A stretch of DNA of 64,000 nucleotides from Fimbriimonadaceae bacterium (GTDB taxonomy: Bacteria > Armatimonadota > Fimbriimonadia > Fimbriimonadales > Fimbriimonadaceae): NCBI GenBank assembly GCA_019454125.1, contig CP075365.1:2412218-2476217 (forward strand). Reading direction: 5' to 3'. Below the pieces are notes generated by a model. The model was not told the origin of the DNA. It saw nothing but the letters and a program-made list of their open reading frames with translations, and searched no databases. Numbering within the stretch: the first letter of the stretch is position 1; each line of letters starts with the position of its first letter. Below are positions 1 to 64,000 of this stretch, in pieces. The position numbers and the translations under genes are program-made.

Positions 1-814
1 CTTCCTCCTCCAAAGCTGCCGCCCGCTCGTGGGCACAAGGACGAAGGACGACCTCTGTTCCCGGCGGAGCTTGGCTGAGCCGCGCACGCGAGAACGCGGG
101 CAGAAACCCTAGCGGCTCATAACCCCCGATCGTGGGCCCGTCCGGGCCGATCACGATCAAGCTGCGGGCGTCCGGGACTTGGATCGTCCCCGGCGTGATC
201 GGACGACTCAGCCCCGTGCGCTCGCCCACAGGCAAATTGCTCCCTGCGCTCAGTCGGACACCCTCCCTGCTGATCATCGTCCCGACCGTCGCCTCCACCT
301 CGAAGCCAGGCGGCGTCGCGGCCAGATAGGGCAGGTCCAGCACGCCGTCTCCGATCCACCAGGGCTTCACCCGTTGCGCAAAGCGCCGCCCCGCGGAAGG
401 GCCTTCGGTCGCAAACTCCGCCCCCGGCTCAATCGACCCCACCGGCCCCGAGGCCAAGCCCGGGTCTGTGGCAATGGCAAGCCGCAACCCCCACCGGGCC
501 GGCCGGACACGGATCCGAGACCCCGAGCCGACCGCGACCGCCGACCCCGTTGGGACGCTCTGCGAATCGACCCAGACCTCGTGCCCGCCCCCGACGAACG
601 CCACCGCTCCGGGCTCCCTCACCTCGACATCGAGCGAAGCCATCGTCAGCTCAAGCGTCGGCCCGGCTGTGGCGTGGCCCAACAACGCCCTCGCCAAACG
701 GGCGGAATCGGGGTCGCACCAGCCGCCCGGCGGCACCCCGAAATGCCGCAAGCCGAACCGGCACCCAGCCACCAAGCGGACGTCGCCGCCCACCTCCGCC
801 ACCCGGAGGGTCAA
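1..814 (-). CDS. pxpC: 5-oxoprolinase subunit C (PxpC/KipA-type), partial
   Basis: Reading the minus strand from a TTG at 814 gives an open frame of about 271 codons that runs off the window start, so the C-terminus is missing. The product has the biotin-dependent-carboxyltransferase-like fold of PxpC/KipA: 'FGVPPGGWCD' near the N-terminus matches the family GVPxxGxxD motif, and 'GTIQVPD' followed by 'PTIGGYEPLGF' matches the conserved late block. In the known pathway PxpC acts with PxpA and PxpB in ATP-dependent opening of 5-oxoproline to glutamate. The TTG overlaps the pxpA stop (TTGA), so translation is probably coupled. A GTG at 802 is a possible later start. The family call is firm; substrate specificity is inferred. 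Confidence 0.85.
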   Translation of the reverse strand, partial: MTLRVAEVGGDVRLVAGCRFGLRHFGVPPGGWCDPDSARLARALLGHATAGPTLELTMASLDVEVREPGAVAFVGGGHEVWVDSQSVPTGSAVAVGSGSRIRVRPARWGLRLAIATDPGLASGPVGSIEPGAEFATEGPSAGRRFAQRVKPWWIGDGVLDLPYLAATPPGFEVEATVGTMISREGVRLSAGSNLPVGERTGLSRPITPGTIQVPDARSLIVIGPDGPTIGGYEPLGFLPAFSRARLSQAPPGTEVVLRPCAHERAAALEEE

Positions 815-1488
815 GCCCCGACCTCGTAGCCAGCCCCGACAAGGGCCGCGCGCACGCGGTGCAAGGTCTCGGACGCCTGCGGGCCATCGCCGTGGACGCA
901 GAGAGAGTCCACGCCCGCAGCAAGACGCACCGCCTGCGCGGCCGCTTCGGCCGGTGCGAGCATCGCCCCCGGCCCTCCGCGAGGCAAGAGCCGCCCTCCT
1001 TCGCCATAGCCACGGTCGGCGAACCCTTCGCGGAAGAAGCCAACCCCCACGCTCTCCGCCGCCGATTCGTGGGCCGTCGCCGCCAAGCCCAAGAGAGGCA
1101 AGCCTGTCTCCCGAAGGCATGCGCAAAGACACTCGAAAGCCCACCCCTCGCTCGCCGACTCGTTGTAGAAGGCTCCGTGAGGCTTCAAATACGCCGCGCC
1201 CTCGGCCATGCCAAAGCGGCACTGGTCCAGCAGCGAGGCGCGGACCAGGGTCGGGTCAAGCCCTGTGGCACCAATCCCCACCCGGCCAAAGTTCGCCCGG
1301 TCCGGATAGCCCGGGTGGATGCCCACGCGCAAACACGCCTCTCTCGCCAGCGCCATCGTCTCCAGGGCCAGCACGCGCGATCCTGCATGCTCCCCCGCGC
1401 AGACGTTCGCACTGCTCGCGAGGGCCATCAGGCTCTGGTCGTCCGGAGAACCCTCGCCGAGATCGACGTTGAGGTCGATCCGCTTCAC
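811..1488 (-). CDS. pxpA: 5-oxoprolinase subunit A (LamB/YcsF family)
   Basis: A 225-residue protein with the LamB/YcsF signature. It begins '[13 protein letters not shown]', followed by 'ANVCAGEHAG', 'GIHPGYPD', 'LKPHGAFYN' and 'CVHGDGP', all hallmarks of the PxpA subunit. PxpA works with PxpB and PxpC in cleaving 5-oxoproline (pyroglutamate), a damage product of glutamine and glutamate. It is somewhat shorter than typical members of about 250 residues, but the conserved blocks are all present. It overlaps pxpB upstream by 4 bases and pxpC downstream by 4 bases, so the three subunits are very likely made from one mRNA. No separate promoter is visible. Confidence 0.92.
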   Translation of the reverse strand: MKRIDLNVDLGEGSPDDQSLMALASSANVCAGEHAGSRVLALETMALAREACLRVGIHPGYPDRANFGRVGIGATGLDPTLVRASLLDQCRFGMAEGAAYLKPHGAFYNESASEGWAFECLCACLRETGLPLLGLAATAHESAAESVGVGFFREGFADRGYGEGGRLLPRGGPGAMLAPAEAAAQAVRLAAGVDSLCVHGDGPQASETLHRVRAALVGAGYEVGA

Positions 1489-2141
1489 AGCCGCTGCCCC
1501 TCCAGGTCGTGAAACTCGTCCGGGCGGATCGGCCGGAAGACGACCGTGTCACCCGCTTCGATCGGGAAATAGCCCTCGGCCGGGTCGCAGACCACGAGCG
1601 GAGTGCGTCCGATCAACCGCCACCCGCCGGGGCTCCGCCCCGGATAGATCCCGGTCTGTCTCCCCGTCACCCCCACCGCCCCAGGCAAGACCGCGGCCCG
1701 TGGCGAGGGGAGACGGCCCAAGCCGCAAAGCCGTTCCGGCAACCAACCCAGATAGGGAAAGCCGGGCTGGAACCCGATGGCATAGCACGTATAGGCCGAC
1801 CCGGAGTGGAGGGCGACGAAGTCGCTTTCGCTGAGCCCCAGTTCCCCTGCCGCCTCGGCCAGGTCTGGTCCGAGCTCATAGCAGCAGGGCACGGTCAGAT
1901 CCTTAGTCGTGCCCTCTTCGGGAACCACGAGGCCATCGAGAAGCCCCTCAAGCTCCTCGGCTATGATAGTGTCGCTATAGTAAAGCCCCAGCGCGTCGTA
2001 CGACGAGTTGACGTCCAGCAGGCCTTCGACCTCCATCGTGCGCAACGCCCGGGCAACAAGATGGGCGGGCCGACCGTCCAATATCTCGACAAGCACGGCG
2101 TCAAGCCCCATAGACCGGACCCGGAACCACTTTCCACCCAC
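1485..2141 (-). CDS. pxpB: 5-oxoprolinase subunit B (PxpB/KipI-type)
   Basis: A 218-residue cytosolic protein of the KipI/PxpB family. 'GLDAVLVEI' near the start matches the family GDxALLVEF region, and '[10 protein letters not shown]' with '[20 protein letters not shown]' is the highly conserved core; the segment ending '[16 protein letters not shown]' follows it. I chose the GTG at 2141 because 'GGGAG' lies about five bases upstream. An in-frame ATG at 2111 would also keep the domain, while the longest frame (to 2192) would overlap the divergent dut start. It is the first gene of the pxpB-pxpA-pxpC operon, and the 4-base overlap with pxpA implies coupled translation. Confidence 0.88.
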
Positions 2142-2161
2142 AAAAGCTCCCGAAGACGCAT

Positions 2162-2167
2162 TGTAAT
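2162..2167 (+). promoter_or_regulatory. -10-like box just upstream of dut
   Basis: TGTAAT ends six bases before the dut ATG at 2174, and no Shine-Dalgarno lies between. The spacing predicts a transcript that begins at or next to the ATG (leaderless). Confidence 0.45.
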
Positions 2168-2173
2168 CCCACC

Positions 2174-2614
2174 ATGGACCCCGCGCTCTCAATACCGATC
2201 CTGCTGGAACCCGGTGCCGCCGCTCCGGAATACGCCACCGAGGGCGCGGCTGGACTGGACCTGCGCAGCAACGAGGGAGTCGAGCTCCAGCCCCTCGAAA
2301 GGAGACTCGTGGGCACGGGCGTGCGGATCGCGCTGCCCCCTGGCTATGAGGGCCAGGTGCGTCCCCGGAGCGGCCTCGCCATGCGCCTCGGCCTCAGCAT
2401 GGTGAACGCCCCCGGGACGATCGACTCGGACTATCGAGGTGAGATCAAGGTCATCCTGATAAACCTGGGTTCGGACCCGATTCGTCTGGAAAAGGGAGAG
2501 CGGATCGCCCAGCTCGTCGTGGCCCGCTATGAGCGCGCAAACCTCGTCGTCGTCCCGGAACTTTCTGAATCAGCCCGTGGCGCGGGCGGGTTTGGAAGCA
2601 CAGGAACCAGCTAG
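2174..2614 (+). CDS. dut: dUTP diphosphatase (dUTPase)
   Basis: A 146-residue trimeric-type dUTPase that hydrolyses dUTP to dUMP and pyrophosphate, keeping uracil out of DNA and feeding thymidylate synthesis. All five family motifs are present: 'AAGLDLRS' (residues 25-32), 'RPRSGLA' (63-69), '[12 protein letters not shown]' (78-89, with the catalytic Asp and the base-stacking Tyr), 'RIAQLV' (110-115) and the C-terminal '[10 protein letters not shown]' (135-144) that closes over the phosphates. Length is normal for the family. It is divergent from pxpB and followed after three bases by the zinc-ribbon/TPR gene, so the two may be cotranscribed. Confidence 0.97.
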
Positions 2615-2617
2615 CCC

Positions 2618-3622
2618 ATGGAAATGTGTCCCAAGTGTTTTGAGATGAACCCGGCCGAGGCCGAGTTCTGCTCCCAGTGCGGCGCGGCGCTCAAAGAGGC
2701 CGGCGACGGGAGCGACGCGGAAGTCTATAAGGAGTTCGCGCGAGCGAACCTCTTTCGCATGCGCGGCGACAGCAAGTCCGCCATTGACGTGTGCCTCGGC
2801 GTGCTCCGCCGGTTCCCGAACAACGTGACCGCCCACGGCTTGCTCGGCGACATCTATGGCGAGAGCGGCCAGCTTCGCGAGTCCGCCCAGTGGTACGAGA
2901 TGGCGCTCGACCTCGATCCCGAGGCGCAGGGCATGCGCGCGAAGCTCGAGGCCGTGAACGAGCGCGCCAAGCGGGAAGAGGCTTCCCAGGCAGCGGAACA
3001 GATCGGCCTTCCCCCAAAGCCCCAAACGCCTTGGGCGTACATCGCCTTGGTCGCCGTGCTCGTGCTAGCCGTCGGGACCTCCGCGTACCTTCTCGGGCGA
3101 CAGTCGCCCCCCGGGCCGGCCCCGACCGCCATGCACCAGCCGATCGAAATCGACGCCCCACCGGTGCAGCAGCCCCCCGTCACCAGACCGGCCCCTCCGA
3201 CGGAAGAGAATGAACCCGTCCCCGCCGACACTCCAATCCGAGCCGGTGCGCTCGCCGCCGCCGTCCAAGCAGAAATCCAGGGCGCCGTCACCGTGATCGC
3301 CGCGACCCAAGACCCGCGCGGGCCACGAATCAGCGTCAACGTCGCCGACCAGGAAGACATCGACCCGCGGGTCACCGCGCTCACCGCTGGGCTCGCCGCC
3401 TTTGCCGCACGGCCCCAAGTGGCCCGGGTGCACGTCACCGTCCTCGGCAAAGAGCCAGTCTTCGCGGGAACGGTCTACGCCGAAGAGGCGCGCCGCATCC
3501 AGTCAAGCATCCAAGCGGGACAGCCGCTCAGCAGCCTTCTGGACGGAGCGTTCACCGACGTTTGGCCCACCCCGTCGGAAGGGCAGGCGCCTAGCGCCAC
3601 AACAGGTCCGGGCGGACAATGA
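2618..3622 (+). CDS. zinc-ribbon, TPR-repeat, single-pass membrane protein
   Basis: A 334-residue protein of unknown function with a clear architecture. A double-CxxC zinc ribbon (Cys4, Cys7, Cys18, Cys21) is followed by TPR-like helices at about residues 35-110 (for example 'AHGLLGDIYGESGQLRES'). One transmembrane helix lies at about 138-160. Next comes a proline-rich linker (about 165-205) and a C-terminal region resembling an extracytoplasmic alpha/beta domain. It lacks a signal peptide, so the N-terminal ribbon and TPR probably face the cytoplasm. It follows dut by three bases and its last 32 bases overlap the convergent purA gene. The TPR suggests a protein-protein adaptor; no partner can be named. 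Confidence 0.8.
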   Translation: MEMCPKCFEMNPAEAEFCSQCGAALKEAGDGSDAEVYKEFARANLFRMRGDSKSAIDVCLGVLRRFPNNVTAHGLLGDIYGESGQLRESAQWYEMALDLDPEAQGMRAKLEAVNERAKREEASQAAEQIGLPPKPQTPWAYIALVAVLVLAVGTSAYLLGRQSPPGPAPTAMHQPIEIDAPPVQQPPVTRPAPPTEENEPVPADTPIRAGALAAAVQAEIQGAVTVIAATQDPRGPRISVNVADQEDIDPRVTALTAGLAAFAARPQVARVHVTVLGKEPVFAGTVYAEEARRIQSSIQAGQPLSSLLDGAFTDVWPTPSEGQAPSATTGPGGQ

Positions 3623-4877
3623 CAGTCTGGTCGCGCTCAGGGCCGATGCTGAGGATCGCCATCGGCGTGTCCGTCAGGTCCTCGATCGCGGAGAGATAGC
3701 GCTGCGCCGAAGCCGGCAGGTCGGAGATCTGACGCGCCGAGGTCAAGTCTTCCGACCAGCCTTCGAACTCCTCATAGACCGGCTCCACCCGTTCCCAGTC
3801 CTCGCTGCAATAAGGCAACCCGGGAAGGAGCTCGCCGTCCAGCCGGTACCCGGTGGCCACTTTCAGCTTCTCGATGCCCGAAAGCACGTCCAAGCGGGTC
3901 AGGATCCAACCGCTCAACGAGTTGACCCGGGCGGAATAGCGCAAGACCTTGAGGTCGAGCCAGCCGCACCTCCGGGGACGGCCCGTCGTCGTTCCGAATT
4001 CCTGGCCCTGTCGGCGGATAGCTTCGCCTGTCTCGTCCAAAAGCTCGGTCGGGAACGGCCCTTCGCCGACCCGCGTCGTGTAAGCCTTCGCCACCGCCAG
4101 CACCGAGTGGATGTCGCGCGGGCCGATCCCGGTTCCGAGACAGGCGCCTCCCGCGATCGGGTGGCTGCTTGTGACATAGGGATAGGTGCCGTGGTCGAGG
4201 TCCAGCATGGTGCCCTGGGCGCCCTCGAACATGACCTTGTCGCCCCTCAGCACCGCTTCCTGGACGATCGTGTCGGTGTCCACGACATATGGGCCAAGAC
4301 GCTGGCCGAGCGCCTGGTACTCCCGGTAGAGGGCCTCCGCGTCAAAGGTCGAGCCGGCACTGTCGTACGCCCCGTTCCGCAGCTCGGCCAGGCCGGTCAA
4401 CTTCTGGCGCAGCCTCTCCGGTCGCACGAGGTCGACCATCCGAATGCCGGTGCGGCGGACCTTGTCGGTATAGGTCGGGCCGATACCGCGGGAGGTGGTC
4501 CCGATCTTGTCCTTCCCCCGCGCCTCTTCCTGTCGGGCGTCGTCCTGGCGGTGGAACGGAAAGACGACGTGGGCCGAAGGACTCACGACGAGCCGGCCGA
4601 TCTCAGGGCGTCGGGACTTTAGGTTATCCAGCTCATCCAGGAGCGCTTTCGGACAGACGGCCGTGCCGCCCCCGATGACCGAGACGACCCCCGGGTGCAA
4701 GATCGCGGCCGGGAGCAGGTGGAACTTGAACACCTCCTCGCCCACCGTCACCGTGTGGCCCGCGTTGTTCCCTCCGCTATAGCGGACGACCACCTTGGCG
4801 TCGCCGCCAAGAACGTCCACCATCTTCCCCTTTGCTTCGTCGCCCCATTGGGCGCCAACGATCACCAATGTCGGCAT
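3591..4877 (-). CDS. purA: adenylosuccinate synthetase
   Basis: A 428-residue GTP-dependent enzyme that joins IMP and aspartate to form adenylosuccinate, the first committed step to AMP. The N-terminal P-loop-like segment reads 'QWGDEAKGK' where the family has GDEGKGK; 'NNAGHTV', 'GTTSRGIGP' and 'TTGRPRRCGW' (IMP/aspartate binding) are all present. Length is normal. The start is supported by a GGAG-type site about eight bases upstream. The 3' end overlaps the convergent zinc-ribbon/TPR gene by 32 bases. The Gly-to-Ala change in the glycine loop is the only oddity; the rest of the active site looks intact. Confidence 0.96.
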   Translation of the reverse strand: MPTLVIVGAQWGDEAKGKMVDVLGGDAKVVVRYSGGNNAGHTVTVGEEVFKFHLLPAAILHPGVVSVIGGGTAVCPKALLDELDNLKSRRPEIGRLVVSPSAHVVFPFHRQDDARQEEARGKDKIGTTSRGIGPTYTDKVRRTGIRMVDLVRPERLRQKLTGLAELRNGAYDSAGSTFDAEALYREYQALGQRLGPYVVDTDTIVQEAVLRGDKVMFEGAQGTMLDLDHGTYPYVTSSHPIAGGACLGTGIGPRDIHSVLAVAKAYTTRVGEGPFPTELLDETGEAIRRQGQEFGTTTGRPRRCGWLDLKVLRYSARVNSLSGWILTRLDVLSGIEKLKVATGYRLDGELLPGLPYCSEDWERVEPVYEEFEGWSEDLTSARQISDLPASAQRYLSAIEDLTDTPMAILSIGPERDQTVIVRPDLLWR

Positions 4878-5012
4878 CCTCGATTCTCCACCCCCGCCGA
4901 CAAATCAGCCGGCGGACCCAAACTACGAGGATCCGCCGGCCGGGCCGTTGCGCCTTTTCTCGAAGCAAAATTCTACCCTGGCTAGAAAAGTGAGATTTTC
5001 TGCGCCAGCCTC

Positions 5013-5041
5013 TTCCACTTTCAAGATAGTGGTGCTATAAT
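5013..5041 (+). promoter_or_regulatory. sigma70-type promoter for a small-ORF region
   Basis: TTCCAC (5013-5018) and a perfect TATAAT (5036-5041) are separated by 17 bases, the best -35/-10 pair noticed in the window. It points rightward into a region with no recognised gene. An AAGGAG site follows at 5044-5049. Confidence 0.6.
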
Positions 5042-5056
5042 GTAAGGAGCTGTTCA

Positions 5057-5248
5057 TTGGAACGGCTAGTGAAAGACAGTGTTGCCCTGCAGCAATGTCG
5101 TTGTTTCGAAAGGAAGGTTGCAATGTATCCTGGGTCTGACGGCCATGGCCGTGTACGCCATTGGGCAGACCACCGGTGCCCCATATTGAAAAATATGGAA
5201 AAACCGCTTCAGAGCCGTCACGAAAGACTCCAGGGCTGGCAACAATAA
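5057..5248 (+). CDS. candidate small protein of unknown function
   Basis: A 63-codon frame starting at TTG 5057, about seven bases after the AAGGAG at 5044-5049 and downstream of the TATAAT promoter. An internal ATG at 5123 has its own AAGGAAGG site about five bases upstream and would give a 41-residue product. The composition (rich in Arg, His, Gln and Cys, few hydrophobics) is not typical of a known family. Another frame over the same bases (GTG 5079 to TGA at 5189) encodes a short hydrophobic peptide ending 'YAIGQTTGAPY', so which frame, if any, is translated is open. The region could also be a non-coding RNA. Confidence 0.25.
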   Translation: MERLVKDSVALQQCRCFERKVAMYPGSDGHGRVRHWADHRCPILKNMEKPLQSRHERLQGWQQ

Positions 5249-5270
5249 AATTACCAGAGGTACATGAAGG

Positions 5271-5354
5271 ATGCTCATTAAAATGATCGTCGTCGTGCCG
5301 AGCGTGGCACTCACGCTCGCTGGCCTGATCTTCAAAAAAGTCCTCGAGGACTAA
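5271..5354 (+). CDS. candidate 27-residue membrane peptide
   Basis: ATG at 5271 opens 27 codons ending at TAA 5352-5354. The product is one hydrophobic helix flanked by charge: it begins 'MLIKMIVVV' and ends 'LIFKKVLED'. GAGG lies ten bases before the ATG and GAAGG is immediately adjacent. An in-frame ATG at 5283 could also serve. It sits downstream of the promoter at 5013-5041 and just before the convergent end of ribBA. No family is recognised and no homologue was checked. Confidence 0.3.
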   Translation: MLIKMIVVVPSVALTLAGLIFKKVLED

Positions 5355-5367
5355 GACACTCGGCCGC

Positions 5368-6567
5368 TCACGGTAGAGCGTGCCGCAACTTGATTCGCTT
5401 GGTTTCTAGATATCGGGCGCTGTGCTCGGTGGGTTCGACCACCAACGGCACGTGCTCAACGATTTCAAGGCCGTAGCCTTGCAGCCCCGCCCTCTTGGCG
5501 GGGTTGTTTGTCATAAGCCGCATCTTCCTCACGCCAAGGTCCAGCAGCACTTGCGAACCCAGGCCGTAGTCCCGCAAGTCCGGCTTGAACCCGAGCGCCT
5601 CGTTCGCCTCGACCGTGTCAAGGCCCGAGTCCTGCAGCTCGTAAGCCCGCAGCTTGTTCAGGATGCCGATCCCACGACCTTCCTGGGCGATGTAGAGCAA
5701 CACACCCCTCCCTTCCGCCTCGATCATGTCCAGGGCCTTGGCAAGCTGGTCGCCGCAGTCGCACCGCAGGGAGCCGATGATGTCGCCCGTCAGGCACGAG
5801 GAGTGCACTCGCACCAAGACCGGGGTCTCCGGGTCGATCTCCCCCTTGATCAGGGCCAGGTATGGGTTCGGGTCGACATTCGTCTCATAGGCGACCAGTG
5901 AGAAGAGCCCGTGCTTGGTGGGCAGGCTGATCGGTCCCGCCACCCGGCGCACCAACTTCTCGGTCCGCCTTCGATATTCGATCAAGTCCGCGATCGTGAT
6001 GATCTTGAGCCCGTGCTTCTCGGCATAGGGCACGAGCCGGTCTAGCCGCATCATCTCGCCGTCGTCGCCGATGATCTCCACCCCGACCGCCACCTCCTGC
6101 AGCCCTGCGAGGCGGCAGAGGTCGACGCTCGCCTCGGTGTGCCCGGCCCGGCGCAGCACCCCACCTTTTTCGGCCCGCAAGGGGATCACGTGCCCTGGCC
6201 GCATTAGGTCGTCGGCCGTGGCCTTCGGGTCACAGAAGACGGCCACCGTCTTCGCCCGGTCGCCCGCGCTCACGCCCGTCGTCGTCCCATGGACGGCGTC
6301 GACCGTCTCCGCCATCGCCGTGCCGAGCCGAGCCGTGTTCTGTTTGGTCATCATCGGCACGCCTAGCTCGGCCAGGCGCTCGGCGGTCGTGGGGATGAAC
6401 GGCACCCCGCGACCGTGCGTGATCATGAAGTTCATCGCCTCCGGCGTGCACCTTTCGCCAGCCATGATGAGGTCGCCCTCGTTCTCTCGGTCGGGGTCGT
6501 CGACGACGATCACCATCTTGCCGGCCTGGATGTCCGCGATGGCCTCCGGGATCGAAGCAAAGCCCAT
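5368..6567 (-). CDS. ribBA: bifunctional DHBP synthase / GTP cyclohydrolase II
   Basis: A 399-residue fusion carrying out both entry steps of riboflavin synthesis. The N-terminal RibB half has 'DDPDRENEGDLI' (about residues 23-34) and 'RRAGHTEASVDL', the ribulose-5-phosphate active site that makes 3,4-dihydroxybutanone-4-phosphate. The C-terminal RibA half has 'HSSCLTGDIIGSLRCDCGDQ', containing the three zinc Cys, then 'QEGRGIGILNKLRAYELQD' and 'MTNNPAKR', for GTP cyclohydrolase II. Start M at 6567 was chosen because the upstream extension (to 6675) does not resemble the family. A TAGAAT hexamer ends about ten bases before the start and no Shine-Dalgarno is seen. No FMN riboswitch fits in the short upstream gap. 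Confidence 0.96.
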   Translation of the reverse strand: MGFASIPEAIADIQAGKMVIVVDDPDRENEGDLIMAGERCTPEAMNFMITHGRGVPFIPTTAERLAELGVPMMTKQNTARLGTAMAETVDAVHGTTTGVSAGDRAKTVAVFCDPKATADDLMRPGHVIPLRAEKGGVLRRAGHTEASVDLCRLAGLQEVAVGVEIIGDDGEMMRLDRLVPYAEKHGLKIITIADLIEYRRRTEKLVRRVAGPISLPTKHGLFSLVAYETNVDPNPYLALIKGEIDPETPVLVRVHSSCLTGDIIGSLRCDCGDQLAKALDMIEAEGRGVLLYIAQEGRGIGILNKLRAYELQDSGLDTVEANEALGFKPDLRDYGLGSQVLLDLGVRKMRLMTNNPAKRAGLQGYGLEIVEHVPLVVEPTEHSARYLETKRIKLRHALP

Positions 6568-6674
6568 GTCTGTACCGATTCTACGGTGCGACGCAGGACT
6601 CGTGCGAAGCAAATGTCCTTTTTCGGCGACATAAAAGACGTCAGCCAGATCGCTTCTCTGCCAAAGTCTCTCCA

Positions 6675-7349
6675 ATGTGGCGCCGCGCGCTCCTTCTCGC
6701 CCTACTTCCGCTGGTCGGCTGCGGCCCCAAGGAGGTCACGACCCTCAACGCGTCCGCACCCGAACCGACCGTCCCGACCCAGTGGCAGCTCCACAACGAA
6801 CCGAGGGCCAAGGCCAGCATCGCCGCGCCGATCGATTGGCGCACGCCCCAGCAAGAGAAGAATGAGATGGCCGGGGGCACGGGCCAGGTTGAGACCGATC
6901 CCAATTCCATCCTCGACATGGGTGGATCCGCGGCAGGATCGCTCCCGCCGGGACCGATGAGCGTCTCCCCGACCTTCGAGGAGCCGCGCACCGGTAACGC
7001 GCTCGTCCTCCGCAAGAAGGGCATGGTCGGCGAGACGTCGTTCCCGACGCGAATCACCGTCGAGTACGAGACAGTAGCGGGTGGCACCAGCCTTGCGGAG
7101 CAGGCCAAGAAGGTCGAAGGCAAGTTCCCCGGCCTGAAATCGTCGGAGCAACTCAGCCTCGCTATCGGCCCCGTGCAAAAACTCGTCCACCGAGTGAAAA
7201 GCCGGGACGGCGAGACAGGCACGATCGTCAGCTACGTGGTCGTGGACAAAGAAGACGTCTGGAACGTCCGCTTCCAGACTGAGCAGGACCAGGCGACGGT
7301 CACGAGCGTCTGCGACCAGGTGATGGAAACGTTCCGGCCCCTAAAATGA
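6675..7349 (+). CDS. putative lipoprotein of unknown function
   Basis: A 224-residue exported protein. The N-terminus 'MWRRALLLALLPLVGC' is a lipoprotein signal with a lipobox ending at Cys16, so the mature protein should be diacylated and anchored to a membrane (lnt is in this window). A low-complexity linker is followed by a domain resembling those that report on fitted or numeric-like beta structures, but no family is recognised. It is divergent from ribBA, with about 107 bases between starts, and precedes pyrG. A weak CAAAGT hexamer ends seven bases before the ATG. Function unknown. Confidence 0.7.
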   Translation: MWRRALLLALLPLVGCGPKEVTTLNASAPEPTVPTQWQLHNEPRAKASIAAPIDWRTPQQEKNEMAGGTGQVETDPNSILDMGGSAAGSLPPGPMSVSPTFEEPRTGNALVLRKKGMVGETSFPTRITVEYETVAGGTSLAEQAKKVEGKFPGLKSSEQLSLAIGPVQKLVHRVKSRDGETGTIVSYVVVDKEDVWNVRFQTEQDQATVTSVCDQVMETFRPLK

Positions 7350-7440
7350 CGAAGCGACGCAAAGCGTCATCGCGCGCCGGCCGCCTCGCCTGAGCCCATT
7401 CCGCGCCTGAAAGGGCTCGAAGTTCGGAGCGCCGGTCGCG

Positions 7441-7446
7441 TATAAT
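7441..7446 (+). promoter_or_regulatory. -10 box upstream of pyrG
   Basis: Perfect TATAAT preceded by GCG, 69 bases before the pyrG ATG. No convincing -35 at 17 bases. Confidence 0.45.
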
Positions 7447-7452
7447 TCGTGA

Positions 7453-9132
<1,680 letters not shown>

Positions 9133-9185
9133 GGCGCCGAGGGGCCGCCTGCGGGGTCTGACCCGGCCATAGGCCGTGGGGGCTT

Positions 9186-9191
9186 CATAAT
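9186..9191 (+). promoter_or_regulatory. -10-like box at the start of the 9199 gene
   Basis: CATAAT ends seven bases before ATG 9199 and overlaps an earlier ATG at 9190. This spacing favours ATG 9199 as the first base of a leaderless transcript. Confidence 0.45.
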
Positions 9192-9198
9192 GCAGGCA

Positions 9199-9777
9199 AT
9201 GCGCCCCGACTCCCCCTCCCCCCGCTCCGCTGAGTTCGACGAGTTCCGTCGGGAGCTTCTCCTTGGGTCGAAGCCGGTCGCGGGCGAAGAGCGCGAAGCG
9301 TGGTTCGAGCGGCTCAAGGCGCTCTGTGAAGCCCTTTTCCCCGATTCCCAACGCCTCGAACGCAAGCCCGGACTGGCCTCGCGGCTCTTCAGCATTGAAG
9401 TGTCGCTGCCGGACAAGGACAAGTTCCTCCTTCTAGACCTCGCGAACGAGCTCGACGACAACTGGCGGGCCGAGACCAAGCCGCTCGTAAAGGCAGGCTC
9501 CAGTTGCACCTATCTCGACCGGCTGGACGCCATCTGGGAATGGGTGGTCGACCTCGGCGACCGGTTCGTGACCGGGCACGTGAAGCTTCGCAACTACGGC
9601 CTGGAACCCCGGTCGCACGAACGGCCCAAGACCGGGTACCGACCGGCCGCGCCGGGCCGACCCAGCGGCGGCGGCGGTTTCAACCGAGGGCCGCGCCGAG
9701 ACTTCGGCCCGCCGAACAAGGGAGGCCGGTTCCAAAAGCCGGGCAGCAGGCCACCGCGACGCCACTCCGGCGACTAA
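9199..9777 (+). CDS. hypothetical protein with basic Gly/Arg-rich tail
   Basis: A 192-residue protein of no recognised family. Residues 1 to about 130 look like a compact helical domain ('EEREAWFERLKALCEALFP', 'WRAETKPLVKAG'). The last 55 or so are disordered, rich in Gly, Arg, Pro and Phe ('GGGGFNRGPRRDFGPP', 'GGRFQKPGSRPPRR'). Such RGG-like tails usually bind RNA or other polyanions, so a nucleic-acid role is a reasonable inference but unproven. ATG 9190 is an alternative start, yet it lies inside the CATAAT box. The gene is six bases upstream of the GNAT gene, suggesting one operon. Confidence 0.7.
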   Translation: MRPDSPSPRSAEFDEFRRELLLGSKPVAGEEREAWFERLKALCEALFPDSQRLERKPGLASRLFSIEVSLPDKDKFLLLDLANELDDNWRAETKPLVKAGSSCTYLDRLDAIWEWVVDLGDRFVTGHVKLRNYGLEPRSHERPKTGYRPAAPGRPSGGGGFNRGPRRDFGPPNKGGRFQKPGSRPPRRHSGD

Positions 9778-9783
9778 CGAAGA

Positions 9784-10344
9784 ATGCCTCCCGGGCCCGT
9801 CCGAAAGATCGTCACCGAGCGCCTCGTCGTGCGCCTGCCGGAGGCTGAAGACGTCCCCGCGATCCTCGATTTCTTCGAGCGCAATCGGGAGCACCTCCGC
9901 CCCTGGGAGCCAAAACGGCTGGAGGCCTTCTACACCGAGGAGTGGTGGCGTACCGGTATTCCCGAGTTCTCCCGCCAAGCGGAAGAAGGGCGGAGCTATC
10001 GCTTCTTCCTCTTCCTACAGGGCACGGAGCTTGTGGTCGGCTACGCGAACCTGAGCGAGGTCGTGCGGGGCGCGCTCTCCGCCTGCTTCCTGGGTTATGC
10101 GGTGGACCACGCCCACGAGGGACGGGGCCTGATGAAAGAAGCCCTGATCGGGGTCGTCCGGTTCGCCTTCGAGGACCTCGCCCTCCACCGAGTCATGGCG
10201 AACTATATGCCCCACAACGAACGCTCCGCCGCTTTGCTCAAGCGACTGGGCTTCCGGGTCGAAGGCTACGCCTACGACTATCTGTCCATCAACGGCAAGT
10301 GGGAGGATCACGTCCTCACCAGCCTGGTCGCGCCGGGTCCCTAG
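9784..10344 (+). CDS. GNAT family acetyltransferase (RimJ/RimL-like)
   Basis: A 186-residue GCN5-related N-acetyltransferase. The N-terminal 'IVTERLVVRLPEAEDVPAI' and the acetyl-CoA loop region 'GYAVDHAHEGRGLMKEAL' (the Q/RxxGxG/A pattern appears as HEGRGL), followed by 'ALHRVMANYMPHNERSAALL' and 'LGFRVEG', are typical of the RimJ/RimL/YjcK group, which acetylates ribosomal protein N-termini or small substrates. The true substrate cannot be read from sequence. It follows the RGG-tailed protein closely and overlaps the convergent AI-2E-type gene by four bases. Confidence 0.88.
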   Translation: MPPGPVRKIVTERLVVRLPEAEDVPAILDFFERNREHLRPWEPKRLEAFYTEEWWRTGIPEFSRQAEEGRSYRFFLFLQGTELVVGYANLSEVVRGALSACFLGYAVDHAHEGRGLMKEALIGVVRFAFEDLALHRVMANYMPHNERSAALLKRLGFRVEGYAYDYLSINGKWEDHVLTSLVAPGP

Positions 10345-11447
10345 CCGGGTGCCTGGGAAGGCTCCGCAGCCAGGGGCGGCGCCCCGTTCTCCAAGCGCCG
10401 CATCTCCCGCACCATCTCGAAGAGGAACGACGCGAGGGCGACAAGCATCGGTCCGATCACCAGCCCCACCGGCCCGAAAAGGAGCACGCCGCCCAAGAGG
10501 GCGAAGAACACGACGATGGTCGGCATCTTCGTCGAGAGGCCGATAAAGTAAGGGCGAAGGAGGTTGTCGACCTGGCTCACGATGCCGAAGCCGACCCCGA
10601 GCATCACGAGCGCCTGGATCGTTTGCCCGTCCAAGAAGAGCTTGATCGCGACCGGGACGAACACGATCGGCGAGCCGAGGAGCGGGATGCAGCAGAGCAC
10701 GATCGTCACGCACCACAGCAAGAACGCGCCGGGAACCCCCAGGGCCCAATAGGTCGCCCCCGCGATGGTTCCTTGGATCAAAGCGACCAAGACCACCCCG
10801 TTGAAGACGCTCCGCACGGTCAGGGCGAGCCGGTCGAAAAGGGCGAGCGTCTTCTCCCGAGGCAAGGGGGAGACGTCGAGGGCAGGCTCCAGTAACTGGT
10901 GCCCGTCCCGCAACATGAAGAACATCGTGAAGACAGAGATCGCCATGGTCCCGATCGTGAGGACCAGGTTCTTCAATCCCGCATAGAGGGCCGATCCGGC
11001 CGAGCGCAACGCGAGCTGCCCGTTCTCGGACAGCCACTTTCGCACGCTGAAGTTCTGCGCGCCGACCTTGGCAAGCAGCGGGTCGATCGTGTGCTCGAGG
11101 TACTCGCTGAAACCCTGCGCCGTCACCCCGTTCCCATCCTGCGAGAGCTCCGAGTTCAAGTCGCTGACGAACGCGCTCACCTGCACCCCCGCCACCGTCC
11201 CCACGCCGAGGAACGGAAGCACAATGACGAAAGCGACGAGGAACGTCGCCCAAAGCGAGGCGACCGTCGGGTTCCAACCCTTCTTCGTCAGCCTCTTATA
11301 GTAGGGGTAGATCAGGATCGAAAGGGCGAGCGCCCAGAGCAACGCCGCAAAGAACGGCGTGAGCAGCATAAAGAGCCCGACGCCCACGGCCACGACCGTG
11401 ACCCAAAACATCGCGCGGCGCAAATCGCTGTTCTTTGTCTCTAGCAT
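10341..11447 (-). CDS. AI-2E family transporter (PerM-like permease)
   Basis: A 368-residue integral membrane protein of the PerM/AI-2E exporter family (UPF0118). The N-terminus has two hydrophobic segments ('AMFWVTVVAVGVGLFMLLTP', then 'LLWALALSILIYPYYKRL'). A soluble helical loop follows at about residues 85-150, and at least four more membrane spans include 'GIVSQVDNLLRPYFIG', the family's conserved late motif. Members export autoinducer-2 or ions in some bacteria; the cargo here is unknown. It lies nine bases downstream of the cca gene on the same strand, and its 3' end overlaps the GNAT gene by four bases. Confidence 0.9.
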   Translation of the reverse strand: MLETKNSDLRRAMFWVTVVAVGVGLFMLLTPFFAALLWALALSILIYPYYKRLTKKGWNPTVASLWATFLVAFVIVLPFLGVGTVAGVQVSAFVSDLNSELSQDGNGVTAQGFSEYLEHTIDPLLAKVGAQNFSVRKWLSENGQLALRSAGSALYAGLKNLVLTIGTMAISVFTMFFMLRDGHQLLEPALDVSPLPREKTLALFDRLALTVRSVFNGVVLVALIQGTIAGATYWALGVPGAFLLWCVTIVLCCIPLLGSPIVFVPVAIKLFLDGQTIQALVMLGVGFGIVSQVDNLLRPYFIGLSTKMPTIVVFFALLGGVLLFGPVGLVIGPMLVALASFLFEMVREMRRLENGAPPLAAEPSQAPG

Positions 11448-11456
11448 GGCGGTCGG

Positions 11457-12845
11457 TTAGTCTGACGCTACGCCTTCTTCGGCGTTCGAGTTGCGGTCAA
11501 GTCCTAAGACGGTCTTGCGGGCCGCTTCGCGGTCGCCAACCGCAAGTTGCCCATCTAGGACCATCTCGACCAGCTTCGCCTTGACCGCCCCGACCTCAGG
11601 CCCGGGCGACAGTCCCGTCAGCTCCATGATCTCCTCGCCCGAGAGCGGCGAGTCGAGCGTCTCCACCGGCGTCGCCTGGCAGACCTCGGCCAACTTCTGG
11701 CGCAGCGGGGAGAGGTCGAGCCGCCGCACCCCCTTCTTCAGGGCCGAGGCGTCCGCCTCGACCAGGTCCATCCACCGCCCCAACGACGGGCCGAGGTCCC
11801 GGACGAGCCGCCGCGCGGCAGAGTCGGACATCCCCTCTGGCCCGATCGAACTGAGCCTCATGTGACTGCGCACGAGCAAGGCGACTTCGTCCGCGACGTG
11901 CGTGCCGAAGCGGAGCCGGAGCATCGCCTCGTGCGCGATTCCCGCCCCGACCGTCTCGTGCCCGAAGAACCGGATCCGGCCCTCTTCGTCCAGGGCTTGC
12001 GTCTGCGGCTTGCCGATGTCGTGGTAGAGCGTTGCAAGACTCGTGACGAGGTCGCCCGGCCCCAGGTTCCGCAGAGCCAGCAACGTGTGCGACCAGACGT
12101 CCAGGTGGTGGTAGCTCCCCTGTTCGCAACCGATGGTCGGCAAAAACTCGGGCGCGAACTCCGCGAGCAACCCCGTCTCCAGAAGGTCTTGCAGGCAGCG
12201 GTCGGCGTCGGGCAGCGCCAACATCTTGACCAGCTCGTCCCGGATGCGCTCCGCGCTGATGACGCGCAGCCGGGATGCTTGGGCCCGCAGGGCCCCGAAC
12301 AGCCCGGGCGCATAGGCGAACCCGAGTTGCCACCGGAAGCGCACTGCCCGTAACATCCGCAAGGGATCGTCGAAGAACGTCGCCTCGGGGTCGAGCGGCG
12401 TCCGCAGCACACGTGACTCGAGGTCAGGCAACCCGCGTCCCAACGGATCCAGCAGGTCGCCTGTGAAAACGTCGCGGAAGAGCGCGTTGACCGTGAAGTC
12501 GCGCCGCGCCGCGTCTTCCTCGATCGTCGCCGGCTCAACTTGCGGCTTGCGCGAGTCTGGAGAGTAGGACTCCCGACGGGCCGTCGCCAGTTCCACCTGC
12601 GCTCCCTCGACCCGCACCATGGCCGTCCCAAACCGGGCATAGACCACGGGCGGCTCGGCCGCGACCCCGCGCGACCAGAGGAGCTCGGCCGCGGCGAGTG
12701 CATCGGCGGTCACCACGATATCCAGGTCGGCCTTCGCCGGGCGGCCGAGCAAGGCGTCCCGCACGGCTCCGCCAACCAGGTACGCCTTCCCTTCGAACTC
12801 CGTCCCGCGCCACGCGTCCGCGACCTTGCCGACGATATCGACCAT
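11457..12845 (-). CDS. cca: CCA-adding tRNA nucleotidyltransferase / poly(A) polymerase family with HD domain
   Basis: A 462-residue class II nucleotidyltransferase. The head domain has 'LVGGAVRDALLG' (about residues 23-34) and the metal-binding 'DLDIVV' (40-45). 'RRDFTVNALFRD' and 'DPLRMLRAVRF' follow; these are the RRDFTxNA and RxxRF signatures of CCA enzymes. A C-terminal HD phosphohydrolase motif ('LYHDIGKP') is also present, as in E. coli-type CCA enzymes with repair phosphatase activity. It adds or repairs the 3' CCA of tRNAs. The two tRNA genes in this window already encode CCA, so repair may be its main use, though other tRNAs are unseen. It is followed by the AI-2E-type gene on the same strand. 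Confidence 0.93.
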   Translation of the reverse strand: MVDIVGKVADAWRGTEFEGKAYLVGGAVRDALLGRPAKADLDIVVTADALAAAELLWSRGVAAEPPVVYARFGTAMVRVEGAQVELATARRESYSPDSRKPQVEPATIEEDAARRDFTVNALFRDVFTGDLLDPLGRGLPDLESRVLRTPLDPEATFFDDPLRMLRAVRFRWQLGFAYAPGLFGALRAQASRLRVISAERIRDELVKMLALPDADRCLQDLLETGLLAEFAPEFLPTIGCEQGSYHHLDVWSHTLLALRNLGPGDLVTSLATLYHDIGKPQTQALDEEGRIRFFGHETVGAGIAHEAMLRLRFGTHVADEVALLVRSHMRLSSIGPEGMSDSAARRLVRDLGPSLGRWMDLVEADASALKKGVRRLDLSPLRQKLAEVCQATPVETLDSPLSGEEIMELTGLSPGPEVGAVKAKLVEMVLDGQLAVGDREAARKTVLGLDRNSNAEEGVASD

Positions 12846-12889
12846 CCTTGCCTATGAACCATTGTGGCCCGGTCAGGCGTGAACCGGCC

Positions 12890-14566
12890 CTAAACCGCCG
12901 CGCCGCTCCCCAACAGCTGGCGCGCCCGGTCTGCCGCGTCCTCCAGCGAGGCGACGATGTTCTCCTCCCCGATATGGCGGTGGAACTCCGCCTTTTCCAT
13001 CAGCTTGCCCGGTTGCTTTCGCAGGCCGCAGACGATGAGGTGCCGTCCGGAGGCTTGCAGCACGTCGGCCAAGTGCTCCAGCGCATGAAGGCCCGTGCTG
13101 TCGATCGCGGTCATGTTCCGCAACCGAACGACCACGACGGGCGGCAGGCTCTCCAGATCGTCCTCGACGATGGAAAGCTTGTCCGAAGCCCCGAACAAGA
13201 ACGGCCCGTGGATCCGGTAGATCGCCACGCCCTCCGGCATCGCGACAGTTTGGAGACTGTGCTTCCGCCCTTCTTCGACATACTCCCGTGTCACCCGGCG
13301 CACCGTGGTCGTGGTGGTCACTTGGTTGATAAAGAGGAGCGCGGCCACGATCATGCCCGCCTCGACCGCCACCGTCAAGTCGGCGAAGACGGTCAACGCG
13401 AAGGTGGTCAGCCAGACGGCCGCGCTCGCCTTGCTCTGCTTCAAGATATCCGGGATCTCCCGCCATTCCCCCATGTTGTAGCTGACAACCATGAGGATCG
13501 CGGCCAGCACGCAAAGCGGGATCGGCTTGACCAGAGGTGCGGCGAAAAGCAAGATCGCGAGGAGCGTGAGCGCGTGGACCATGCCCGCCACCGGCGTCTT
13601 CGCGCCGGACCGGATGTTCGTCGCCGTCCGAGCGATCGCCCCCGTCGCCGGCAGCCCCCCGAAGAGGGGCGAGACCATGTTCGCGACCCCCTGTGCCACC
13701 AACTCGACGTTCGGGTTGTGCCGGTCGCCGGACATCCGGTCCGCAACGACCGCCGAGAGCAGCGACTCGATCGCACCGAGCATCGTGACCGTGATCGTTG
13801 GGGAAAGGAGGGGCGCGATCAGCTCCGGCCGGAAGGTCGGCACGCGCAGAGTCGGCGGCCCCTGGGCGATGCCCCCAAAGCGCGAGAGGATCGTTTCCAC
13901 CGGCAAGTGCAGGGCCAGCGCCGCCAAAGTCCCGACCACGAGCGCGACGAGGGTGCCCGGCACCTTCTTCACGAAGCGGGCCATGAGCACGATCACCACC
14001 AGGCACGAAACGCTGAGCAAGGTCACGGGGAGCGAGAGCGTCCCCCAACCCGCGATGACCGCCTGCATCCGTGGCAGAAACTCGCCCGGAGGCTTGGGAA
14101 TGTCCAGCCCAAAGAAATCCTTGATCTGGGTGCTGGCGATGAGGACGGCGATGCCGTTCGTGAACCCGATCACCACCGGGCGCGGAATGAACTTGACCGC
14201 GCTGCCGAGCCCCGTCGCCCCCAGCACGACGAGAAGAAAGCCCGCCATGAGGGTGCACATGAAGAGCCCGTCCAGCCCGTGCTTCTGGACAATGCCCGCA
14301 ACGACCACCACGAACGCCCCGGTCGGCCCGCCGATCTGGGTCGTCGAGCCACCGAGCGCCGAGATAATGAACCCGGCAGTCACCGCACAGTAAAGGCCCG
14401 CCTGCGGCAGCACGCCGGAGGAGATCGCGAACGCCATCGCAAGCGGCAAGGCGACGAGTCCGACCGTGACCCCCGCGATCAAATCCCTGGTAAAGGTCGC
14501 CAGGTTGTAGGTGCGCAACGCGACGACCGCCTTCGGCGTGAACCTGTCCCAGGCCAGCGGCTTCAA
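12890..14566 (-). CDS. SulP family anion transporter with STAS domain
   Basis: A 558-residue inner-membrane transporter of the SLC26/SulP family. The N-terminal 'RDLIAGVTVGLVALPLAMAF' is the family signature, followed by about 10-12 hydrophobic segments including 'IGGPTGAFVVVVAGIV'. The C-terminus (about residues 440-550) is a STAS domain with 'RLRNMTAIDSTGLHALEHL', resembling anti-sigma-antagonist folds. Family members carry sulfate, bicarbonate or dicarboxylates; the anion here cannot be assigned. It overlaps the upstream arsR-type gene by four bases, so the regulator and transporter are cotranslated, and the operator at 14929-14950 likely controls both. Confidence 0.93.
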   Translation of the reverse strand: MKPLAWDRFTPKAVVALRTYNLATFTRDLIAGVTVGLVALPLAMAFAISSGVLPQAGLYCAVTAGFIISALGGSTTQIGGPTGAFVVVVAGIVQKHGLDGLFMCTLMAGFLLVVLGATGLGSAVKFIPRPVVIGFTNGIAVLIASTQIKDFFGLDIPKPPGEFLPRMQAVIAGWGTLSLPVTLLSVSCLVVIVLMARFVKKVPGTLVALVVGTLAALALHLPVETILSRFGGIAQGPPTLRVPTFRPELIAPLLSPTITVTMLGAIESLLSAVVADRMSGDRHNPNVELVAQGVANMVSPLFGGLPATGAIARTATNIRSGAKTPVAGMVHALTLLAILLFAAPLVKPIPLCVLAAILMVVSYNMGEWREIPDILKQSKASAAVWLTTFALTVFADLTVAVEAGMIVAALLFINQVTTTTTVRRVTREYVEEGRKHSLQTVAMPEGVAIYRIHGPFLFGASDKLSIVEDDLESLPPVVVVRLRNMTAIDSTGLHALEHLADVLQASGRHLIVCGLRKQPGKLMEKAEFHRHIGEENIVASLEDAADRARQLLGSGAAV

Positions 14567-14919
14567 CGGTCCAATCCTTGGAGCATGGCGAGCGACTCTT
14601 TCAGGTGCGACTTGAAGTACTTCTTCATTGCGTCCAACACCTCGGTGAGCAGCGGGTCGCGGAGCGAATAGAACACCTGGTTCCGCTCCTTTCGCGTGAC
14701 GACCAGCCCCTTCCCCCGCAGCACCGCGAGGTGCTGCGAGGTGTTAGAAGCTTCCACTCCGAGTTGCTCCTGGATGGCCTTGACCGAAAGCTCCCCATCG
14801 CGCAGGCACTCGATGATATGGATGCGGGTCGGGTTCGCGAGAACCTGGAACACATCCGCCTTGAACCGGCGCAGGCTGCACCGGAGGTCGGCGTCCCCCT
14901 CCCTCTCCACTGGCTCCAT
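14563..14919 (-). CDS. ArsR-family winged-helix regulator
   Basis: A 118-residue winged-helix repressor of the ArsR/SmtB group. 'LANPTRIHIIECLRDGELSV' is the typical helix 1-3 region, 'EASNTSQHLAVLRGKGLVV' the recognition helix, and 'RNQVFYSLRDP' the wing. No obvious CxC metal site is present, so the effector is unknown. ATG 14919 is preferred to ATG 14925 because a TATACT box (14926-14931) would place the transcript start at about 14919. Its stop overlaps the SulP start (ATGA). A perfect palindrome directly upstream suggests autoregulation of the pair. Confidence 0.9.
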   Translation of the reverse strand: MEPVEREGDADLRCSLRRFKADVFQVLANPTRIHIIECLRDGELSVKAIQEQLGVEASNTSQHLAVLRGKGLVVTRKERNQVFYSLRDPLLTEVLDAMKKYFKSHLKESLAMLQGLDR

Positions 14920-14928
14920 TAACATGAG

Positions 14929-14950
14929 TATATGCGAAATCTCGCATATA
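14929..14950. promoter_or_regulatory. palindromic operator of the arsR-sulP operon
   Basis: A perfect inverted repeat with 9-base arms TATATGCGA and TCGCATATA and a 4-base spacer. The arsR-proximal arm overlaps the predicted -10 box (TATACT on the minus strand, 14926-14931), so a bound dimer would block RNA polymerase. Size and position are typical of ArsR-family operators. Confidence 0.75.
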
Positions 14951-15068
14951 GATTCTCGGCGACCTGTCCGGGGGTGAAGACTGAGTTAGTCAAGGGCGGC
15001 CGAATCGAGACCAATCAGCGAAACCCAGGCCGTTGCGAACAGCCGTCCTACAGGGGAGATCTGTAGAT

Positions 15069-15144
15069 TGGTGGAGGTAAGGGGACTCGAACCCCTGGCC
15101 TCTTCCATGCCATGGAAGCGCTCTCCCAGCTGAGCTATACCCCC
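15069..15144 (-). tRNA. tRNA-Ala (GGC), CCA encoded
   Basis: The minus strand folds as a full cloverleaf. The 7-base acceptor stem (15138-15144 with 15073-15079) ends in discriminator A and an encoded CCA (15069-15071). The D arm has 'AGCTCAGCTGGGAGAGCG'. The anticodon stem CTTCC/GGAAG carries loop ATGGCAT with anticodon GGC (alanine). The T arm has GGTTCGAGTCC. There is no intron. It stands alone between arsR and the prepilin operon. Confidence 0.97.
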
Positions 15145-15320
15145 GGGAAAGGGCATTGAACCCGGTTTTCACAGGCGGCGTCAAGGACCAGACGCCGAAC
15201 GCCGAATACCGGCATCCCTCCTTAGGTCACAACGCCGGGAAGCCTCCGTGAGACTGCTTGACTTCCAGGGCAGACCCTAGTGCCATACCGATAAACGTCC
15301 GACCCCTGACCCAGGACGCC

Positions 15321-15899
15321 ATGGTCTCGCCAACGGACACCAGACGGCTTTTCCGCCGAACCTTCGGAAGGGTTTTTCGGGTCGGCCGCAAACGCGGTTT
15401 CACCCTTATCGAATCGGCGGTCGCCCTCTTCGTGTTCGTGGCCGGGCTCCTCACCACCTTTGGCGCCATGGGCGTCAGCCAGATGGTCGGACGCCAGGCC
15501 GAAGTCCGCAACATCGCCCACAGCCTTGCCCGACAGAAGATCGAAGTCCTCCGGTCCCTCGATTTCAGCGTCCGAAAGGAAACCGTCGACGAGGAGTTCG
15601 CCCTCGCGCCGGACATCATGAAGACCGCCCAGGAGAAAGTCCAAGGGCTCCAGATGCGGGGGCGCTACACCGTCACTTTGGTCGGCAGCACCGGAACACT
15701 GCACCAGATCACCGTCAAGGTCCAGTGGCGGAACGCAGGCTCCCAAGTCGCTTACGACAAGCCTTGGTCTGAAGTCCTCCTCACGACCCTGGCAACAAGG
15801 CAACCCGTCCAGCAGACTCCACAGCCCACGGAAGGCGAGATGGAAACGGACAAGAGGGGCACAAGCAGCCCCACCGGAGGGCAAGTTGGCACGAGGTGA
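15321..15899 (+). CDS. prepilin-like protein (type IV pilus/pseudopilin family)
   Basis: A 192-residue protein with a class III signal: a basic leader 'RRTFGRVFRVGRKRG' is cut before Phe27, followed by 'FTLIESAVALFVFVAGLLTT' with Glu at mature position +5, as required for pilin assembly. The rest is a soluble beta-rich pilin head. I chose ATG 15321 (AGGA four bases upstream); the frame is open earlier to 15258. It is the first of three tandem prepilin-like genes whose ends overlap or nearly touch. Its place suggests a minor pilin or pseudopilin (PilV/GspI-like). No prepilin peptidase or assembly ATPase is in the window. Confidence 0.88.
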   Translation: MVSPTDTRRLFRRTFGRVFRVGRKRGFTLIESAVALFVFVAGLLTTFGAMGVSQMVGRQAEVRNIAHSLARQKIEVLRSLDFSVRKETVDEEFALAPDIMKTAQEKVQGLQMRGRYTVTLVGSTGTLHQITVKVQWRNAGSQVAYDKPWSEVLLTTLATRQPVQQTPQPTEGEMETDKRGTSSPTGGQVGTR

Positions 15900-15903
15900 C
15901 GCA

Positions 15904-16785
15904 GTGACTCTCTTTATGAAGCGTAACCGGAAGAAACAAGCGGGCTTCAGCCTCATGGAGGCTGTCCTCGCAACAAGCATCTCTGGGTTCGTCTTAATCG
16001 GGGCCGCGCAATTCTCGGCGGCGACCTCCAAGAACTCCCAGGCGGAGCAAGCCGAACAGAAGAAGGCCAAGGAGATGGTCCAGACCTCCAGCCAGATGGT
16101 GGAGGACATCAGGAAGGCCGACTACGTGCTCGCCGGCTTCCCCCCGTCTGCGCCGATCATCTACAGCACCAAGGACACGACGATAATCCTGCGACAGCCT
16201 GACTTTGACCCTCAGGGGACGAGGGTTCCGAACAGCTTCAAGATCGTCGCGTACACCAAAGTTCCGGCAATGGGAGCCAACGGCCCGTTCATGGTCCGCC
16301 GCTTAACGGGCAGCCTGGTGAACGGCATCCCGACCGCGCTTGTGCTCGACCGGGTCATGGTAAGGGCGGCTGCGAACCTCACCTTTGCCTACATCTCAAA
16401 GCAGGTGGTCCCGATCGAAAACGGTCGCACAAAGTACAAGATCGCGTCCGCGCCGGCAAGCGCCACAAACGCCAGGGGCCATGTCGTCCAAGCCTGGTAC
16501 GAAGGCGTCGACCTCTTAGCCAATGGGTTCGCGACCCTGAACAGCCGCCAGCTTGAACTGAGCAGCCCGCTTCCCCAAGGCGGGATCATCGAAGTCCGGA
16601 TCCCGGTGGACGGGAACGTAACGTGCGGAGGCGACGGGAGCAACAACTGCTCGCTCGTAGAGTTCGGTGTGACCGGCCAATACAAGTACACGGATTCCAA
16701 CGGAGTTCTGGTGACAGGAAAGGCTGAAGCGATCGAGACCGCCGAACTTCGGAACGCCAAGGCACCGGTGATGACCAACGATTGA
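15904..16785 (+). CDS. prepilin-like minor pilin (PilW-like)
   Basis: A 293-residue protein with a short basic leader 'KRNRKKQAG' and cleavage before Phe15, then 'FSLMEAVLATSISGFVLIGA' with Glu at mature +5. Its size fits the larger PilW/GspJ-type minor pilins. I chose GTG 15904 because GAGGTGA lies a few bases upstream; ATG 15916 would also retain the whole signal. The first gene ends at 15899 and this one starts five bases later. A Cys pair in the head ('NVTCGGDGSNNCSLV') could form a disulfide. Function in adhesion, secretion or DNA uptake is not decidable here. Confidence 0.87.
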   Translation: MTLFMKRNRKKQAGFSLMEAVLATSISGFVLIGAAQFSAATSKNSQAEQAEQKKAKEMVQTSSQMVEDIRKADYVLAGFPPSAPIIYSTKDTTIILRQPDFDPQGTRVPNSFKIVAYTKVPAMGANGPFMVRRLTGSLVNGIPTALVLDRVMVRAAANLTFAYISKQVVPIENGRTKYKIASAPASATNARGHVVQAWYEGVDLLANGFATLNSRQLELSSPLPQGGIIEVRIPVDGNVTCGGDGSNNCSLVEFGVTGQYKYTDSNGVLVTGKAEAIETAELRNAKAPVMTND

Positions 16786-16796
16786 GGAGGACCAGT

Positions 16797-18365
16797 TTGA
16801 ACGAGACCCACCCCAAAACCAAGACGAGGAGGAAGCGCGGACGTCGGGGCATGGCCCTGATGAGCGTCATCTTGCTGGCCACCGGCGGTGCCATGGTGGC
16901 GGGTTCGCTCCTGACCCTCAGCCAGATGCACGACGAGACGGCCTACAAGGCGGTCGAGCGGACCCAAGCCGACCTCCTCGCCGAGGCGGGGGTCAGCTAT
17001 CTGTACGACGCCGTCCGCAATCAGATGCAGAAGAACGGCACCTATCCGGGCAACATCTCCTCAGTGCCCCTCGTCGCGCAGACTTCGAACGGGCCGCGCC
17101 AAGTCGGCAAGTTCAGCGGCAAGGTCGTGAAGACCACCGTCGTCAACACCAACGTGTACGGCGCGGACGGGGCCCTGATCGGAACGAAGACGTACTACAC
17201 GTTCCTGCTGCAAGGCGTCGGCACGACCGCATCGGGAACCCAAAGCACGGTGCGCGTCAACTTTGAGGCCGAAGCAACCGCCCCAGTCAGCGGCGCGGAC
17301 GGCAACCAGCCGACCCTCACGTTCGAACCGGGCGCGCTGCAAGCAGCAGGCGAGATCCGGTTCGTCACCGACTATGGCTTCAAGACCACACAGAACGGAT
17401 CGCAACCCGATGCCAGCATCGTCGCCAACGGCGGCGTCCGGTGGTTGCCCGAGACCCAAGAGAAGCAGACGTTCACCCAGCCCAACCTCATCGAAGTGAA
17501 CGGCCGCATCATGGTCCCCGGCGACGGCCTCTACCAAGACGTCTTCGACCAGACCGTGGGCCCAAGCGGCCTCGGCAACCCGAACGACCTTCGCAACTAC
17601 ATGACGATCCCGAACGGCGGCGGAACGCTCGCCCCGGGTGAGGTCAGCAAGCTCAGCGAACCAAGGACCTTCATGGCGGATGATATGGGCGTCAACGTCC
17701 TCGCCGCCTTCCGCCGCTTCACGCAGAGAGAGGCGGGGCAGCAAGCCTCGGTTCCCGGTGGCGAGACCAAGACCGTGAACTGGACCGCGCCGCTCTACAT
17801 CTCTTCCGCCGTCACGCTCCAAGCGGGCGAGAAGATTGTCCTCAAACCGAAGTCGGCTACGACTCCCGCGTTGAACGTGGTCTTTATCGACGGCGACCTT
17901 TATAACGCCGGCGTCATCGAAAACGAAGGCGTGACCCTGGTCGTCGCGGGCCGCTATCAGGAAGTCCTGACGGGCAGTTACTACATCAAGCCCGCCTTCA
18001 CCCCCGCCCAAACCAAGACCCGCCTCCAGCAGTCGGCCCTGGTCGTGGGAGAAAAGGCGGCGGACGCCGCCCAGCTTAATCCGCAGCCGCCGGCCATGTG
18101 CGGCCTGATCCTCGCCCTCCGAGGAGGCGTGAACCTGGGAGCATCCTCCCAGGCCCTGCGCGGAGCGGTGGTCGCCAATGGCGACTCCGGCCTCGGCCAG
18201 GTCTCGGTCACTTCGAAAGTCGCTCAAAAGTTCACGGTGACCTACGAGCCGGACGCCCTCGCGGCCCGTCTCCTTCCGCCCGGATCGGACTTGAATGGGA
18301 CCGGCGTCTACACCTTCACCCCGTCCCCGATGGTGGACTGGTCGAAGTCCAAGAACTATAGGTAA
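16797..18365 (+). CDS. prepilin-like protein of PilX/GspK type
   Basis: A 522-residue protein whose N-terminus 'RRKRGRRG|MALMSVILLATGG' has a type III-like leader and hydrophobic helix but no Glu at +5, a trait of PilX/GspK-type tip proteins. 'AVERTQADLLAEAGVSYLYD' after the helix matches the PilX-family helix. The long beta-rich remainder is unusual in size for a PilX and may carry a surface function. It begins at TTG 16797, seven bases after a GAGGAGG site, downstream of the second prepilin stop. It ends the operon; an inverted repeat lies just after it. Confidence 0.83.
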   Translation: MNETHPKTKTRRKRGRRGMALMSVILLATGGAMVAGSLLTLSQMHDETAYKAVERTQADLLAEAGVSYLYDAVRNQMQKNGTYPGNISSVPLVAQTSNGPRQVGKFSGKVVKTTVVNTNVYGADGALIGTKTYYTFLLQGVGTTASGTQSTVRVNFEAEATAPVSGADGNQPTLTFEPGALQAAGEIRFVTDYGFKTTQNGSQPDASIVANGGVRWLPETQEKQTFTQPNLIEVNGRIMVPGDGLYQDVFDQTVGPSGLGNPNDLRNYMTIPNGGGTLAPGEVSKLSEPRTFMADDMGVNVLAAFRRFTQREAGQQASVPGGETKTVNWTAPLYISSAVTLQAGEKIVLKPKSATTPALNVVFIDGDLYNAGVIENEGVTLVVAGRYQEVLTGSYYIKPAFTPAQTKTRLQQSALVVGEKAADAAQLNPQPPAMCGLILALRGGVNLGASSQALRGAVVANGDSGLGQVSVTSKVAQKFTVTYEPDALAARLLPPGSDLNGTGVYTFTPSPMVDWSKSKNYR

Positions 18366-18375
18366 GTTCGGTGCG

Positions 18376-18397
18376 GTGCCGGGTCATGCCCGGCGCC
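18376..18397. terminator. hairpin between convergent prepilin and desulfurase-like genes
   Basis: Inverted repeat with core GCCGGG (18378-18383) and CCCGGC (18389-18394), extendable on both sides with one mismatch. No T-run follows, so intrinsic termination is uncertain, but its place between convergent genes fits a 3' end. Confidence 0.4.
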
Positions 18398-18406
18398 GCC
18401 CGACCG

Positions 18407-19612
18407 TTACAGCACGCGGTCTAAGACCTCGATCAACCGCTCGACCTCCTCGGGCGTGTTGTAGTGCACGGCGCTGACCCGCACCACTCCGTCCTCGACG
18501 TTCAGCCCCAACGCCTCGCAGAGACGGTACGCGTACATGTGGCCGTGCCGGATGGCGACGCCCTCGCGGCACACCGCGTCCGAAACGTCCTGCGAACTCT
18601 TCGCTCGGTGGACGAACGACACGGTGGGGACGCGCTCCACGTCGTCCACCCCAAAGAGGTGCACCTGTGGGTGCGTCCGCAAGTAGCCGATCAAACGGTT
18701 CGCCAGCGGACGCTCCCAATCGCGCATCCTGCGCGCCGCGGAGTCGTAAGTCTCGGCCTCCCCTCCGGCGAGGAACCGAAGGTAGTCGCGCAGGGCAAGC
18801 AACCCGGCCAGCCCTTCGTAAGAGAGCGATCCTGCCTCGAACCTCTGGGGCACCGTTTGGTTGAAGAAGTGGTTCGGCCCCGTCAACTCCTCCCACAACT
18901 CGCGCTTGCCGTAGAGCGCCGCCATGTGCGGGCCGTAGACCTTGTAAGTCGAATAAACGTAGAAGTCCACGTTCCAGTCCGAGACCCGCATCCGATCGTG
19001 GGGGGCGTAGGCCACACCGTCCACCACAACGCGGGCACCGGCCGCGTGCGCGGCCCTCGTCACCGCCGGGACGTCCATGACGTTGCCCAATAGGTTCGAA
19101 ACGTGCGGGAACGCCACCACCTTCGTGCGCTTGTCGAGAAGGCCTTGCAAGACTTCTAGGGACGACGCGCCCGTCTCCGCGTCAACTGGCCACCACTTGA
19201 CCCGCACCCCCAGCTTTTCAAGCCGCACCCAGGGGCCAATGTTCGCCTCATGGTTGGCCACATGGACGACAACTTCGTCGCCCGGCGCGAGTGTGGGCGC
19301 CAAACTTTGGGCGAGCATCGCCAGGAGCTGCGTCGTGGACGGGCCGATGACGACCGCGCCGCTGCCCGTGTTCCCCATGAAGGCGTCCAGGAAGTCGCGG
19401 GCGTCCGCCACCGTCTGGGTCGCGCGCTGGGACGCGGGATAGCTCGCGCCGGTCTGCACGTAGTCCTCGCGCATGAACCGCGCCATCTCGTCGATAACGC
19501 AGTCGGGCAGTTGCGAACCGCCCGCGTTCTCTAAGAGCGCCGTCCCCTGCGCCAAAGCCGGGAACCACGAACGGGCCTCTTCGACTGTCGGACTTGATGC
19601 TGCCGCTTGCAC
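18407..19612 (-). CDS. cysteine desulfurase-like aminotransferase (class V)
   Basis: A 401-residue PLP enzyme of the class V aminotransferase fold, closest to the 'cysteine desulfurase-like' subgroup. 'LLENAGGSQLP' near the N-terminus, 'HEANIGPWVRLE', 'VVVDGVAYAPHDRM' (the PLP Asp and His region) and 'STYKVYGPHMAALYG' (Lys that holds PLP) are visible. Members of this group are related to CsdA/SufS but are not proven desulfurases. In this window a rhodanese and a SufE are encoded some 19 kb away, so a sulfur-relay role is only a possibility. It is convergent with the prepilin operon. Confidence 0.88.
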   Translation of the reverse strand: MQAAASSPTVEEARSWFPALAQGTALLENAGGSQLPDCVIDEMARFMREDYVQTGASYPASQRATQTVADARDFLDAFMGNTGSGAVVIGPSTTQLLAMLAQSLAPTLAPGDEVVVHVANHEANIGPWVRLEKLGVRVKWWPVDAETGASSLEVLQGLLDKRTKVVAFPHVSNLLGNVMDVPAVTRAAHAAGARVVVDGVAYAPHDRMRVSDWNVDFYVYSTYKVYGPHMAALYGKRELWEELTGPNHFFNQTVPQRFEAGSLSYEGLAGLLALRDYLRFLAGGEAETYDSAARRMRDWERPLANRLIGYLRTHPQVHLFGVDDVERVPTVSFVHRAKSSQDVSDAVCREGVAIRHGHMYAYRLCEALGLNVEDGVVRVSAVHYNTPEEVERLIEVLDRVL

Positions 19613-19638
19613 GCCCGACTATGGCACGGCGCGGCCCC

Positions 19639-20334
19639 TTACTCCTCTTCGGGGATCTTCCAAAGAGTCTTATCGCCCTGGCGGATCGAAGCGGCGCCCG
19701 CGCCGTTCGCCGTGAACGCCGATTGGCCGTCGCTGCCCCGGACGGCCAGCGTCCCGCCCTTCGAGTCCGCCCGGACCTGAACGTAGGGCGCCTTCCCGCC
19801 GAAGAGCTCGAACGTCCCCCCGTCGCTGCCGGACGTCAGCCGCGCCGTGTCCTGCCCAGAAGCGGTGCGCAGAGAAAGGCTCCCGCCGGATGCGCCGCCG
19901 GTCCACGTGCCGCCTGGATTGAGGGTGATCGAAGCCTCGTTCGCCCCCGCCTTGATCGATACGAACTGACGCTGTACAGGGCCGCGAACGGTCAGCTGGC
20001 CTTCCCCATCGCCAGAGAAGAGCAGCTTTCCAGTCAGCCCCGCGCCAAGCAGGACGCTCGGTTCACCCGCGCTGTCCAACAGGGTCAAGACCGCGTTCCC
20101 TTGGTTCTGGCCGATCACCCCTAACGTCCGGTTGTCCTCAGTGACCAACCGCAATCCGGCGTTCGGAATAAAGAGGACGTCGCTGTTTCGGATGTTGGGC
20201 GGCACCTGCTGTCCGCCAACGACCTGCGACTGGGCTTGCGCCGGGCGCGACAAGATCGTGGTGGCGAGCCCAGAACCGACGACGCAACCCACGAACGAAA
20301 CGAGCAGAAAGGCAAGGTGACGGGAACGTCCCAT
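19639..20334 (-). CDS. exported protein with repeated beta-rich motifs
   Basis: A 231-residue protein starting 'MGRSRHLAFLLVSFVGCVVG'; a signal peptide or membrane anchor runs to about residue 35 ('RPAQAQS'). The rest consists of degenerate repeats of about 20-25 residues, each with a hydrophobic strand pattern followed by a Gly/Asp turn ('LTLLDSAGEPSVLLGAGLTG', 'LRTASGQDTARLTSGSDGG'). This pattern recalls beta-solenoid or phage-fibre-like stalks. No family is recognised. It is divergent from the glycoside-hydrolase-like gene, with only about 54 bases between starts. Confidence 0.65.
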   Translation of the reverse strand: MGRSRHLAFLLVSFVGCVVGSGLATTILSRPAQAQSQVVGGQQVPPNIRNSDVLFIPNAGLRLVTEDNRTLGVIGQNQGNAVLTLLDSAGEPSVLLGAGLTGKLLFSGDGEGQLTVRGPVQRQFVSIKAGANEASITLNPGGTWTGGASGGSLSLRTASGQDTARLTSGSDGGTFELFGGKAPYVQVRADSKGGTLAVRGSDGQSAFTANGAGAASIRQGDKTLWKIPEEE

Positions 20335-20388
20335 ACCAGTCTTAACGTTTCGCGCCCTTAAGAGAGCGCACGGGGTAACAACCAAGAA

Positions 20389-22164
20389 ATGACCGTCTTC
20401 CTCGCCGGCCTCGCCTTAAGCCAGATATCGCCCTCGGAGGCGTCTCGCAGCTACTGGGGTAACGCGCTGCCCGGCGTCGCATGGGCAAGGCTCGACGGGA
20501 ACATCGCCCCGCGGGGCCCCGCCCATCGAACGGCCCAAGAGATGGGGCTGCAAGGCCGCGTCATGTGGATCGACGGCACCGCGAACCTCGATGCGGTGAA
20601 CACACCCGAGAAGATCGCCGCCCTCATGCAGAAGGTGAAGACAGTCGGCTTTAACACCGTCGTCTATGACGTCAAGCCGATCGTAGGGCGCACGCTCTAC
20701 CCCTCCGCGCTCGCCCCCCAGATGACGAGTTGGAAGGGGCAGCACATGCCCGCCGGCTACGACCCCGTCGCGATCATGGGGACCGAAGCCCGCCGCCAGG
20801 GGCTTGGCTTTTTCATTGCAATGAACGCGTTCAGCGAAGGCCACTCGTACGCCAAGCGCGACGAGAAAAAGCCGGACTCCGAGTTCGGCGAGGCAGGGTG
20901 GGGCTACGAGGCGGCCCAGCTCCAGTCGGTGCGCTACGATGCGACCCCGATCCTCGCGCTCGGCGAGATGCAGTTCCCCGTGGCCCAGACCCTGAACCCG
21001 GGCGCGCTCTCCGAACCCGTCTCGCTCTTCACGCGCAAGCCGGCCGCGACTGAAGGCGCCTTTGCCGCCCTCAACGCCCGCGGCGTCGTCACCGCCACTG
21101 GCCGCCTTCCCGTTCCGGACGACCTCGCCTTTGACACGCTCGTGGTCGCCCAAGGTGAAGCGGCCATCCCGCTCCTGGCCCATATCCGCACGGGCGGGCG
21201 CTTCCGGCTCGGCTCGCTGAGCCGCTTCGTCGGCTCTGCCGAGAACCAGAACCAGATCCCGCTCATGATGAACCCCCACTCGCCCGAGATCCAGAAGCGG
21301 GCGCTGGGCTTCATCGACGAAGCGATGACGCGGTACAAGCCGGACGGCTTCCTCTACGACGACCGTCTCCGCTTCGGCGGAATCGAGTCGGACTTTAGCG
21401 AATCCACCCGGGCCGCCTTTGAGGCCCGTGTCGGCCGCGACCTTTCTTGGCCCGAGGACGTTTTCACCTTCACCTTCGATCGACGCCTGAACCGCGGCAT
21501 CGAGCCAGGCCCCTACTACGACGCCTGGATGGCCTTCCGGGCCGAGACCATGCAGAAGTTCGTCCGTGAGGCCCGTCGGCACGTGAAAACCGCATCGCCG
21601 ACCGCGCTGTTCGGCATCTACGCCGGATCCTGGTACGGCGACTACCCTCGGGTCGGCGCGAACTACGCCTCGGCCGACCTGGAGGCCGGCTTCCCCTTCC
21701 TCACCCGCGCCTATCGCGAGGCGGGCTTCGCCGGCGACCTCGATTTGCTCATCACCGGCTGCTACTACCGCTTCGGGACTCTGTATGAAGCCCTGGGCGC
21801 AGGCCGCCCTGCCGGTCAAACCGTCGAAGCCGGGGCCGTGCTCAGCACCAGAGTCTCCCGCGACCAGACCTGGACATACGCAGGAATCCAGCTGGCCGAC
21901 TATTGGGACGACCCGAGGGGCCTGGAGACGGCGCTCCAAGCGGCCGTGGCCTGCTCCCAAGGCGTCATGGTCTTCGACCTTTCGCACCGGATCGACCAGT
22001 TCTGGCCCGTGCTGGAGCGGGCGTTCGCCCGACCCGCCCAAGCGCCGCACTCGGTGCCCGGCCTCCTCGAACAAGTCCGGGCCGAGCGTGCCGCCCGCGA
22101 CAGGCGCGGAGAGAAAGACCCCCCCTTCCCGATCCTGGAGGGTGCACCGGGAGCCGGTTTCTAA
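20389..22164 (+). CDS. glycoside-hydrolase-like (GHL10/DUF187-type) secreted protein
   Basis: A 591-residue protein with a likely N-terminal signal ('MTVFLAGLALSQISPSEAS'). 'VMWIDGTANLDAVNTPEKIA' and 'TVGFNTVVYDVKPIVGRTLY' near the N-terminus, 'DGFLYDDRLRFGGIESDF' in the middle and 'DLLITGCYY' later match the TIM-barrel putative glycoside hydrolases of the GHL10/DUF187 group. The Asp-rich 'YDDRLRF' lies where catalytic or metal acids are expected. The substrate is unknown; the fold suggests a polysaccharide. It follows the divergent beta-repeat gene and is separated by about 110 bases from the kinase. Confidence 0.75.
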   Translation: MTVFLAGLALSQISPSEASRSYWGNALPGVAWARLDGNIAPRGPAHRTAQEMGLQGRVMWIDGTANLDAVNTPEKIAALMQKVKTVGFNTVVYDVKPIVGRTLYPSALAPQMTSWKGQHMPAGYDPVAIMGTEARRQGLGFFIAMNAFSEGHSYAKRDEKKPDSEFGEAGWGYEAAQLQSVRYDATPILALGEMQFPVAQTLNPGALSEPVSLFTRKPAATEGAFAALNARGVVTATGRLPVPDDLAFDTLVVAQGEAAIPLLAHIRTGGRFRLGSLSRFVGSAENQNQIPLMMNPHSPEIQKRALGFIDEAMTRYKPDGFLYDDRLRFGGIESDFSESTRAAFEARVGRDLSWPEDVFTFTFDRRLNRGIEPGPYYDAWMAFRAETMQKFVREARRHVKTASPTALFGIYAGSWYGDYPRVGANYASADLEAGFPFLTRAYREAGFAGDLDLLITGCYYRFGTLYEALGAGRPAGQTVEAGAVLSTRVSRDQTWTYAGIQLADYWDDPRGLETALQAAVACSQGVMVFDLSHRIDQFWPVLERAFARPAQAPHSVPGLLEQVRAERAARDRRGEKDPPFPILEGAPGAGF

Positions 22165-22274
22165 CCCCCGGGCCGTGGCCCGCTGGGCACCATCCCGCCG
22201 AGTTTTAGGGACGGTCGCCCTTTCGCCAAGAATGAATGGTGAGGTTCGAACGTCTCTAATAGCGGCCCGACTTC

Positions 22275-23888
22275 ATGAGCCAAAGCCCGCCCACCACCCT
22301 CGGCAAGTACCAGATCATCCGAGAGATCGCGCGCTCGAACGACATCGTTTACGAGGCGTACGACCCCTTGATGAACCGCCGGGTCGCGGTGAAGGAACTC
22401 GCCATGCCGGTCGGGGCGAGCCAACAGCAGAGGGACGACCGCATCAGCCGATTTATGCGGGAGGCCCGCGCCGCCGGCTCGCTGGTCCACCCCAATATCG
22501 TCACGGTCTATGAGGTCGGGGAGCAGGAGGGCCGTCGCTTCATCGCGATGGAGTACCTCGACGGACAGAACCTGCGGAACCTACTCGACACCAAAGGCTT
22601 CGTTCCCGCCGAACGGGCGATCGAGATCGCCCAAAAGATCCTCTCCGGCCTGGAGTTCGCCCACTCTCGCGGGGTCATCCACCGGGATGTCAAGCCGGAC
22701 AACGTCCAGCTCTTGGAAAGCGGCGAGGTGAAGTTGACCGACTTCGGCATCGCCCGCCTCACGTTCGAACCGAACCTCACGATGGACGGCCAGGTCTTCG
22801 GCACTCCGAGCTACATGTCGCCGGAGCAGATCAACGGCCGCGAGATCGACGCCCGCAGCGACCTCTTCAGCGTCGGCGTGATCCTTTACGAGATGCTTAG
22901 CGGCCAGAAACCGTTCCCGGGCGACGGCGTGGTGGCGATCACCTACGCGATCATGAACAAGGAGCCGCAGCAGCCCACCAACTGCAACCATGCCCTCTGG
23001 CAAGTAATCCTGCAGGCGCTCGACAAGAGCCCGCAGCTCCGGTTCTCCAGCGCCAAAGAGATGGCTGCCGCCCTCCAATCGGCGGCGGCGACCCTCTACC
23101 AAACCGTCATCGACCCGCCCGCTCCCACTCTCCAGGCCGTAGTTCCGCCCCCGGTGGTCGTGCCGCAACAGCCGCACCCGGCCTACACCCACCCCTACGG
23201 CACCGTCCAGCCCCCACAAAGCACCGCCTACGGCAACCCCTATGGCGCACCCTACGGCGCACCCTATGGCGGCCAGCAACCGATGGCCACTCCCTATGGG
23301 CCCGGCGGGCCGCCTGCGCAATACGGCTCGCCCTATGGCCAAATCCCGGTCTACTATCCGCCCCCTCCCCGGCCACCCATGTTCTCGGCCGCGACAAAGC
23401 AGACCTTCGGGAAGATCTTTGTCGCCGTGCTCCTGGTCGGCGCCCTGTTCGTGCTGGTCTTCCAAGGCATCAACGCCTTGACCGAGGCGTTCCGACCTGC
23501 CGGGAGTCGTGCGGCACGGTCTGTCAGTCCTGGCGGATGGCCGAACCTCGGAAGCCCGACGCCGTCCGCCGAAGACGAGCGATGGAGCAACGAAGAGATG
23601 GCGATCGCCGCCATCGAAGAGGCCAAGATCGAGTTCGATCCAGTCAAGCGTCGGGGACTTTGGAGCAGGTCTTCCCGCCGCTGGATCGAGGCTATCGACG
23701 CCGACCCCGACCCGAGGGAAGCGTCCAGGCGTGCCGTCGTCGCCTTCGTCACTGCCGCCAGCGACCTTGCGAACGCAGGCGACCCCATGAGAGCGCGTGA
23801 GGCTCTCTACGAAGCGCAAGGCTTTGCCCAGGGCCAGCCGGATCTTGAGCAGGTCGTGGATTCTTGGGAGACGAGACTCGGCGGATAG
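22275..23888 (+). CDS. membrane Ser/Thr protein kinase (PknB-like) with PYG-rich linker
   Basis: A 537-residue Hanks-type kinase. Residues 1 to about 270 form the catalytic domain: 'VAVK' Lys40, 'HRDVKPDN' (136-143) with catalytic Asp138, 'DFG' (156-158) and 'GTPSYMSPEQ'. The glycine loop is degraded ('EIARSNDIVYEA' where GxGxxG is expected), although VY and the rest are kept. A linker with repeated PYG units (about 306-365) follows, then one transmembrane helix (about 378-400) and a C-terminal extracytoplasmic helical part. It phosphorylates Ser/Thr on unknown targets. No phosphatase gene is nearby. Confidence 0.92.
   Translation: MSQSPPTTLGKYQIIREIARSNDIVYEAYDPLMNRRVAVKELAMPVGASQQQRDDRISRFMREARAAGSLVHPNIVTVYEVGEQEGRRFIAMEYLDGQNLRNLLDTKGFVPAERAIEIAQKILSGLEFAHSRGVIHRDVKPDNVQLLESGEVKLTDFGIARLTFEPNLTMDGQVFGTPSYMSPEQINGREIDARSDLFSVGVILYEMLSGQKPFPGDGVVAITYAIMNKEPQQPTNCNHALWQVILQALDKSPQLRFSSAKEMAAALQSAAATLYQTVIDPPAPTLQAVVPPPVVVPQQPHPAYTHPYGTVQPPQSTAYGNPYGAPYGAPYGGQQPMATPYGPGGPPAQYGSPYGQIPVYYPPPPRPPMFSAATKQTFGKIFVAVLLVGALFVLVFQGINALTEAFRPAGSRAARSVSPGGWPNLGSPTPSAEDERWSNEEMAIAAIEEAKIEFDPVKRRGLWSRSSRRWIEAIDADPDPREASRRAVVAFVTAASDLANAGDPMRAREALYEAQGFAQGQPDLEQVVDSWETRLGG
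23190..23376 (+). repeat. PYG-type tandem repeats in the kinase linker
   Basis: Recurring CCC-TAC/T-GGC units encode Pro-Tyr-Gly at irregular 3-10 residue spacing ('NPYGAPYGAPYG'), ending in a Pro-rich 'PPPPRPP'. The DNA repeats are short and imperfect, so slippage variation between strains is likely. Confidence 0.8.
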
Positions 23889-23968
23889 ACATATTACCAT
23901 TTTCTTGCTACAGAAAAAGCAGATTGTTCGACTGGGCCGCGGATCCCTTCGGCTGGAATACTCCCTTT

Positions 23969-24625
23969 GTGCGAGACTTGGCGAGCCTGTTGACCCTGGT
24001 ACTTAGTCTCGCTTTGGCGGTCGCTCAAGAGCAGGATCCGACCAAGCAAAGGTCGCCTATCGCGGTGCCGACGTGAACCGGATGACCGGGCGAAGGCCGG
24101 TTCCTCGGTGCGGGGGGCCAAGATCATGAGTGGCAGTTTTCGATCCGGTGGGTCGATACAAACGTGAAGCGGCCGCGCTGGCGCTTCAACGGGGCCTATC
24201 GCCTGCTTCCCCGCCTTTCGGTGGGGTTCGAATACAACCCCGTCGTTAGTGAACTCCTTCCCACCGCGAACTGGATCGCGACACCCGAAACGGACCGGTG
24301 GCCCTTGGTAAGCTTCGGTACGAGCAGCGACCGGATCTTCACACCGGAAGGCAACCGCGCTTATTTCGTAAGCTTTGCGAAGGGCATCCACGAGACCGGA
24401 CTCGCACCCTATGTCGGCATCAGCTACTCCGAATACGAAAATGGCTTGAACTTTCCGTTCGGTGTAAACGTCAGACTCTCCGACCAATGGGATCTGTTAC
24501 CCATGAACGACGGGCGTAACACCCATGCTCTCCTAACTTACAAGACTAAGGACAACAACATCAGCTTCATGCTGTTGCGGCTCCACAAGCCGAGAATCGG
24601 TATAAGCTTCGGTTTCGGCTTCTAG
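23969..24625 (+). pseudogene. broken secreted beta-barrel-like protein
   Basis: GTG 23969 starts a good signal peptide ('MRDLASLLTLVLSLALAVAQ'), but after about 35 codons the frame meets TGA at 24074 and TGA again at 24083. The same frame then stays open for 180 codons to TAG 24623-24625. It encodes alternating hydrophobic/polar strands and ends 'RIGISFGFGF', a pattern of outer-membrane beta-barrels with a C-terminal Phe. The two halves fit one original gene interrupted by two nonsense changes; a GTG at 24164 could still allow a truncated product without a signal. Base composition is lower in GC than the flanks. Sequencing error cannot be excluded. Confidence 0.55.
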
Positions 24626-24634
24626 GATAAAGCG

Positions 24635-25285
24635 ATGACTTCAATCAACATCCTCATCTGCCTTCTCGCGCAGGATGCGCCGGTGGAAATCCCGAGGACG
24701 GATCTCCCCACCGAAGCCTACTGCGTGATTTGTGAATCGAACGGAACCGGCCACGGGCTCGAAAAGCCGGTAGCCGGGGTTAAGTATAAGGACAAGGCTT
24801 ACTACTTCTGCAACAGTAGCGAAGTCAAGAAGTTCAGGGAGGATCCAGAGGCGTACTTGCCGCCCGTGCTTCCCCGACCGATGCCGACATTCGCCCTTGA
24901 AGCCATTGGAGGAGAGCAACTTAGCGTCGATAAAGGTGTGCTTCTTTTCGACTTCTGGGCAAGCTGGTGCAAACCGTGCCACGAGATCAAGCCGCGCATC
25001 GACATGGTTCGGAAACTCTATCATGATAAGGGGTTTGAGGTTCTAAGCGTCAGCGTAGACGAGAAGCGCGAAGATCTTGACAAATACCTCAAGCGTAACC
25101 CGTTCAAGAACCCGGTGTTCTGGGATAACGGAGAGACCTGGGCGGCGTGGAAAGTCCGCGCTATTCCGGCCCTCTTCCTCGTGAAGGACGGCCAGATTAT
25201 CGCGCAATGGACGGGCAAGCCGAAGAAGGGCGAGCTCGAGACCGCGGTCAAGGACGCCGTCGGGGACCGACTCGTCACCCGGTGA
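24635..25285 (+). CDS. exported YHS-domain/thioredoxin-fold (TlpA-like) fusion
   Basis: A 216-residue protein beginning with a weak hydrophobic start. Residues 28-75 resemble a YHS metal-binding domain ('YCVICES', then 'KDKAYYFCNSSEVKKFREDP', with Cys30, Cys33 and Cys59). Residues about 85-210 are a TlpA/ResA-type thioredoxin fold with active site 'FWASWCKPCHE' (Cys112, Cys115) and cis-Pro region 'RAIPALFLV'. Such fusions are expected to use or protect metal or thiols in the periplasm. AGGA lies seven bases before the start. It sits directly after the broken beta-barrel gene, and both have lower GC than their neighbours, so they likely arrived together. Confidence 0.85.
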   Translation: MTSINILICLLAQDAPVEIPRTDLPTEAYCVICESNGTGHGLEKPVAGVKYKDKAYYFCNSSEVKKFREDPEAYLPPVLPRPMPTFALEAIGGEQLSVDKGVLLFDFWASWCKPCHEIKPRIDMVRKLYHDKGFEVLSVSVDEKREDLDKYLKRNPFKNPVFWDNGETWAAWKVRAIPALFLVKDGQIIAQWTGKPKKGELETAVKDAVGDRLVTR

Positions 25286-25334
25286 CATAATCTGTAGTCG
25301 AAGGAGGGCGAACGTGCTTGAGCCCTATCGACTT

Positions 25335-25422
25335 GGAGGGGTGGCAGAGTGGTCGATTGCGGCGGTCTTGAAAACCGCTTTAGGGCAACCTAACGTGGGT
25401 TCGAATCCCACCTCCTCCGCCA
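25335..25422 (+). tRNA. tRNA-Ser (UGA), CCA encoded
   Basis: Class II tRNA with a long variable arm. The acceptor stem (25335-25341 with 25412-25418) is followed by discriminator G and CCA (25420-25422). The anticodon stem GCGGT/ACCGC carries loop CTTGAAA with anticodon TGA (serine). The T arm reads GTGGGTTCGAATCCCAC. No intron. Confidence 0.97.
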
Positions 25423-25473
25423 CGGCTCTGTCTCACCGCCCAACCGCAGAGAAGCCTGCGTCGCCTGGATCCC

Positions 25474-26967
25474 TCACAACTGACCCTTCCGACCCCGCAC
25501 GGCGAACTCAACGGCGAAACCCGCCGCGACGAGCATCGAGAACCAGATGAAACCGGTGCGATAAGGGAACGCGTCCGAGGCGGGAGGAAGGCCGACCTCC
25601 ACCCGATGCGCCGCCATCTGGCCGGTCGGGACGACGTCCCGCACCACGCCCCGCTGGTCGGTCACCAGGCTCCGCCCGCGACTGCCACACCGGACGACGG
25701 GCAGGCCTGACTCGATGCTGCGCCAGACCGTCGAGAGCCAAAGCTGGTTCCAAGCCGGCGTCTCCTCGTACCAATCGTCGATCGACATCTGCGCGAGGAG
25801 CTGCGCCCCGTTGCGAGAGTGCGCCTCGACGACTTCCGTGAAGACGCCCTCAAAGCAAATCAGTGGGCCGAGCTTGATGCCGTTCACTTCAAAGGGCGCG
25901 ATCGTGGAGCCCGGCGACAAGTCGACGGGGGCGAGGTTGAACGCGTCCAGAAACGGGAAGATCCCCCGCCCCGGCACGTACTCGCCGAACACGACCAACC
26001 GGGTCTTGTCCATGGCGCGCCACTCCCCGTCGTAGCCGAAGGCGGTCGAATAGAACTTGCCCCCCCGAGGGCGGATGCCCGCGAAGAGCACAGGGACGGG
26101 GGGCCGCCGCCCGAGGGGGTTGAGCGGTGGCATCGTTGGCCCGGCGTCCGCGAACCCTTCCGGATAGATCAAGAGGTCCGGGGCCTGGGCGATCGCGCGA
26201 GAGGCGATCAGCCGCCCCGCTTCGGCGATGCGCTGCGGCCGGGTCTCCCGGTCCGAAAACGCCATGTCCACCCCGGTCTGCCCGATCGTGACGACCTTGG
26301 TCGTCGTCGGCTGCCGCTGGCCAAACCGGGCCATCGAGACGAGCATCAAGCCCAAGAACACGAGCCCCATCCGGAACGTGGTCTGCCCGGGCGGGAGCTT
26401 CTCGCCCTCCGGCCCCGTCTCCGGCCAAACGAACATCGCGAGCACGACGTTCGGGATCGCGACCCAAGCCGAAACGAGGATCACCGTGCCATACGCGGCG
26501 TGCTGGACGAACTGAGGATAGAGGCCGAGCGGAGTCGCCAAGAACCCCCATGGAAAGGCCAGACCGGGCAAAAACGCCCTCAAGCCTTCGTGCGCGGCCC
26601 AGACCAATGGGATCGCCCAAGGACGCCGCAGCTTCCAGCACACCGAGACGAGCCAGCCGAGCGGCACATAGACCACGGAAGCCGCCAGCGAGGCCAGCAC
26701 CCAGGGCACCATCGCCAGGAAGACATTGCCCGTCCACCGCGTCACGAAGGGCAGCAGCCATGCCATCTGGCACGCGAAGTGCAGCCCGCCGAAAAGCATC
26801 CCTGAGCGGACCGCCTGTTTCCCGGACGCCTCGCGAAGCGACGCGAACCACGGGGCCAAGGCGACGAAAACGAGCAGGAAGAGGTTGAACGGCGGATAGG
26901 CGAGGTTGAAAAGCGCGACGCTGGCGACGACCGGCCAAACCCGGCTAAGCCAAAGCGGGATCTTCAA
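25474..26967 (-). CDS. lnt: apolipoprotein N-acyltransferase
   Basis: A 497-residue inner-membrane enzyme that adds the third acyl chain to the N-terminal Cys of lipoproteins. The N-terminal membrane part has several helices ('SVALFNLAYPPFNLFLLVFV'). The C-terminal nitrilase-fold domain has the Glu in 'LLIYPEGFADAG', the Lys in 'DKTRLVVFGEYVPG' and the catalytic Cys in 'GPLICFEGVF'. TTG 26967 is chosen as start because a GGAGG site lies six bases upstream; the longest frame to 26997 overlaps the phosphatase further. Its presence supports a diderm cell with triacylated lipoproteins, matching the lipobox proteins elsewhere here. Confidence 0.93.
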   Translation of the reverse strand: MKIPLWLSRVWPVVASVALFNLAYPPFNLFLLVFVALAPWFASLREASGKQAVRSGMLFGGLHFACQMAWLLPFVTRWTGNVFLAMVPWVLASLAASVVYVPLGWLVSVCWKLRRPWAIPLVWAAHEGLRAFLPGLAFPWGFLATPLGLYPQFVQHAAYGTVILVSAWVAIPNVVLAMFVWPETGPEGEKLPPGQTTFRMGLVFLGLMLVSMARFGQRQPTTTKVVTIGQTGVDMAFSDRETRPQRIAEAGRLIASRAIAQAPDLLIYPEGFADAGPTMPPLNPLGRRPPVPVLFAGIRPRGGKFYSTAFGYDGEWRAMDKTRLVVFGEYVPGRGIFPFLDAFNLAPVDLSPGSTIAPFEVNGIKLGPLICFEGVFTEVVEAHSRNGAQLLAQMSIDDWYEETPAWNQLWLSTVWRSIESGLPVVRCGSRGRSLVTDQRGVVRDVVPTGQMAAHRVEVGLPPASDAFPYRTGFIWFSMLVAAGFAVEFAVRGRKGQL

Positions 26968-27571
26968 GGTAAGCCTCCAGGTGGCCCGTCTCGTCATAAC
27001 CTTCCAAGGCGAAGTAGCCGTCCGCCCGCCGCCAAAGCGTCGTAACTCCCGTGTTCGAAAAGCGGAAGCTGCGCGCCGTCTCCGGAGTCCCCCTCACCAG
27101 CCTCGAGAGAAGCTGGGCGATGGATCCTCCATGGGAGACGACCAGGGTGTCGCCAGGCTCTTGGGAGAGCAACTCCGCGACGTTGGAAAGCCGGCGCCAG
27201 ACCGTGTGCATCGATTCGCCCCCCGGCGGGGTCACTTCGTAGTCCGCGCAGCCCAGGCGCTTCGCCTCCTCCTGGAGCCACTTGCGCACCGTTACATAGT
27301 CCGCGCCTTCCAACTCCCCAAAGGTCCGCTCGCGCAAATCTTCGCGGAACTCGACTTGCGCCCCCGAGAGTTCGAGCCAGGGCGTCAAGGTTTGGCGGCA
27401 CCGGGTGAGATCGCTCGAGAGAACCCGCGAGAAGGACTGGCCGTGCAGGTGGCGGGCCAAAGCTCGGGCCTGAAGGTGCCCTTCCGCGTTCAGTTCGATG
27501 TCGGCGTGGCCTTGCGCCCGGCCTTCCTTGTTCCAATCTGTCTGGCCGTGACGGACGAGGACGACGCGCAC
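26945..27571 (-). CDS. histidine phosphatase family protein (PGM/CobC-like)
   Basis: A 208-residue enzyme of the branch 1 histidine phosphatase superfamily. 'VLVRHGQTDWN' carries the catalytic RHG (residues 7-9), 'VLSSDLTRCRQT' the second Arg, 'LRERTFGELEG' the Glu, and 'LVVSHGGSI' the second His. Such enzymes act on phosphoglycerate, alpha-ribazole phosphate or other phosphomonoesters, and the sequence does not decide. It overlaps lnt's start downstream and follows the Clp1-like gene after nine bases, so these genes share an mRNA. Confidence 0.9.
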   Translation of the reverse strand: MRVVLVRHGQTDWNKEGRAQGHADIELNAEGHLQARALARHLHGQSFSRVLSSDLTRCRQTLTPWLELSGAQVEFREDLRERTFGELEGADYVTVRKWLQEEAKRLGCADYEVTPPGGESMHTVWRRLSNVAELLSQEPGDTLVVSHGGSIAQLLSRLVRGTPETARSFRFSNTGVTTLWRRADGYFALEGYDETGHLEAYLEDPALA

Positions 27572-27580
27572 CGGCCCAGG

Positions 27581-28435
27581 TTACACCGACCACGGCACAA
27601 GCTCCGAGACTTCTCGGCCGTCCGACCAGACCCGGAGGGTGCCGAGCTTGAGCGCCCGAACCGGGGCAGGGGCGATCGCGTCGCACAGCACCACCATCCG
27701 GTTGCGCGCCGGCTCGAATGAGCGCACCACGCCCATCCCAAAGTCTTCGCCGGACTCGCGGGCGAAGCTGCACACCAACCCTTCGTACTCCGACGCCTTG
27801 GTGTGGACGAGCTTGCCCGCCCCGGCCTGGGCGCACAGGCGGCCGACCAGGCCGTCGTCCAGATCAGCGTCATCGACGACCAAGAGCGTCTCGCCGCACT
27901 TCTCCAAGTAACCGGCGAAGTCGGGGCTGCGGAAACGCTCGCCGGAACCCAGCCGAGCGCCGACCACGCGCACCTGCCCCAAGTCCACCTCCTGAAGGGT
28001 CGACCGCTCGAAGAGCTCCAGCCATCGGGCCCGTCGCTGGGCCTCGCGGACCACGACCGGATATTGGTCGGGCATCTCCACCTCCTCGGCCCCCACGGGC
28101 CAGGGCCACCTCGCCATCGGCGAGCCCTCCGGCACGATAACGCGGGACGCCCGAAGGGCCCTCGCCACGCTCAAAGCCAAATGGCGGTGGAACGGCGTCT
28201 CGCGGACCGGGAAAGAGAGCACGATGGCATCGGGCGGGAGCGCCCCCGCGAGTTCGACCGCAGCCTCAAGAAGGGCCACCGGGTCGGAACGCGGGTCCAA
28301 CCCGCCAATGAGCCGCCAATCTCGGACGCCACCTTCCAGCCACGCAAAGCACCGCGCGGGCGGGCCGTGGTCCGCGTCGGAAGGGTCGAGGCAAAGCCTC
28401 GCAGGACGGTCTTTGGTTTCCTGCGGCCAGTCCAA
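27581..28435 (-). CDS. Clp1/Grc3-like protein lacking the kinase P-loop
   Basis: About 284 residues. The middle ('AIVLSFPVRETPFHRHLALS' and 'RASRVIVPEG', ending 'PVVVREAQRRARWLELFE') and the end ('GMGVVRSF' then 'PVRALKLGTLRVWSDGREVS') resemble the C-terminal half of Clp1/Nol9/Grc3-type polynucleotide kinases as I recall it from their archaeal members. No Walker A (GxxxxGKS/T) is present anywhere, so ATP-dependent kinase activity is unlikely; an RNA-binding or regulatory role is possible. The similarity is a family-level inference from memory and needs a profile search. TTG 28435 has GAGGAG seven bases upstream; GTG 28462 is the longest start. Confidence 0.5.
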   Translation of the reverse strand: MDWPQETKDRPARLCLDPSDADHGPPARCFAWLEGGVRDWRLIGGLDPRSDPVALLEAAVELAGALPPDAIVLSFPVRETPFHRHLALSVARALRASRVIVPEGSPMARWPWPVGAEEVEMPDQYPVVVREAQRRARWLELFERSTLQEVDLGQVRVVGARLGSGERFRSPDFAGYLEKCGETLLVVDDADLDDGLVGRLCAQAGAGKLVHTKASEYEGLVCSFARESGEDFGMGVVRSFEPARNRMVVLCDAIAPAPVRALKLGTLRVWSDGREVSELVPWSV

Positions 28436-28484
28436 TCCGCGACTCCTCACGCAAAACAGCACGCCTTGCGTCTTAGGACGGTCG

Positions 28485-29417
28485 CTAACCGGCGCGGGCG
28501 CCTTCCAACTCTTCTTTCGGGGTGAACGTGGGACCGAGGAACAGCTCCAGGCTGCTCTTCGCCGCTTCCGCGCTTTCTTCCGAAGCCCGATAGAGGGCTT
28601 GAATCTCCTCGAATCTTTGACCGAAGGCCACGACGATTTCCGGGTCGAAGAGCCGGCCCGACTCCTTCAGAATGTAGTCCCGCGCTTCGGCAAGCGACCA
28701 GGCCCGCTTGTACGGGCGCTCGCTCACGAGGGCGTCGAAGACGTCCGTCACCGCGACGATCCTTCCCGCGATCGGCGTCTGAGCCCCGGATAACCCATAG
28801 GGGTAGCCCGTGCCGTCCCACCGCTCGTGGTGGGTCAGGGCGATCCTCTCGGCCATCTGCAGCAACGGCAGACTGGAACCCTCCAGGAGCCGCGCGCCGT
28901 AGTGCACGTGTTGCTGCACGACCACCCGCTCGTCCGGGGTCAGCGCGCCCGGTTTGCTCAGGATCGAGTCGGGCACGCCGATCTTTCCGATGTCGTGGAG
29001 CACCGCCGCCTGACCGATCAAAGTCGCGGTCTCAGGGTCGAGCCCCACCGCCTGCGCCAGAAGCTCGCTCGTGCGGCCGATGCGAAAGTTGTGGCCGCGC
29101 CGCTCTTCGTCGCGGTACTCCGCCGCCAGGGCCAGCCGGTTGACAAGGTCGAGCTTCGCCTCTAGCGACTCCTCGTGCGTCCGGTCAATATCCGCCACGA
29201 GCCGCCGGGTCGAATAATAGATGAGCGCCGCAGACAGCGCCACGATCCCCGCACCCTCTAAAGTGTAGGCGAGCGGGTGGACGTCCACTCCCCAATGGTG
29301 GACGAGTGCCTGCCCGACCAGCGCCGCAAAGCCCAGTCCCAAATAGACACCGCTGGCCCTAAGCGCCGCCAAAGTCGGTCTCGGAAAAAAGCCCCCCGTA
29401 TTTCCGCCTGACCCCAT
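28485..29417 (-). CDS. HD-GYP domain phosphodiesterase, membrane-anchored
   Basis: A 310-residue protein with two N-terminal hydrophobic helices (about residues 20-38 and 52-68). A coiled 'DRTHEESLEAKLDLVNRLAL' linker follows, then an HD-GYP domain with 'VLHDIGKIGVPD' (His141, Asp142) and 'HHERWDGTGYP'. HD-GYP enzymes hydrolyse cyclic-di-GMP to GMP or pGpG. No sensor domain is seen between membrane and catalytic parts. ATG 29417 is preferred over the longer frame to 29480, because a TATAAC box (29427-29432, minus strand) ends nine bases before it. It is divergent from icd. Confidence 0.9.
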   Translation of the reverse strand: MGSGGNTGGFFPRPTLAALRASGVYLGLGFAALVGQALVHHWGVDVHPLAYTLEGAGIVALSAALIYYSTRRLVADIDRTHEESLEAKLDLVNRLALAAEYRDEERRGHNFRIGRTSELLAQAVGLDPETATLIGQAAVLHDIGKIGVPDSILSKPGALTPDERVVVQQHVHYGARLLEGSSLPLLQMAERIALTHHERWDGTGYPYGLSGAQTPIAGRIVAVTDVFDALVSERPYKRAWSLAEARDYILKESGRLFDPEIVVAFGQRFEEIQALYRASEESAEAAKSSLELFLGPTFTPKEELEGARAG

Positions 29418-29604
29418 CAGACGGCTGTTATACAGGACTTTTCCCCACTTTGTACACGGGCCCAGCGGTTTTAGATACACCGTTTTCAGGGAATTTCTCA
29501 GTTTTTTGAATTACTTGAGCACCTCACGGCCTGTTTCCGTCGTTTTATCGCGCCTTGAGGATCCGCACCGACCGTTACACTGACGTCGGTAGACTGCAAC
29601 CCTA

Positions 29605-30828
29605 ATGGGCGAAGCCATCCGAATGACGGATTCCGGACTCCAAGTCCCCGACAATCCAATCCTCCCCTTCATCGAAGGGGACGGCATTGGCCCTGATATC
29701 TGGAGGGCGGCCGTGCGGATCTTCGACGCGGCAGTCGAAAAGGCGTACGGGGGACGTCGCAAGGTCGAGTGGAAGGAAGTCCTCGCGGGGCAAAAGTCGT
29801 TCGACCAGGTAGGCAGCTGGCTCCCCGACGAGACCCTGGACGCGTTCCGCACCTACCTCGTCGGGATCAAGGGGCCCCTGACCACGCCCGTCGGCGGCGG
29901 GATCCGCTCCCTGAACGTCGCCCTGCGACAGCAGCTCGACCTGTACATTTGCCTCCGCCCCGTCCGGTATTTCGAGGGCGTCCCCTCGCCTGTCCGCCGG
30001 CCGCAGGACGTGGACATGGTGATCTACCGCGAGAACAGCGAGGACATCTACGCGGGCATTGAGTTCGAGCAGGGTACTGACGAGTGCGAGAAGCTCGTCC
30101 AAATGCTGCGCGAGAACTTCCCGGACAAGTTCAAGAAAGTCCGCTTCCCAGACTCAAGCGGCTTTGGGTTGAAACCTGTCTCTCGGGAAGGAACTCAGAG
30201 GCTCGTGCGGGCCGCGCTGGACTATGCCGTCAAAGAAAGGCGCCCTTCCCTGACCCTCGTGCACAAAGGCAACATTATGAAGTTCACCGAGGGCAAGTTC
30301 GCCGAGTGGGGCTACGAAGTGGCCCGCGAGGAGTTCGGCGCAGTCGAGATCGACGGCGGCCCCTGGATGAGTCTCGAGAAGGACGGGCATAAGGTCATCG
30401 TCAAGGATGTGATCGCGGACAACTTCCTCCAACAGATCCTGATCCGGGCCGGCGACTATAGCGTCATCGCGACGATGAACCTGAACGGCGACTACATCAG
30501 CGACGCCCTTGCCGCGCAAGTCGGCGGGATCGGAATCGCCCCCGGCGGCAATATTAACCTGGTCACCGGACACGCCGTCTTCGAGGCCACCCATGGCACC
30601 GCCCCCAAATACGCAAACCAAGACAAAGTCAACCCTTCGTCAATAGTCCTATCTGGAGAAATGATGTTCCGCTACATCGGATGGATCGAAGCGGCAGACA
30701 AAATCATCGGTGGAATCGAGAAGGCTATCCTCTCCAAGAAAGTCACATATGACTTCGCAAGACAGACTGAGGGCGCTACTGAAGTCAGCACGAGTGCCTT
30801 CGCCGACAACGTCATCGCCCACATGTGA
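29605..30828 (+). CDS. icd: isocitrate dehydrogenase (NADP+)
   Basis: A 407-residue TCA-cycle enzyme that oxidises isocitrate to 2-oxoglutarate. '[20 protein letters not shown]' is the substrate Ser/Arg region, '[13 protein letters not shown]' the Arg/Tyr block, and '[12 protein letters not shown]' the metal-binding Asp region. 'HGTAPKYAN' carries the Lys-Tyr pair that selects NADP+ over NAD+. Length and family order fit the bacterial homodimer. TAGACT ends nine bases before the ATG and no Shine-Dalgarno is present. A hairpin just after the stop may end the transcript. Confidence 0.96.
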
Positions 30829-30844
30829 CGTGAGCGGACCCTAC

Positions 30845-30878
30845 GGGCAAGACAACTTGACCCTCACTTGTCTTGCCC
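30845..30878 (+). terminator. hairpin after icd
   Basis: Perfect 11-base arms GGGCAAGACAA (30845-30855) and TTGTCTTGCCC (30868-30878) with a 12-base loop, 17 bases after the icd stop. Only a weak T-rich tail follows, so it is a probable but not ideal intrinsic terminator. Confidence 0.5.
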
Positions 30879-31117
30879 TTCCCGAAACAACAAACATCGT
30901 ATTTTCCTTAGCTTCTTATAGCCTCAATCTTCTTCGAGTCGTAAAGTCACTCGTAAATGCACCTGTTGTCTTCCGCTTAGACCCTAAGTGTCCAAAAAAG
31001 AGGGCATAATAGAGCCCGTGAGTCCAAGTGGGCTCCACCCTTGTTCGCAAGGGCCTGCGCCGGACCCCCGGGATCGGCACGGTTCTTGCAATGAGGATTG
31101 ATTGAGAGGTACCCAAC

Positions 31118-31714
31118 ATGAAGAAGATTCTGCTGATCGCCCTTGCGGGCGCTCTTACTGGCGCCGCGCACGCCAGCTTTACCGTCGCCACTTTCGCCGA
31201 CCCGACCAAGCAGTCCTCTGAGTTCCTGTTCACTTTCGACATGAATGCGAACACCCTCAGCGGTTCTTGGACCGGTAACGGCCTGACCATGCTCACGCCG
31301 GGCTTCACCAGCGGCGGCCAGTCTACGGACGTCCGCTTTGAGATGGCGCCCGTCCAGCTCACCGCTGTTATTCCGAACTTGCTCTACACGATGGGCGCCG
31401 GCGCGGTCAATTTCTACACGACCGATCCGAACAGCCCGATCTTCACGATCACTTTCGACGGCGGCACGTTCTTGAACCCGTTCAACGCGGGCGCCAGCGA
31501 GCTTTCGGGCAACAACATCACCTTCGCCGGCCCGGACGTTCCGACCGGCCTCAGCGAGGAGCAGTTCTCGTTCAGCTTCGCGAACCCGGTCGCCAGCGGC
31601 AACGTCATCACGTACACGGGCTCGTTCACGTCCTCGGCCGTGCCTGAGCCGGCTTCGATGCTCGCTCTCGGCGCTGGTATCGCCATGATCGCCAGCCGCC
31701 GCCGCGCGCGCTAA
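31118..31714 (+). CDS. PEP-CTERM sorting-signal exported protein (paralogue 1)
   Basis: A 198-residue secreted protein with signal peptide 'MKKILLIALAGALTGAAHA', a beta-rich body and a PEP-CTERM tail 'VPEPASMLALGAGIAMIASR' followed by Arg residues (exosortase recognition: PEP, helix, basic end). Shared blocks 'FTVATFADPT', 'NTLSGSWTG' and 'GGTFLNPFNAGASELSG' also occur in the genes at 56679 and 57534. Exosortase would cleave the tail and attach the protein to the exterior; no exosortase gene is in this window. GAGAGGT lies about eight bases before the ATG. A strong terminator follows. Confidence 0.92.
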   Translation: MKKILLIALAGALTGAAHASFTVATFADPTKQSSEFLFTFDMNANTLSGSWTGNGLTMLTPGFTSGGQSTDVRFEMAPVQLTAVIPNLLYTMGAGAVNFYTTDPNSPIFTITFDGGTFLNPFNAGASELSGNNITFAGPDVPTGLSEEQFSFSFANPVASGNVITYTGSFTSSAVPEPASMLALGAGIAMIASRRRAR

Positions 31715-31762
31715 GCCTCGAAAGGAAATACCTTTTCCTTCAACTTTAACTTGCCTTGCTGT

Positions 31763-31795
31763 GGGGCGCTCCCAAATCTGGGAGCGCCCCCTTTT
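31763..31795 (+). terminator. intrinsic terminator after the PEP-CTERM gene
   Basis: Perfect 12-base arms GGGGCGCTCCCA and TGGGAGCGCCCC with a 4-base loop, followed by CTTTTC. It lies between convergent genes and can serve both strands. Confidence 0.9.
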
Positions 31796-31804
31796 CATTC
31801 CCCC

Positions 31805-32179
31805 CTAGGGGGCAACCGGCTCGGACCGGAAAAACGACCAAGCCGCCATCGACCAGCCGATGATCATGAGGACGCCGCCGATCGGCGTCACCGCGCCCCA
31901 CCACTTCACGCCAGTCAGGGCCAGCAGGTAGAGCGTGCCCGAGAAAACCAGCGTCCCCGCAAAGGCGGTCCATCCTCCGCGCAGGACGCCTGGTGCCGAC
32001 TTGGCGAACGCGGCCAAAGCCAGGAGGCCGACCGCGCTCCAGGTCTGATAAAAGAGCGCCCGCTCGAAGATCCCCATCGAATAAGCGTCGAGGACGCCCC
32101 GCAAGGCGTGGGCGCCGAACGCGCCGAATGCGGTCCCGAGCGCCAACAACAGCGCAGCGACCCCGGCCAACCGCTTCAC
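31805..32179 (-). CDS. DUF423 family small membrane protein
   Basis: A 124-residue integral membrane protein with four predicted helices. 'LALGTAFGAFGAHALRGVLD' and 'FSGTLYLLALTG' are typical of DUF423 (YgdD/YwdK). Its function is unknown in any organism I can name. It overlaps the Rieske-oxygenase gene by four bases (ATGA), so translation is coupled, but a functional link is not evident. Confidence 0.9.
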   Translation of the reverse strand: MKRLAGVAALLLALGTAFGAFGAHALRGVLDAYSMGIFERALFYQTWSAVGLLALAAFAKSAPGVLRGGWTAFAGTLVFSGTLYLLALTGVKWWGAVTPIGGVLMIIGWSMAAWSFFRSEPVAP

Positions 32180-33273
32180 GGGCCTCCCAGGCTGGCCGCC
32201 AGCATCCGGTGGAACTGGTGCACGCCGACCTCGCGTCGCGGGGCATAGCGGCCGCGGTCGTAAAACCGCGACCGCAAACCCTTCTGGACGAGCTCGACCA
32301 CGGCTTCGTCCTCACGCTCGACCCGGTCTAACTCGGCCCCTGCGCCCCGCGCCAGCTTCGCTTCCTGCCAGACGTACGGGATGAACGTGACCTTCGTCAG
32401 GTCGGGGGCAAGAGGCTTCACGACGTTCACCGAAAGGCCCCATGGATAAAAATTGAACATAAGGTTCGGATAGAGCCAGAAGTAGAACGCGCCGACCCTG
32501 TGCGCGGAATCCGGGTGGCCCGCCGGCAAGTCGAACGCCTCTTGCCCGTCCGCCGCCACCCCAAGCTGAAGGTTGCCATGGTCCAGTAGGATCGTGTCGT
32601 AATTCCCGTAATCCAAGGTCGCGTTAAGGGCTGCATGGATATAGGGGATGTGGAACCCTTCAAGATAGTTGTCCACGTAGAGGGCCCAATGGCCGCGCAC
32701 CAGGTAGTCGCGGCCCCGTTCCGGCGCGTGGACGAACTCGTGGATGGGCATCCAGCCGACCCGCTCGTCCATCTGGCGCAAGAACTCTTCCAGCGACCGC
32801 TGGGGATCGAGGCTGGCAAAGAGCAAGTTCCGCCAGGCCCCAAAGGGCACGCGCGGTAGGTTGTCCGCCGCGCAGGGAAAGCCCTCGACGGCCTCAAACT
32901 CGGGCATGGACTGCAAGGTGCCGTCGAGTCCGAAGCGCCTTCCGTGGTACCGGCATCGCAGCGAGTTCGCGTTCGTCGCCCCCTCGACCACGATGTTGCC
33001 GCGGTGCGTGCAAACGTTGCTCAAGCAGTGGAGTTGGTCGTCACGGTCTCGCGTGAGGAGCAACGGCTCGTCCAGGCATCCCTCCAACAGCGTGAACGGA
33101 GTGCACTGCCCGGGGACCTTTGCCATCGTGCCGTCGCCGATCCACTGCCACGACCGCGCGAAGACCGCCTCCTTCGCAGCCTCGAAAATGGCGGGGTCGG
33201 TATAGAAGCGGGACGGCAACGTCCACGCTCGACTGACCACCGGATCGATCGTATCGGCGTTGATATCGGCCAC
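32176..33273 (-). CDS. Rieske-type ring-hydroxylating oxygenase alpha subunit
   Basis: A 365-residue oxygenase of the SRPBCC/Rieske family. The Rieske 2Fe-2S site is 'CTHRG' (Cys88, His90) and 'CRYHG' (Cys107, His110). The mononuclear iron site is in 'DNYLEGFHIPYIH' (His208, His213, with a downstream Asp expected). Members hydroxylate aromatic rings or demethylate choline-like compounds; the substrate is not decidable here, and no reductase or beta subunit gene adjoins it. The organisation as a single alpha subunit points to a choline monooxygenase/carnitine oxygenase-like or similar group. Confidence 0.88.
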   Translation of the reverse strand: MADINADTIDPVVSRAWTLPSRFYTDPAIFEAAKEAVFARSWQWIGDGTMAKVPGQCTPFTLLEGCLDEPLLLTRDRDDQLHCLSNVCTHRGNIVVEGATNANSLRCRYHGRRFGLDGTLQSMPEFEAVEGFPCAADNLPRVPFGAWRNLLFASLDPQRSLEEFLRQMDERVGWMPIHEFVHAPERGRDYLVRGHWALYVDNYLEGFHIPYIHAALNATLDYGNYDTILLDHGNLQLGVAADGQEAFDLPAGHPDSAHRVGAFYFWLYPNLMFNFYPWGLSVNVVKPLAPDLTKVTFIPYVWQEAKLARGAGAELDRVEREDEAVVELVQKGLRSRFYDRGRYAPRREVGVHQFHRMLAASLGGP

Positions 33274-33336
33274 AGGTTGAGCGTACCGAGCGGCGGGCGC
33301 GCACGGCCAGGCTCAACCTGGGGCTAGAGTCGAATC

Positions 33337-33741
33337 CTAGTGCGTGACCAACCGGTCGAGGTTCTTGGCCTGCTCGATCATCTCTGCGACTTCCGTAGCG
33401 CTCGGGAGCCGGTTGACGAGGTTCTTGGCCTCGTTAATCTCGGCGAGTTTGGCGTGCAAGTTCTCCGCGTTTCGCTGGGCAAGTTCCGGCACCGAGTCCA
33501 CGCCGGCCGCCTCCAAGAGGTCAGAGAACTGCGGTCCGATCCCCTTGATGCGCATCAGGTCCGCCTTGTTGACCCAATCGCGGATCATGGTCTCGGAGAT
33601 GCCGGTCGCCTCGGCGAGGCTTTCCCGCCCCTGCTTGCTCGCTCCCATGTCCAGGAGCTTTTCGATGGTGCCGACGCCAGCCGCCTCAAGCTTTTCCCCG
33701 AAGACGAGACCAATCCCTTCAATATCTTTAATGTTAGCCAT
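33337..33741 (-). CDS. DUF4332-type helix-hairpin-helix protein
   Basis: A 134-residue protein with two helix-hairpin-helix repeats ('IKDIEGIGLVFGEKLEAAGV' and 'MRIKGIGPQFSDLLEAAGV'), the DUF4332 pattern of non-specific DNA binding. ATG 33741 is chosen; an in-frame extension to 33777 is not conserved-looking. It lies downstream of uvrB on the same strand with a palindrome in the 70-base gap, so a DNA-repair link is plausible but not shown. Confidence 0.82.
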   Translation of the reverse strand: MANIKDIEGIGLVFGEKLEAAGVGTIEKLLDMGASKQGRESLAEATGISETMIRDWVNKADLMRIKGIGPQFSDLLEAAGVDSVPELAQRNAENLHAKLAEINEAKNLVNRLPSATEVAEMIEQAKNLDRLVTH

Positions 33742-33749
33742 GTTCGTAA

Positions 33750-33764
33750 CGCGAAACGTTCGCG
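33750..33764. promoter_or_regulatory. palindrome upstream of the DUF4332 gene
   Basis: CGCGAA-ACG-TTCGCG, 6-base arms, nine bases before the DUF4332 ATG. It could be an operator; it does not match the Gram-positive LexA consensus exactly. Its small size makes chance occurrence possible. Confidence 0.3.
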
Positions 33765-33810
33765 CTCCGACCGACATTAGACCCCGGCCTCCGCCTCCTA
33801 GTCAAGGCGG

Positions 33811-35928
33811 CTAGCTTCTATTTCTTCGGCGTGGGTCTTTTCTGCGCACGCTTTGCCCGACTTTTCCGTCGGTCACGCCCATCAACTTGCGTAATCCTTT
33901 TATCTCATCACGAACGCCAGCCGCCTTCTCAAACTCCATAGCCTTGGCAAAATCCTTCATGTCGCGTTCCAAACGGGCGATGACGATCGGAATGTCCTCT
34001 ATACGGATCGGCTGGCCGGAGGCGTCCGTCCATTTATCCATATCAAACTCCACCCCCTCGTCTTCAGCCGGACTTGAGCCGTATTGCGCGACAATCTCGC
34101 GAACGACTTCGTAAGACCTTACGGTTTCTCTTACCTCTTTACGCACCGTTTGCGGAGCGACGTTGTGCGTCCGGTTGTACTCTTCCTGGATCTCCCTCCT
34201 TCGGTTCGTCTCTTCGATCGCGCGCTCCATGGAACCCGTCATTACGTCCGCGTAAAGGATCACGGTGCCGCCCACGTTCCGCGCAGCACGCCCTATGGTC
34301 TGGATCAAGGAGGTTTCGGACCGCAGGAAGCCCTCCTTGTCCGCGTCCAAGATCGCGACAAGAGTAACCTCCGGCAAGTCTAACCCTTCTCGCAAAAGGT
34401 TCACGCCCACCACAACGTCGTAAACCCCGAGCCTAAGGTTACGGAGAATCTCCGGACGATCAAGAGAGTGGACGTTCGAGTGGATATAGTTGACCTTAAT
34501 ATTTATGTCTTGCAGATAAGCGGTAAGGTCTTCGGCCATGCGCTTGGTGAGGGTCGTGACGAGCGTCCGCTCTCCCCGCTCAACCCGCAACTTGACTTCG
34601 CCAATAAGGTCGTCGATCTGACCGCGCGTCGGCCGCACCACAATCTCGGGGTCGACGACGTAGGTCGGACGGATAATCTGCTGGGCGCGGTTCGACTCGT
34701 ACTCGCCTTCAAAGTCGCTGGGAGTGGCCGAGACGAACACGACCTGGGGGACCCGCTCCAGGAACTCGTCAAACTGAAGTGGACGGTTGTCGAGCGCACT
34801 GGGCAACCGGAACCCATAGTCGACAAGTATCGACTTCCGCTGCCGATCCCCATTGTACATCGCGCGGATTTGCGGCAATGTTTGGTGGCTCTCGTCGATA
34901 AAGACCACTGCGTCGGACGGCAAGAAATCGAGTAAGGTATAGGGCGGTGTGCCGGGGGCGCGCCCGTCGAAATAGCGCGAATAGTTCTCTATTCCATTGC
35001 AGAAGCCGACTTCCCGGATCATCTCAATGTCGAAGTCGGTCCTTTGCTTTAATCGCTGGGCTTCCAGCAGCTTGCCTTGCGCCTCGAAAAACGCGACTTG
35101 CTCGTCCCGTTCCTGAGCGATCTGTTCTAAGACGCTTTCAATCCTTTCCCACGGCGTTACGTAGTGTGTAGCAGGAAAGATGCTGCACCGCGAGGGCTCG
35201 TCCAAGACGTGCTGGGTCAAGGGGTCGATAAGTCGGATCCGCTCGATCGTATCCCCAAAGAACTCTACACGCGTAACGATCTCCTCGTCCTTCGGTTGGA
35301 TGTCCAAAGTGTCGCCCTTGACCCGAAACGTTCCGCGCTCCAAGACCATATCGTTACGGACGAACTGCATCTGCACCAGCCGCTGGATCGCCTCTTGAAG
35401 GGGCATCTCCTTGCCCGCCTCGAAAGTGACCACGCTCTCTGCATAAACGTCCGGCGAGCCTAAGCCATAAATGCAGGAAACGCTCGCAACGACCACGACG
35501 TCCCGGCGTTCTAACATCGCCTGCGTCGCAGCGTGCCGCAAACGCTCGATCTCCTCGTTCACACTAGAGTCTTTCTCGATATAGAGGTCCGAGCCGGGGA
35601 CGTAAGCCTCCGGCTGATAGTAATCGTAGTAAGAGATAAAGTACTGAACGGAGTTCTCGGGAAAGAAAGCCCGGAACTCTTGACAAAGCTGCGCGGCCAA
35701 TGTCTTGTTGTGCGCGATAACCAGTGCAGGACGTTGCGAGCGCTCGATCACCGAAGCCATGGTGTACGTCTTGCCCGTACCCGTCGCGCCCAGCAAAGTC
35801 TGGAAACGAAAGCCAGAGTCGAGCCCGTCGCAAAGGCTCTCTATGGCCGCGGCTTGATCGCCCTTCGGCGTGAAGTCCTTGCTCAGGACCAGCGGGTTGT
35901 CATAACGGACGATCGATCCGACCGACAT
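33811..35928 (-). CDS. uvrB: excinuclease ABC subunit B
   Basis: A 705-residue helicase-like subunit of nucleotide-excision repair. Walker A 'GATGTGKT' (residues 47-54), the beta-hairpin region '[12 protein letters not shown]', 'FIDESHQTL' (Walker B, DESH) and 'QTIGRAARN' (helicase motif VI) are present. The C-terminal UVR domain ('[19 protein letters not shown]') that contacts UvrC is also there. It works with UvrA and UvrC, which are not in the window. GC looks lower than in flanking genes (33 of 60 in 35641-35700, 31 of 60 in 34501-34560). A TATAGT box ends nine bases before the ATG. Confidence 0.97.
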
Positions 35929-35937
35929 GTGGACTTA

Positions 35938-35943
35938 ACTATA
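35938..35943 (-). promoter_or_regulatory. -10-like box at uvrB
   Basis: TATAGT on the minus strand, preceded by GCG, ends nine bases before the uvrB ATG; no Shine-Dalgarno lies between. It joins the same pattern as at dut, cdd and others. Confidence 0.4.
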
Positions 35944-36003
35944 CGCTTTTGGCGGCCAGACCATAGCGCCCAGTGCTCCCTAGGTACCCTCACCACCGCG
36001 CAC

Positions 36004-37455
36004 ATGGCGGGAATCTACTTTGGCAAGGGTGAGCACGACGTCGAGCTCGACCCCAAGTTCGGCAATCGTCACGGGTTGATCGCAGGGGCTACGGGCACGG
36101 GCAAGACCGTCTCACTCCAGACTCTCGCCGAAGGCTTCAGCGCCATTGGCGTGCCCGTCTTCATGGCCGACGTGAAGGGCGACCTCACCGGCATCAGCCA
36201 GCCCGGCGGCGGCAACCCGAAGGTCGAAGCCCGCGCGCAAGAGCTTGGCCGGACCCTCGAACACAAGGGTTACCCCACGATCCTCTGGGACGTCTTCGGC
36301 CGGCAGGGCCACCCCATCCGGGCGACCGTGAGCGAGATGGGGCCGCTCCTCCTGAGCCGCATGTTGGACCTCAACGACACCCAGGAGGGCGTGCTCAACC
36401 TCGCCTTTAAGGTCGCCGACGACCAGGGCCTCCTGCTTCTCGACCTGAAAGACCTCCGCGCGCTCCTGCAGCACATCGCCGACCGCGCCAAGGAACTGAC
36501 GGTCAGTTACGGCAACGTGAGCTCTGCCTCCGTCGGCGCGATCCAGAGGGCGCTCCTCGTGCTGGAACAGCAAGGCGGCGAGTCGTTCTTCGGCGAACCC
36601 GCCTTGAACCTCGCCGATCTGATGCGGACCGCGCTAGACGGACGCGGCAACATCAACCTCCTCGTGGCCGACCGGCTGATGTCCAGCCCCCGGCTTTACG
36701 CGACCTTTCTCCTTTGGCTGCTGAGCGAGATGTTCGAGGAACTGCCGGAGATCGGCGACCCCGAGAAGCCCAGGCTTGTATTCTTCTTCGACGAGGCCCA
36801 CCTGCTCTTCAACGACGCGCCGAAGGCGCTGCTGGAGAAGATCGAGCAAGTGGTGCGCCTCATCCGTTCAAAGGGTGTCGGCGTGTACTTCATCACCCAG
36901 AACCCGATCGACGTCCCGGACACGGTGCTCGCCCAGCTCGGCAACCGCGTCCAACACGCCCTCCGCGCCTTCACGCCGCGCGACCAGAAGGCGGTCAAAG
37001 CCAGTGCGGACACTTTCCGGCCCAACCCCGCCTTCTCAACCGTCGAGGCTATCACCCAGCTAGCGGTCGGCGAGGCCCTCGTCTCGTTCTTGGAGGCGAA
37101 GGGCACGCCCATGGTGGTGCAGCGCACTCTGGTGTGCCCGCCGAACTCGCGCATCGGGCCTGCGACGGACGCGGAGCGGCAGGCCCTCTTGACGATGTCG
37201 CCGCTCTACGGGCAATACGACAGGACCGTCGACCGCGACTCCGCTTTTGAAGAGCTCCAGCGCAGGGCCACCCAAGCGGCCCAAGAGGCGGCAAAGGCAC
37301 CCGGGCCCCTCCGACAGCAAAGGACGCGGCGCGACCCGAACGCCCCCGGCGAGATTGTCGCCTCCATGACGAAGAGCATCCTCCGCTCGGCAGGGACCCA
37401 AATTGGCCACCAGCTTGTGCGGGGGCTCCTCGGCGGCCTCTTCAAAGGCCGCTAA
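36004..37455 (+). CDS. HerA-type ATPase (DUF853 family)
   Basis: A 483-residue P-loop ATPase of the HerA/DUF853 (YjgR-like) group. '[20 protein letters not shown]' (Walker A at 28-35), '[12 protein letters not shown]' (Walker B), '[20 protein letters not shown]' (sensor) and '[19 protein letters not shown]' (arginine-finger region) are typical. Family members are hexameric motor ATPases; some are linked to DNA processing, but this subfamily has no agreed role. ATG 36004 is used; earlier in-frame codons lie within the divergent uvrB. Its 3' end overlaps the convergent lipoprotein by four bases. Confidence 0.88.
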
Positions 37456-38372
37456 GGTCGGTAGACCGCACGAAGCACGACCTCGCCGACGTTCGGAGAG
37501 ACGTTGTAGAGCGACCAGAAGACCTCGCCCGTGACGGGATCGGCGATGCCGTTCGTCTCCACCAGCTTTCCCGGGCCGCGGACGATCACGGTGATGCCCA
37601 CCGGATCCGGCCCTTTCTCGGATTCCTCGTCCGGCCCGGTCATTTCCTGCTGAGGGTTCACGACGTCTTTGTTGTCCAGCGAGACAAGCATCTCCCGGGT
37701 GACGGCCACCGCTCTCTCTTCATCGAGCCGATCCCCCATCGTCTTCCGCAACGAGTCCAACATCGCCGTCCCACAAGCGATACGGATCTTTCGAAGCGCC
37801 CCGTCCGGGTTCGTCACGAAGAGCCCGATCATGGGGTCGGCGGGGCCGAACATCGTCCAATAGAGCGCCTTAGTGACCTCGTCCTGGATCGTCGCCATTT
37901 CTTCCTCGGTCGCCTTAAGCTCGCCAAGGGCCTTCGCCAAGTCTTGGCGGAAAGCGTCGGAGACGGGAGACTTCTTGGGGGCTTCGGTGAGGGCGTAGAC
38001 CTCGGTGTACTCGACCGTGCCGTCCGGGAGCGTGGTCACCTTGGAGCCGCACGAGACGTACTCCTTGCCCTTGTTGACCAACATAAAGTCGTGCGCGGCG
38101 CCCTCGCCCGTGGCGAATTGGCGGGTGCCTTCGACGAAGGTCGCATCGTCGGTCTCGCCCGCTTCCACCTTCCATTGTCCGGGGTCCTGCCAAGCGACCA
38201 GGGTGGCGGGGTCGGTCGGCTCTTCGCCGGACATCGAGTCGGCTCCCTGCTTCGGCACCGAGACCCGCACGGACCGCTTGAAGGCACCGTCCGCAGAGAC
38301 GTCGGTCGTCGAAGTCACCGAGTTACAGCCGGCGGCTACCAGCGCCACCAAGAGCAAGGGAACTATTCGCAT
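37452..38372 (-). CDS. putative lipoprotein of unknown function
   Basis: A 306-residue lipoprotein. '[16 protein letters not shown]' carries a lipobox with Cys16, followed by an Asp/Ser-rich start and a large soluble domain with mixed beta and helix ('[20 protein letters not shown]'). No family is recognised. CATAAT (38381-38386, minus strand) ends eight bases before the ATG with no Shine-Dalgarno. It is convergent with the HerA-type gene and divergent from the rhodanese gene. Confidence 0.7.
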
Positions 38373-38380
38373 GCCTAGAG

Positions 38381-38386
38381 ATTATG
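38381..38386 (-). promoter_or_regulatory. -10-like box at lipoprotein 38372
   Basis: CATAAT on the minus strand, eight bases before the ATG; predicts a near-leaderless transcript. Confidence 0.4.
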
Positions 38387-38464
38387 TCGGCTCTAGCACC
38401 GAATTGCCGCACAACCGCCGGCTAATAAGAAGCCTTACGGCATGACCGAACACGCAAGAGTGCG

Positions 38465-38470
38465 TAAACT
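38465..38470 (+). promoter_or_regulatory. -10-like box at the rhodanese gene
   Basis: TAAACT preceded by GCG ends six bases before GTG 38477. With no Shine-Dalgarno, the GTG would be at or next to the transcript 5' end. Confidence 0.45.
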
Positions 38471-38476
38471 CTAGAC

Positions 38477-39352
38477 GTGACGGAGCAAATGTCGGACATT
38501 AGACAACGAGGCTATGCCCACCCCAACACTTTGGTTTCGACCGACTGGGTGGCGGAGCACCTCAATGATCCACTGGTTCGGCTCGTAGAGTCGAACGAAG
38601 ACCCTTTGCTCTATTCGAGCGGGCACATCCCTGGTGCGGTCGAAATCGACTGGACGCGCGACCTGAACGATCCGATCGTCCGCGACTACCTCGACCAGGC
38701 CCGCTTTGAAGAGCTCATGTCCCGGTGCGGGATCACCCCTGCCACCCAGGTCGTCTTCTATGGCGACCGCAACAACTGGTGGGCGTGCTACGCGTTCTGG
38801 ATCTTCCAGCTCTTCGGCCATCAGGCCGCCGCCGTCATGGACGGGGGCCGGCTCAAATGGTCCCGCGAGGGACGGCCGATGACCACCGACATCCCTGAGT
38901 ACCCGGCCACGACCTACGCCGCGCAACCCAGGGACGACCGCACGGACCGCGCCTTCCGCGAGGACGTGCTGCTCCACATCGCCGAAGGCGGCGGCTTGGT
39001 GGACGTCCGCAGCCCCCAAGAGTTCACGGGCGAACGGTTGCACATGCCCGAATACCCGAACGAGGGCGCCCTGCGAGGCGGCCACATCCCGACCGCCAAG
39101 AGCGTGCCCTGGGCCCGCGCCCTGAACCCGGACACGGGCGAGTTCCTTACCGCAGAAGAACTGCGCAAGATCTATGAACAGGAAGTCGGGCTGAAGCCAG
39201 ACGCGCCCGCGGTCGCCTATTGCCGCATCGGGGAGCGCAGCAGCCACACGTGGTTCGTGCTGAAATACTTGCTCGGCTTCAAGGACGTGCGCAACTACGA
39301 CGGCAGCTGGACCGAATGGGGCAACAGCGTCGGCGTGCCCATCGAGCGCTGA
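38477..39352 (+). CDS. thiosulfate/mercaptopyruvate sulfurtransferase (rhodanese)
   Basis: A 291-residue double-rhodanese protein. The N-terminal rhodanese has '[11 protein letters not shown]', and the C-terminal active loop '[20 protein letters not shown]' places the persulfide-forming Cys at about residue 249. It moves sulfur from thiosulfate or 3-mercaptopyruvate to an acceptor such as SufE, encoded immediately downstream with a one-base overlap (TGATG). Starts with GTG 38477, seven bases after TAAACT. Substrate preference is not decidable. Confidence 0.9.
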
Positions 39353-39777
39353 TGGCGCTGCCCCCTCGGCTCGCCGAGACTCTATCCGACCTTGCGCTCT
39401 TGACCGACCGCCAAGATCGGATCGAGGCCCTCGTGTCCCTTTCGCGAGCGTTTGTCCCCGTGCCGGCCGAGCTCGCGGCCCCGCCATATCCAGAGGCGAA
39501 CCGCGTGCCCGGCTGTGAGAGCGAGGCCTTTACATTCGTGGGGCTCCAGGAGGGGGGGCTCCACCTGGAGTTCGCGATCCTCAACCCGCAGGGCGTCTCG
39601 GCGATGGCCCTTGCCGCGATCCTCAAGCAAGGACTCGACGGAGAGCCGCCCGCCGCCGCGGCGGAAGTGCCCGAAGAGATCGTCTTCGACCTCTTCGGGC
39701 GCGAACTTTCCATGGGCAAGAGCCTGGGCCTCACCAACATGGTGCGCATGGTGAAGGCGCAAGCCGCCCGACTCTAG
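39352..39777 (+). CDS. sufE: SufE-family sulfur acceptor
   Basis: A 141-residue SufE-like protein that takes persulfide sulfur from a desulfurase or rhodanese and passes it to Fe-S cluster assembly. 'VPGCESEAF' includes the acceptor Cys55; 'DLFGRELSMGKSLGL' is a second conserved block. It is one base past the rhodanese stop, so the two are co-made. In many bacteria SufE partners SufS; here the adjacent partner is a rhodanese, and the nearest desulfurase-like gene is at 18407. Confidence 0.9.
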   Translation: MALPPRLAETLSDLALLTDRQDRIEALVSLSRAFVPVPAELAAPPYPEANRVPGCESEAFTFVGLQEGGLHLEFAILNPQGVSAMALAAILKQGLDGEPPAAAAEVPEEIVFDLFGRELSMGKSLGLTNMVRMVKAQAARL

Positions 39778-39795
39778 CACCCGACGAAACCCTAA

Positions 39796-41169
<1,374 letters not shown>

Positions 41170-41181
41170 ATCCGGTTGGAT

Positions 41182-41271
41182 GGGGTTGGTTCGGATTTGT
41201 TCGAACAGAGGTTAAGGGGGTGATCCTCCACACGTAACCCAAACGAAGACAAACGGATCCGAACCAACCCC
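41182..41271. repeat. imperfect long inverted repeat after eno
   Basis: The exact 15-base pair GGGGTTGGTTCGGAT (41182-41196) and its complement ATCCGAACCAACCCC (41257-41271) are embedded in longer, loosely repeated GGTTCGG-type units on both sides. The stem could act as a bidirectional terminator for eno and the convergent DinB gene, though no T-run is present. The left arm extends back into the last codons of eno. Confidence 0.6.
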
Positions 41272-41302
41272 AACAAAACCGAACCAATCCGGGCCGGTTC
41301 CC

Positions 41303-41776
41303 TCAGGCGATCGAGGCCGCTTCGTTCGCCAGAAACTCGCTGATCTCTGCGATGCGCTCCATATCGTGGGCGAGGACCATGGTGAGGTACTGGTCGATCG
41401 TGTACGTCCCGTGGCCGTCGAGCGTGATGTGGTTCGTTAGGTCGCCCTCGCTGCAATCGCGAAGGTAGTCGATCGTCATCTGGCGGCGAGACTCGAAGAT
41501 CTCCGCCTCGTGGAAGGGGTTCTTGTCGGAGTAGTGTTTGTCCTTCGCCCGCGTCGCAGGCTCGTACCATTCGACGGTGGAACCGGGGTGGCTCTTGGCC
41601 ATGCGGATGCGGTCCAGGACGATCTGCTCCGAGTCGGCGAGCAGGGCCACTATCTCTCGTGAGGTCAGGCTCTCGTCATGGGGCCGCTCGTCAAAGCGGT
41701 CGCGGGGGTAAGCGCGGAGGAGGCGCTCGACGATCTTCGGTGCGGCTCCCAGAGCCTGGAAGCGGTAGTCCCTCAT
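41303..41776 (-). CDS. DinB-family putative metal-dependent protein
   Basis: A 157-residue four-helix-bundle protein of the DinB/YfiT group. 'LTSREIVALLADSEQIVLDR' and 'LTMVLAHDMERIAEISEFLA' carry the expected helices, with the His of 'LAHDMER' as a candidate metal ligand together with upstream His. The biochemical role is unknown for most members; some are thiol transferases. TAAACT (41785-41790, minus strand) ends eight bases before ATG 41776. Confidence 0.85.
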   Translation of the reverse strand: MRDYRFQALGAAPKIVERLLRAYPRDRFDERPHDESLTSREIVALLADSEQIVLDRIRMAKSHPGSTVEWYEPATRAKDKHYSDKNPFHEAEIFESRRQMTIDYLRDCSEGDLTNHITLDGHGTYTIDQYLTMVLAHDMERIAEISEFLANEAASIA

Positions 41777-41784
41777 ACCAACGG

Positions 41785-41790
41785 AGTTTA
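41785..41790 (-). promoter_or_regulatory. -10-like box at the DinB gene
   Basis: TAAACT on the minus strand, eight bases before the ATG, no Shine-Dalgarno; the same hexamer as at the rhodanese gene. Confidence 0.4.
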
Positions 41791-41966
41791 CTTCGGTAAA
41801 GCCGCGTTTTTGCCCAGGGTAAGGCGCGAACGAGCGCGATTTACGCCCCCGGCGCCGCAGGAACCCAGCAATCGGCAGGGGGTGTGCGCGGGTCTTCGCG
41901 GATAGGTCCAAATGAGCCAATCTCTCTTCGCTTCCCGAAGGATGAAGCGCCCCGCCTCGTAAGATC

Positions 41967-42584
41967 ATGGTGAACGCTATGGAACCCAAACTCGTCCAAG
42001 TCCCCGAAGCACTGCCCCAAAAGGTCTACACGACGGACCGCGTCGGCATCAGCAAAGAAACCCACGACAACCACCTCACGCTCTGGAAGGGCTACGCCAA
42101 CAAGACCAACGAGATCCGTAAGGCGCTCCACGAGATCGACCTGGATCCGAGCAAGGCGAACCAGATCTACAGCCAGATGCGCGCGCTCAAGGTGAACTAC
42201 GCTTTCGCCTACGGCGGCTACCTGAACCACGAGGTCTACTTCAACACCCTTGGCGGCCAAGGCGGCGAGCCGACCGGTGACATCGCCACCCTCATCAACG
42301 AGGCCTACGGCAATTTCGAACACTGGATGAACGACTGGAAGGCCACGGGCATGGCGGGCCGGGGCTGGGCGTACCTCGGGTACGACACGGTCGAACAGCG
42401 GGTCCACACCTACATCGGCGACTCCCAAGACACCTTCCCGACCTGGAACAACGTCCTCCTCCTCGCGATGGACGTCTATGAGCACGCCTACTACCTGGAC
42501 TTCCAGACCGCCCGCATGAAGTACATCGAAGCGTACATGCAGGTGATCGACTGGGACGCGGTCAACGCCCGCATTCCTCGCTGA
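41967..42584 (+). CDS. sodA: superoxide dismutase, Mn-type
   Basis: A 205-residue Fe/Mn-superfamily SOD. Metal ligands are His36, His88 ('LNHEVYF'), Asp169 and His173 ('MDVYEHAYYLDF'). Gly at the position four before His88 plus 'GDSQD' point to the Mn-type arrangement rather than Fe. Two positions deviate from the usual: the second-sphere His pair after the first ligand is replaced by Trp-Lys (residues 40-41), and the usual 'DxWEH' is 'DVYEH'. Tyr43 is kept. ATG 41967 is the first start; ATG 41979 is possible. A hairpin follows the stop. Confidence 0.9.
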   Translation: MVNAMEPKLVQVPEALPQKVYTTDRVGISKETHDNHLTLWKGYANKTNEIRKALHEIDLDPSKANQIYSQMRALKVNYAFAYGGYLNHEVYFNTLGGQGGEPTGDIATLINEAYGNFEHWMNDWKATGMAGRGWAYLGYDTVEQRVHTYIGDSQDTFPTWNNVLLLAMDVYEHAYYLDFQTARMKYIEAYMQVIDWDAVNARIPR

Positions 42585-42598
42585 GCGAGTCGAGGCCC

Positions 42599-42634
42599 GG
42601 CAATCCCTCCGACCGTCCCCTGGGAGGGGTTGCC
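42599..42634 (+). terminator. hairpin after sodA
   Basis: Arms GGCAATCCCTCC (42599-42610) and GGAGGGGTTGCC (42623-42634), complementary with one G-T wobble, 15 bases after the stop. No T-run follows. Between here and 42803 I see no gene. Confidence 0.45.
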
Positions 42635-42803
42635 CGGTCAAACCGGAAAAGATGGCTCGACGCCTGGCCGATGCGGCCGGTAGAAGGAAGGAAGAGGCGG
42701 GAGGAGCGTCCCTGCTCCGTCCTCCGTTACCACCAATCCATGGTGACTGCCGCCTAGCAGGGACTATAGACCGTTCGTCAACCTTCGCGCTGAGTTCCGG
42801 GAC

Positions 42804-43789
42804 TCAGGGCCCGAGGACTTCGCGATAAACCCGGGCCAGAGCCCTAGCGTGACGCTCCAAAGAGTACGTGTCCTGGGCCAAAGCGCGCCCCGCGTTCCCG
42901 ACCGACGCCGACCGCTCGGGAGACCCCAAGGCCTCGCAAATCGAGGGGGGCAGCGAGTCGTCGTCCGCAAAGACGAGCAGGCTCGCACCCGGCATGCCGA
43001 CCGCGGCCAGGCCCGAGATGTTCCGCGCCAAAACGGGCACCGCGCACGACATCGCTTCGACCGCGACCAGGCTGAATCCGGCGCGGACGCTCGGCACCAC
43101 CAAGAGGTCGAACGCTGGGAGCGCCGCGTAAACATCTGGGAAGGGCGGGCAAAGCCTGATGCGCGGGTCCTCCGCCTTGGGCGGACTCGGCCCCTCGCCG
43201 CTCAGCACCAGTTGGACCTCCGGCCTCTCGCGCCAGACCAGCGGCATAGCCCGCACGAGCGAGTCAAAGCCGCGGTCGGGGATGAACCGGCCCACAGCGC
43301 CCACCACGGGCACGTCGAGCGGGAGACCGAGCCGCTGGCGCGCCTCCTCCCTCGTGACGGGCGTGGACGGCCCTCTCACCCCCGGGGCGACCACCTGCAG
43401 GTGCAGCGTGTCCGCCGCGTCCAGCGCGTCCCGGACAGCGCGCGAGGAACAAAGGCCGACGCGCGCGGCGTTCAATCGATCCACCAAGTCGGGGTGCGTC
43501 GTCCGCGGAAGGTCGTAGGCCGTGTAAAGCCAGGGCTGGCGCACGTAGAAGGCCTCCGCGCATGCCCACGCCGGGCGATAGGCGAAGGCGTGGACCAGGT
43601 CGAAGCCGCGAAGCGCCGCGCGCATCTGACGCGTGACCTCCTTGTCCACCTTAGGCCCCGTCTTGTCCGGAATCCAAGCCTCCGCGTCGTCCACGACGAA
43701 CTCGACGCCGTGCTGCTCCAGCGCAGGGGGAAGCGAATCGGTCAGAGTGGCGATCGCGCCAAGACTTTGCCGCCGGATTGCGAGGACCC

Positions 43790-43793
<4 letters not shown>
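42804..43793 (-). CDS. family 4 glycosyltransferase
   Basis: A 329-residue GT-B enzyme. The C-terminal nucleotide-sugar half has 'VVGAVGRFIPDRGFDSLVRA', 'VPSVRAGFSLVAVEAMSCAV' (the E(x7)E-type motif) and 'RNISGLAAVG'. The N-terminal half is an acceptor domain with no clear signal peptide. It would add a sugar to an envelope or secreted glycan, but the acceptor is unknown. It is the last gene of the long rodA-containing operon and overlaps the moxR gene by four bases. Confidence 0.85.
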
Positions 43794-44737
<944 letters not shown>

Positions 44738-44779
44738 TCGGGCGCGGAGTGTACCGGCTCGCCGGGCCCGTAAGAAGAC

Positions 44780-45886
44780 CTACTTCATTCCCAGCAGCAG
44801 CCCGACGCAGCCCAGACACATCCACATGGCCGTGCCGCCATAGCTCATGAAGGGCAGCCAGAGCCCCGCGACGGGCAAGATGCCCAGGTTCATGCCGACG
44901 TTCACGATCATGTGAAAGCCGAGCACGCCCAAGATCCCGGCCGCGACGTAACGGTCAAAGGGCTCCGAAGCCCGCCAACCGACCAACCAAGTCCGGAAAA
45001 AGAAGAGGGCGAAGCCAAGGAGGACGAGCGCCGTTCCGAACAAACCGCCCTCCTCCCCGACCACGGTCAGGATGAAGTCGTTCTGCTGTTCCGGCACGTA
45101 CCGCGCCGCCTTCTGCTCGCCTTTCAGGTACCCGACCCCAAAGAGGCCGCCGGTCGCGAAAGCGATCTTCGCGCGCTCTTGCTGCCAAGCGTTGTCCTTG
45201 ACGTCGGGTCGCAGCTTGCCCTCGATGCGGCTCCGCATGTAGTCCGGCATGAGCCCCGGGGTCTTCCACGCCAACCCTAGCCCGGCGAGCAGGACAAGCG
45301 CGCTCAGGAGGATCGGCCGCAAAGAGACGCCGCACGCGAGCAGCATCGCAAACCAGATCATGAGCAACGAGACCGCCCCCGCCAAATGCGGCTGCAAAAG
45401 GGTGAGCAGCACGACCGGGGCGACGTGCAACAACGAGCCGAAGAACGTCGAGGGGTCTTTGATCCGGCCCTGTCGGCCGGAGAGGTACGCCGCGAGCGTG
45501 ATCACGAGCACCAGCTTGGCGAACTCGCTCGGCTGGAACTGGAGCGGCCCGACGTCGATCCAGCGCGTCGCGCCCTTCTTCTCCTGCCCGATGAAGAGCA
45601 CCGCCGCCAGCGAGCCCAAGCTCACGAGGTAGAGCGGCACCGCCGCGCGCTTGAGCATCGCGTGAGGCACGACGGCGAGCCCGAAGGCGATCACACACCC
45701 GACCACGACAAACGCCGCCTGGCGGAAGAAGTAAGCCGAATGGACCGCCGCGTCAATGCTGTGCAGCGAGAGCAGCCCGAACGAAAGGAGCATGCCCGCC
45801 GCAAGGAGGAGGAAAACGTCGGGCCCCTGCGCGGGCCGGTCGAGCCCGGAGCCAAAGACCCCTTTCGCGTCCGCCCGGCCGATCAT
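44780..45886 (-). CDS. rodA: RodA/FtsW/SpoVE-family peptidoglycan polymerase
   Basis: A 368-residue SEDS-family protein with about ten membrane helices. 'KGATRWIDVGPLQFQPSEFA', 'LLQPHLAGAVSLLMIW', 'QNDFILTVVGEEGGLFG' and the closing 'LWLPFMSYGGTAMW' are family hallmarks. It polymerises glycan strands for cell elongation together with a class B PBP, which is not in the window. The SEDS family includes FtsW and SpoVE; RodA is preferred from the overall layout, but FtsW is not excluded. It is coupled to exported proteins upstream (ATGA overlap at 45883-45886). Confidence 0.88.
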   Translation of the reverse strand: MIGRADAKGVFGSGLDRPAQGPDVFLLLAAGMLLSFGLLSLHSIDAAVHSAYFFRQAAFVVVGCVIAFGLAVVPHAMLKRAAVPLYLVSLGSLAAVLFIGQEKKGATRWIDVGPLQFQPSEFAKLVLVITLAAYLSGRQGRIKDPSTFFGSLLHVAPVVLLTLLQPHLAGAVSLLMIWFAMLLACGVSLRPILLSALVLLAGLGLAWKTPGLMPDYMRSRIEGKLRPDVKDNAWQQERAKIAFATGGLFGVGYLKGEQKAARYVPEQQNDFILTVVGEEGGLFGTALVLLGFALFFFRTWLVGWRASEPFDRYVAAGILGVLGFHMIVNVGMNLGILPVAGLWLPFMSYGGTAMWMCLGCVGLLLGMK

Positions 45887-46500
45887 TGACTCTCGGACGG
45901 AGACCGAGGTTCGCGAGTCGTATCGCCGAAAGCGCGCTTGACGACGCCCGACTCAGGAGAGATCCAGAACCGCAATTTCCGTTTCGCGGCGTGGTCGCCA
46001 GTCTCGATGTCCAGGTCGACTTGGATCCGAATCGTGTTGTAGACCCCTGTCGCCAGGTTAAGTCGCTCCGAATCGGTCGAGACCTTTGCTTTCGCGGGCT
46101 TTCTGAGCGGGCCGAGCTCGGCCGTCCCTGACCAATCCCAACTGTCGCCGACCGTGATCGGGAAAATCGCGAGGGGGATGGGGGGCTCGAACGCTTCTCC
46201 GCTCACGCCGACGAACCAAAGCCCCTTTTGGTCGACCTCGTAGTGCTCGGTCTCCAGGTCCTCGCCATGGGCGCGCAGGTGGATGCTCAGATCGCGGCCC
46301 TCGCGGGTGTCGCCCATCTCGACGTCCATCTCCGTGCCGACCAGCACGAGCCGCGCGTCCTTGTACGGAAGTTGCTCCAGCGCCATCGTCTCATAGCGCT
46401 GCCCCTTTTCTTGGGTGCCGACCTGGGCCTGGAGCGCGTTGCACCCCAATGCGCCGACCGCAGCGGCCGCCACCAATGACAATGCCAGTTTCCAGTTCAT
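45883..46500 (-). CDS. exported protein of the rodA operon (FPxxxGxxWxW motif)
   Basis: A 205-residue protein with signal 'MNWKLALSLVAAAAVGALGC', a near-lipobox ending in Cys20. The mature part has a beta-rich domain including 'AIFPITVGDSWDWSGTAELG', a variant of the motif seen in the genes at 46497 and 47863. Function unknown. It overlaps rodA by four bases and its own upstream neighbour by four, so its synthesis is tied to RodA. No close family is recognised; similar 'FPLxxGxxWxY' proteins are often of the TapB/DUF3108-like kind. Confidence 0.72.
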   Translation of the reverse strand: MNWKLALSLVAAAAVGALGCNALQAQVGTQEKGQRYETMALEQLPYKDARLVLVGTEMDVEMGDTREGRDLSIHLRAHGEDLETEHYEVDQKGLWFVGVSGEAFEPPIPLAIFPITVGDSWDWSGTAELGPLRKPAKAKVSTDSERLNLATGVYNTIRIQVDLDIETGDHAAKRKLRFWISPESGVVKRAFGDTTREPRSPSESQ

Positions 46501-47102
46501 GACTCGGCTGGCGTAAAGGAGAGGAGCCTCCGGTGCCTTTCGATCTTCCGCTTCCCGATGGTCTGCGTTTCCTTCAGGTCGTAGAGGCCGACGCCTTTCG
46601 CATAGAGGGCTACTTGTTTCGACTTGATGCTAGTGCCGTCAGGGGGTCCAATGGAAGCTTCGAGCGTCACCTCGAGGATCTCGCGCTTCACGCCCAGAAC
46701 GTCCTGGTCGCGCCCTCGCTTGGACTTGCCCTTGACCGTGAGCGGGGCCGGTGCCCCGTACCACTGCGTCTCGCCGACGTATTCCCAGTTCGCCTTGTCG
46801 CCGACCTTCAGGATCGGATACGGTGCGCCGAGCGGCTTGTTCTGGTCGAAGGCCACCACGTAGACGGTGTCGTCGGTCACCCGGTAGAACGTGCTCCCGT
46901 CGATCTTCCCTTCCACCACGCTGATGATCGGCACCGCCTTGCCGCCCCCGACCTCCTGTACGTTGCCCACGTGGTCGTCGTAACGGCTGGATAGGCTCTG
47001 GCCGCTGTCCTCGTAGACCCACGCGTCCCCCGTTCTCAGCGGGAAGAAATCCGCCGCCTTCACCTGGGGCGCCAGGGCACATGTGAGGACGGCGGCGACC
47101 AT
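46497..47102 (-). CDS. exported protein of the rodA operon (FPLxxGxxWxY motif)
   Basis: A 201-residue protein with a signal peptide 'MVAAVLTCALAPQVKAADFF' and a body that starts 'FFPLRTGDAWVYEDSGQS'. The same opening appears at 47863. ATG 47102 overlaps the stop of the upstream lipoprotein by one base (TGATG). The longer frame to 47210 would extend into the neighbouring gene and lacks a signal. The domain resembles a small beta-barrel, but no ligand can be named. Confidence 0.7.
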   Translation of the reverse strand: MVAAVLTCALAPQVKAADFFPLRTGDAWVYEDSGQSLSSRYDDHVGNVQEVGGGKAVPIISVVEGKIDGSTFYRVTDDTVYVVAFDQNKPLGAPYPILKVGDKANWEYVGETQWYGAPAPLTVKGKSKRGRDQDVLGVKREILEVTLEASIGPPDGTSIKSKQVALYAKGVGLYDLKETQTIGKRKIERHRRLLSFTPAES

Positions 47103-47866
47103 CAGCCTCTGGGGTCCTCCGCAAGCTCGATCGTGGAAGCCACGACCTTGCCTTTGTCGTCCTTGAGCTCCATGCGCATCCTGACGACGCCGATGTCCTT
47201 GGCGTACCACGTCTTGCTGGAGACGTTGCCCTTGGTTCCGGCGTTGTTCATGTCCAATGTCTGGACGACGACCAGCGTGTCGAACTCCTTTCCGGCCGCC
47301 TTCACCTTGCCTCCGTCCTCGACCTTCGAGGTTCCCGTGAACTGGATTTTGCGGTCGTCGGCGGCAGTCGCCAGTTCGTACTTGTCGGACCAGGTGTCGC
47401 CGGGCTTCAGGTTCGCGGGCATCACCATGACCGGCTTCTCAGGCTTGCCCAGCGACGAACTCACGAGGTAGACGCCGTCCTTGTGGACCTCCATCTCCTC
47501 CGTCCCTAGGTTGCTGATCGAGCCGTCCCGGCTCACACTGAAGGTGGCCACGCCGTCCTTCATCCCCTTGAAGGTGGTCGTCTGGGTCCCCGCCTCGGGC
47601 TTCTCACCCTCGACGCGCGCGAAGAGGTACTTCTCCGGCTTCTGCACGGAAAGACCGGAGTACGCGTAGGCGTCGTGCTTCAGCTCCTCCGGGATGGCGG
47701 AGACGTCCGGGGTCGCCGTTTCCGTGCCACTGGTCGTGCCGGCGGCGCCGGACGTGCTCTCGGTCTTCGGCTCGGCGCCGGTCGCGATCCCCGTGTCGTC
47801 CTTCGGAGCGCAGCCCGCCAGAGAGGCGGCCAGCAAAAGGAGGGCGGTATAGCGCGGGAACGTCAT
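47102..47866 (-). CDS. lipoprotein of the rodA operon
   Basis: A 254-residue lipoprotein. 'MTFPRYTALLLLAASLAGC' ends in a lipobox, then a Thr/Ser/Ala-rich spacer and a beta-rich domain with 'MPANLKPGDTWSDKYELATA' and 'SKTWYAKDIGVVRMRMELKD'. The latter closely resembles 'TTYWAKDVGMVRFRQEVVA' in the next gene, so the two are likely related. It overlaps both neighbours by one to four bases. Function unknown. Confidence 0.72.
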   Translation of the reverse strand: MTFPRYTALLLLAASLAGCAPKDDTGIATGAEPKTESTSGAAGTTSGTETATPDVSAIPEELKHDAYAYSGLSVQKPEKYLFARVEGEKPEAGTQTTTFKGMKDGVATFSVSRDGSISNLGTEEMEVHKDGVYLVSSSLGKPEKPVMVMPANLKPGDTWSDKYELATAADDRKIQFTGTSKVEDGGKVKAAGKEFDTLVVVQTLDMNNAGTKGNVSSKTWYAKDIGVVRMRMELKDDKGKVVASTIELAEDPRG

Positions 47867-48627
47867 TGGGTATAGCTCTTGAGGCGGAGGACGCTCGTCT
47901 GACTAATCTGACGTCCGTCGGAGTTCATCGCAACGACTTCTTGGCGGAAACGCACCATTCCGACATCTTTGGCCCAGTAAGTGGTGGAGGAGGACCGGAA
48001 CTTCACGTTGTTCTCCTGGTAGGAGGACTCCGTTTCGGTGGCCAGGGCCTGCATGCGGCCCATCGCCGTATCGACCTCCTGCACGCCGCGGGTCGAGTTC
48101 TCCATGTTGAGCGGGCCAGGGGTCGCGGCCGGGCGGATGCCCGTCACCGCCATCTTCAGCGATTCGCGCTCCTTCACGGGGAAGCCGATGATGCGGACCG
48201 GCGGGTTGTAGGGCACTTCCGTCAACGGCCCCTCCATCGTCTTGCGGACCGACCCTGTCAGCTGGTAGATGCCCTTGTCGCTGACGCGCCAGTTGAGCCG
48301 GTCGGTGATCTTGCCTTCGCTGACCACTTCGATCGTCACGACCTTCCCGTCCGCCGTATCCTTGATACTTGCGATCTGGAACGTGACCTCGGACTTAGAA
48401 GTGTTCGACCCATTGGGCGTGGTCTGAACGCCTTCCGCCTCATAGACCCACCGGTTGCCGACCTTCAAGGGAAAGAGCTTGGGCCCGTCTCCTGGGGAGA
48501 GCGCCATCTCTTGGACGGGTTGCTTTTCCTGCGGCTTGTAACTGGAAGACTTGCCGGAGGAACCGCAACCTCCCATAACGACGAGCGAGACCGCAAGGGC
48601 GGCCAGGGGCTTAGTGAGTCCGTTCAT
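47863..48627 (-). CDS. lipoprotein of the rodA operon (FPLxxGxxWxY motif)
   Basis: A 254-residue lipoprotein with signal 'KPLAALAVSLVVMGGC'. The mature part begins with a disordered basic stretch and then 'LFPLKVGNRWVYEAEGVQTT', the motif shared with 46497, followed by 'TYWAKDVGMVRFRQEVVAMN'. It overlaps the upstream SecD-P1-like gene by four bases. Envelope location is certain from the signal; its biochemical role is not. Confidence 0.72.
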   Translation of the reverse strand: MNGLTKPLAALAVSLVVMGGCGSSGKSSSYKPQEKQPVQEMALSPGDGPKLFPLKVGNRWVYEAEGVQTTPNGSNTSKSEVTFQIASIKDTADGKVVTIEVVSEGKITDRLNWRVSDKGIYQLTGSVRKTMEGPLTEVPYNPPVRIIGFPVKERESLKMAVTGIRPAATPGPLNMENSTRGVQEVDTAMGRMQALATETESSYQENNVKFRSSSTTYWAKDVGMVRFRQEVVAMNSDGRQISQTSVLRLKSYTQ

Positions 48628-49763
48628 TTCGATCTTGATCCCGATTGAATGTCGTTAATAAGTTTGACAGCCTCGTCCGCTAACGACTCGGACGCGACTC
48701 TTTTTATGGTCACTTCGGTTCCGCTTAGGTCACTCTTGATGCGTGGGGCCGCGATCGCGACGCCCTCCATCGTCATCAAGAGCTGGAAGTTCGGGTGGTC
48801 CAGACTGTACTTCCAGAGCCTCTTCCGGCCCTCTGAGTTCAACTGGACGGTGATGTCCGAGAGCGGCTCCTTTCGGGGCCCGTCGTATTTGGAGTAGGTG
48901 GCACCCGTCATGTAGGCGTCACTAAGGATGACGGTCGCATGCCCCAAGATCGCCTCAACCTTCTTGGCATAGGCCTGGAGGCGGGACGGTTCGATCCGGG
49001 AGCGGAGGTTCTCCGCGACGTCCTCCGGCTTTTGGCCCGAGGCGATCTTTTCGAAGACGAGGTTGGCCTGGTCGCGGTACGTGCCGACGATCACGGCCTG
49101 GCTCGGGTTGAACTTGTCCATGATCTTGCTCTCGACCGTCGAGGCGAAGAGCGTCTTGTAAGGCTCCTGGATCCGGCACGTGATCTTCTGCACCTTGCCC
49201 TCGACGGGGACGTTCACTGTGACGGGACTGTCCACCACGATGCCGCTCAGGAGGGAGTTTAGGTTGAGTGTCTTGAGGGGGGTGCCGTCGAGGTTCGTGT
49301 GGAGGTCGCCCACTAACTTCGCCCGCAGGGTCGCATCGCCGTCCAGAGCTTTGCCGATATCCTCAGCGGTCCAAGTCACCGGCACCGGAGGCAGGTCGTC
49401 CTCCAGCTTGTTCACGCTCATGGTGAGCTTGCCGAGTGCCTCCGCGTCGCCCTGAAGGGCCTTCAAGGTCTCGCGGATCGGAAGGCGGGGAGCGCTGGCC
49501 GCGTCCTTCTCGTCGCTGGGCGACTCGAACCCTCCGACCGCCCCGTCCCGGCGGACCTCCGCCAAGTGGGCGATCCCGTTGCTCACGATGATCCGGTATC
49601 CGGCCTCCTTCGGCACCGCGATCAGGTTCACCCGGCCCGGCTTTATCGGCTCGGGGTTAAAGCCTGCCAAAGTGACGGCCGCATAGACCCGGGGGCCGGC
49701 GACGGCTATCCCGAGCGCTAACGCGCCAATGGCGGCAACTACGTAGCTTGGACGCAATTTCAT
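48624..49763 (-). CDS. SecD-P1-like extracytoplasmic protein
   Basis: A 379-residue protein with an N-terminal signal or anchor helix ('YVVAAIGALALGIAVAG'). Its last 75 residues ('DITVQLNSEGRKRLWKYSLD', 'TMEGVAIAAPRIKS', 'LADEAVKLIN') closely follow the P1 head of SecD/SecDF, where the family has 'VxLxLxxxGxxxF', 'xLDxxVxSAP' and 'xxEAxxLA'. But no six-helix transporter core is present. The middle (about 60-300) is helical and unassigned. It would sit outside the membrane; a role in helping exported proteins fold or leave Sec is an inference. It heads the eight-gene operon. Confidence 0.6.
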   Translation of the reverse strand: MKLRPSYVVAAIGALALGIAVAGPRVYAAVTLAGFNPEPIKPGRVNLIAVPKEAGYRIIVSNGIAHLAEVRRDGAVGGFESPSDEKDAASAPRLPIRETLKALQGDAEALGKLTMSVNKLEDDLPPVPVTWTAEDIGKALDGDATLRAKLVGDLHTNLDGTPLKTLNLNSLLSGIVVDSPVTVNVPVEGKVQKITCRIQEPYKTLFASTVESKIMDKFNPSQAVIVGTYRDQANLVFEKIASGQKPEDVAENLRSRIEPSRLQAYAKKVEAILGHATVILSDAYMTGATYSKYDGPRKEPLSDITVQLNSEGRKRLWKYSLDHPNFQLLMTMEGVAIAAPRIKSDLSGTEVTIKRVASESLADEAVKLINDIQSGSRSK

Positions 49764-49878
49764 AGGGGCTCGAGAGCCGCGCGGTTAATTCGAACAGATT
49801 ACCGGTATCGATGGTTCCAATTGCGACGGTTCTGACTCAAGCTTTACCCGAGGTGGGTCGAACGAAGGGGTACCATCC

Positions 49879-49900
49879 AGACGCCCACGGATGGGCGTCT
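49879..49900. promoter_or_regulatory. leader hairpin before ftsK
   Basis: Perfect 9-base arms AGACGCCCA (49879-49887) and TGGGCGTCT (49892-49900) around CGGA, 16 bases before the ftsK ATG and followed by TATTA. It could attenuate or terminate; if ftsK used a start at 49811 it would lie inside the gene. Confidence 0.45.
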
Positions 49901-49915
49901 TATTACTGGAGCAGG

Positions 49916-52144
49916 ATGCGGGGAACGGCCAGAACTCCCACTGCCACGCGTTCAAAGAGCGTGGCCCAACCGGTCGGCCATCGGACGAGCGATGCCCTGG
50001 GTGTGATCTTTATCGCCCTCGCCATCGTCCTGATCGCAGGCCTTGCCCTCCGTAACGGCGGCCTCGTCGGCGATGGGCTGACCTCGCTGTTGCAGACCCT
50101 CGTCGGGCGCGGCGCCTGGGTCGTGCCGGTTGTGCTCGGCTTCGCCGGCCTGAGTCTGCTTGCGGGCCGGACCGACGTCCAAGTCGGACGGGTCACGGTC
50201 GGCACCCTGCTGATCTTCGCCTGCACGGTCGGATTCTTCGCCCAGCCGCTCAAGGGCGACTACTTCGACCCCGCCGTGCTGACCCAGACCGGCGGCTACG
50301 CCGGGGCCGTCTTCGCCTGGCTCTTCGGCACCCTGCTCGGCGCGGCCAAACCGGTCGGCTTGGTCGCGATGGGCTTGGTGGGGCTCGTCCTCTGCCTGGA
50401 CGCGCCTTTGCACCAGATCCTCTCGCGGACCGCGGAGCAGGGCCGGAGGAAGCGCGTCGAAGCCCGCGTGCAAGAGGCGACCGCCCGACCCATCAAGAAG
50501 GCCGTCGTCGCCCTGCCCGAGTTCGACGACTCCCCTGAACAGGAGGTCCCAGGCGCCGCCGAACCGATCGCTACCCCCGAGTCCGTGCCCAATGTGATGC
50601 GGCCCAAGGCCGCCCCGAAGGTGACCTATGCCGCCGACCGGGTCGAAACGGTGCAACTGAACACGGAGACGCCCCGTCAGGGCTACGACCTGCCTCCCCT
50701 CGACCTCCTTGCCCCGCCGCCGGCAAAGTCCAAGCGCAGCAAGGAGGAGATGGAGCGGCACATCCAGACGCTCGAAGGCACTCTGGAGCAGTTCAAGATC
50801 GAGGCGAACGTCGTCGAAGTGGCCACCGGCCCCACCATCACCCGTTATGAGCTCCAGCTCGGGCCGGGCATCCCCGTCCGCCGCATCACCAACCTCGCGG
50901 ACAACATCGCGATGAACCTGGCCGCCTCCCACGTGCGGGTCGAAGCCCCCATACCCGGCAAGGCGGCCATCGGCGTCGAAGTGCCGAATGCGCACCGTTC
51001 GATGGTGACCCTCAGCGAGATGGTCGAGAGCCCGGAGTTTCACTCACCCGACAACAAGCTTTGCCTCGCGCTGGGCAAGGATGTCAGCGGCGTGAGCCGG
51101 TACACCGACCTCACCCGCATGCCGCACATGCTGATCGGTGGCGCGACCAACAGCGGCAAATCGATCTGCCTGGCCACGATCATCATGTCGCTCATCATCC
51201 GCCACACCCCGAAGGAAGTGCGCCTGGTGATGGTCGACCCAAAGCGCGTGGAGCTGACCTTCTTCGAGGGCCTGCCTCACCTCATGTGCCCGGTCGTGAA
51301 GGACGTAAAGGAGGCCCCTGGCGTGCTCCGGGCTGTGGTCCGGGAGATGGACCGCCGCTATGACCGCTTCAGCGAAGCGGGCGTCCGCAACATCGACGGT
51401 TGGAACGCCAAGGCGGACCCCGAGGACAAGCTCAGCTATATCGTCGTCATCGTCGACGAGCTGGCCGACCTCATGATCCAGGCCGCCGCCGAAGTCGAGA
51501 CCAGCATCTGCCGCCTCGCCCAGCTGGCGCGCGCGACGGGCATCCACCTGGTCATCGCCACCCAGCGCCCGAGCGTCGACGTCATCACCGGCACGATCAA
51601 GAACAACATCTCGTCCCGGACCGCATTCGCCGTCTCCTCCCAAATCGACTCGCGCACGATCCTCGACCAAGCCGGTGCGGAGAAACTCATTGGCAAGGGC
51701 GACATGCTTTTCCTGCCGATCGACCAGACAAAGCCCACCCGCATCCAAGGCTGCTATGTCAGCGAAAAGGAGATCGAGGCGGTCTGCGACTTCTGGCGGG
51801 CCCAGGAGAAGCCGCACTACGTGCTGAACCCGGTGCAGATCGCCATCGAAGAGCGAGAGAGCGAGATGCGGGAGGCCCAAGACGCCGACCCCTTCTGGGA
51901 AGAAGCCGTCCGATGGGTGGTCGAGCGGGGCGAAGCCTCGACCTCGATGCTCCAGCGCAAGTTCTCCATCGGGTTCCAGCGGGCCTCGCGTCTGCTGGAC
52001 GCAATGGAGGAACAGGGCATCGTCGGCAAGCGCGACGGCCCTCGCCCGCGACAAGTCCTCGTCGACCCGATGCAGGTCGAAGTCATCCTCGGGAACCAGG
52101 AGTACATGACCCCGGTCCCCGATGGCGAGACTATCGACGACTAA
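49916..52144 (+). CDS. ftsK: FtsK/SpoIIIE DNA translocase
   Basis: A 742-residue membrane DNA pump that clears chromosome termini at division. The N-terminus has four hydrophobic helices (about residues 25-160), then a proline-rich linker. The motor has Walker A 'GATNSGKSICLATIIMSL' and Walker B 'VVIVDELADLM'. The C-terminal gamma winged-helix ('EEAVRWVVERGEASTSMLQR' onward) reads DNA polarity (KOPS). ATG 49916 has GGAG four bases upstream, better than the in-frame ATG at 49811. It lies divergent from the SecD-P1-like gene and its end overlaps the PPOX gene by four bases. Confidence 0.95.
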   Translation: MRGTARTPTATRSKSVAQPVGHRTSDALGVIFIALAIVLIAGLALRNGGLVGDGLTSLLQTLVGRGAWVVPVVLGFAGLSLLAGRTDVQVGRVTVGTLLIFACTVGFFAQPLKGDYFDPAVLTQTGGYAGAVFAWLFGTLLGAAKPVGLVAMGLVGLVLCLDAPLHQILSRTAEQGRRKRVEARVQEATARPIKKAVVALPEFDDSPEQEVPGAAEPIATPESVPNVMRPKAAPKVTYAADRVETVQLNTETPRQGYDLPPLDLLAPPPAKSKRSKEEMERHIQTLEGTLEQFKIEANVVEVATGPTITRYELQLGPGIPVRRITNLADNIAMNLAASHVRVEAPIPGKAAIGVEVPNAHRSMVTLSEMVESPEFHSPDNKLCLALGKDVSGVSRYTDLTRMPHMLIGGATNSGKSICLATIIMSLIIRHTPKEVRLVMVDPKRVELTFFEGLPHLMCPVVKDVKEAPGVLRAVVREMDRRYDRFSEAGVRNIDGWNAKADPEDKLSYIVVIVDELADLMIQAAAEVETSICRLAQLARATGIHLVIATQRPSVDVITGTIKNNISSRTAFAVSSQIDSRTILDQAGAEKLIGKGDMLFLPIDQTKPTRIQGCYVSEKEIEAVCDFWRAQEKPHYVLNPVQIAIEERESEMREAQDADPFWEEAVRWVVERGEASTSMLQRKFSIGFQRASRLLDAMEEQGIVGKRDGPRPRQVLVDPMQVEVILGNQEYMTPVPDGETIDD

Positions 52145-52626
52145 AGCTCGATCTTGTGGGTCTCCCCAAGGTCGGGGCGCCGCCCCAGGATCCCTGCCAA
52201 GGCCATATCGATCATCTGCGCGACGTGGCCCTTCTTCGCCTCCCAATACTCGGCGCTCTCGATGGGGACCTTGATGAGGCACACGGACGGATCGTCAGGC
52301 CCCTCTGGGAACCAGACGGAGACCATCGGGTTCCACATGTCCCGTATCCTGATGCGGTCCTCCACGACAGACGCCCTCCCGCTGATGGAGACGTAGCGGT
52401 CGTGCTTGGGATCGGAGTAAGAGAGGTTTACGTGAGAGTCCTGGCCGATCTCGTGCGTCTTGCCCGAGGGGCAGGCGCTGAAAAACCAGAGGACCCCGTC
52501 CGCGTCGATCTCGTTCGTGAACATCGGCCTGCTCCGAAGCTGCCCCCCGCTCTCCGTGACCAGCATGGCGACCTTGACCCCTTCCACAAGGTCCCTCAGC
52601 TTCTGGATGTGCTCGTGCCGTTCCAT
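52141..52626 (-). CDS. pyridoxamine-phosphate-oxidase-like flavin-binding protein
   Basis: A 161-residue protein of the general stress protein 26/PPOX-fold group. 'KVAMLVTESGGQLRSRPM' is the typical FMN-binding start, 'DADGVLWFFSACPSGKTHEI' and 'HVNLSYSDPKHDRYVSISGR' the next strands. Such proteins bind flavin or F420 and their substrates are often unknown. ATG 52626 was chosen; the longer frame to 52746 overlaps cdd's promoter. It is convergent with ftsK and divergent from cdd. Confidence 0.87.
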   Translation of the reverse strand: MERHEHIQKLRDLVEGVKVAMLVTESGGQLRSRPMFTNEIDADGVLWFFSACPSGKTHEIGQDSHVNLSYSDPKHDRYVSISGRASVVEDRIRIRDMWNPMVSVWFPEGPDDPSVCLIKVPIESAEYWEAKKGHVAQMIDMALAGILGRRPDLGETHKIEL

Positions 52627-52677
52627 CACCCATACCAACGCCTGGCCGAGTAAGAGAACCGTAAGCGGAGGGACGTG

Positions 52678-52683
52678 TATGCT
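52678..52683 (+). promoter_or_regulatory. -10-like box at cdd
   Basis: TATGCT ends six bases before the cdd ATG at 52690; no Shine-Dalgarno between. Confidence 0.45.
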
Positions 52684-52689
52684 CGCCGT

Positions 52690-53100
52690 ATGACCGAGTC
52701 CGACTGGACACGACTCAAGGCGGCGGCGAAGGAGGCGGCGACCCACGCATACGCGCCCTATTCCCGGTTCCCGGTCGGGGCGGCCGCGATGGCCGAAGAC
52801 GGCACTGTTTTCGCCGCCTGCAACGTCGAGAACGCCTCCTATGGCCTCACCGTCTGTGCCGAGCGGGCCGCCCTCTTCGCCATGGTCGCCTCCGGGCGGA
52901 AGGTTGTGCGGGCGTTGGCCCTCTTCACCCCGACCCCCGGACCGGTCTCGCCTTGCGGCGCTTGCCGCCAGGTCCTGGCGGAGTTCATCCCGCCAGGGGC
53001 GGCCTGCCCCGTGCTTCTGTCATGCGACGGTGGCGCGGACGTCCTCACCGAAGCGGCCGAACTCCTTCCCCACCAGTTCCGCCTGGACAGCCGCCAATGA
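52690..53100 (+). CDS. cdd: cytidine deaminase
   Basis: A 136-residue homotetrameric-type cytidine deaminase that salvages cytidine and deoxycytidine to uridines. 'YSRFPVGAAAMAEDG', 'CNVENASYGLTVCAERAA' (zinc Cys and catalytic Glu) and 'SPCGACRQVLAEF' (zinc Cys pair) are intact. Small size matches the Bacillus-type enzyme. ATG 52690 follows TATGCT by six bases, so the mRNA may be leaderless. Confidence 0.95.
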   Translation: MTESDWTRLKAAAKEAATHAYAPYSRFPVGAAAMAEDGTVFAACNVENASYGLTVCAERAALFAMVASGRKVVRALALFTPTPGPVSPCGACRQVLAEFIPPGAACPVLLSCDGGADVLTEAAELLPHQFRLDSRQ

Positions 53101-53215
53101 GTTGCCGCCCACCTCAGTCCCGCACGGTTACCGGGGGCGAAGGCACCAATCCTGCAGGAATACGGACTCCAGATATAATCCTGGATTACCGTCAATCCGG
53201 TAAGAGACCAGAGTG

Positions 53216-53803
53216 ATGCTATCGTTCCTAGAGGGAAGGCGAGCCCGGTTGCGTCGGATCACCGACGATGAACCCATCATGGGGTCGATCGTTTGGACGG
53301 ACGATGACCGGCTTGGCGTGAACGTTGGCGAGCATCAACTGACGTTCGAAGGCGACACCGTGCTGCTCGAAGCGTTCGCCGCCACGCGGGAAGCCGAGTT
53401 CCGGGCGAGCGTGCTCTCTGTCGACGGCGGCATCTTGGAGTTGGCCTCCGAGCCAAAGCCCTTTCTCCACCCGGCCAAGGGCCCCTTCTCGATCCTGCCC
53501 GCCGACCTTCCCCTGCAGTGGCACGGCGCCTATGGCCCCGAGGAGATCAGGGCGCGGGCGATGGGCCCCAACGGCTTTGCCTATAGTTCTGGCATGCCCT
53601 TGCCGATGGGCGAGGAGCAGGAGTTCGACCTGTTCGTCGGGATTGAACACTTCCGACTGGCCGGAATGGTGGAATACCAGCGGATCCAACCCGACCGCTC
53701 GAACGGCGGCGTCTGCCTGCGCTTCGAAGACCGAATCGCCGCAGGGCGCTGGCTCAAGTTGGCCGAGTCCCTCACAAACTTCCGCGAGAAAGTCGCCCGC
53801 TAG
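53216..53803 (+). CDS. hypothetical protein, possible PilZ-like C-terminus
   Basis: A 195-residue soluble protein. The N-terminal half ('GSIVWTDDDRLGVNVG' and 'GDTVLLEAFAATRE') and the C-terminal half ('EQEFDLFVGIEHFRLAGMVE', 'NGGVCLRFED') recall YcgR-like flagellar-brake/PilZ proteins, but the strict cyclic-di-GMP RxxxR and DxSxxG motifs are not evident. So c-di-GMP binding is only a guess. It begins with ATG 53216 (GTG 53213 also possible) and its stop overlaps the convergent rmuC by four bases. Confidence 0.62.
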   Translation: MLSFLEGRRARLRRITDDEPIMGSIVWTDDDRLGVNVGEHQLTFEGDTVLLEAFAATREAEFRASVLSVDGGILELASEPKPFLHPAKGPFSILPADLPLQWHGAYGPEEIRARAMGPNGFAYSSGMPLPMGEEQEFDLFVGIEHFRLAGMVEYQRIQPDRSNGGVCLRFEDRIAAGRWLKLAESLTNFREKVAR

Positions 53804-55317
53804 AAAAGCTCCGTCTGCTTGCGCGAACCTTCCGCGCTTTCTTCCATGCTCACGAGCGCGGGCTGGAACTCCTGGCCCAACAACGGCCGCGGGCCGAAAG
53901 CGATCGGCTCGTCCACTTCGAGCTGGTCCGGGACCGGCAGCCCGTGGTCCCGGAAGCGGCGCGCGGCGGGCAGCACCCGCTTGTCGAGAGAGCCCCCGAG
54001 TTCGTTGAAGGCGGTGCCCGCCTTGTTCAGGGCGCTGCCAAGTTTGTTATAGTGCCCGACCAGTGAGCCGAGGCGGCTATAAAGCTCGGAAGCGTCCTTC
54101 TGCAACGCCCGGGCGCTCTCCGCGAGCTTGTCCTGGCGCCAGGAGTGGTCCACCAGCCGGAGCAAGCCGAGAAGGCTCATGGGCGAGGCCAAGATGACGT
54201 TGCACGCCATCGTCTCCTCCATCAGGCTCGGCCGGTACTCGAGGGCGGCGCGGTACGCCGATTCGCTCGGGACGAAGAGCACGATGAAGTCGGGCGACTC
54301 CTGCAAAAGCTTCGAATAGTTCTTCTTCCGGAGGGCGTTGGCGTGGTCCAGCAGCTTCTTCGAGTGGTCGCGCAGAAGGATGTCGCGACTGTTCTCGTCG
54401 TTCGACTCCAGCGCTTCGATGTAGCTCCGCATGGGGGCTTTGGAGTCCACGATCAACGCCCGGTTCCCAGGCATGCGGACGACCATATCCGGCCGCTGCT
54501 TGCCGTCCTCGCCCTCGAAAGTTAGCTGGGTGACGAAGCTGGTCCGCTCTTCCAGCCCGGCCATTTCGACCACACGCTCGAGAACCATCTCGCCCCAGCT
54601 GCCCGCTGAACCGGGGTCCTGGAGGGCCTTCACAAGGCGGCTCGTCTCCTTCGTGAGCCCGGCCTGTTGCTTCTCGAGCGGGAGCACCTGCTGCAAGAGC
54701 TCCTGGTAGGCGCCTTGCCGCCGTTGCTCCATGGTGCGGTTGTGGTCGTCTAGATCCTTCAGCCTCTCGCGGAGCGGCTTCAAAAGTTCGTCGATCGCGG
54801 TCTCGCGCTTGCCCAGCGCACCGTCCGCGGACTCTTTGTAGTGCGCGAAGAGGCGCTCGGCCGCCTTCTGAAGCTCCTCGGTCTGCTTGGCCAGTGTCTC
54901 CCCGGACAGGGCCTGGAACGAGTCCTTCAGCTTCTCTTCTGCCTTGCAAAGCAGGTCGGCCTGTTGCTGGATCGCCTGCTCCCGCTCCTCGAGCCTGGCC
55001 TCGATCCCGGCCTGGAGGCTCTCATAGCGCGAAAGGGTTTGCCGCAAGTCCTCGATGACGGAGTCCTTGGCCCCGATCTGCTGGGCCAGCTCGTCCAAGC
55101 GCGAGGCGCGTTCCTCCAGCCTGGCCACAAGCTTTTCCGTCTCCTGGTGGCCGGCCATCTCGCAAGCGAGCTTCGCGCGGGCCTCCTCGGCCAGCCGCTT
55201 CTGCTCTTCGAGCTCAAGGCGCAAGCCGGCGAGCGGCCCTTTCTGCAGGAAAAAGACCGCCGCCGCGCCAACGCCCCCGCCAAGCAGCAGGACGAGAATG
55301 CCTATCCAAATGTCCAC
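53800..55317 (-). CDS. rmuC: RmuC-family DNA recombination protein
   Basis: A protein of about 505 residues with one N-terminal membrane helix ('DIWIGILVLLLGGGVGAAAV'). A long coiled coil follows (about 30-225, 'RLEERASRLDELAQQIGAKD') and then the RmuC nuclease-like domain ('GSAGSWGEMVLERVVEMAGL', 'PDMVVRMPGNRALIVDSKAP', 'LASPMSLLGLLRLV'). RmuC limits recombination at inverted repeats; the catalytic details are not settled. The start is uncertain: GTG 55317 gives the membrane helix, while the frame remains open to 55446 over the small upstream gene. It ends overlapping the 53216 gene by four bases. Confidence 0.88.
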   Translation of the reverse strand: MDIWIGILVLLLGGGVGAAAVFFLQKGPLAGLRLELEEQKRLAEEARAKLACEMAGHQETEKLVARLEERASRLDELAQQIGAKDSVIEDLRQTLSRYESLQAGIEARLEEREQAIQQQADLLCKAEEKLKDSFQALSGETLAKQTEELQKAAERLFAHYKESADGALGKRETAIDELLKPLRERLKDLDDHNRTMEQRRQGAYQELLQQVLPLEKQQAGLTKETSRLVKALQDPGSAGSWGEMVLERVVEMAGLEERTSFVTQLTFEGEDGKQRPDMVVRMPGNRALIVDSKAPMRSYIEALESNDENSRDILLRDHSKKLLDHANALRKKNYSKLLQESPDFIVLFVPSESAYRAALEYRPSLMEETMACNVILASPMSLLGLLRLVDHSWRQDKLAESARALQKDASELYSRLGSLVGHYNKLGSALNKAGTAFNELGGSLDKRVLPAARRFRDHGLPVPDQLEVDEPIAFGPRPLLGQEFQPALVSMEESAEGSRKQTELF

Positions 55318-55358
55318 CTTATCAAGTATGGACGGGTTTGGGCTCCGTTGAGCCGCAC

Positions 55359-55466
55359 CTACGCTCTCGCGAACCAGATTGCCATGAGCACTCCAGCCAA
55401 GAGAACGCCGGCCCGCATCGCGTTTTGAACGTCGATCGCGTCGCAAAGCTCCAAAAACGTGTTCAT
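55359..55466 (-). CDS. 35-residue membrane peptide upstream of rmuC
   Basis: ATG at 55466 follows an excellent site, GGAGGAGGTGA (55471-55481 region), and opens 35 codons to TAG. The product starts 'MNTFLELCDAIDVQNAMRAG' and then has one hydrophobic helix, 'VLLAGVLMAIWFARA'. The strong ribosome site and hydrophobic helix support real expression. It is 41 bases upstream of rmuC's predicted start and may share its mRNA. No family is recognised. Confidence 0.6.
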   Translation of the reverse strand: MNTFLELCDAIDVQNAMRAGVLLAGVLMAIWFARA

Positions 55467-55588
55467 CGTCTCACCTCCTCCCGAGGGTTATGCAGGCGAG
55501 GGCGTGACACGTCCGTTACGGCTCCGCGTGACACCGGCTTGACCCCGGGACGGCCAAGGCCGGGCTCCCTAGGTAGCATTTCTCCACC

Positions 55589-56476
55589 ATGATCCACGCC
55601 CCTATCTCCAACCCGGGCCGACGCCTCCGCGACTTGATGGCGCAAGGAACGGTCCTGATGCCCGGCGTCTACGACGCCCTCACCGGCATCTGCGCGGAGC
55701 GGGCGGGGGCGAAGGCCGCCTATATCTCCGGTGCCGCCGTGACCAACAGCCAGTTGGGCGTGCCTGACATCGCGCTTGTCACCCTGGACGAGATCTCGAC
55801 CCAAGCCGCCCGGATCTGCCAGGTCGTCTCGATCCCCGTCATCTCGGACGCGGACACGGGGTTCGGAGACACCTGGAACGTCACCCGGTGCGTCATCGAG
55901 ATGGAGCGGGCAGGGCTCGCCGGCATCCACCTGGAAGACCAGGTGATGCCCAAGAAGTGCGGCCACCTCGACGGCAAAGAACTGCTTCCCGCCGCCGAGA
56001 TGTGCAGCAAGATCAGGGCCGCCGTCCAAGCCAAAAAGGAGGCGGACTTCCTCATCGTGGCCCGGACCGACGCCCGCGGCGTGGACGGGCTGGAATCGGC
56101 GGTAGACCGGGCGAAAGCCTACGTCCAGGCGGGCGCCGACGCCGTCTTCCCCGAAGGCCTCCAGGCCGAGGCCGAGTTCGAAGCCTTCCGCAAGGGCGTC
56201 GCCGTCCCCCTGCTCGCGAACATGACCGAGTTCGGCAAGACGCCGATCATCCCGGTCGGCCGCTTCAGCGAAATGGGTTACGAAATGGTCATCTTTCCTG
56301 TCTCCGCGATGCGCGTGATGCTAAAGTCCGTCCAGGATTTTTACGGGTTCTTACTGAATAATGGTACACAAAGTGGTTACCTAGAAAATATGGCGACACG
56401 GGCGGAACTGTACGAGCTAATCGCCTATCCGAGCTACGAAGCCGCCGACGCGGAATGGGCAAAAGAAGGAAAGTAA
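55589..56476 (+). CDS. prpB: methylisocitrate lyase-type ICL/PEPM family enzyme
   Basis: A 295-residue TIM-barrel enzyme. 'LMPGVYDALTGICAERAGAK', 'PVISDADTGFGD' (Mg-binding Asp) and 'HLEDQVMPKKCGHLDGKEL' carry the catalytic Cys124. PrpB splits 2-methylisocitrate to pyruvate and succinate in propionate breakdown; the KKCGH motif favours PrpB, but related 2,3-dimethylmalate or oxaloacetate lyases are possible. About 1.8 kb downstream lies a citrate/methylcitrate synthase, consistent with a methylcitrate route split by two PEP-CTERM genes. Confidence 0.88.
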   Translation: MIHAPISNPGRRLRDLMAQGTVLMPGVYDALTGICAERAGAKAAYISGAAVTNSQLGVPDIALVTLDEISTQAARICQVVSIPVISDADTGFGDTWNVTRCVIEMERAGLAGIHLEDQVMPKKCGHLDGKELLPAAEMCSKIRAAVQAKKEADFLIVARTDARGVDGLESAVDRAKAYVQAGADAVFPEGLQAEAEFEAFRKGVAVPLLANMTEFGKTPIIPVGRFSEMGYEMVIFPVSAMRVMLKSVQDFYGFLLNNGTQSGYLENMATRAELYELIAYPSYEAADAEWAKEGK

Positions 56477-56599
56477 GGCGCTGGAGCGCTAACCGCAGTC
56501 AAGAGGCACGGTTTTTATACCGGCTAAGCCATTTGCCGGATTTAGGGTTGCTCCCCGCTATTCATCTTCGAAGTGTGCCTTTCTGGCATTCTCGTTGCG

Positions 56600-56605
56600 T
56601 ATAAT
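56600..56605 (+). promoter_or_regulatory. -10 box upstream of PEP-CTERM gene 2
   Basis: Perfect TATAAT preceded by GCG, 73 bases before the ATG. No clear -35 at 17 bases. Confidence 0.5.
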
Positions 56606-56678
56606 CGATGACGCAACTGTGTGCTTCCAACGTTGGGCGCGCCAGAGCCAGTCGTTTCTAGGAAAGGTAAGACCAAAA

Positions 56679-57278
56679 ATGAAAAATCTCCTCATCGTGG
56701 CAGCGGTTGCCGCCGCTGCGCTCAGCCAGGCCAGCGTCACTATGGCGACGTTCGCCGACCCCTCCACCAACTCGAGCGATTTCCTCTTCACGTTCAACTC
56801 GAACAACAACACCCTTTCGGGCAGTTACACGGGTTCGAACCTGACCCTTCTGACCCCCGGCTTCACGGGCGGCGGTTCGCTCTCGAACGTCAAGTTCGTG
56901 ATGGATCCGGTCAGCCTCACCGCTGTCATCCCTGGAATGCTCTATAACCTCGGCGCGGGCAGCGTCAAGTTCTACACGAGCGACATCAACACCCCGGACT
57001 TCCAGATCGACTTCGGCGGCGGCCTCTTCCTGAACCCGTTTAACGCGGGCTCCAGCGAGCTCACCGGCGACAACGTCGCCTTCAGCGGCCCGAACGTCCC
57101 CTTGGAACTCACCGACCGGCAGTTCTCGTTCAGCTTCGCGAACGCGGTCACCAGCGGTGGCGTCACGACCTACACCGGCTCCTTCACCTCCTCCGCGACC
57201 GTGGTTCCCGAACCCGCGTCGCTGATCGCGCTCGGTACGGGCATCGCGGCTTTCGCCGCCCGCCGCCGCAAAGCCTAA
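56679..57278 (+). CDS. PEP-CTERM sorting-signal exported protein (paralogue 2)
   Basis: A 199-residue secreted protein. Signal 'MKNLLIVAAVAAAALSQAS', body with 'MATFADPSTNSSDFLFTFN', 'TLLTPGFTGGGSLSNVKFVM' and 'GLFLNPFNAGSSELTGDNVA', and tail 'VPEPASLIALGTGIAAFAAR' then RRK. It is a close paralogue of the protein at 31118 and the one at 57534, and the blocks keep the same order. AGGAAAGG precedes the ATG by about 11 bases. A strong terminator follows. Exosortase is not in the window. Confidence 0.92.
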   Translation: MKNLLIVAAVAAAALSQASVTMATFADPSTNSSDFLFTFNSNNNTLSGSYTGSNLTLLTPGFTGGGSLSNVKFVMDPVSLTAVIPGMLYNLGAGSVKFYTSDINTPDFQIDFGGGLFLNPFNAGSSELTGDNVAFSGPNVPLELTDRQFSFSFANAVTSGGVTTYTGSFTSSATVVPEPASLIALGTGIAAFAARRRKA

Positions 57279-57304
57279 CCACATAGGCAAGGCGACAACA
57301 AAGA

Positions 57305-57334
57305 AGGCCCTCCGCGACGCGGAGGGCCTCTCTT
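57305..57334 (+). terminator. intrinsic terminator after PEP-CTERM gene 2
   Basis: Perfect 11-base arms AGGCCCTCCGC and GCGGAGGGCCT with a 3-base loop, followed by CTCTTTATT. Confidence 0.9.
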
Positions 57335-57533
57335 TATTAGCAGGTCTATATCGCGCCGAGTAGACTCTGTCTAGCGAATGAATTGTCGTTTTATACAACA
57401 AACACTATCGGTACTCTAACCGAGTAGTTCTTTGTCCACAATTTTATGAAAAGTGGTCACAGCTGGCCACTATTGAAACAAAGGTGTTACGGATGGAGGA
57501 AGCCGAGCTTCTTACCAACACCAGGTAATTCCA

Positions 57534-58130
57534 ATGACCATCAAAACTACCGCTATCGTCGCCTTCGGCGTTCTGGCCGCCAGCAGCCAGGCAAGTTTCA
57601 CCGTCGCCGCGTTCGCCGACCCGACCACGGGCAGCAACCAGCCGATGTTCACCTTCGACCGAGCGGGCATGACGCTCCAAGGCTCCTGGACCGTCACCGG
57701 CCTCACCCTCGAGACCCCCGGCCTCACCGGCGGCGGCCAAGTCGTCGATGCCAAGTTCGAAATGGACAAGGTCTCGCTGACCGTCGTCATACCGGACGTG
57801 CTCTACCGCCTCGGCGCGGGCCAGGTCAAGTTCTACACGAACGACCCGAACAACTCGTTCTTCGTGATCGACTTCGACGGCGGCGACTTCGTCAACCCGC
57901 TGATTGCGGGCGCCTCTGAGTTCAACGGCAACATCGTCGACTTCAGCGGCTCGCGCGTCCCGAGCGGCCTCTCCGACGAGGCGTTCGCCTTCAGCTTCGC
58001 CAACCCGCTCGTGAACGGCGACATCGTCACCTATACCAGCGCCTTCACCTCCTCGGCCGTGCCGGAGCCCGCGACCATGCTCGCCTTGGGTGTGGGTATC
58101 GCGGCCTTCGCGCGCCGACGCCGCGCCTGA
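57534..58130 (+). CDS. PEP-CTERM sorting-signal exported protein (paralogue 3)
   Basis: A 198-residue secreted protein with a signal ('AIVAFGVLAASSQAS'). Shared blocks are 'FTVAAFADPTTGSNQPMFTF', 'LETPGLTGGGQVVDAKFEMD' and 'GGDFVNPLIAGASEFNGNIV', and the tail is 'VPEPATMLALGVGIAAFARR'. It starts 255 bases after paralogue 2, so the pair arose by tandem duplication. AGGT precedes the ATG by nine bases. A hairpin without T-run follows. Confidence 0.92.
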   Translation: MTIKTTAIVAFGVLAASSQASFTVAAFADPTTGSNQPMFTFDRAGMTLQGSWTVTGLTLETPGLTGGGQVVDAKFEMDKVSLTVVIPDVLYRLGAGQVKFYTNDPNNSFFVIDFDGGDFVNPLIAGASEFNGNIVDFSGSRVPSGLSDEAFAFSFANPLVNGDIVTYTSAFTSSAVPEPATMLALGVGIAAFARRRRA

Positions 58131-58142
58131 TCACAGCGAGAC

Positions 58143-58177
58143 CCAGGGGCGGCGGCGCCCATGCCGCCAGCCCCTGG
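58143..58177 (+). terminator. hairpin after PEP-CTERM gene 3
   Basis: Arms CCAGGGGC (58143-58150) and GCCCCTGG (58170-58177) with inner GGCGGC/GCCGCC pairing. No T-run, so intrinsic termination is uncertain. Confidence 0.45.
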
Positions 58178-58264
58178 TCCCCGCCCCCCGGACCATCCCG
58201 TCCCAGCCTGCAGGGGCAGGGCCCGACTGGTACAATTCGAGGAGACCGCAAAGGAGCGAGAACG

Positions 58265-59413
<1,149 letters not shown>

Positions 59414-59422
59414 TCTCCGGTT

Positions 59423-59450
59423 CCCCCTCTCCCTTCCGAGGGAGAGGGGG
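59423..59450. repeat. REP-like perfect hairpin
   Basis: Perfect 12-base arms CCCCCTCTCCCT and AGGGAGAGGGGG around TCCG, followed by TGAGGG. I recall similar CCCTCTCCC...GGGAGAGGG elements as dispersed REP-like repeats in many bacterial genomes. Only this copy was noticed in the window. Confidence 0.7.
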
Positions 59451-59500
59451 TGAGGGCTCGCCATGGCCGCCCTTCCGGCCTATCTGCCCAACCTGGCGCG

Positions 59501-61528
59501 ATGTTGTCACAATCAAGCGTGCTCGGTGCGCTCGCCGCGACCCTCCTCATGCAAGACGCCTCCTTCCGCCCGCCGGCGGTACCCCTCGTCACCCACGACC
59601 CGTACCTCTCGGTCTGGTCGTTCACAGACCATCTCGCGGACGACTGGACCAAGCACTGGACGGGCAAGAACCATGCGCTGACGGGCATGGTGAGGGTCGA
59701 CGGAAGCACCTACCGGTGGATGTCGCTCGGTCTGGAGGAACTCCCCAAGGCAGAACAGCGGAAGCGCGAGGTCCTGCCCTCGAAGACGCACTACCTTTTC
59801 CGCGCGGGCGGGGTCGAACTCGCGGTCGACTTCCATGCCGCCGCCGACATCCGCGACGCCGACCAACTCTCCCGGAGCGATACCCGCATCGCCTTCTCGC
59901 TGGAATCCGTGGACGGCAAGAGGCACGAAGTGCAGATCTATCTGGACTGCTCGCCGGAGCTCGTCGTCAACGAAACCCAACAAGCGGTCTCCTGGTCGCG
60001 GATGAACCAAGGCGGGCGGACCCTTCTCGCAATATGGCACGAAGGGGGAGCCCCCCTCAACCGAGTGGGAGACGACCACCGCATCGACTGGGGCAAGCTG
60101 TTCTTCTTGGGGGAAGGCGGATTCGCGAGGATCGCGGAGAGCCGGGAATGCCGAAAAGACTTCGCTGCCAACGGTGCGCTCCTCGGCGACGACGAAACCC
60201 GCTTCCCGCGGCCCGCGCGCGATGGGTGGCCCGTCCTTGCGTGGTCCAGCAACGAGCTGGAAGTCGAGCCTGACAAGGCTCTTCTCGACGCGACCGCCGT
60301 CACCCTGGCTTACGACGACGTCGCCTCGATCGAATACTTCGGGCGTCCGCTGCAGGCCGCCTGGCGCAGCTCGGAGCCGAACCGGAGTTGGCCGGAGAAC
60401 CCATCCCAGGGCAGTCAGGACATCGACGCCTTCGCCGACGAATGGCGCGAGATCGGAGGGGCGGGCTATGCCCAGCTCTGCGCCCTGGCCTACCGCCAGT
60501 GCCTGGCGGCGCACAAGATCGTCCGGGACATCGACGGCACCCTCTTGATGTTCAGCAAGGAAAACTTCAGTAACGGGTGCATCGGCACAGTCGACGTCAT
60601 GTACCCCGCATGCCCCATCTTCCTCGCCTACAACCCCGCGCTCCTCAAGGCGAACATGGAGCCGGTGATGCAGTACGCGAGCATGCCTCGCTGGCCCTGG
60701 CCCTTCGCCCCGCACGACTTGGGGACCTACCCCAAGGCGAACGGACAGGTTTACGGCGGCGGCGAGCGGTCAGAGGAAGACCAGATGCCGGTCGAAGAGA
60801 GCGGCAACATGCTGATCATGGCCGCCGCCTATCTGGACCGGAGCGGCGACAAGGCTTGGATCGAAAAGTACTGGCCTCTCTGGACCAAATGGGCCGAGTA
60901 CCTGAGGCAGTACGGACTTGACCCAGGCGAGCAACTGTGCACGGACGACTTTGCCGGGCACCTCGCGCATAATGCCAACCTTTCCGTCAAGGCGATCGTC
61001 GCCATGGCCTGCTACGGCCGGCTTTGCGGGGCGACCGGTCGGGCCGCCGAGGCCGAGGAATGGGCCGCGGTCGCGAAGGAGCTTGCGGCACGATGGGCCG
61101 AGATGGCCGAGGACGGCGGCCACACCCGACTCGCCTTCGACCGCCCGGGCACCTGGAGCCAAAAGTACAACCTCGTCTGGGACAAAGTGCTCGACCTCGG
61201 CCTCTTTTCGAAAGAGACGTACGCCAAAGAGGTCGCCTGGTACATGGTCAGGCAGAACGCGTTCGGGCTCCCGCTGGATAACCGCGCCGACTATACAAAG
61301 CTGGATTGGACGGTCTGGACCGCTTGCCTGGCAGAAGAGCAGCGCGACTTCGACGCCTTGGTCGCGCCGCTCGTCAAGTGGATGAACGAGACGCCAGACC
61401 GCCTCCCCCTGACCGATTGGTTCGACACCAAGACGGGCAAGTGCGTCGGTTTCCGTGCGCGCTCGGTTGTGGGCGGCGTCTTCATGCCGCTTCTCCTGAA
61501 GAAGGCGGGACGGGCGCCCTTCAAGTAA
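59501..61528 (+). CDS. secreted glutaminase-like protein (DUF4965/DUF5127 type)
   Basis: A 675-residue protein with a signal-like start ('SVLGALAATLLMQDAS'). Blocks 'PLVTHDPYLSVWSFTDHLAD', 'CIGTVDVMYPACPIFLAYNP', 'MPRWPWPFAPHDLGTYP' and 'GNMLIMAAAYLDRSGDKAWI' match the (alpha/alpha)6-like DUF4965/DUF5127 glutaminase A family, several of which are fungal or bacterial secreted glutaminases or glycosidases. Its substrate here is unproven. ATG 59501 was chosen; the frame is open to 59450, inside the REP-like hairpin. It is convergent with the HD-GYP receptor. Confidence 0.85.
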   Translation: MLSQSSVLGALAATLLMQDASFRPPAVPLVTHDPYLSVWSFTDHLADDWTKHWTGKNHALTGMVRVDGSTYRWMSLGLEELPKAEQRKREVLPSKTHYLFRAGGVELAVDFHAAADIRDADQLSRSDTRIAFSLESVDGKRHEVQIYLDCSPELVVNETQQAVSWSRMNQGGRTLLAIWHEGGAPLNRVGDDHRIDWGKLFFLGEGGFARIAESRECRKDFAANGALLGDDETRFPRPARDGWPVLAWSSNELEVEPDKALLDATAVTLAYDDVASIEYFGRPLQAAWRSSEPNRSWPENPSQGSQDIDAFADEWREIGGAGYAQLCALAYRQCLAAHKIVRDIDGTLLMFSKENFSNGCIGTVDVMYPACPIFLAYNPALLKANMEPVMQYASMPRWPWPFAPHDLGTYPKANGQVYGGGERSEEDQMPVEESGNMLIMAAAYLDRSGDKAWIEKYWPLWTKWAEYLRQYGLDPGEQLCTDDFAGHLAHNANLSVKAIVAMACYGRLCGATGRAAEAEEWAAVAKELAARWAEMAEDGGHTRLAFDRPGTWSQKYNLVWDKVLDLGLFSKETYAKEVAWYMVRQNAFGLPLDNRADYTKLDWTVWTACLAEEQRDFDALVAPLVKWMNETPDRLPLTDWFDTKTGKCVGFRARSVVGGVFMPLLLKKAGRAPFK

Positions 61529-61531
61529 CCG

Positions 61532-63670
61532 CTAAGCGGCCGCCTGGCCCGGGCTCTCGGATGGCCTTTGGGCAGGGAGCGAGCGCAAAAAGGGCTCGAC
61601 CAAGGTCGGGTCGAACTGCGTCCCGGCGCCCTTCTCGATCTCAGCCCGGGCGACGTCCCACTGCAAGCCCTTGCGATAGGGGCGGTCGCTCGTCATCGCG
61701 TCCCACGTGTCGGCGAGCGCGAGGATCCGCGCCATGAGCGGGATGGTGAAGCCTTTCAGCCTGTCCGGGTAGCCGCGTCCGTCCCACCGCTCGTGGTGGT
61801 GGCGCACGCCCGGCACGGTCTCGGCAAGCGTCGGGACCTGGGAAACGATCTTCTCTCCGAAGACCGGGTGCTGCTCCATGATCGCCCGCTCGTCCCCGTC
61901 CAGCGCCGTGGCCTTCTTCAGGATCGAGTCCGGGACGCCGATCTTGCCGACGTCGTGGAGCGTGCCGGTCATGAAGACCAGCTCCACGAACTCTTCTTCG
62001 CTCCCGATCTCGCGGGCGAGCGCGGCGGCATAGGTCGCCACGCGATGCGAGTGGCCGTTCGTATAGGGGTCTTTGGCGTCGACCGCCTCGGCCAAGGCGC
62101 GGATGGTCGCATAGCTGCCGTTGGCGAGGAACTGCTGGAGCTCGAGCGGCGTGTCGCCGCCGTTCTCCGACGCCTGGAAACGCACCCAACGCGAGCGGCC
62201 GAGTTGCTTCGCCCGGGACGTCGCAAGCTCGGCCGCAAGGATGAGCAGTTCCGGCCGGCTCGCGTCTGTGCCGAACTCGGCGACACCGATGCTCAGGCTC
62301 GTGCCCGATTTTGTGCCCACCCTGTCCAACACCTCTTTGGCGAGGACACATCCGTTCACGGCGCTCACCTCCGGCAGGACCACGCCGAAGACGTCGCTCT
62401 GGTAGCGCGAGACGAGCGCCTTTTGGGGAAGGCTTTGCTGGAGGAGCCTGGCGACTTCGACTAAGAGTCGGTCGCCCGCCTCACGACCATGAACCCGGTT
62501 ATAGGCGCCGAACCGGTCGATGTCGATCATCATGACGCTGACGCGGGCCCCCGTCTCGTCGGCGCGGTGGCACTCCAGTTCTAGCTTCTCTTGGAAGGTC
62601 CGGTGGTTCGCGAGCTCGGTCAGTGGGTCGAGGCGCACCATCTCGATCAGGCGCTGGCGGCTCTCCCGCAGCGATTCGGACATCTCGTCGAACGTCCGCT
62701 CCAGCAAGCCGAACTCGTCGCTGCGGCTCGAGTTGAAAGGCTGGGGCCACTCTCCCAGGCGGAGCGCTCGGGCGGCGTCCAAGATCCCCTTCAGCGGGGT
62801 CGTCAGATACCTCGCAAAAATGATGGCGACCACGATGCTCACAAGCGTGGCGACCAGGATCGACATCGTCAGCAAGAGGACAAAGCGCTGGTAGGGCGCC
62901 CTCGCCTGGTCGACCGGCTTCAAAGCGATGAACCCAACCCCAGGCAGGTCCTCGCTTTGCGGGAAGGAATCGAACATCCCCAAGTGGGCCACGCCGTTTA
63001 CGGTGACCCTGTTCTGCTCGTCCGGCCGCATCAGCACGGCGTTCACGCCGCCCATAGACGAGGCTACGACGTGGTCGTCACGGACGAAGACGAGCTCCGT
63101 GCCGACGGACCGGGAGATCGTTTGGGCCAGTTCCTCCTCAAGCGCATTGGCCGCCGTCAGATAGGCCAAGACCTTGCCGCTTTGGCCCTTTATGGCGGTC
63201 GTGGCCGTGACGTACGGCTTGCCCTTCAGCAACGCCAGGCCGATGTGTTGCTGCCCGTTCTTCCAAGGCTGGATGCCTTTGAACTCGGCGACGAGGCCCA
63301 GGGGCAGGTCTGCCCCCGACTCTCCAAGGACATGGCCGAAGCCGTCAATAACGATGAGGGCACTCACGCCCATCTTGGGCCGGTAGTCGTCTACGGCCGC
63401 GTCTATCGCGGCATGATCCTTTTTGGCCACCACCGACTTAATCGAGGGCAGCTCCGCCACAAGGTGGACCTGCTGGGTGAGGTGCTCGCCTTCGGCCGAG
63501 ATGACTGAGGCGAGGACGTTCTTGGCGTTGCGCAAGTCCTGCCGCAGCGCCTTTTCGATCTGGGCGTCCGCCATCAAGTTGACCGAAGTCACTACCCCCA
63601 AGCCCATGGCGACCAAGGTGCCGAAGACCAAGGCCAAGATCTGGGAACGGATAGATCGGAACGCCGGCAT
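61532..63670 (-). CDS. membrane receptor with degenerate GGDEF and HD-GYP domains
   Basis: A 712-residue receptor. Membrane helices at about 10-32 and 264-287 flank a periplasmic Cache-like sensor (about 40-260); HAMP follows at about 288-340. A GGDEF-fold domain (about 341-500) has 'LDPLTELANHRTFQEKLELE' but its signature site reads 'RYQSDVF' (residues 422-428) where RYGGDEF is expected, so it should not synthesise c-di-GMP. The HD-GYP domain has 'LHDVGKIGVPD' (His572, Asp573) and 'HHHERWDGRGYPDRLKGF', so it should hydrolyse c-di-GMP. Confidence 0.92.
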   Translation of the reverse strand: MPAFRSIRSQILALVFGTLVAMGLGVVTSVNLMADAQIEKALRQDLRNAKNVLASVISAEGEHLTQQVHLVAELPSIKSVVAKKDHAAIDAAVDDYRPKMGVSALIVIDGFGHVLGESGADLPLGLVAEFKGIQPWKNGQQHIGLALLKGKPYVTATTAIKGQSGKVLAYLTAANALEEELAQTISRSVGTELVFVRDDHVVASSMGGVNAVLMRPDEQNRVTVNGVAHLGMFDSFPQSEDLPGVGFIALKPVDQARAPYQRFVLLLTMSILVATLVSIVVAIIFARYLTTPLKGILDAARALRLGEWPQPFNSSRSDEFGLLERTFDEMSESLRESRQRLIEMVRLDPLTELANHRTFQEKLELECHRADETGARVSVMMIDIDRFGAYNRVHGREAGDRLLVEVARLLQQSLPQKALVSRYQSDVFGVVLPEVSAVNGCVLAKEVLDRVGTKSGTSLSIGVAEFGTDASRPELLILAAELATSRAKQLGRSRWVRFQASENGGDTPLELQQFLANGSYATIRALAEAVDAKDPYTNGHSHRVATYAAALAREIGSEEEFVELVFMTGTLHDVGKIGVPDSILKKATALDGDERAIMEQHPVFGEKIVSQVPTLAETVPGVRHHHERWDGRGYPDRLKGFTIPLMARILALADTWDAMTSDRPYRKGLQWDVARAEIEKGAGTQFDPTLVEPFLRSLPAQRPSESPGQAAA

Positions 63671-64000
63671 GAGAGACTCTCGGGGCTAGGCTCGATTCAA
63701 CCAGGCCGGGCCAGCCGCCTCTGACACCCGTGCAAACCGACCGCCCAGTGCGACGGTCCTTAACATTTCCAAAAACATGGCTCCCCAATAGAAGAATCGG
63801 CACCGGAGCAGCGGTTTCTAACGTTGTGGCGCCCCCAAAAAGCGATCTTTTGAAATGACTCGTAGCCTGGAACACCATTCGTGGACTGCGGGGCCCCGGC
63901 AGTGCCCTTGCGGTTCTTCCAAGGCCAAGGGGTTGGCCAGCCGCTTGCGATGGCCCGGCGTCGATTCCCTAAGACCTTCGGCGCGAGGCCTTCCGCAGAT
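63671..64000. other. 330-base stretch with no supportable gene
   Basis: This is the upstream side of the HD-GYP receptor. No complete gene, tRNA or clear promoter is evident. An open frame from ATG 63855 on the plus strand reaches the window end and contains 'QCPCGSSKAKG', which recalls the SEC-C zinc motif (CxCGSxKxxK) but lacks the rest. It is not called as a gene. Confidence 0.4.

Follow-up and report, generated by a model that had tools for sequence, protein, structure and literature searches.

Within SecDF, it is hard to tell how much is owed to capture of the chain by the P1 head and how much to the proton-driven core actively pulling it. A gene in the window (the 64,000-nucleotide stretch of Fimbriimonadaceae DNA analysed here) raises the question of whether a P1-type domain can stand apart from the SecD transporter and, if so, what it might do there. 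A first-pass annotation had placed such a domain at 48624-49763, in a protein with a single N-terminal anchor and no six-helix core, and had suggested that it could act as a late export or folding helper. According to its structural model, the product is an inner-membrane-anchored periplasmic protein that combines the SecD P1-head fold with a domain inserted into that head. In Fimbriimonadaceae, the part of the SecD export machine that is presumed to grip its substrates appears to have been put to new use with no motor attached. The insert, the link to RodA, the near-universal conservation within one order and the insert-less relatives across the phylum all go beyond the earlier annotation. 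A natural head that lacks both core and base, and that almost all genomes of an order have kept, would allow a direct test of pulling versus capture. Additionally, the insert, should it prove to be a new fold, and the conserved operon, in which RodA accompanies four related envelope proteins, offer an entry to the poorly studied envelope of Armatimonadota.

Domain identity of the predicted protein

The coordinates of the gene proved correct and place it on the minus strand, with an ATG at 49763, a stop at 48624 and a product of 379 amino acids. The host genome is a single contig of 2.65 Mb. Scanning genome contigs with the single protein returned no relatives; an alignment scan found them, and the DNA relatives of the window are Fimbriimonadaceae and other Armatimonadota bins. 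One record, a bin labelled Methanoregulaceae archaeon SJ84 (L119), carries the Fimbriimonadaceae cluster and is probably mislabelled. There were no relatives among viral contigs and plasmids, and thus no sign of a mobile element.

Pfam PF22599 (SecDF_P1_head) matches residues 270-364 of the window copy at E=3.1e-4 and 21 bits, which is below the curated gathering cut-off of 27 bits, and it is the sole Pfam family found at E<=1. The same family is matched independently by 31 of 36 orthologues at E<=0.1 (best 4.6e-9), and some orthologues score above the cut-off (37.0, 32.2, 29.2 and 27.5 bits). The NCBIfam model TIGR01129 (secD) matches residues 231-374 at E=9.3e-5, with 21.7 bits against a cut-off of 244.4 bits. 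A profile search against SecDF P1, the check named in the first-pass annotation, bore out the likeness: comparison of the family with 19 SecDF P1 regions of the phylum gave a probability of 94.8% (E=5e-8), as against 0.4% for a control with the reversed profile. Profiles of S1 and S2, the two genes that follow, gave 0.1% and 0.2% with the SecDF P1 profile. The 19-sequence SecDF profile was needed for this signal, as hhalign against just the one SecDF sequence of this genome reached 0.8%, which is not significant. A weak match of 12 bits within the genome itself was taken as chance. In a sequence search of the PDB, SecDF P1 ranked first, at E=0.07 only.

The AlphaFold2 model of the whole protein (pLDDT 91.6, pTM 0.85) points the same way. 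The best eight PDB matches found by Foldseek are all SecDF (best E=6.8e-6), and VIA gave Z=10.3 against SecDF over 117-133 residues, compared with 5.9 and below for unrelated structures. The superposition covers 118 residues at 2.9 Å or 133 at 4.7 Å, with 8-16% identity to SecD in the structural alignment. The head fold is common to the orphan and the SecD/SecDF proteins of T. thermophilus (3AQO, 3AQP, 5YHF) and D. radiodurans (5XAP, 5XAN) as well as PF22599, and the orphan pattern LT.EG..RLW.YS ... vDGvaIAAPrI corresponds to F..eG..kF..fTr..vG..LAIvLDg.v.sAPvI in SecD/SecDF. As judged from profiles and the predicted structure, the resemblance to SecD P1 is real and the domain is the P1 head.

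The predicted head is made of two halves separated by a domain of its own (residues about 90-276). Its first strands, residues 43-71 (49551-49637, minus strand), were placed by VIA and by the modelled strands 45-50, 56-61 and 64-69, and form the most conserved stretch of the protein. The C-terminal part, residues 277-374 (48642-48935, minus strand), is the one recognised by PF22599, TIGR01129, Foldseek and VIA. The P1-head pattern earlier assigned to the last 75 residues is thus a true likeness, but the head is larger than that and also uses residues 43-71.

The N-terminal anchor spans residues 5-31 in the model (49671-49751, minus strand) and contains the only hydrophobic window of the protein (8-26), compared with 12 in the genome's own normal SecDF, which is encoded elsewhere. 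Hydropathy of the anchor falls below the threshold used in 14 of 36 orthologues. The alignment contains no conserved cleavage site or lipobox, and the anchor is probably left uncleaved. Beyond the anchor, the AlphaFold2 model has no long hydrophobic helix, and the six-helix transporter core is absent. The annotation was therefore right in describing one anchor, no core and a stand-alone P1-type domain outside a SecD transporter.

The P1 base, which had been expected to superpose together with the head, did not. VIA aligned residues 43-372 of the model with SecDF 111-248 only (T. thermophilus numbering) and with nothing earlier; going by published domain borders, this segment is presumably the P1 head. 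In the model, 13 residues lie between the anchor helix, which ends at 31, and the first head strand at 45, and 5 residues lie beyond the last head helix, so that the base cannot fit. The protein sequence does not contain a GLDxxGG motif. An hhalign path through the insert that suggested a base was of low confidence, was contradicted by the AlphaFold2 model and was rejected. Without a base, and with a single hydrophobic segment, the protein is not a SecD. Unlike SecD/SecDF, it has neither the P1 base nor the six-helix core nor a SecF half, and it has one anchor, a large insert and an operon of its own.

The inserted domain and its distribution

The insert of ~187 residues (90-276; 48936-49496, minus strand) splits the head between strand 64-69 and strand 277-281. 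Modelled alone by AlphaFold2, residues 90-276 are predicted to fold by themselves (pLDDT 96.4, pTM 0.89). No structural match was found in the PDB (Foldseek best E=0.06; VIA best Z 3.2), and there were no relatives by sequence in Pfam or the PDB. The insert is possibly a new fold, which absence of a match does not prove. Only three columns are invariant across the family (W131, L150 and G160), and all lie within it.

By profile search, the P1-head family occurs in 106 of 113 genomes of Fimbriimonadales and in 86 of the 88 well-assembled ones, and almost all genomes of the order carry just one copy of the gene. The insert is present in 88 of 291 genomes of the phylum, solely within the P1-head gene, and the genomes that bear it all belong to families f1, f3 and f5 of one order. 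S1 accompanies it in 87 of these 88 genomes, the exception (G022) being 72% complete. Conversely, S1 was found without the insert in two genomes, G052 (86% complete) and G039 (a weak S1 match). In family f2, the head is kept while the insert and S1 were both undetected, and in the reduced genomes G029 and G230 the P1-head gene, S1 and S2 were all undetected. The association between insert and S1 is strong, but it comprises few independent events (one family split and one loss).

Head proteins lacking the insert are found in f2 (about 245-280 residues) and as anchor-plus-head proteins of 210-350 residues in f8, f12, f28, f37 and other families of the phylum. They belong to the same family by profile (hhalign 99.9%) and share the single N-terminal anchor and the P1 head. 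In those of other families, nothing homologous to the insert is present (f12 carries a different sequence at this place), and their gene neighbourhoods differ from the Fimbriimonadales operon. Compared with SecDF P1, 27 insert-less proteins gave 98.1% (E=1e-13), again for the head only (template 123-232 of 252).

The operon with S1-S4 and RodA

The P1-head gene is the first of six genes on the minus strand (P1-head, S1, S2, S3, S4 and RodA) in which the start overlaps the preceding stop at every junction in the window. The four secreted proteins noted previously do follow it, in a conserved operon. S1 (47863-48627) is a putative lipoprotein and DUF3108-like paralogue whose start forms an ATGA overlap with the P1-head gene; S2 (47102-47866) is a putative DUF3108-like lipoprotein (DUF3108_like, E=1.3e-5) joined to S1 by a further ATGA. 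S3 (46497-47102), also a DUF3108-like paralogue, is secreted and lacks a lipobox Cys; its ATG overlaps the S2 stop (TGATG). ATGA overlaps also link S4 (45883-46500), another putative lipoprotein and DUF3108-like paralogue, to S3, and the RodA/FtsW-family gene (44780-45886; PF01098, E=1.4e-71) to S4. Downstream on the same strand is a MoxR-type AAA ATPase (43790-44737), which is near the cluster in many relatives. An FtsK-type translocase (49811-52144, plus strand) is divergent here and lies downstream of RodA in several relatives.

S1-S4 are mutually paralogous (hhalign 98-99.5%; S3 to S1 99.5%). The S2 profile matches the PDB structures 4fvs (E=5e-7) and 3fzx (E=3e-6), exported proteins of the DUF3108/DUF3108_like type, and the S1 profile matches them weakly; scores stay below the Pfam cut-offs for DUF3108/DUF3108_like (S2, 25.6 bits vs 27; S4, 15.6 vs 26). 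Unlike 4fvs and 3fzx, S1-S4 form a set of four paralogues that share their operon with a P1 head and RodA. A lipobox-like Cys is present in S1, S2 and S4 and absent from S3. Because some Armatimonadota have been argued to be diderm (PMC5629042), S1, S2 and S4 might be destined for the inner or the outer membrane.

Of the 66 loci examined, a redundant set in which some genomes appear twice, 65 have an S gene directly after the P1-head gene and on its strand. RodA comes after the S genes in most of the 66, and FtsK then follows in some. Family f5 departs from this order: there, MoxR takes the place after the S genes, or the stretch read contains no RodA behind them.

Proposed function and alternatives

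The P1 head of SecD has been described as its substrate-binding part, which moves with proton flow (PMC7793623, PMC11470409). In E. coli it contacts the membrane-anchored PpiD (PMC7793623), and SurA is predicted to dock on it (PMC9987972). The substrate binding described for the SecD head makes the late export or folding helper suggested in the first-pass annotation plausible. Since the head is tethered by a single helix and has no core, proton current cannot drive it, and a passive factor is the simplest reading. The insert and the operon together point to S1-S4 as its clients or partners, and the presence of RodA hints that it acts in wall growth.

We favour, while placing it a little short of an even chance, an account in which the anchored head with its insert binds exported chains unpowered and is dedicated to S1-S4 near RodA. 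The head would still bind extended exported polypeptides, as in SecD, on the periplasmic side of the inner membrane; lacking a motor, it would hold chains or hand them over rather than pull them. The insert may adapt the head to the co-encoded DUF3108-like S1-S4 as clients or partners, and the protein would assist these in being released, in folding or in joining an envelope complex at work close to the wall-synthesis machinery of RodA. No known fold could be recognised in the insert, which leaves its role a guess, and insert-less relatives with unrelated neighbours elsewhere in the phylum indicate that the head fold as such has no fixed tie to S1-S4. The fuller claim, that Fimbriimonadales have a motor-free dedicated export/assembly factor made from a SecD P1 head and a possibly new-fold insert and serving a RodA-coupled quartet, we hold to be rather doubtful.

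In this favoured account, the orphan would work much like PpiD/YfgM, the membrane-anchored periplasmic chaperone at the translocon, which is a one-anchor, unpowered protein that catches emerging chains near the P1 head of SecD. No parvulin domain or other sequence link to PpiD/YfgM was found in the orphan (a Pfam search of 36 members at E<=0.1 gave neither a parvulin nor a SurA N-terminal family), and the likeness is an analogy only.

Alternatively, the protein may be a cell-wall scaffold: instead of binding exported chains, it would use its head and insert to dock S1-S4 around RodA (and FtsK) in the elongation/division machinery. RodA being next after the S genes in most relatives, with FtsK then in many, is consistent with docking, as is the position of the family's sole invariant residues, W131, L150 and G160, in the insert. 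We nevertheless consider a scaffold unlikely, since chain binding has been described for this fold in SecD, family f2 keeps the head without the S1-S4/RodA neighbourhood, and MoxR, or no RodA within the stretch read, follows the S genes in f5.

Somewhat less probable again is a general Sec accessory, stationed next to SecYEG/SecDF where chains leave the translocon, as PpiD is, and serving many clients, with the operon only setting expression. The unrelated neighbours of the forms in other families would fit such a general role, as would the contact of the SecD P1 head with PpiD in E. coli (PMC7793623) and the low PF22599 scores of the canonical SecDF head in Fimbriimonadaceae (33-62 vs about 64-114 bits). 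Against it, the insert form is coupled strongly and nearly exclusively to S1-S4, and in the two reduced genomes neither the P1-head gene nor S1 and S2 were detected. Finally, that the protein is a decayed SecD fragment with a now unrelated structural or ligand-binding role would suit its low identity to SecD (8-16% in structural alignment) and its missing base and core, but is improbable for a single-copy gene that all but two of the 88 well-assembled Fimbriimonadales genomes carry and in which the SecD-head-equivalent motif EGR.RLW.YS ... DGVAIAAPRI is among the most conserved regions.

Against the favoured chain-binding account, P1-head folds could instead serve as a plain module for protein-protein interaction. 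Literature searches found no papers on a SecDF P1 head that stands alone as a protein. While the domain itself is familiar, the split head with its unmatched insert, the lack of base and core, and the operon appear to be undescribed in the searchable literature. Databases label other stand-alone proteins as SecDF P1 head subdomain-containing.

Several further observations concern P1 heads elsewhere in the phylum. On canonical SecDF heads, PF22599 scores much lower in Fimbriimonadaceae, at 33-62 bits, than for most of those in other families of the phylum, at about 64-114 bits (L034 1265-3820 is among the SecDF genes scored). Family f21 encodes separate lipobox-bearing proteins that seemingly contain base plus head (L091 666-1484, L092 4315-5187 and L093 4200-5090), a stand-alone P1 architecture unlike the head-only form. 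In f12 and f28 (L074, L077, L084), the head protein lies beside an alanine-glyoxylate-type aminotransferase-like gene, and in f12 a FabI-like gene is also adjacent (both judged by eye). The insert-less head protein of f2 forms a conserved pairing with a neighbouring gene that, judging by a motif, is mqnD-like (menaquinone pathway), at L095 4519-6161, L096 4645-6218, L097 3832-5381, L099 4896-6457 and L100 3879-5461.
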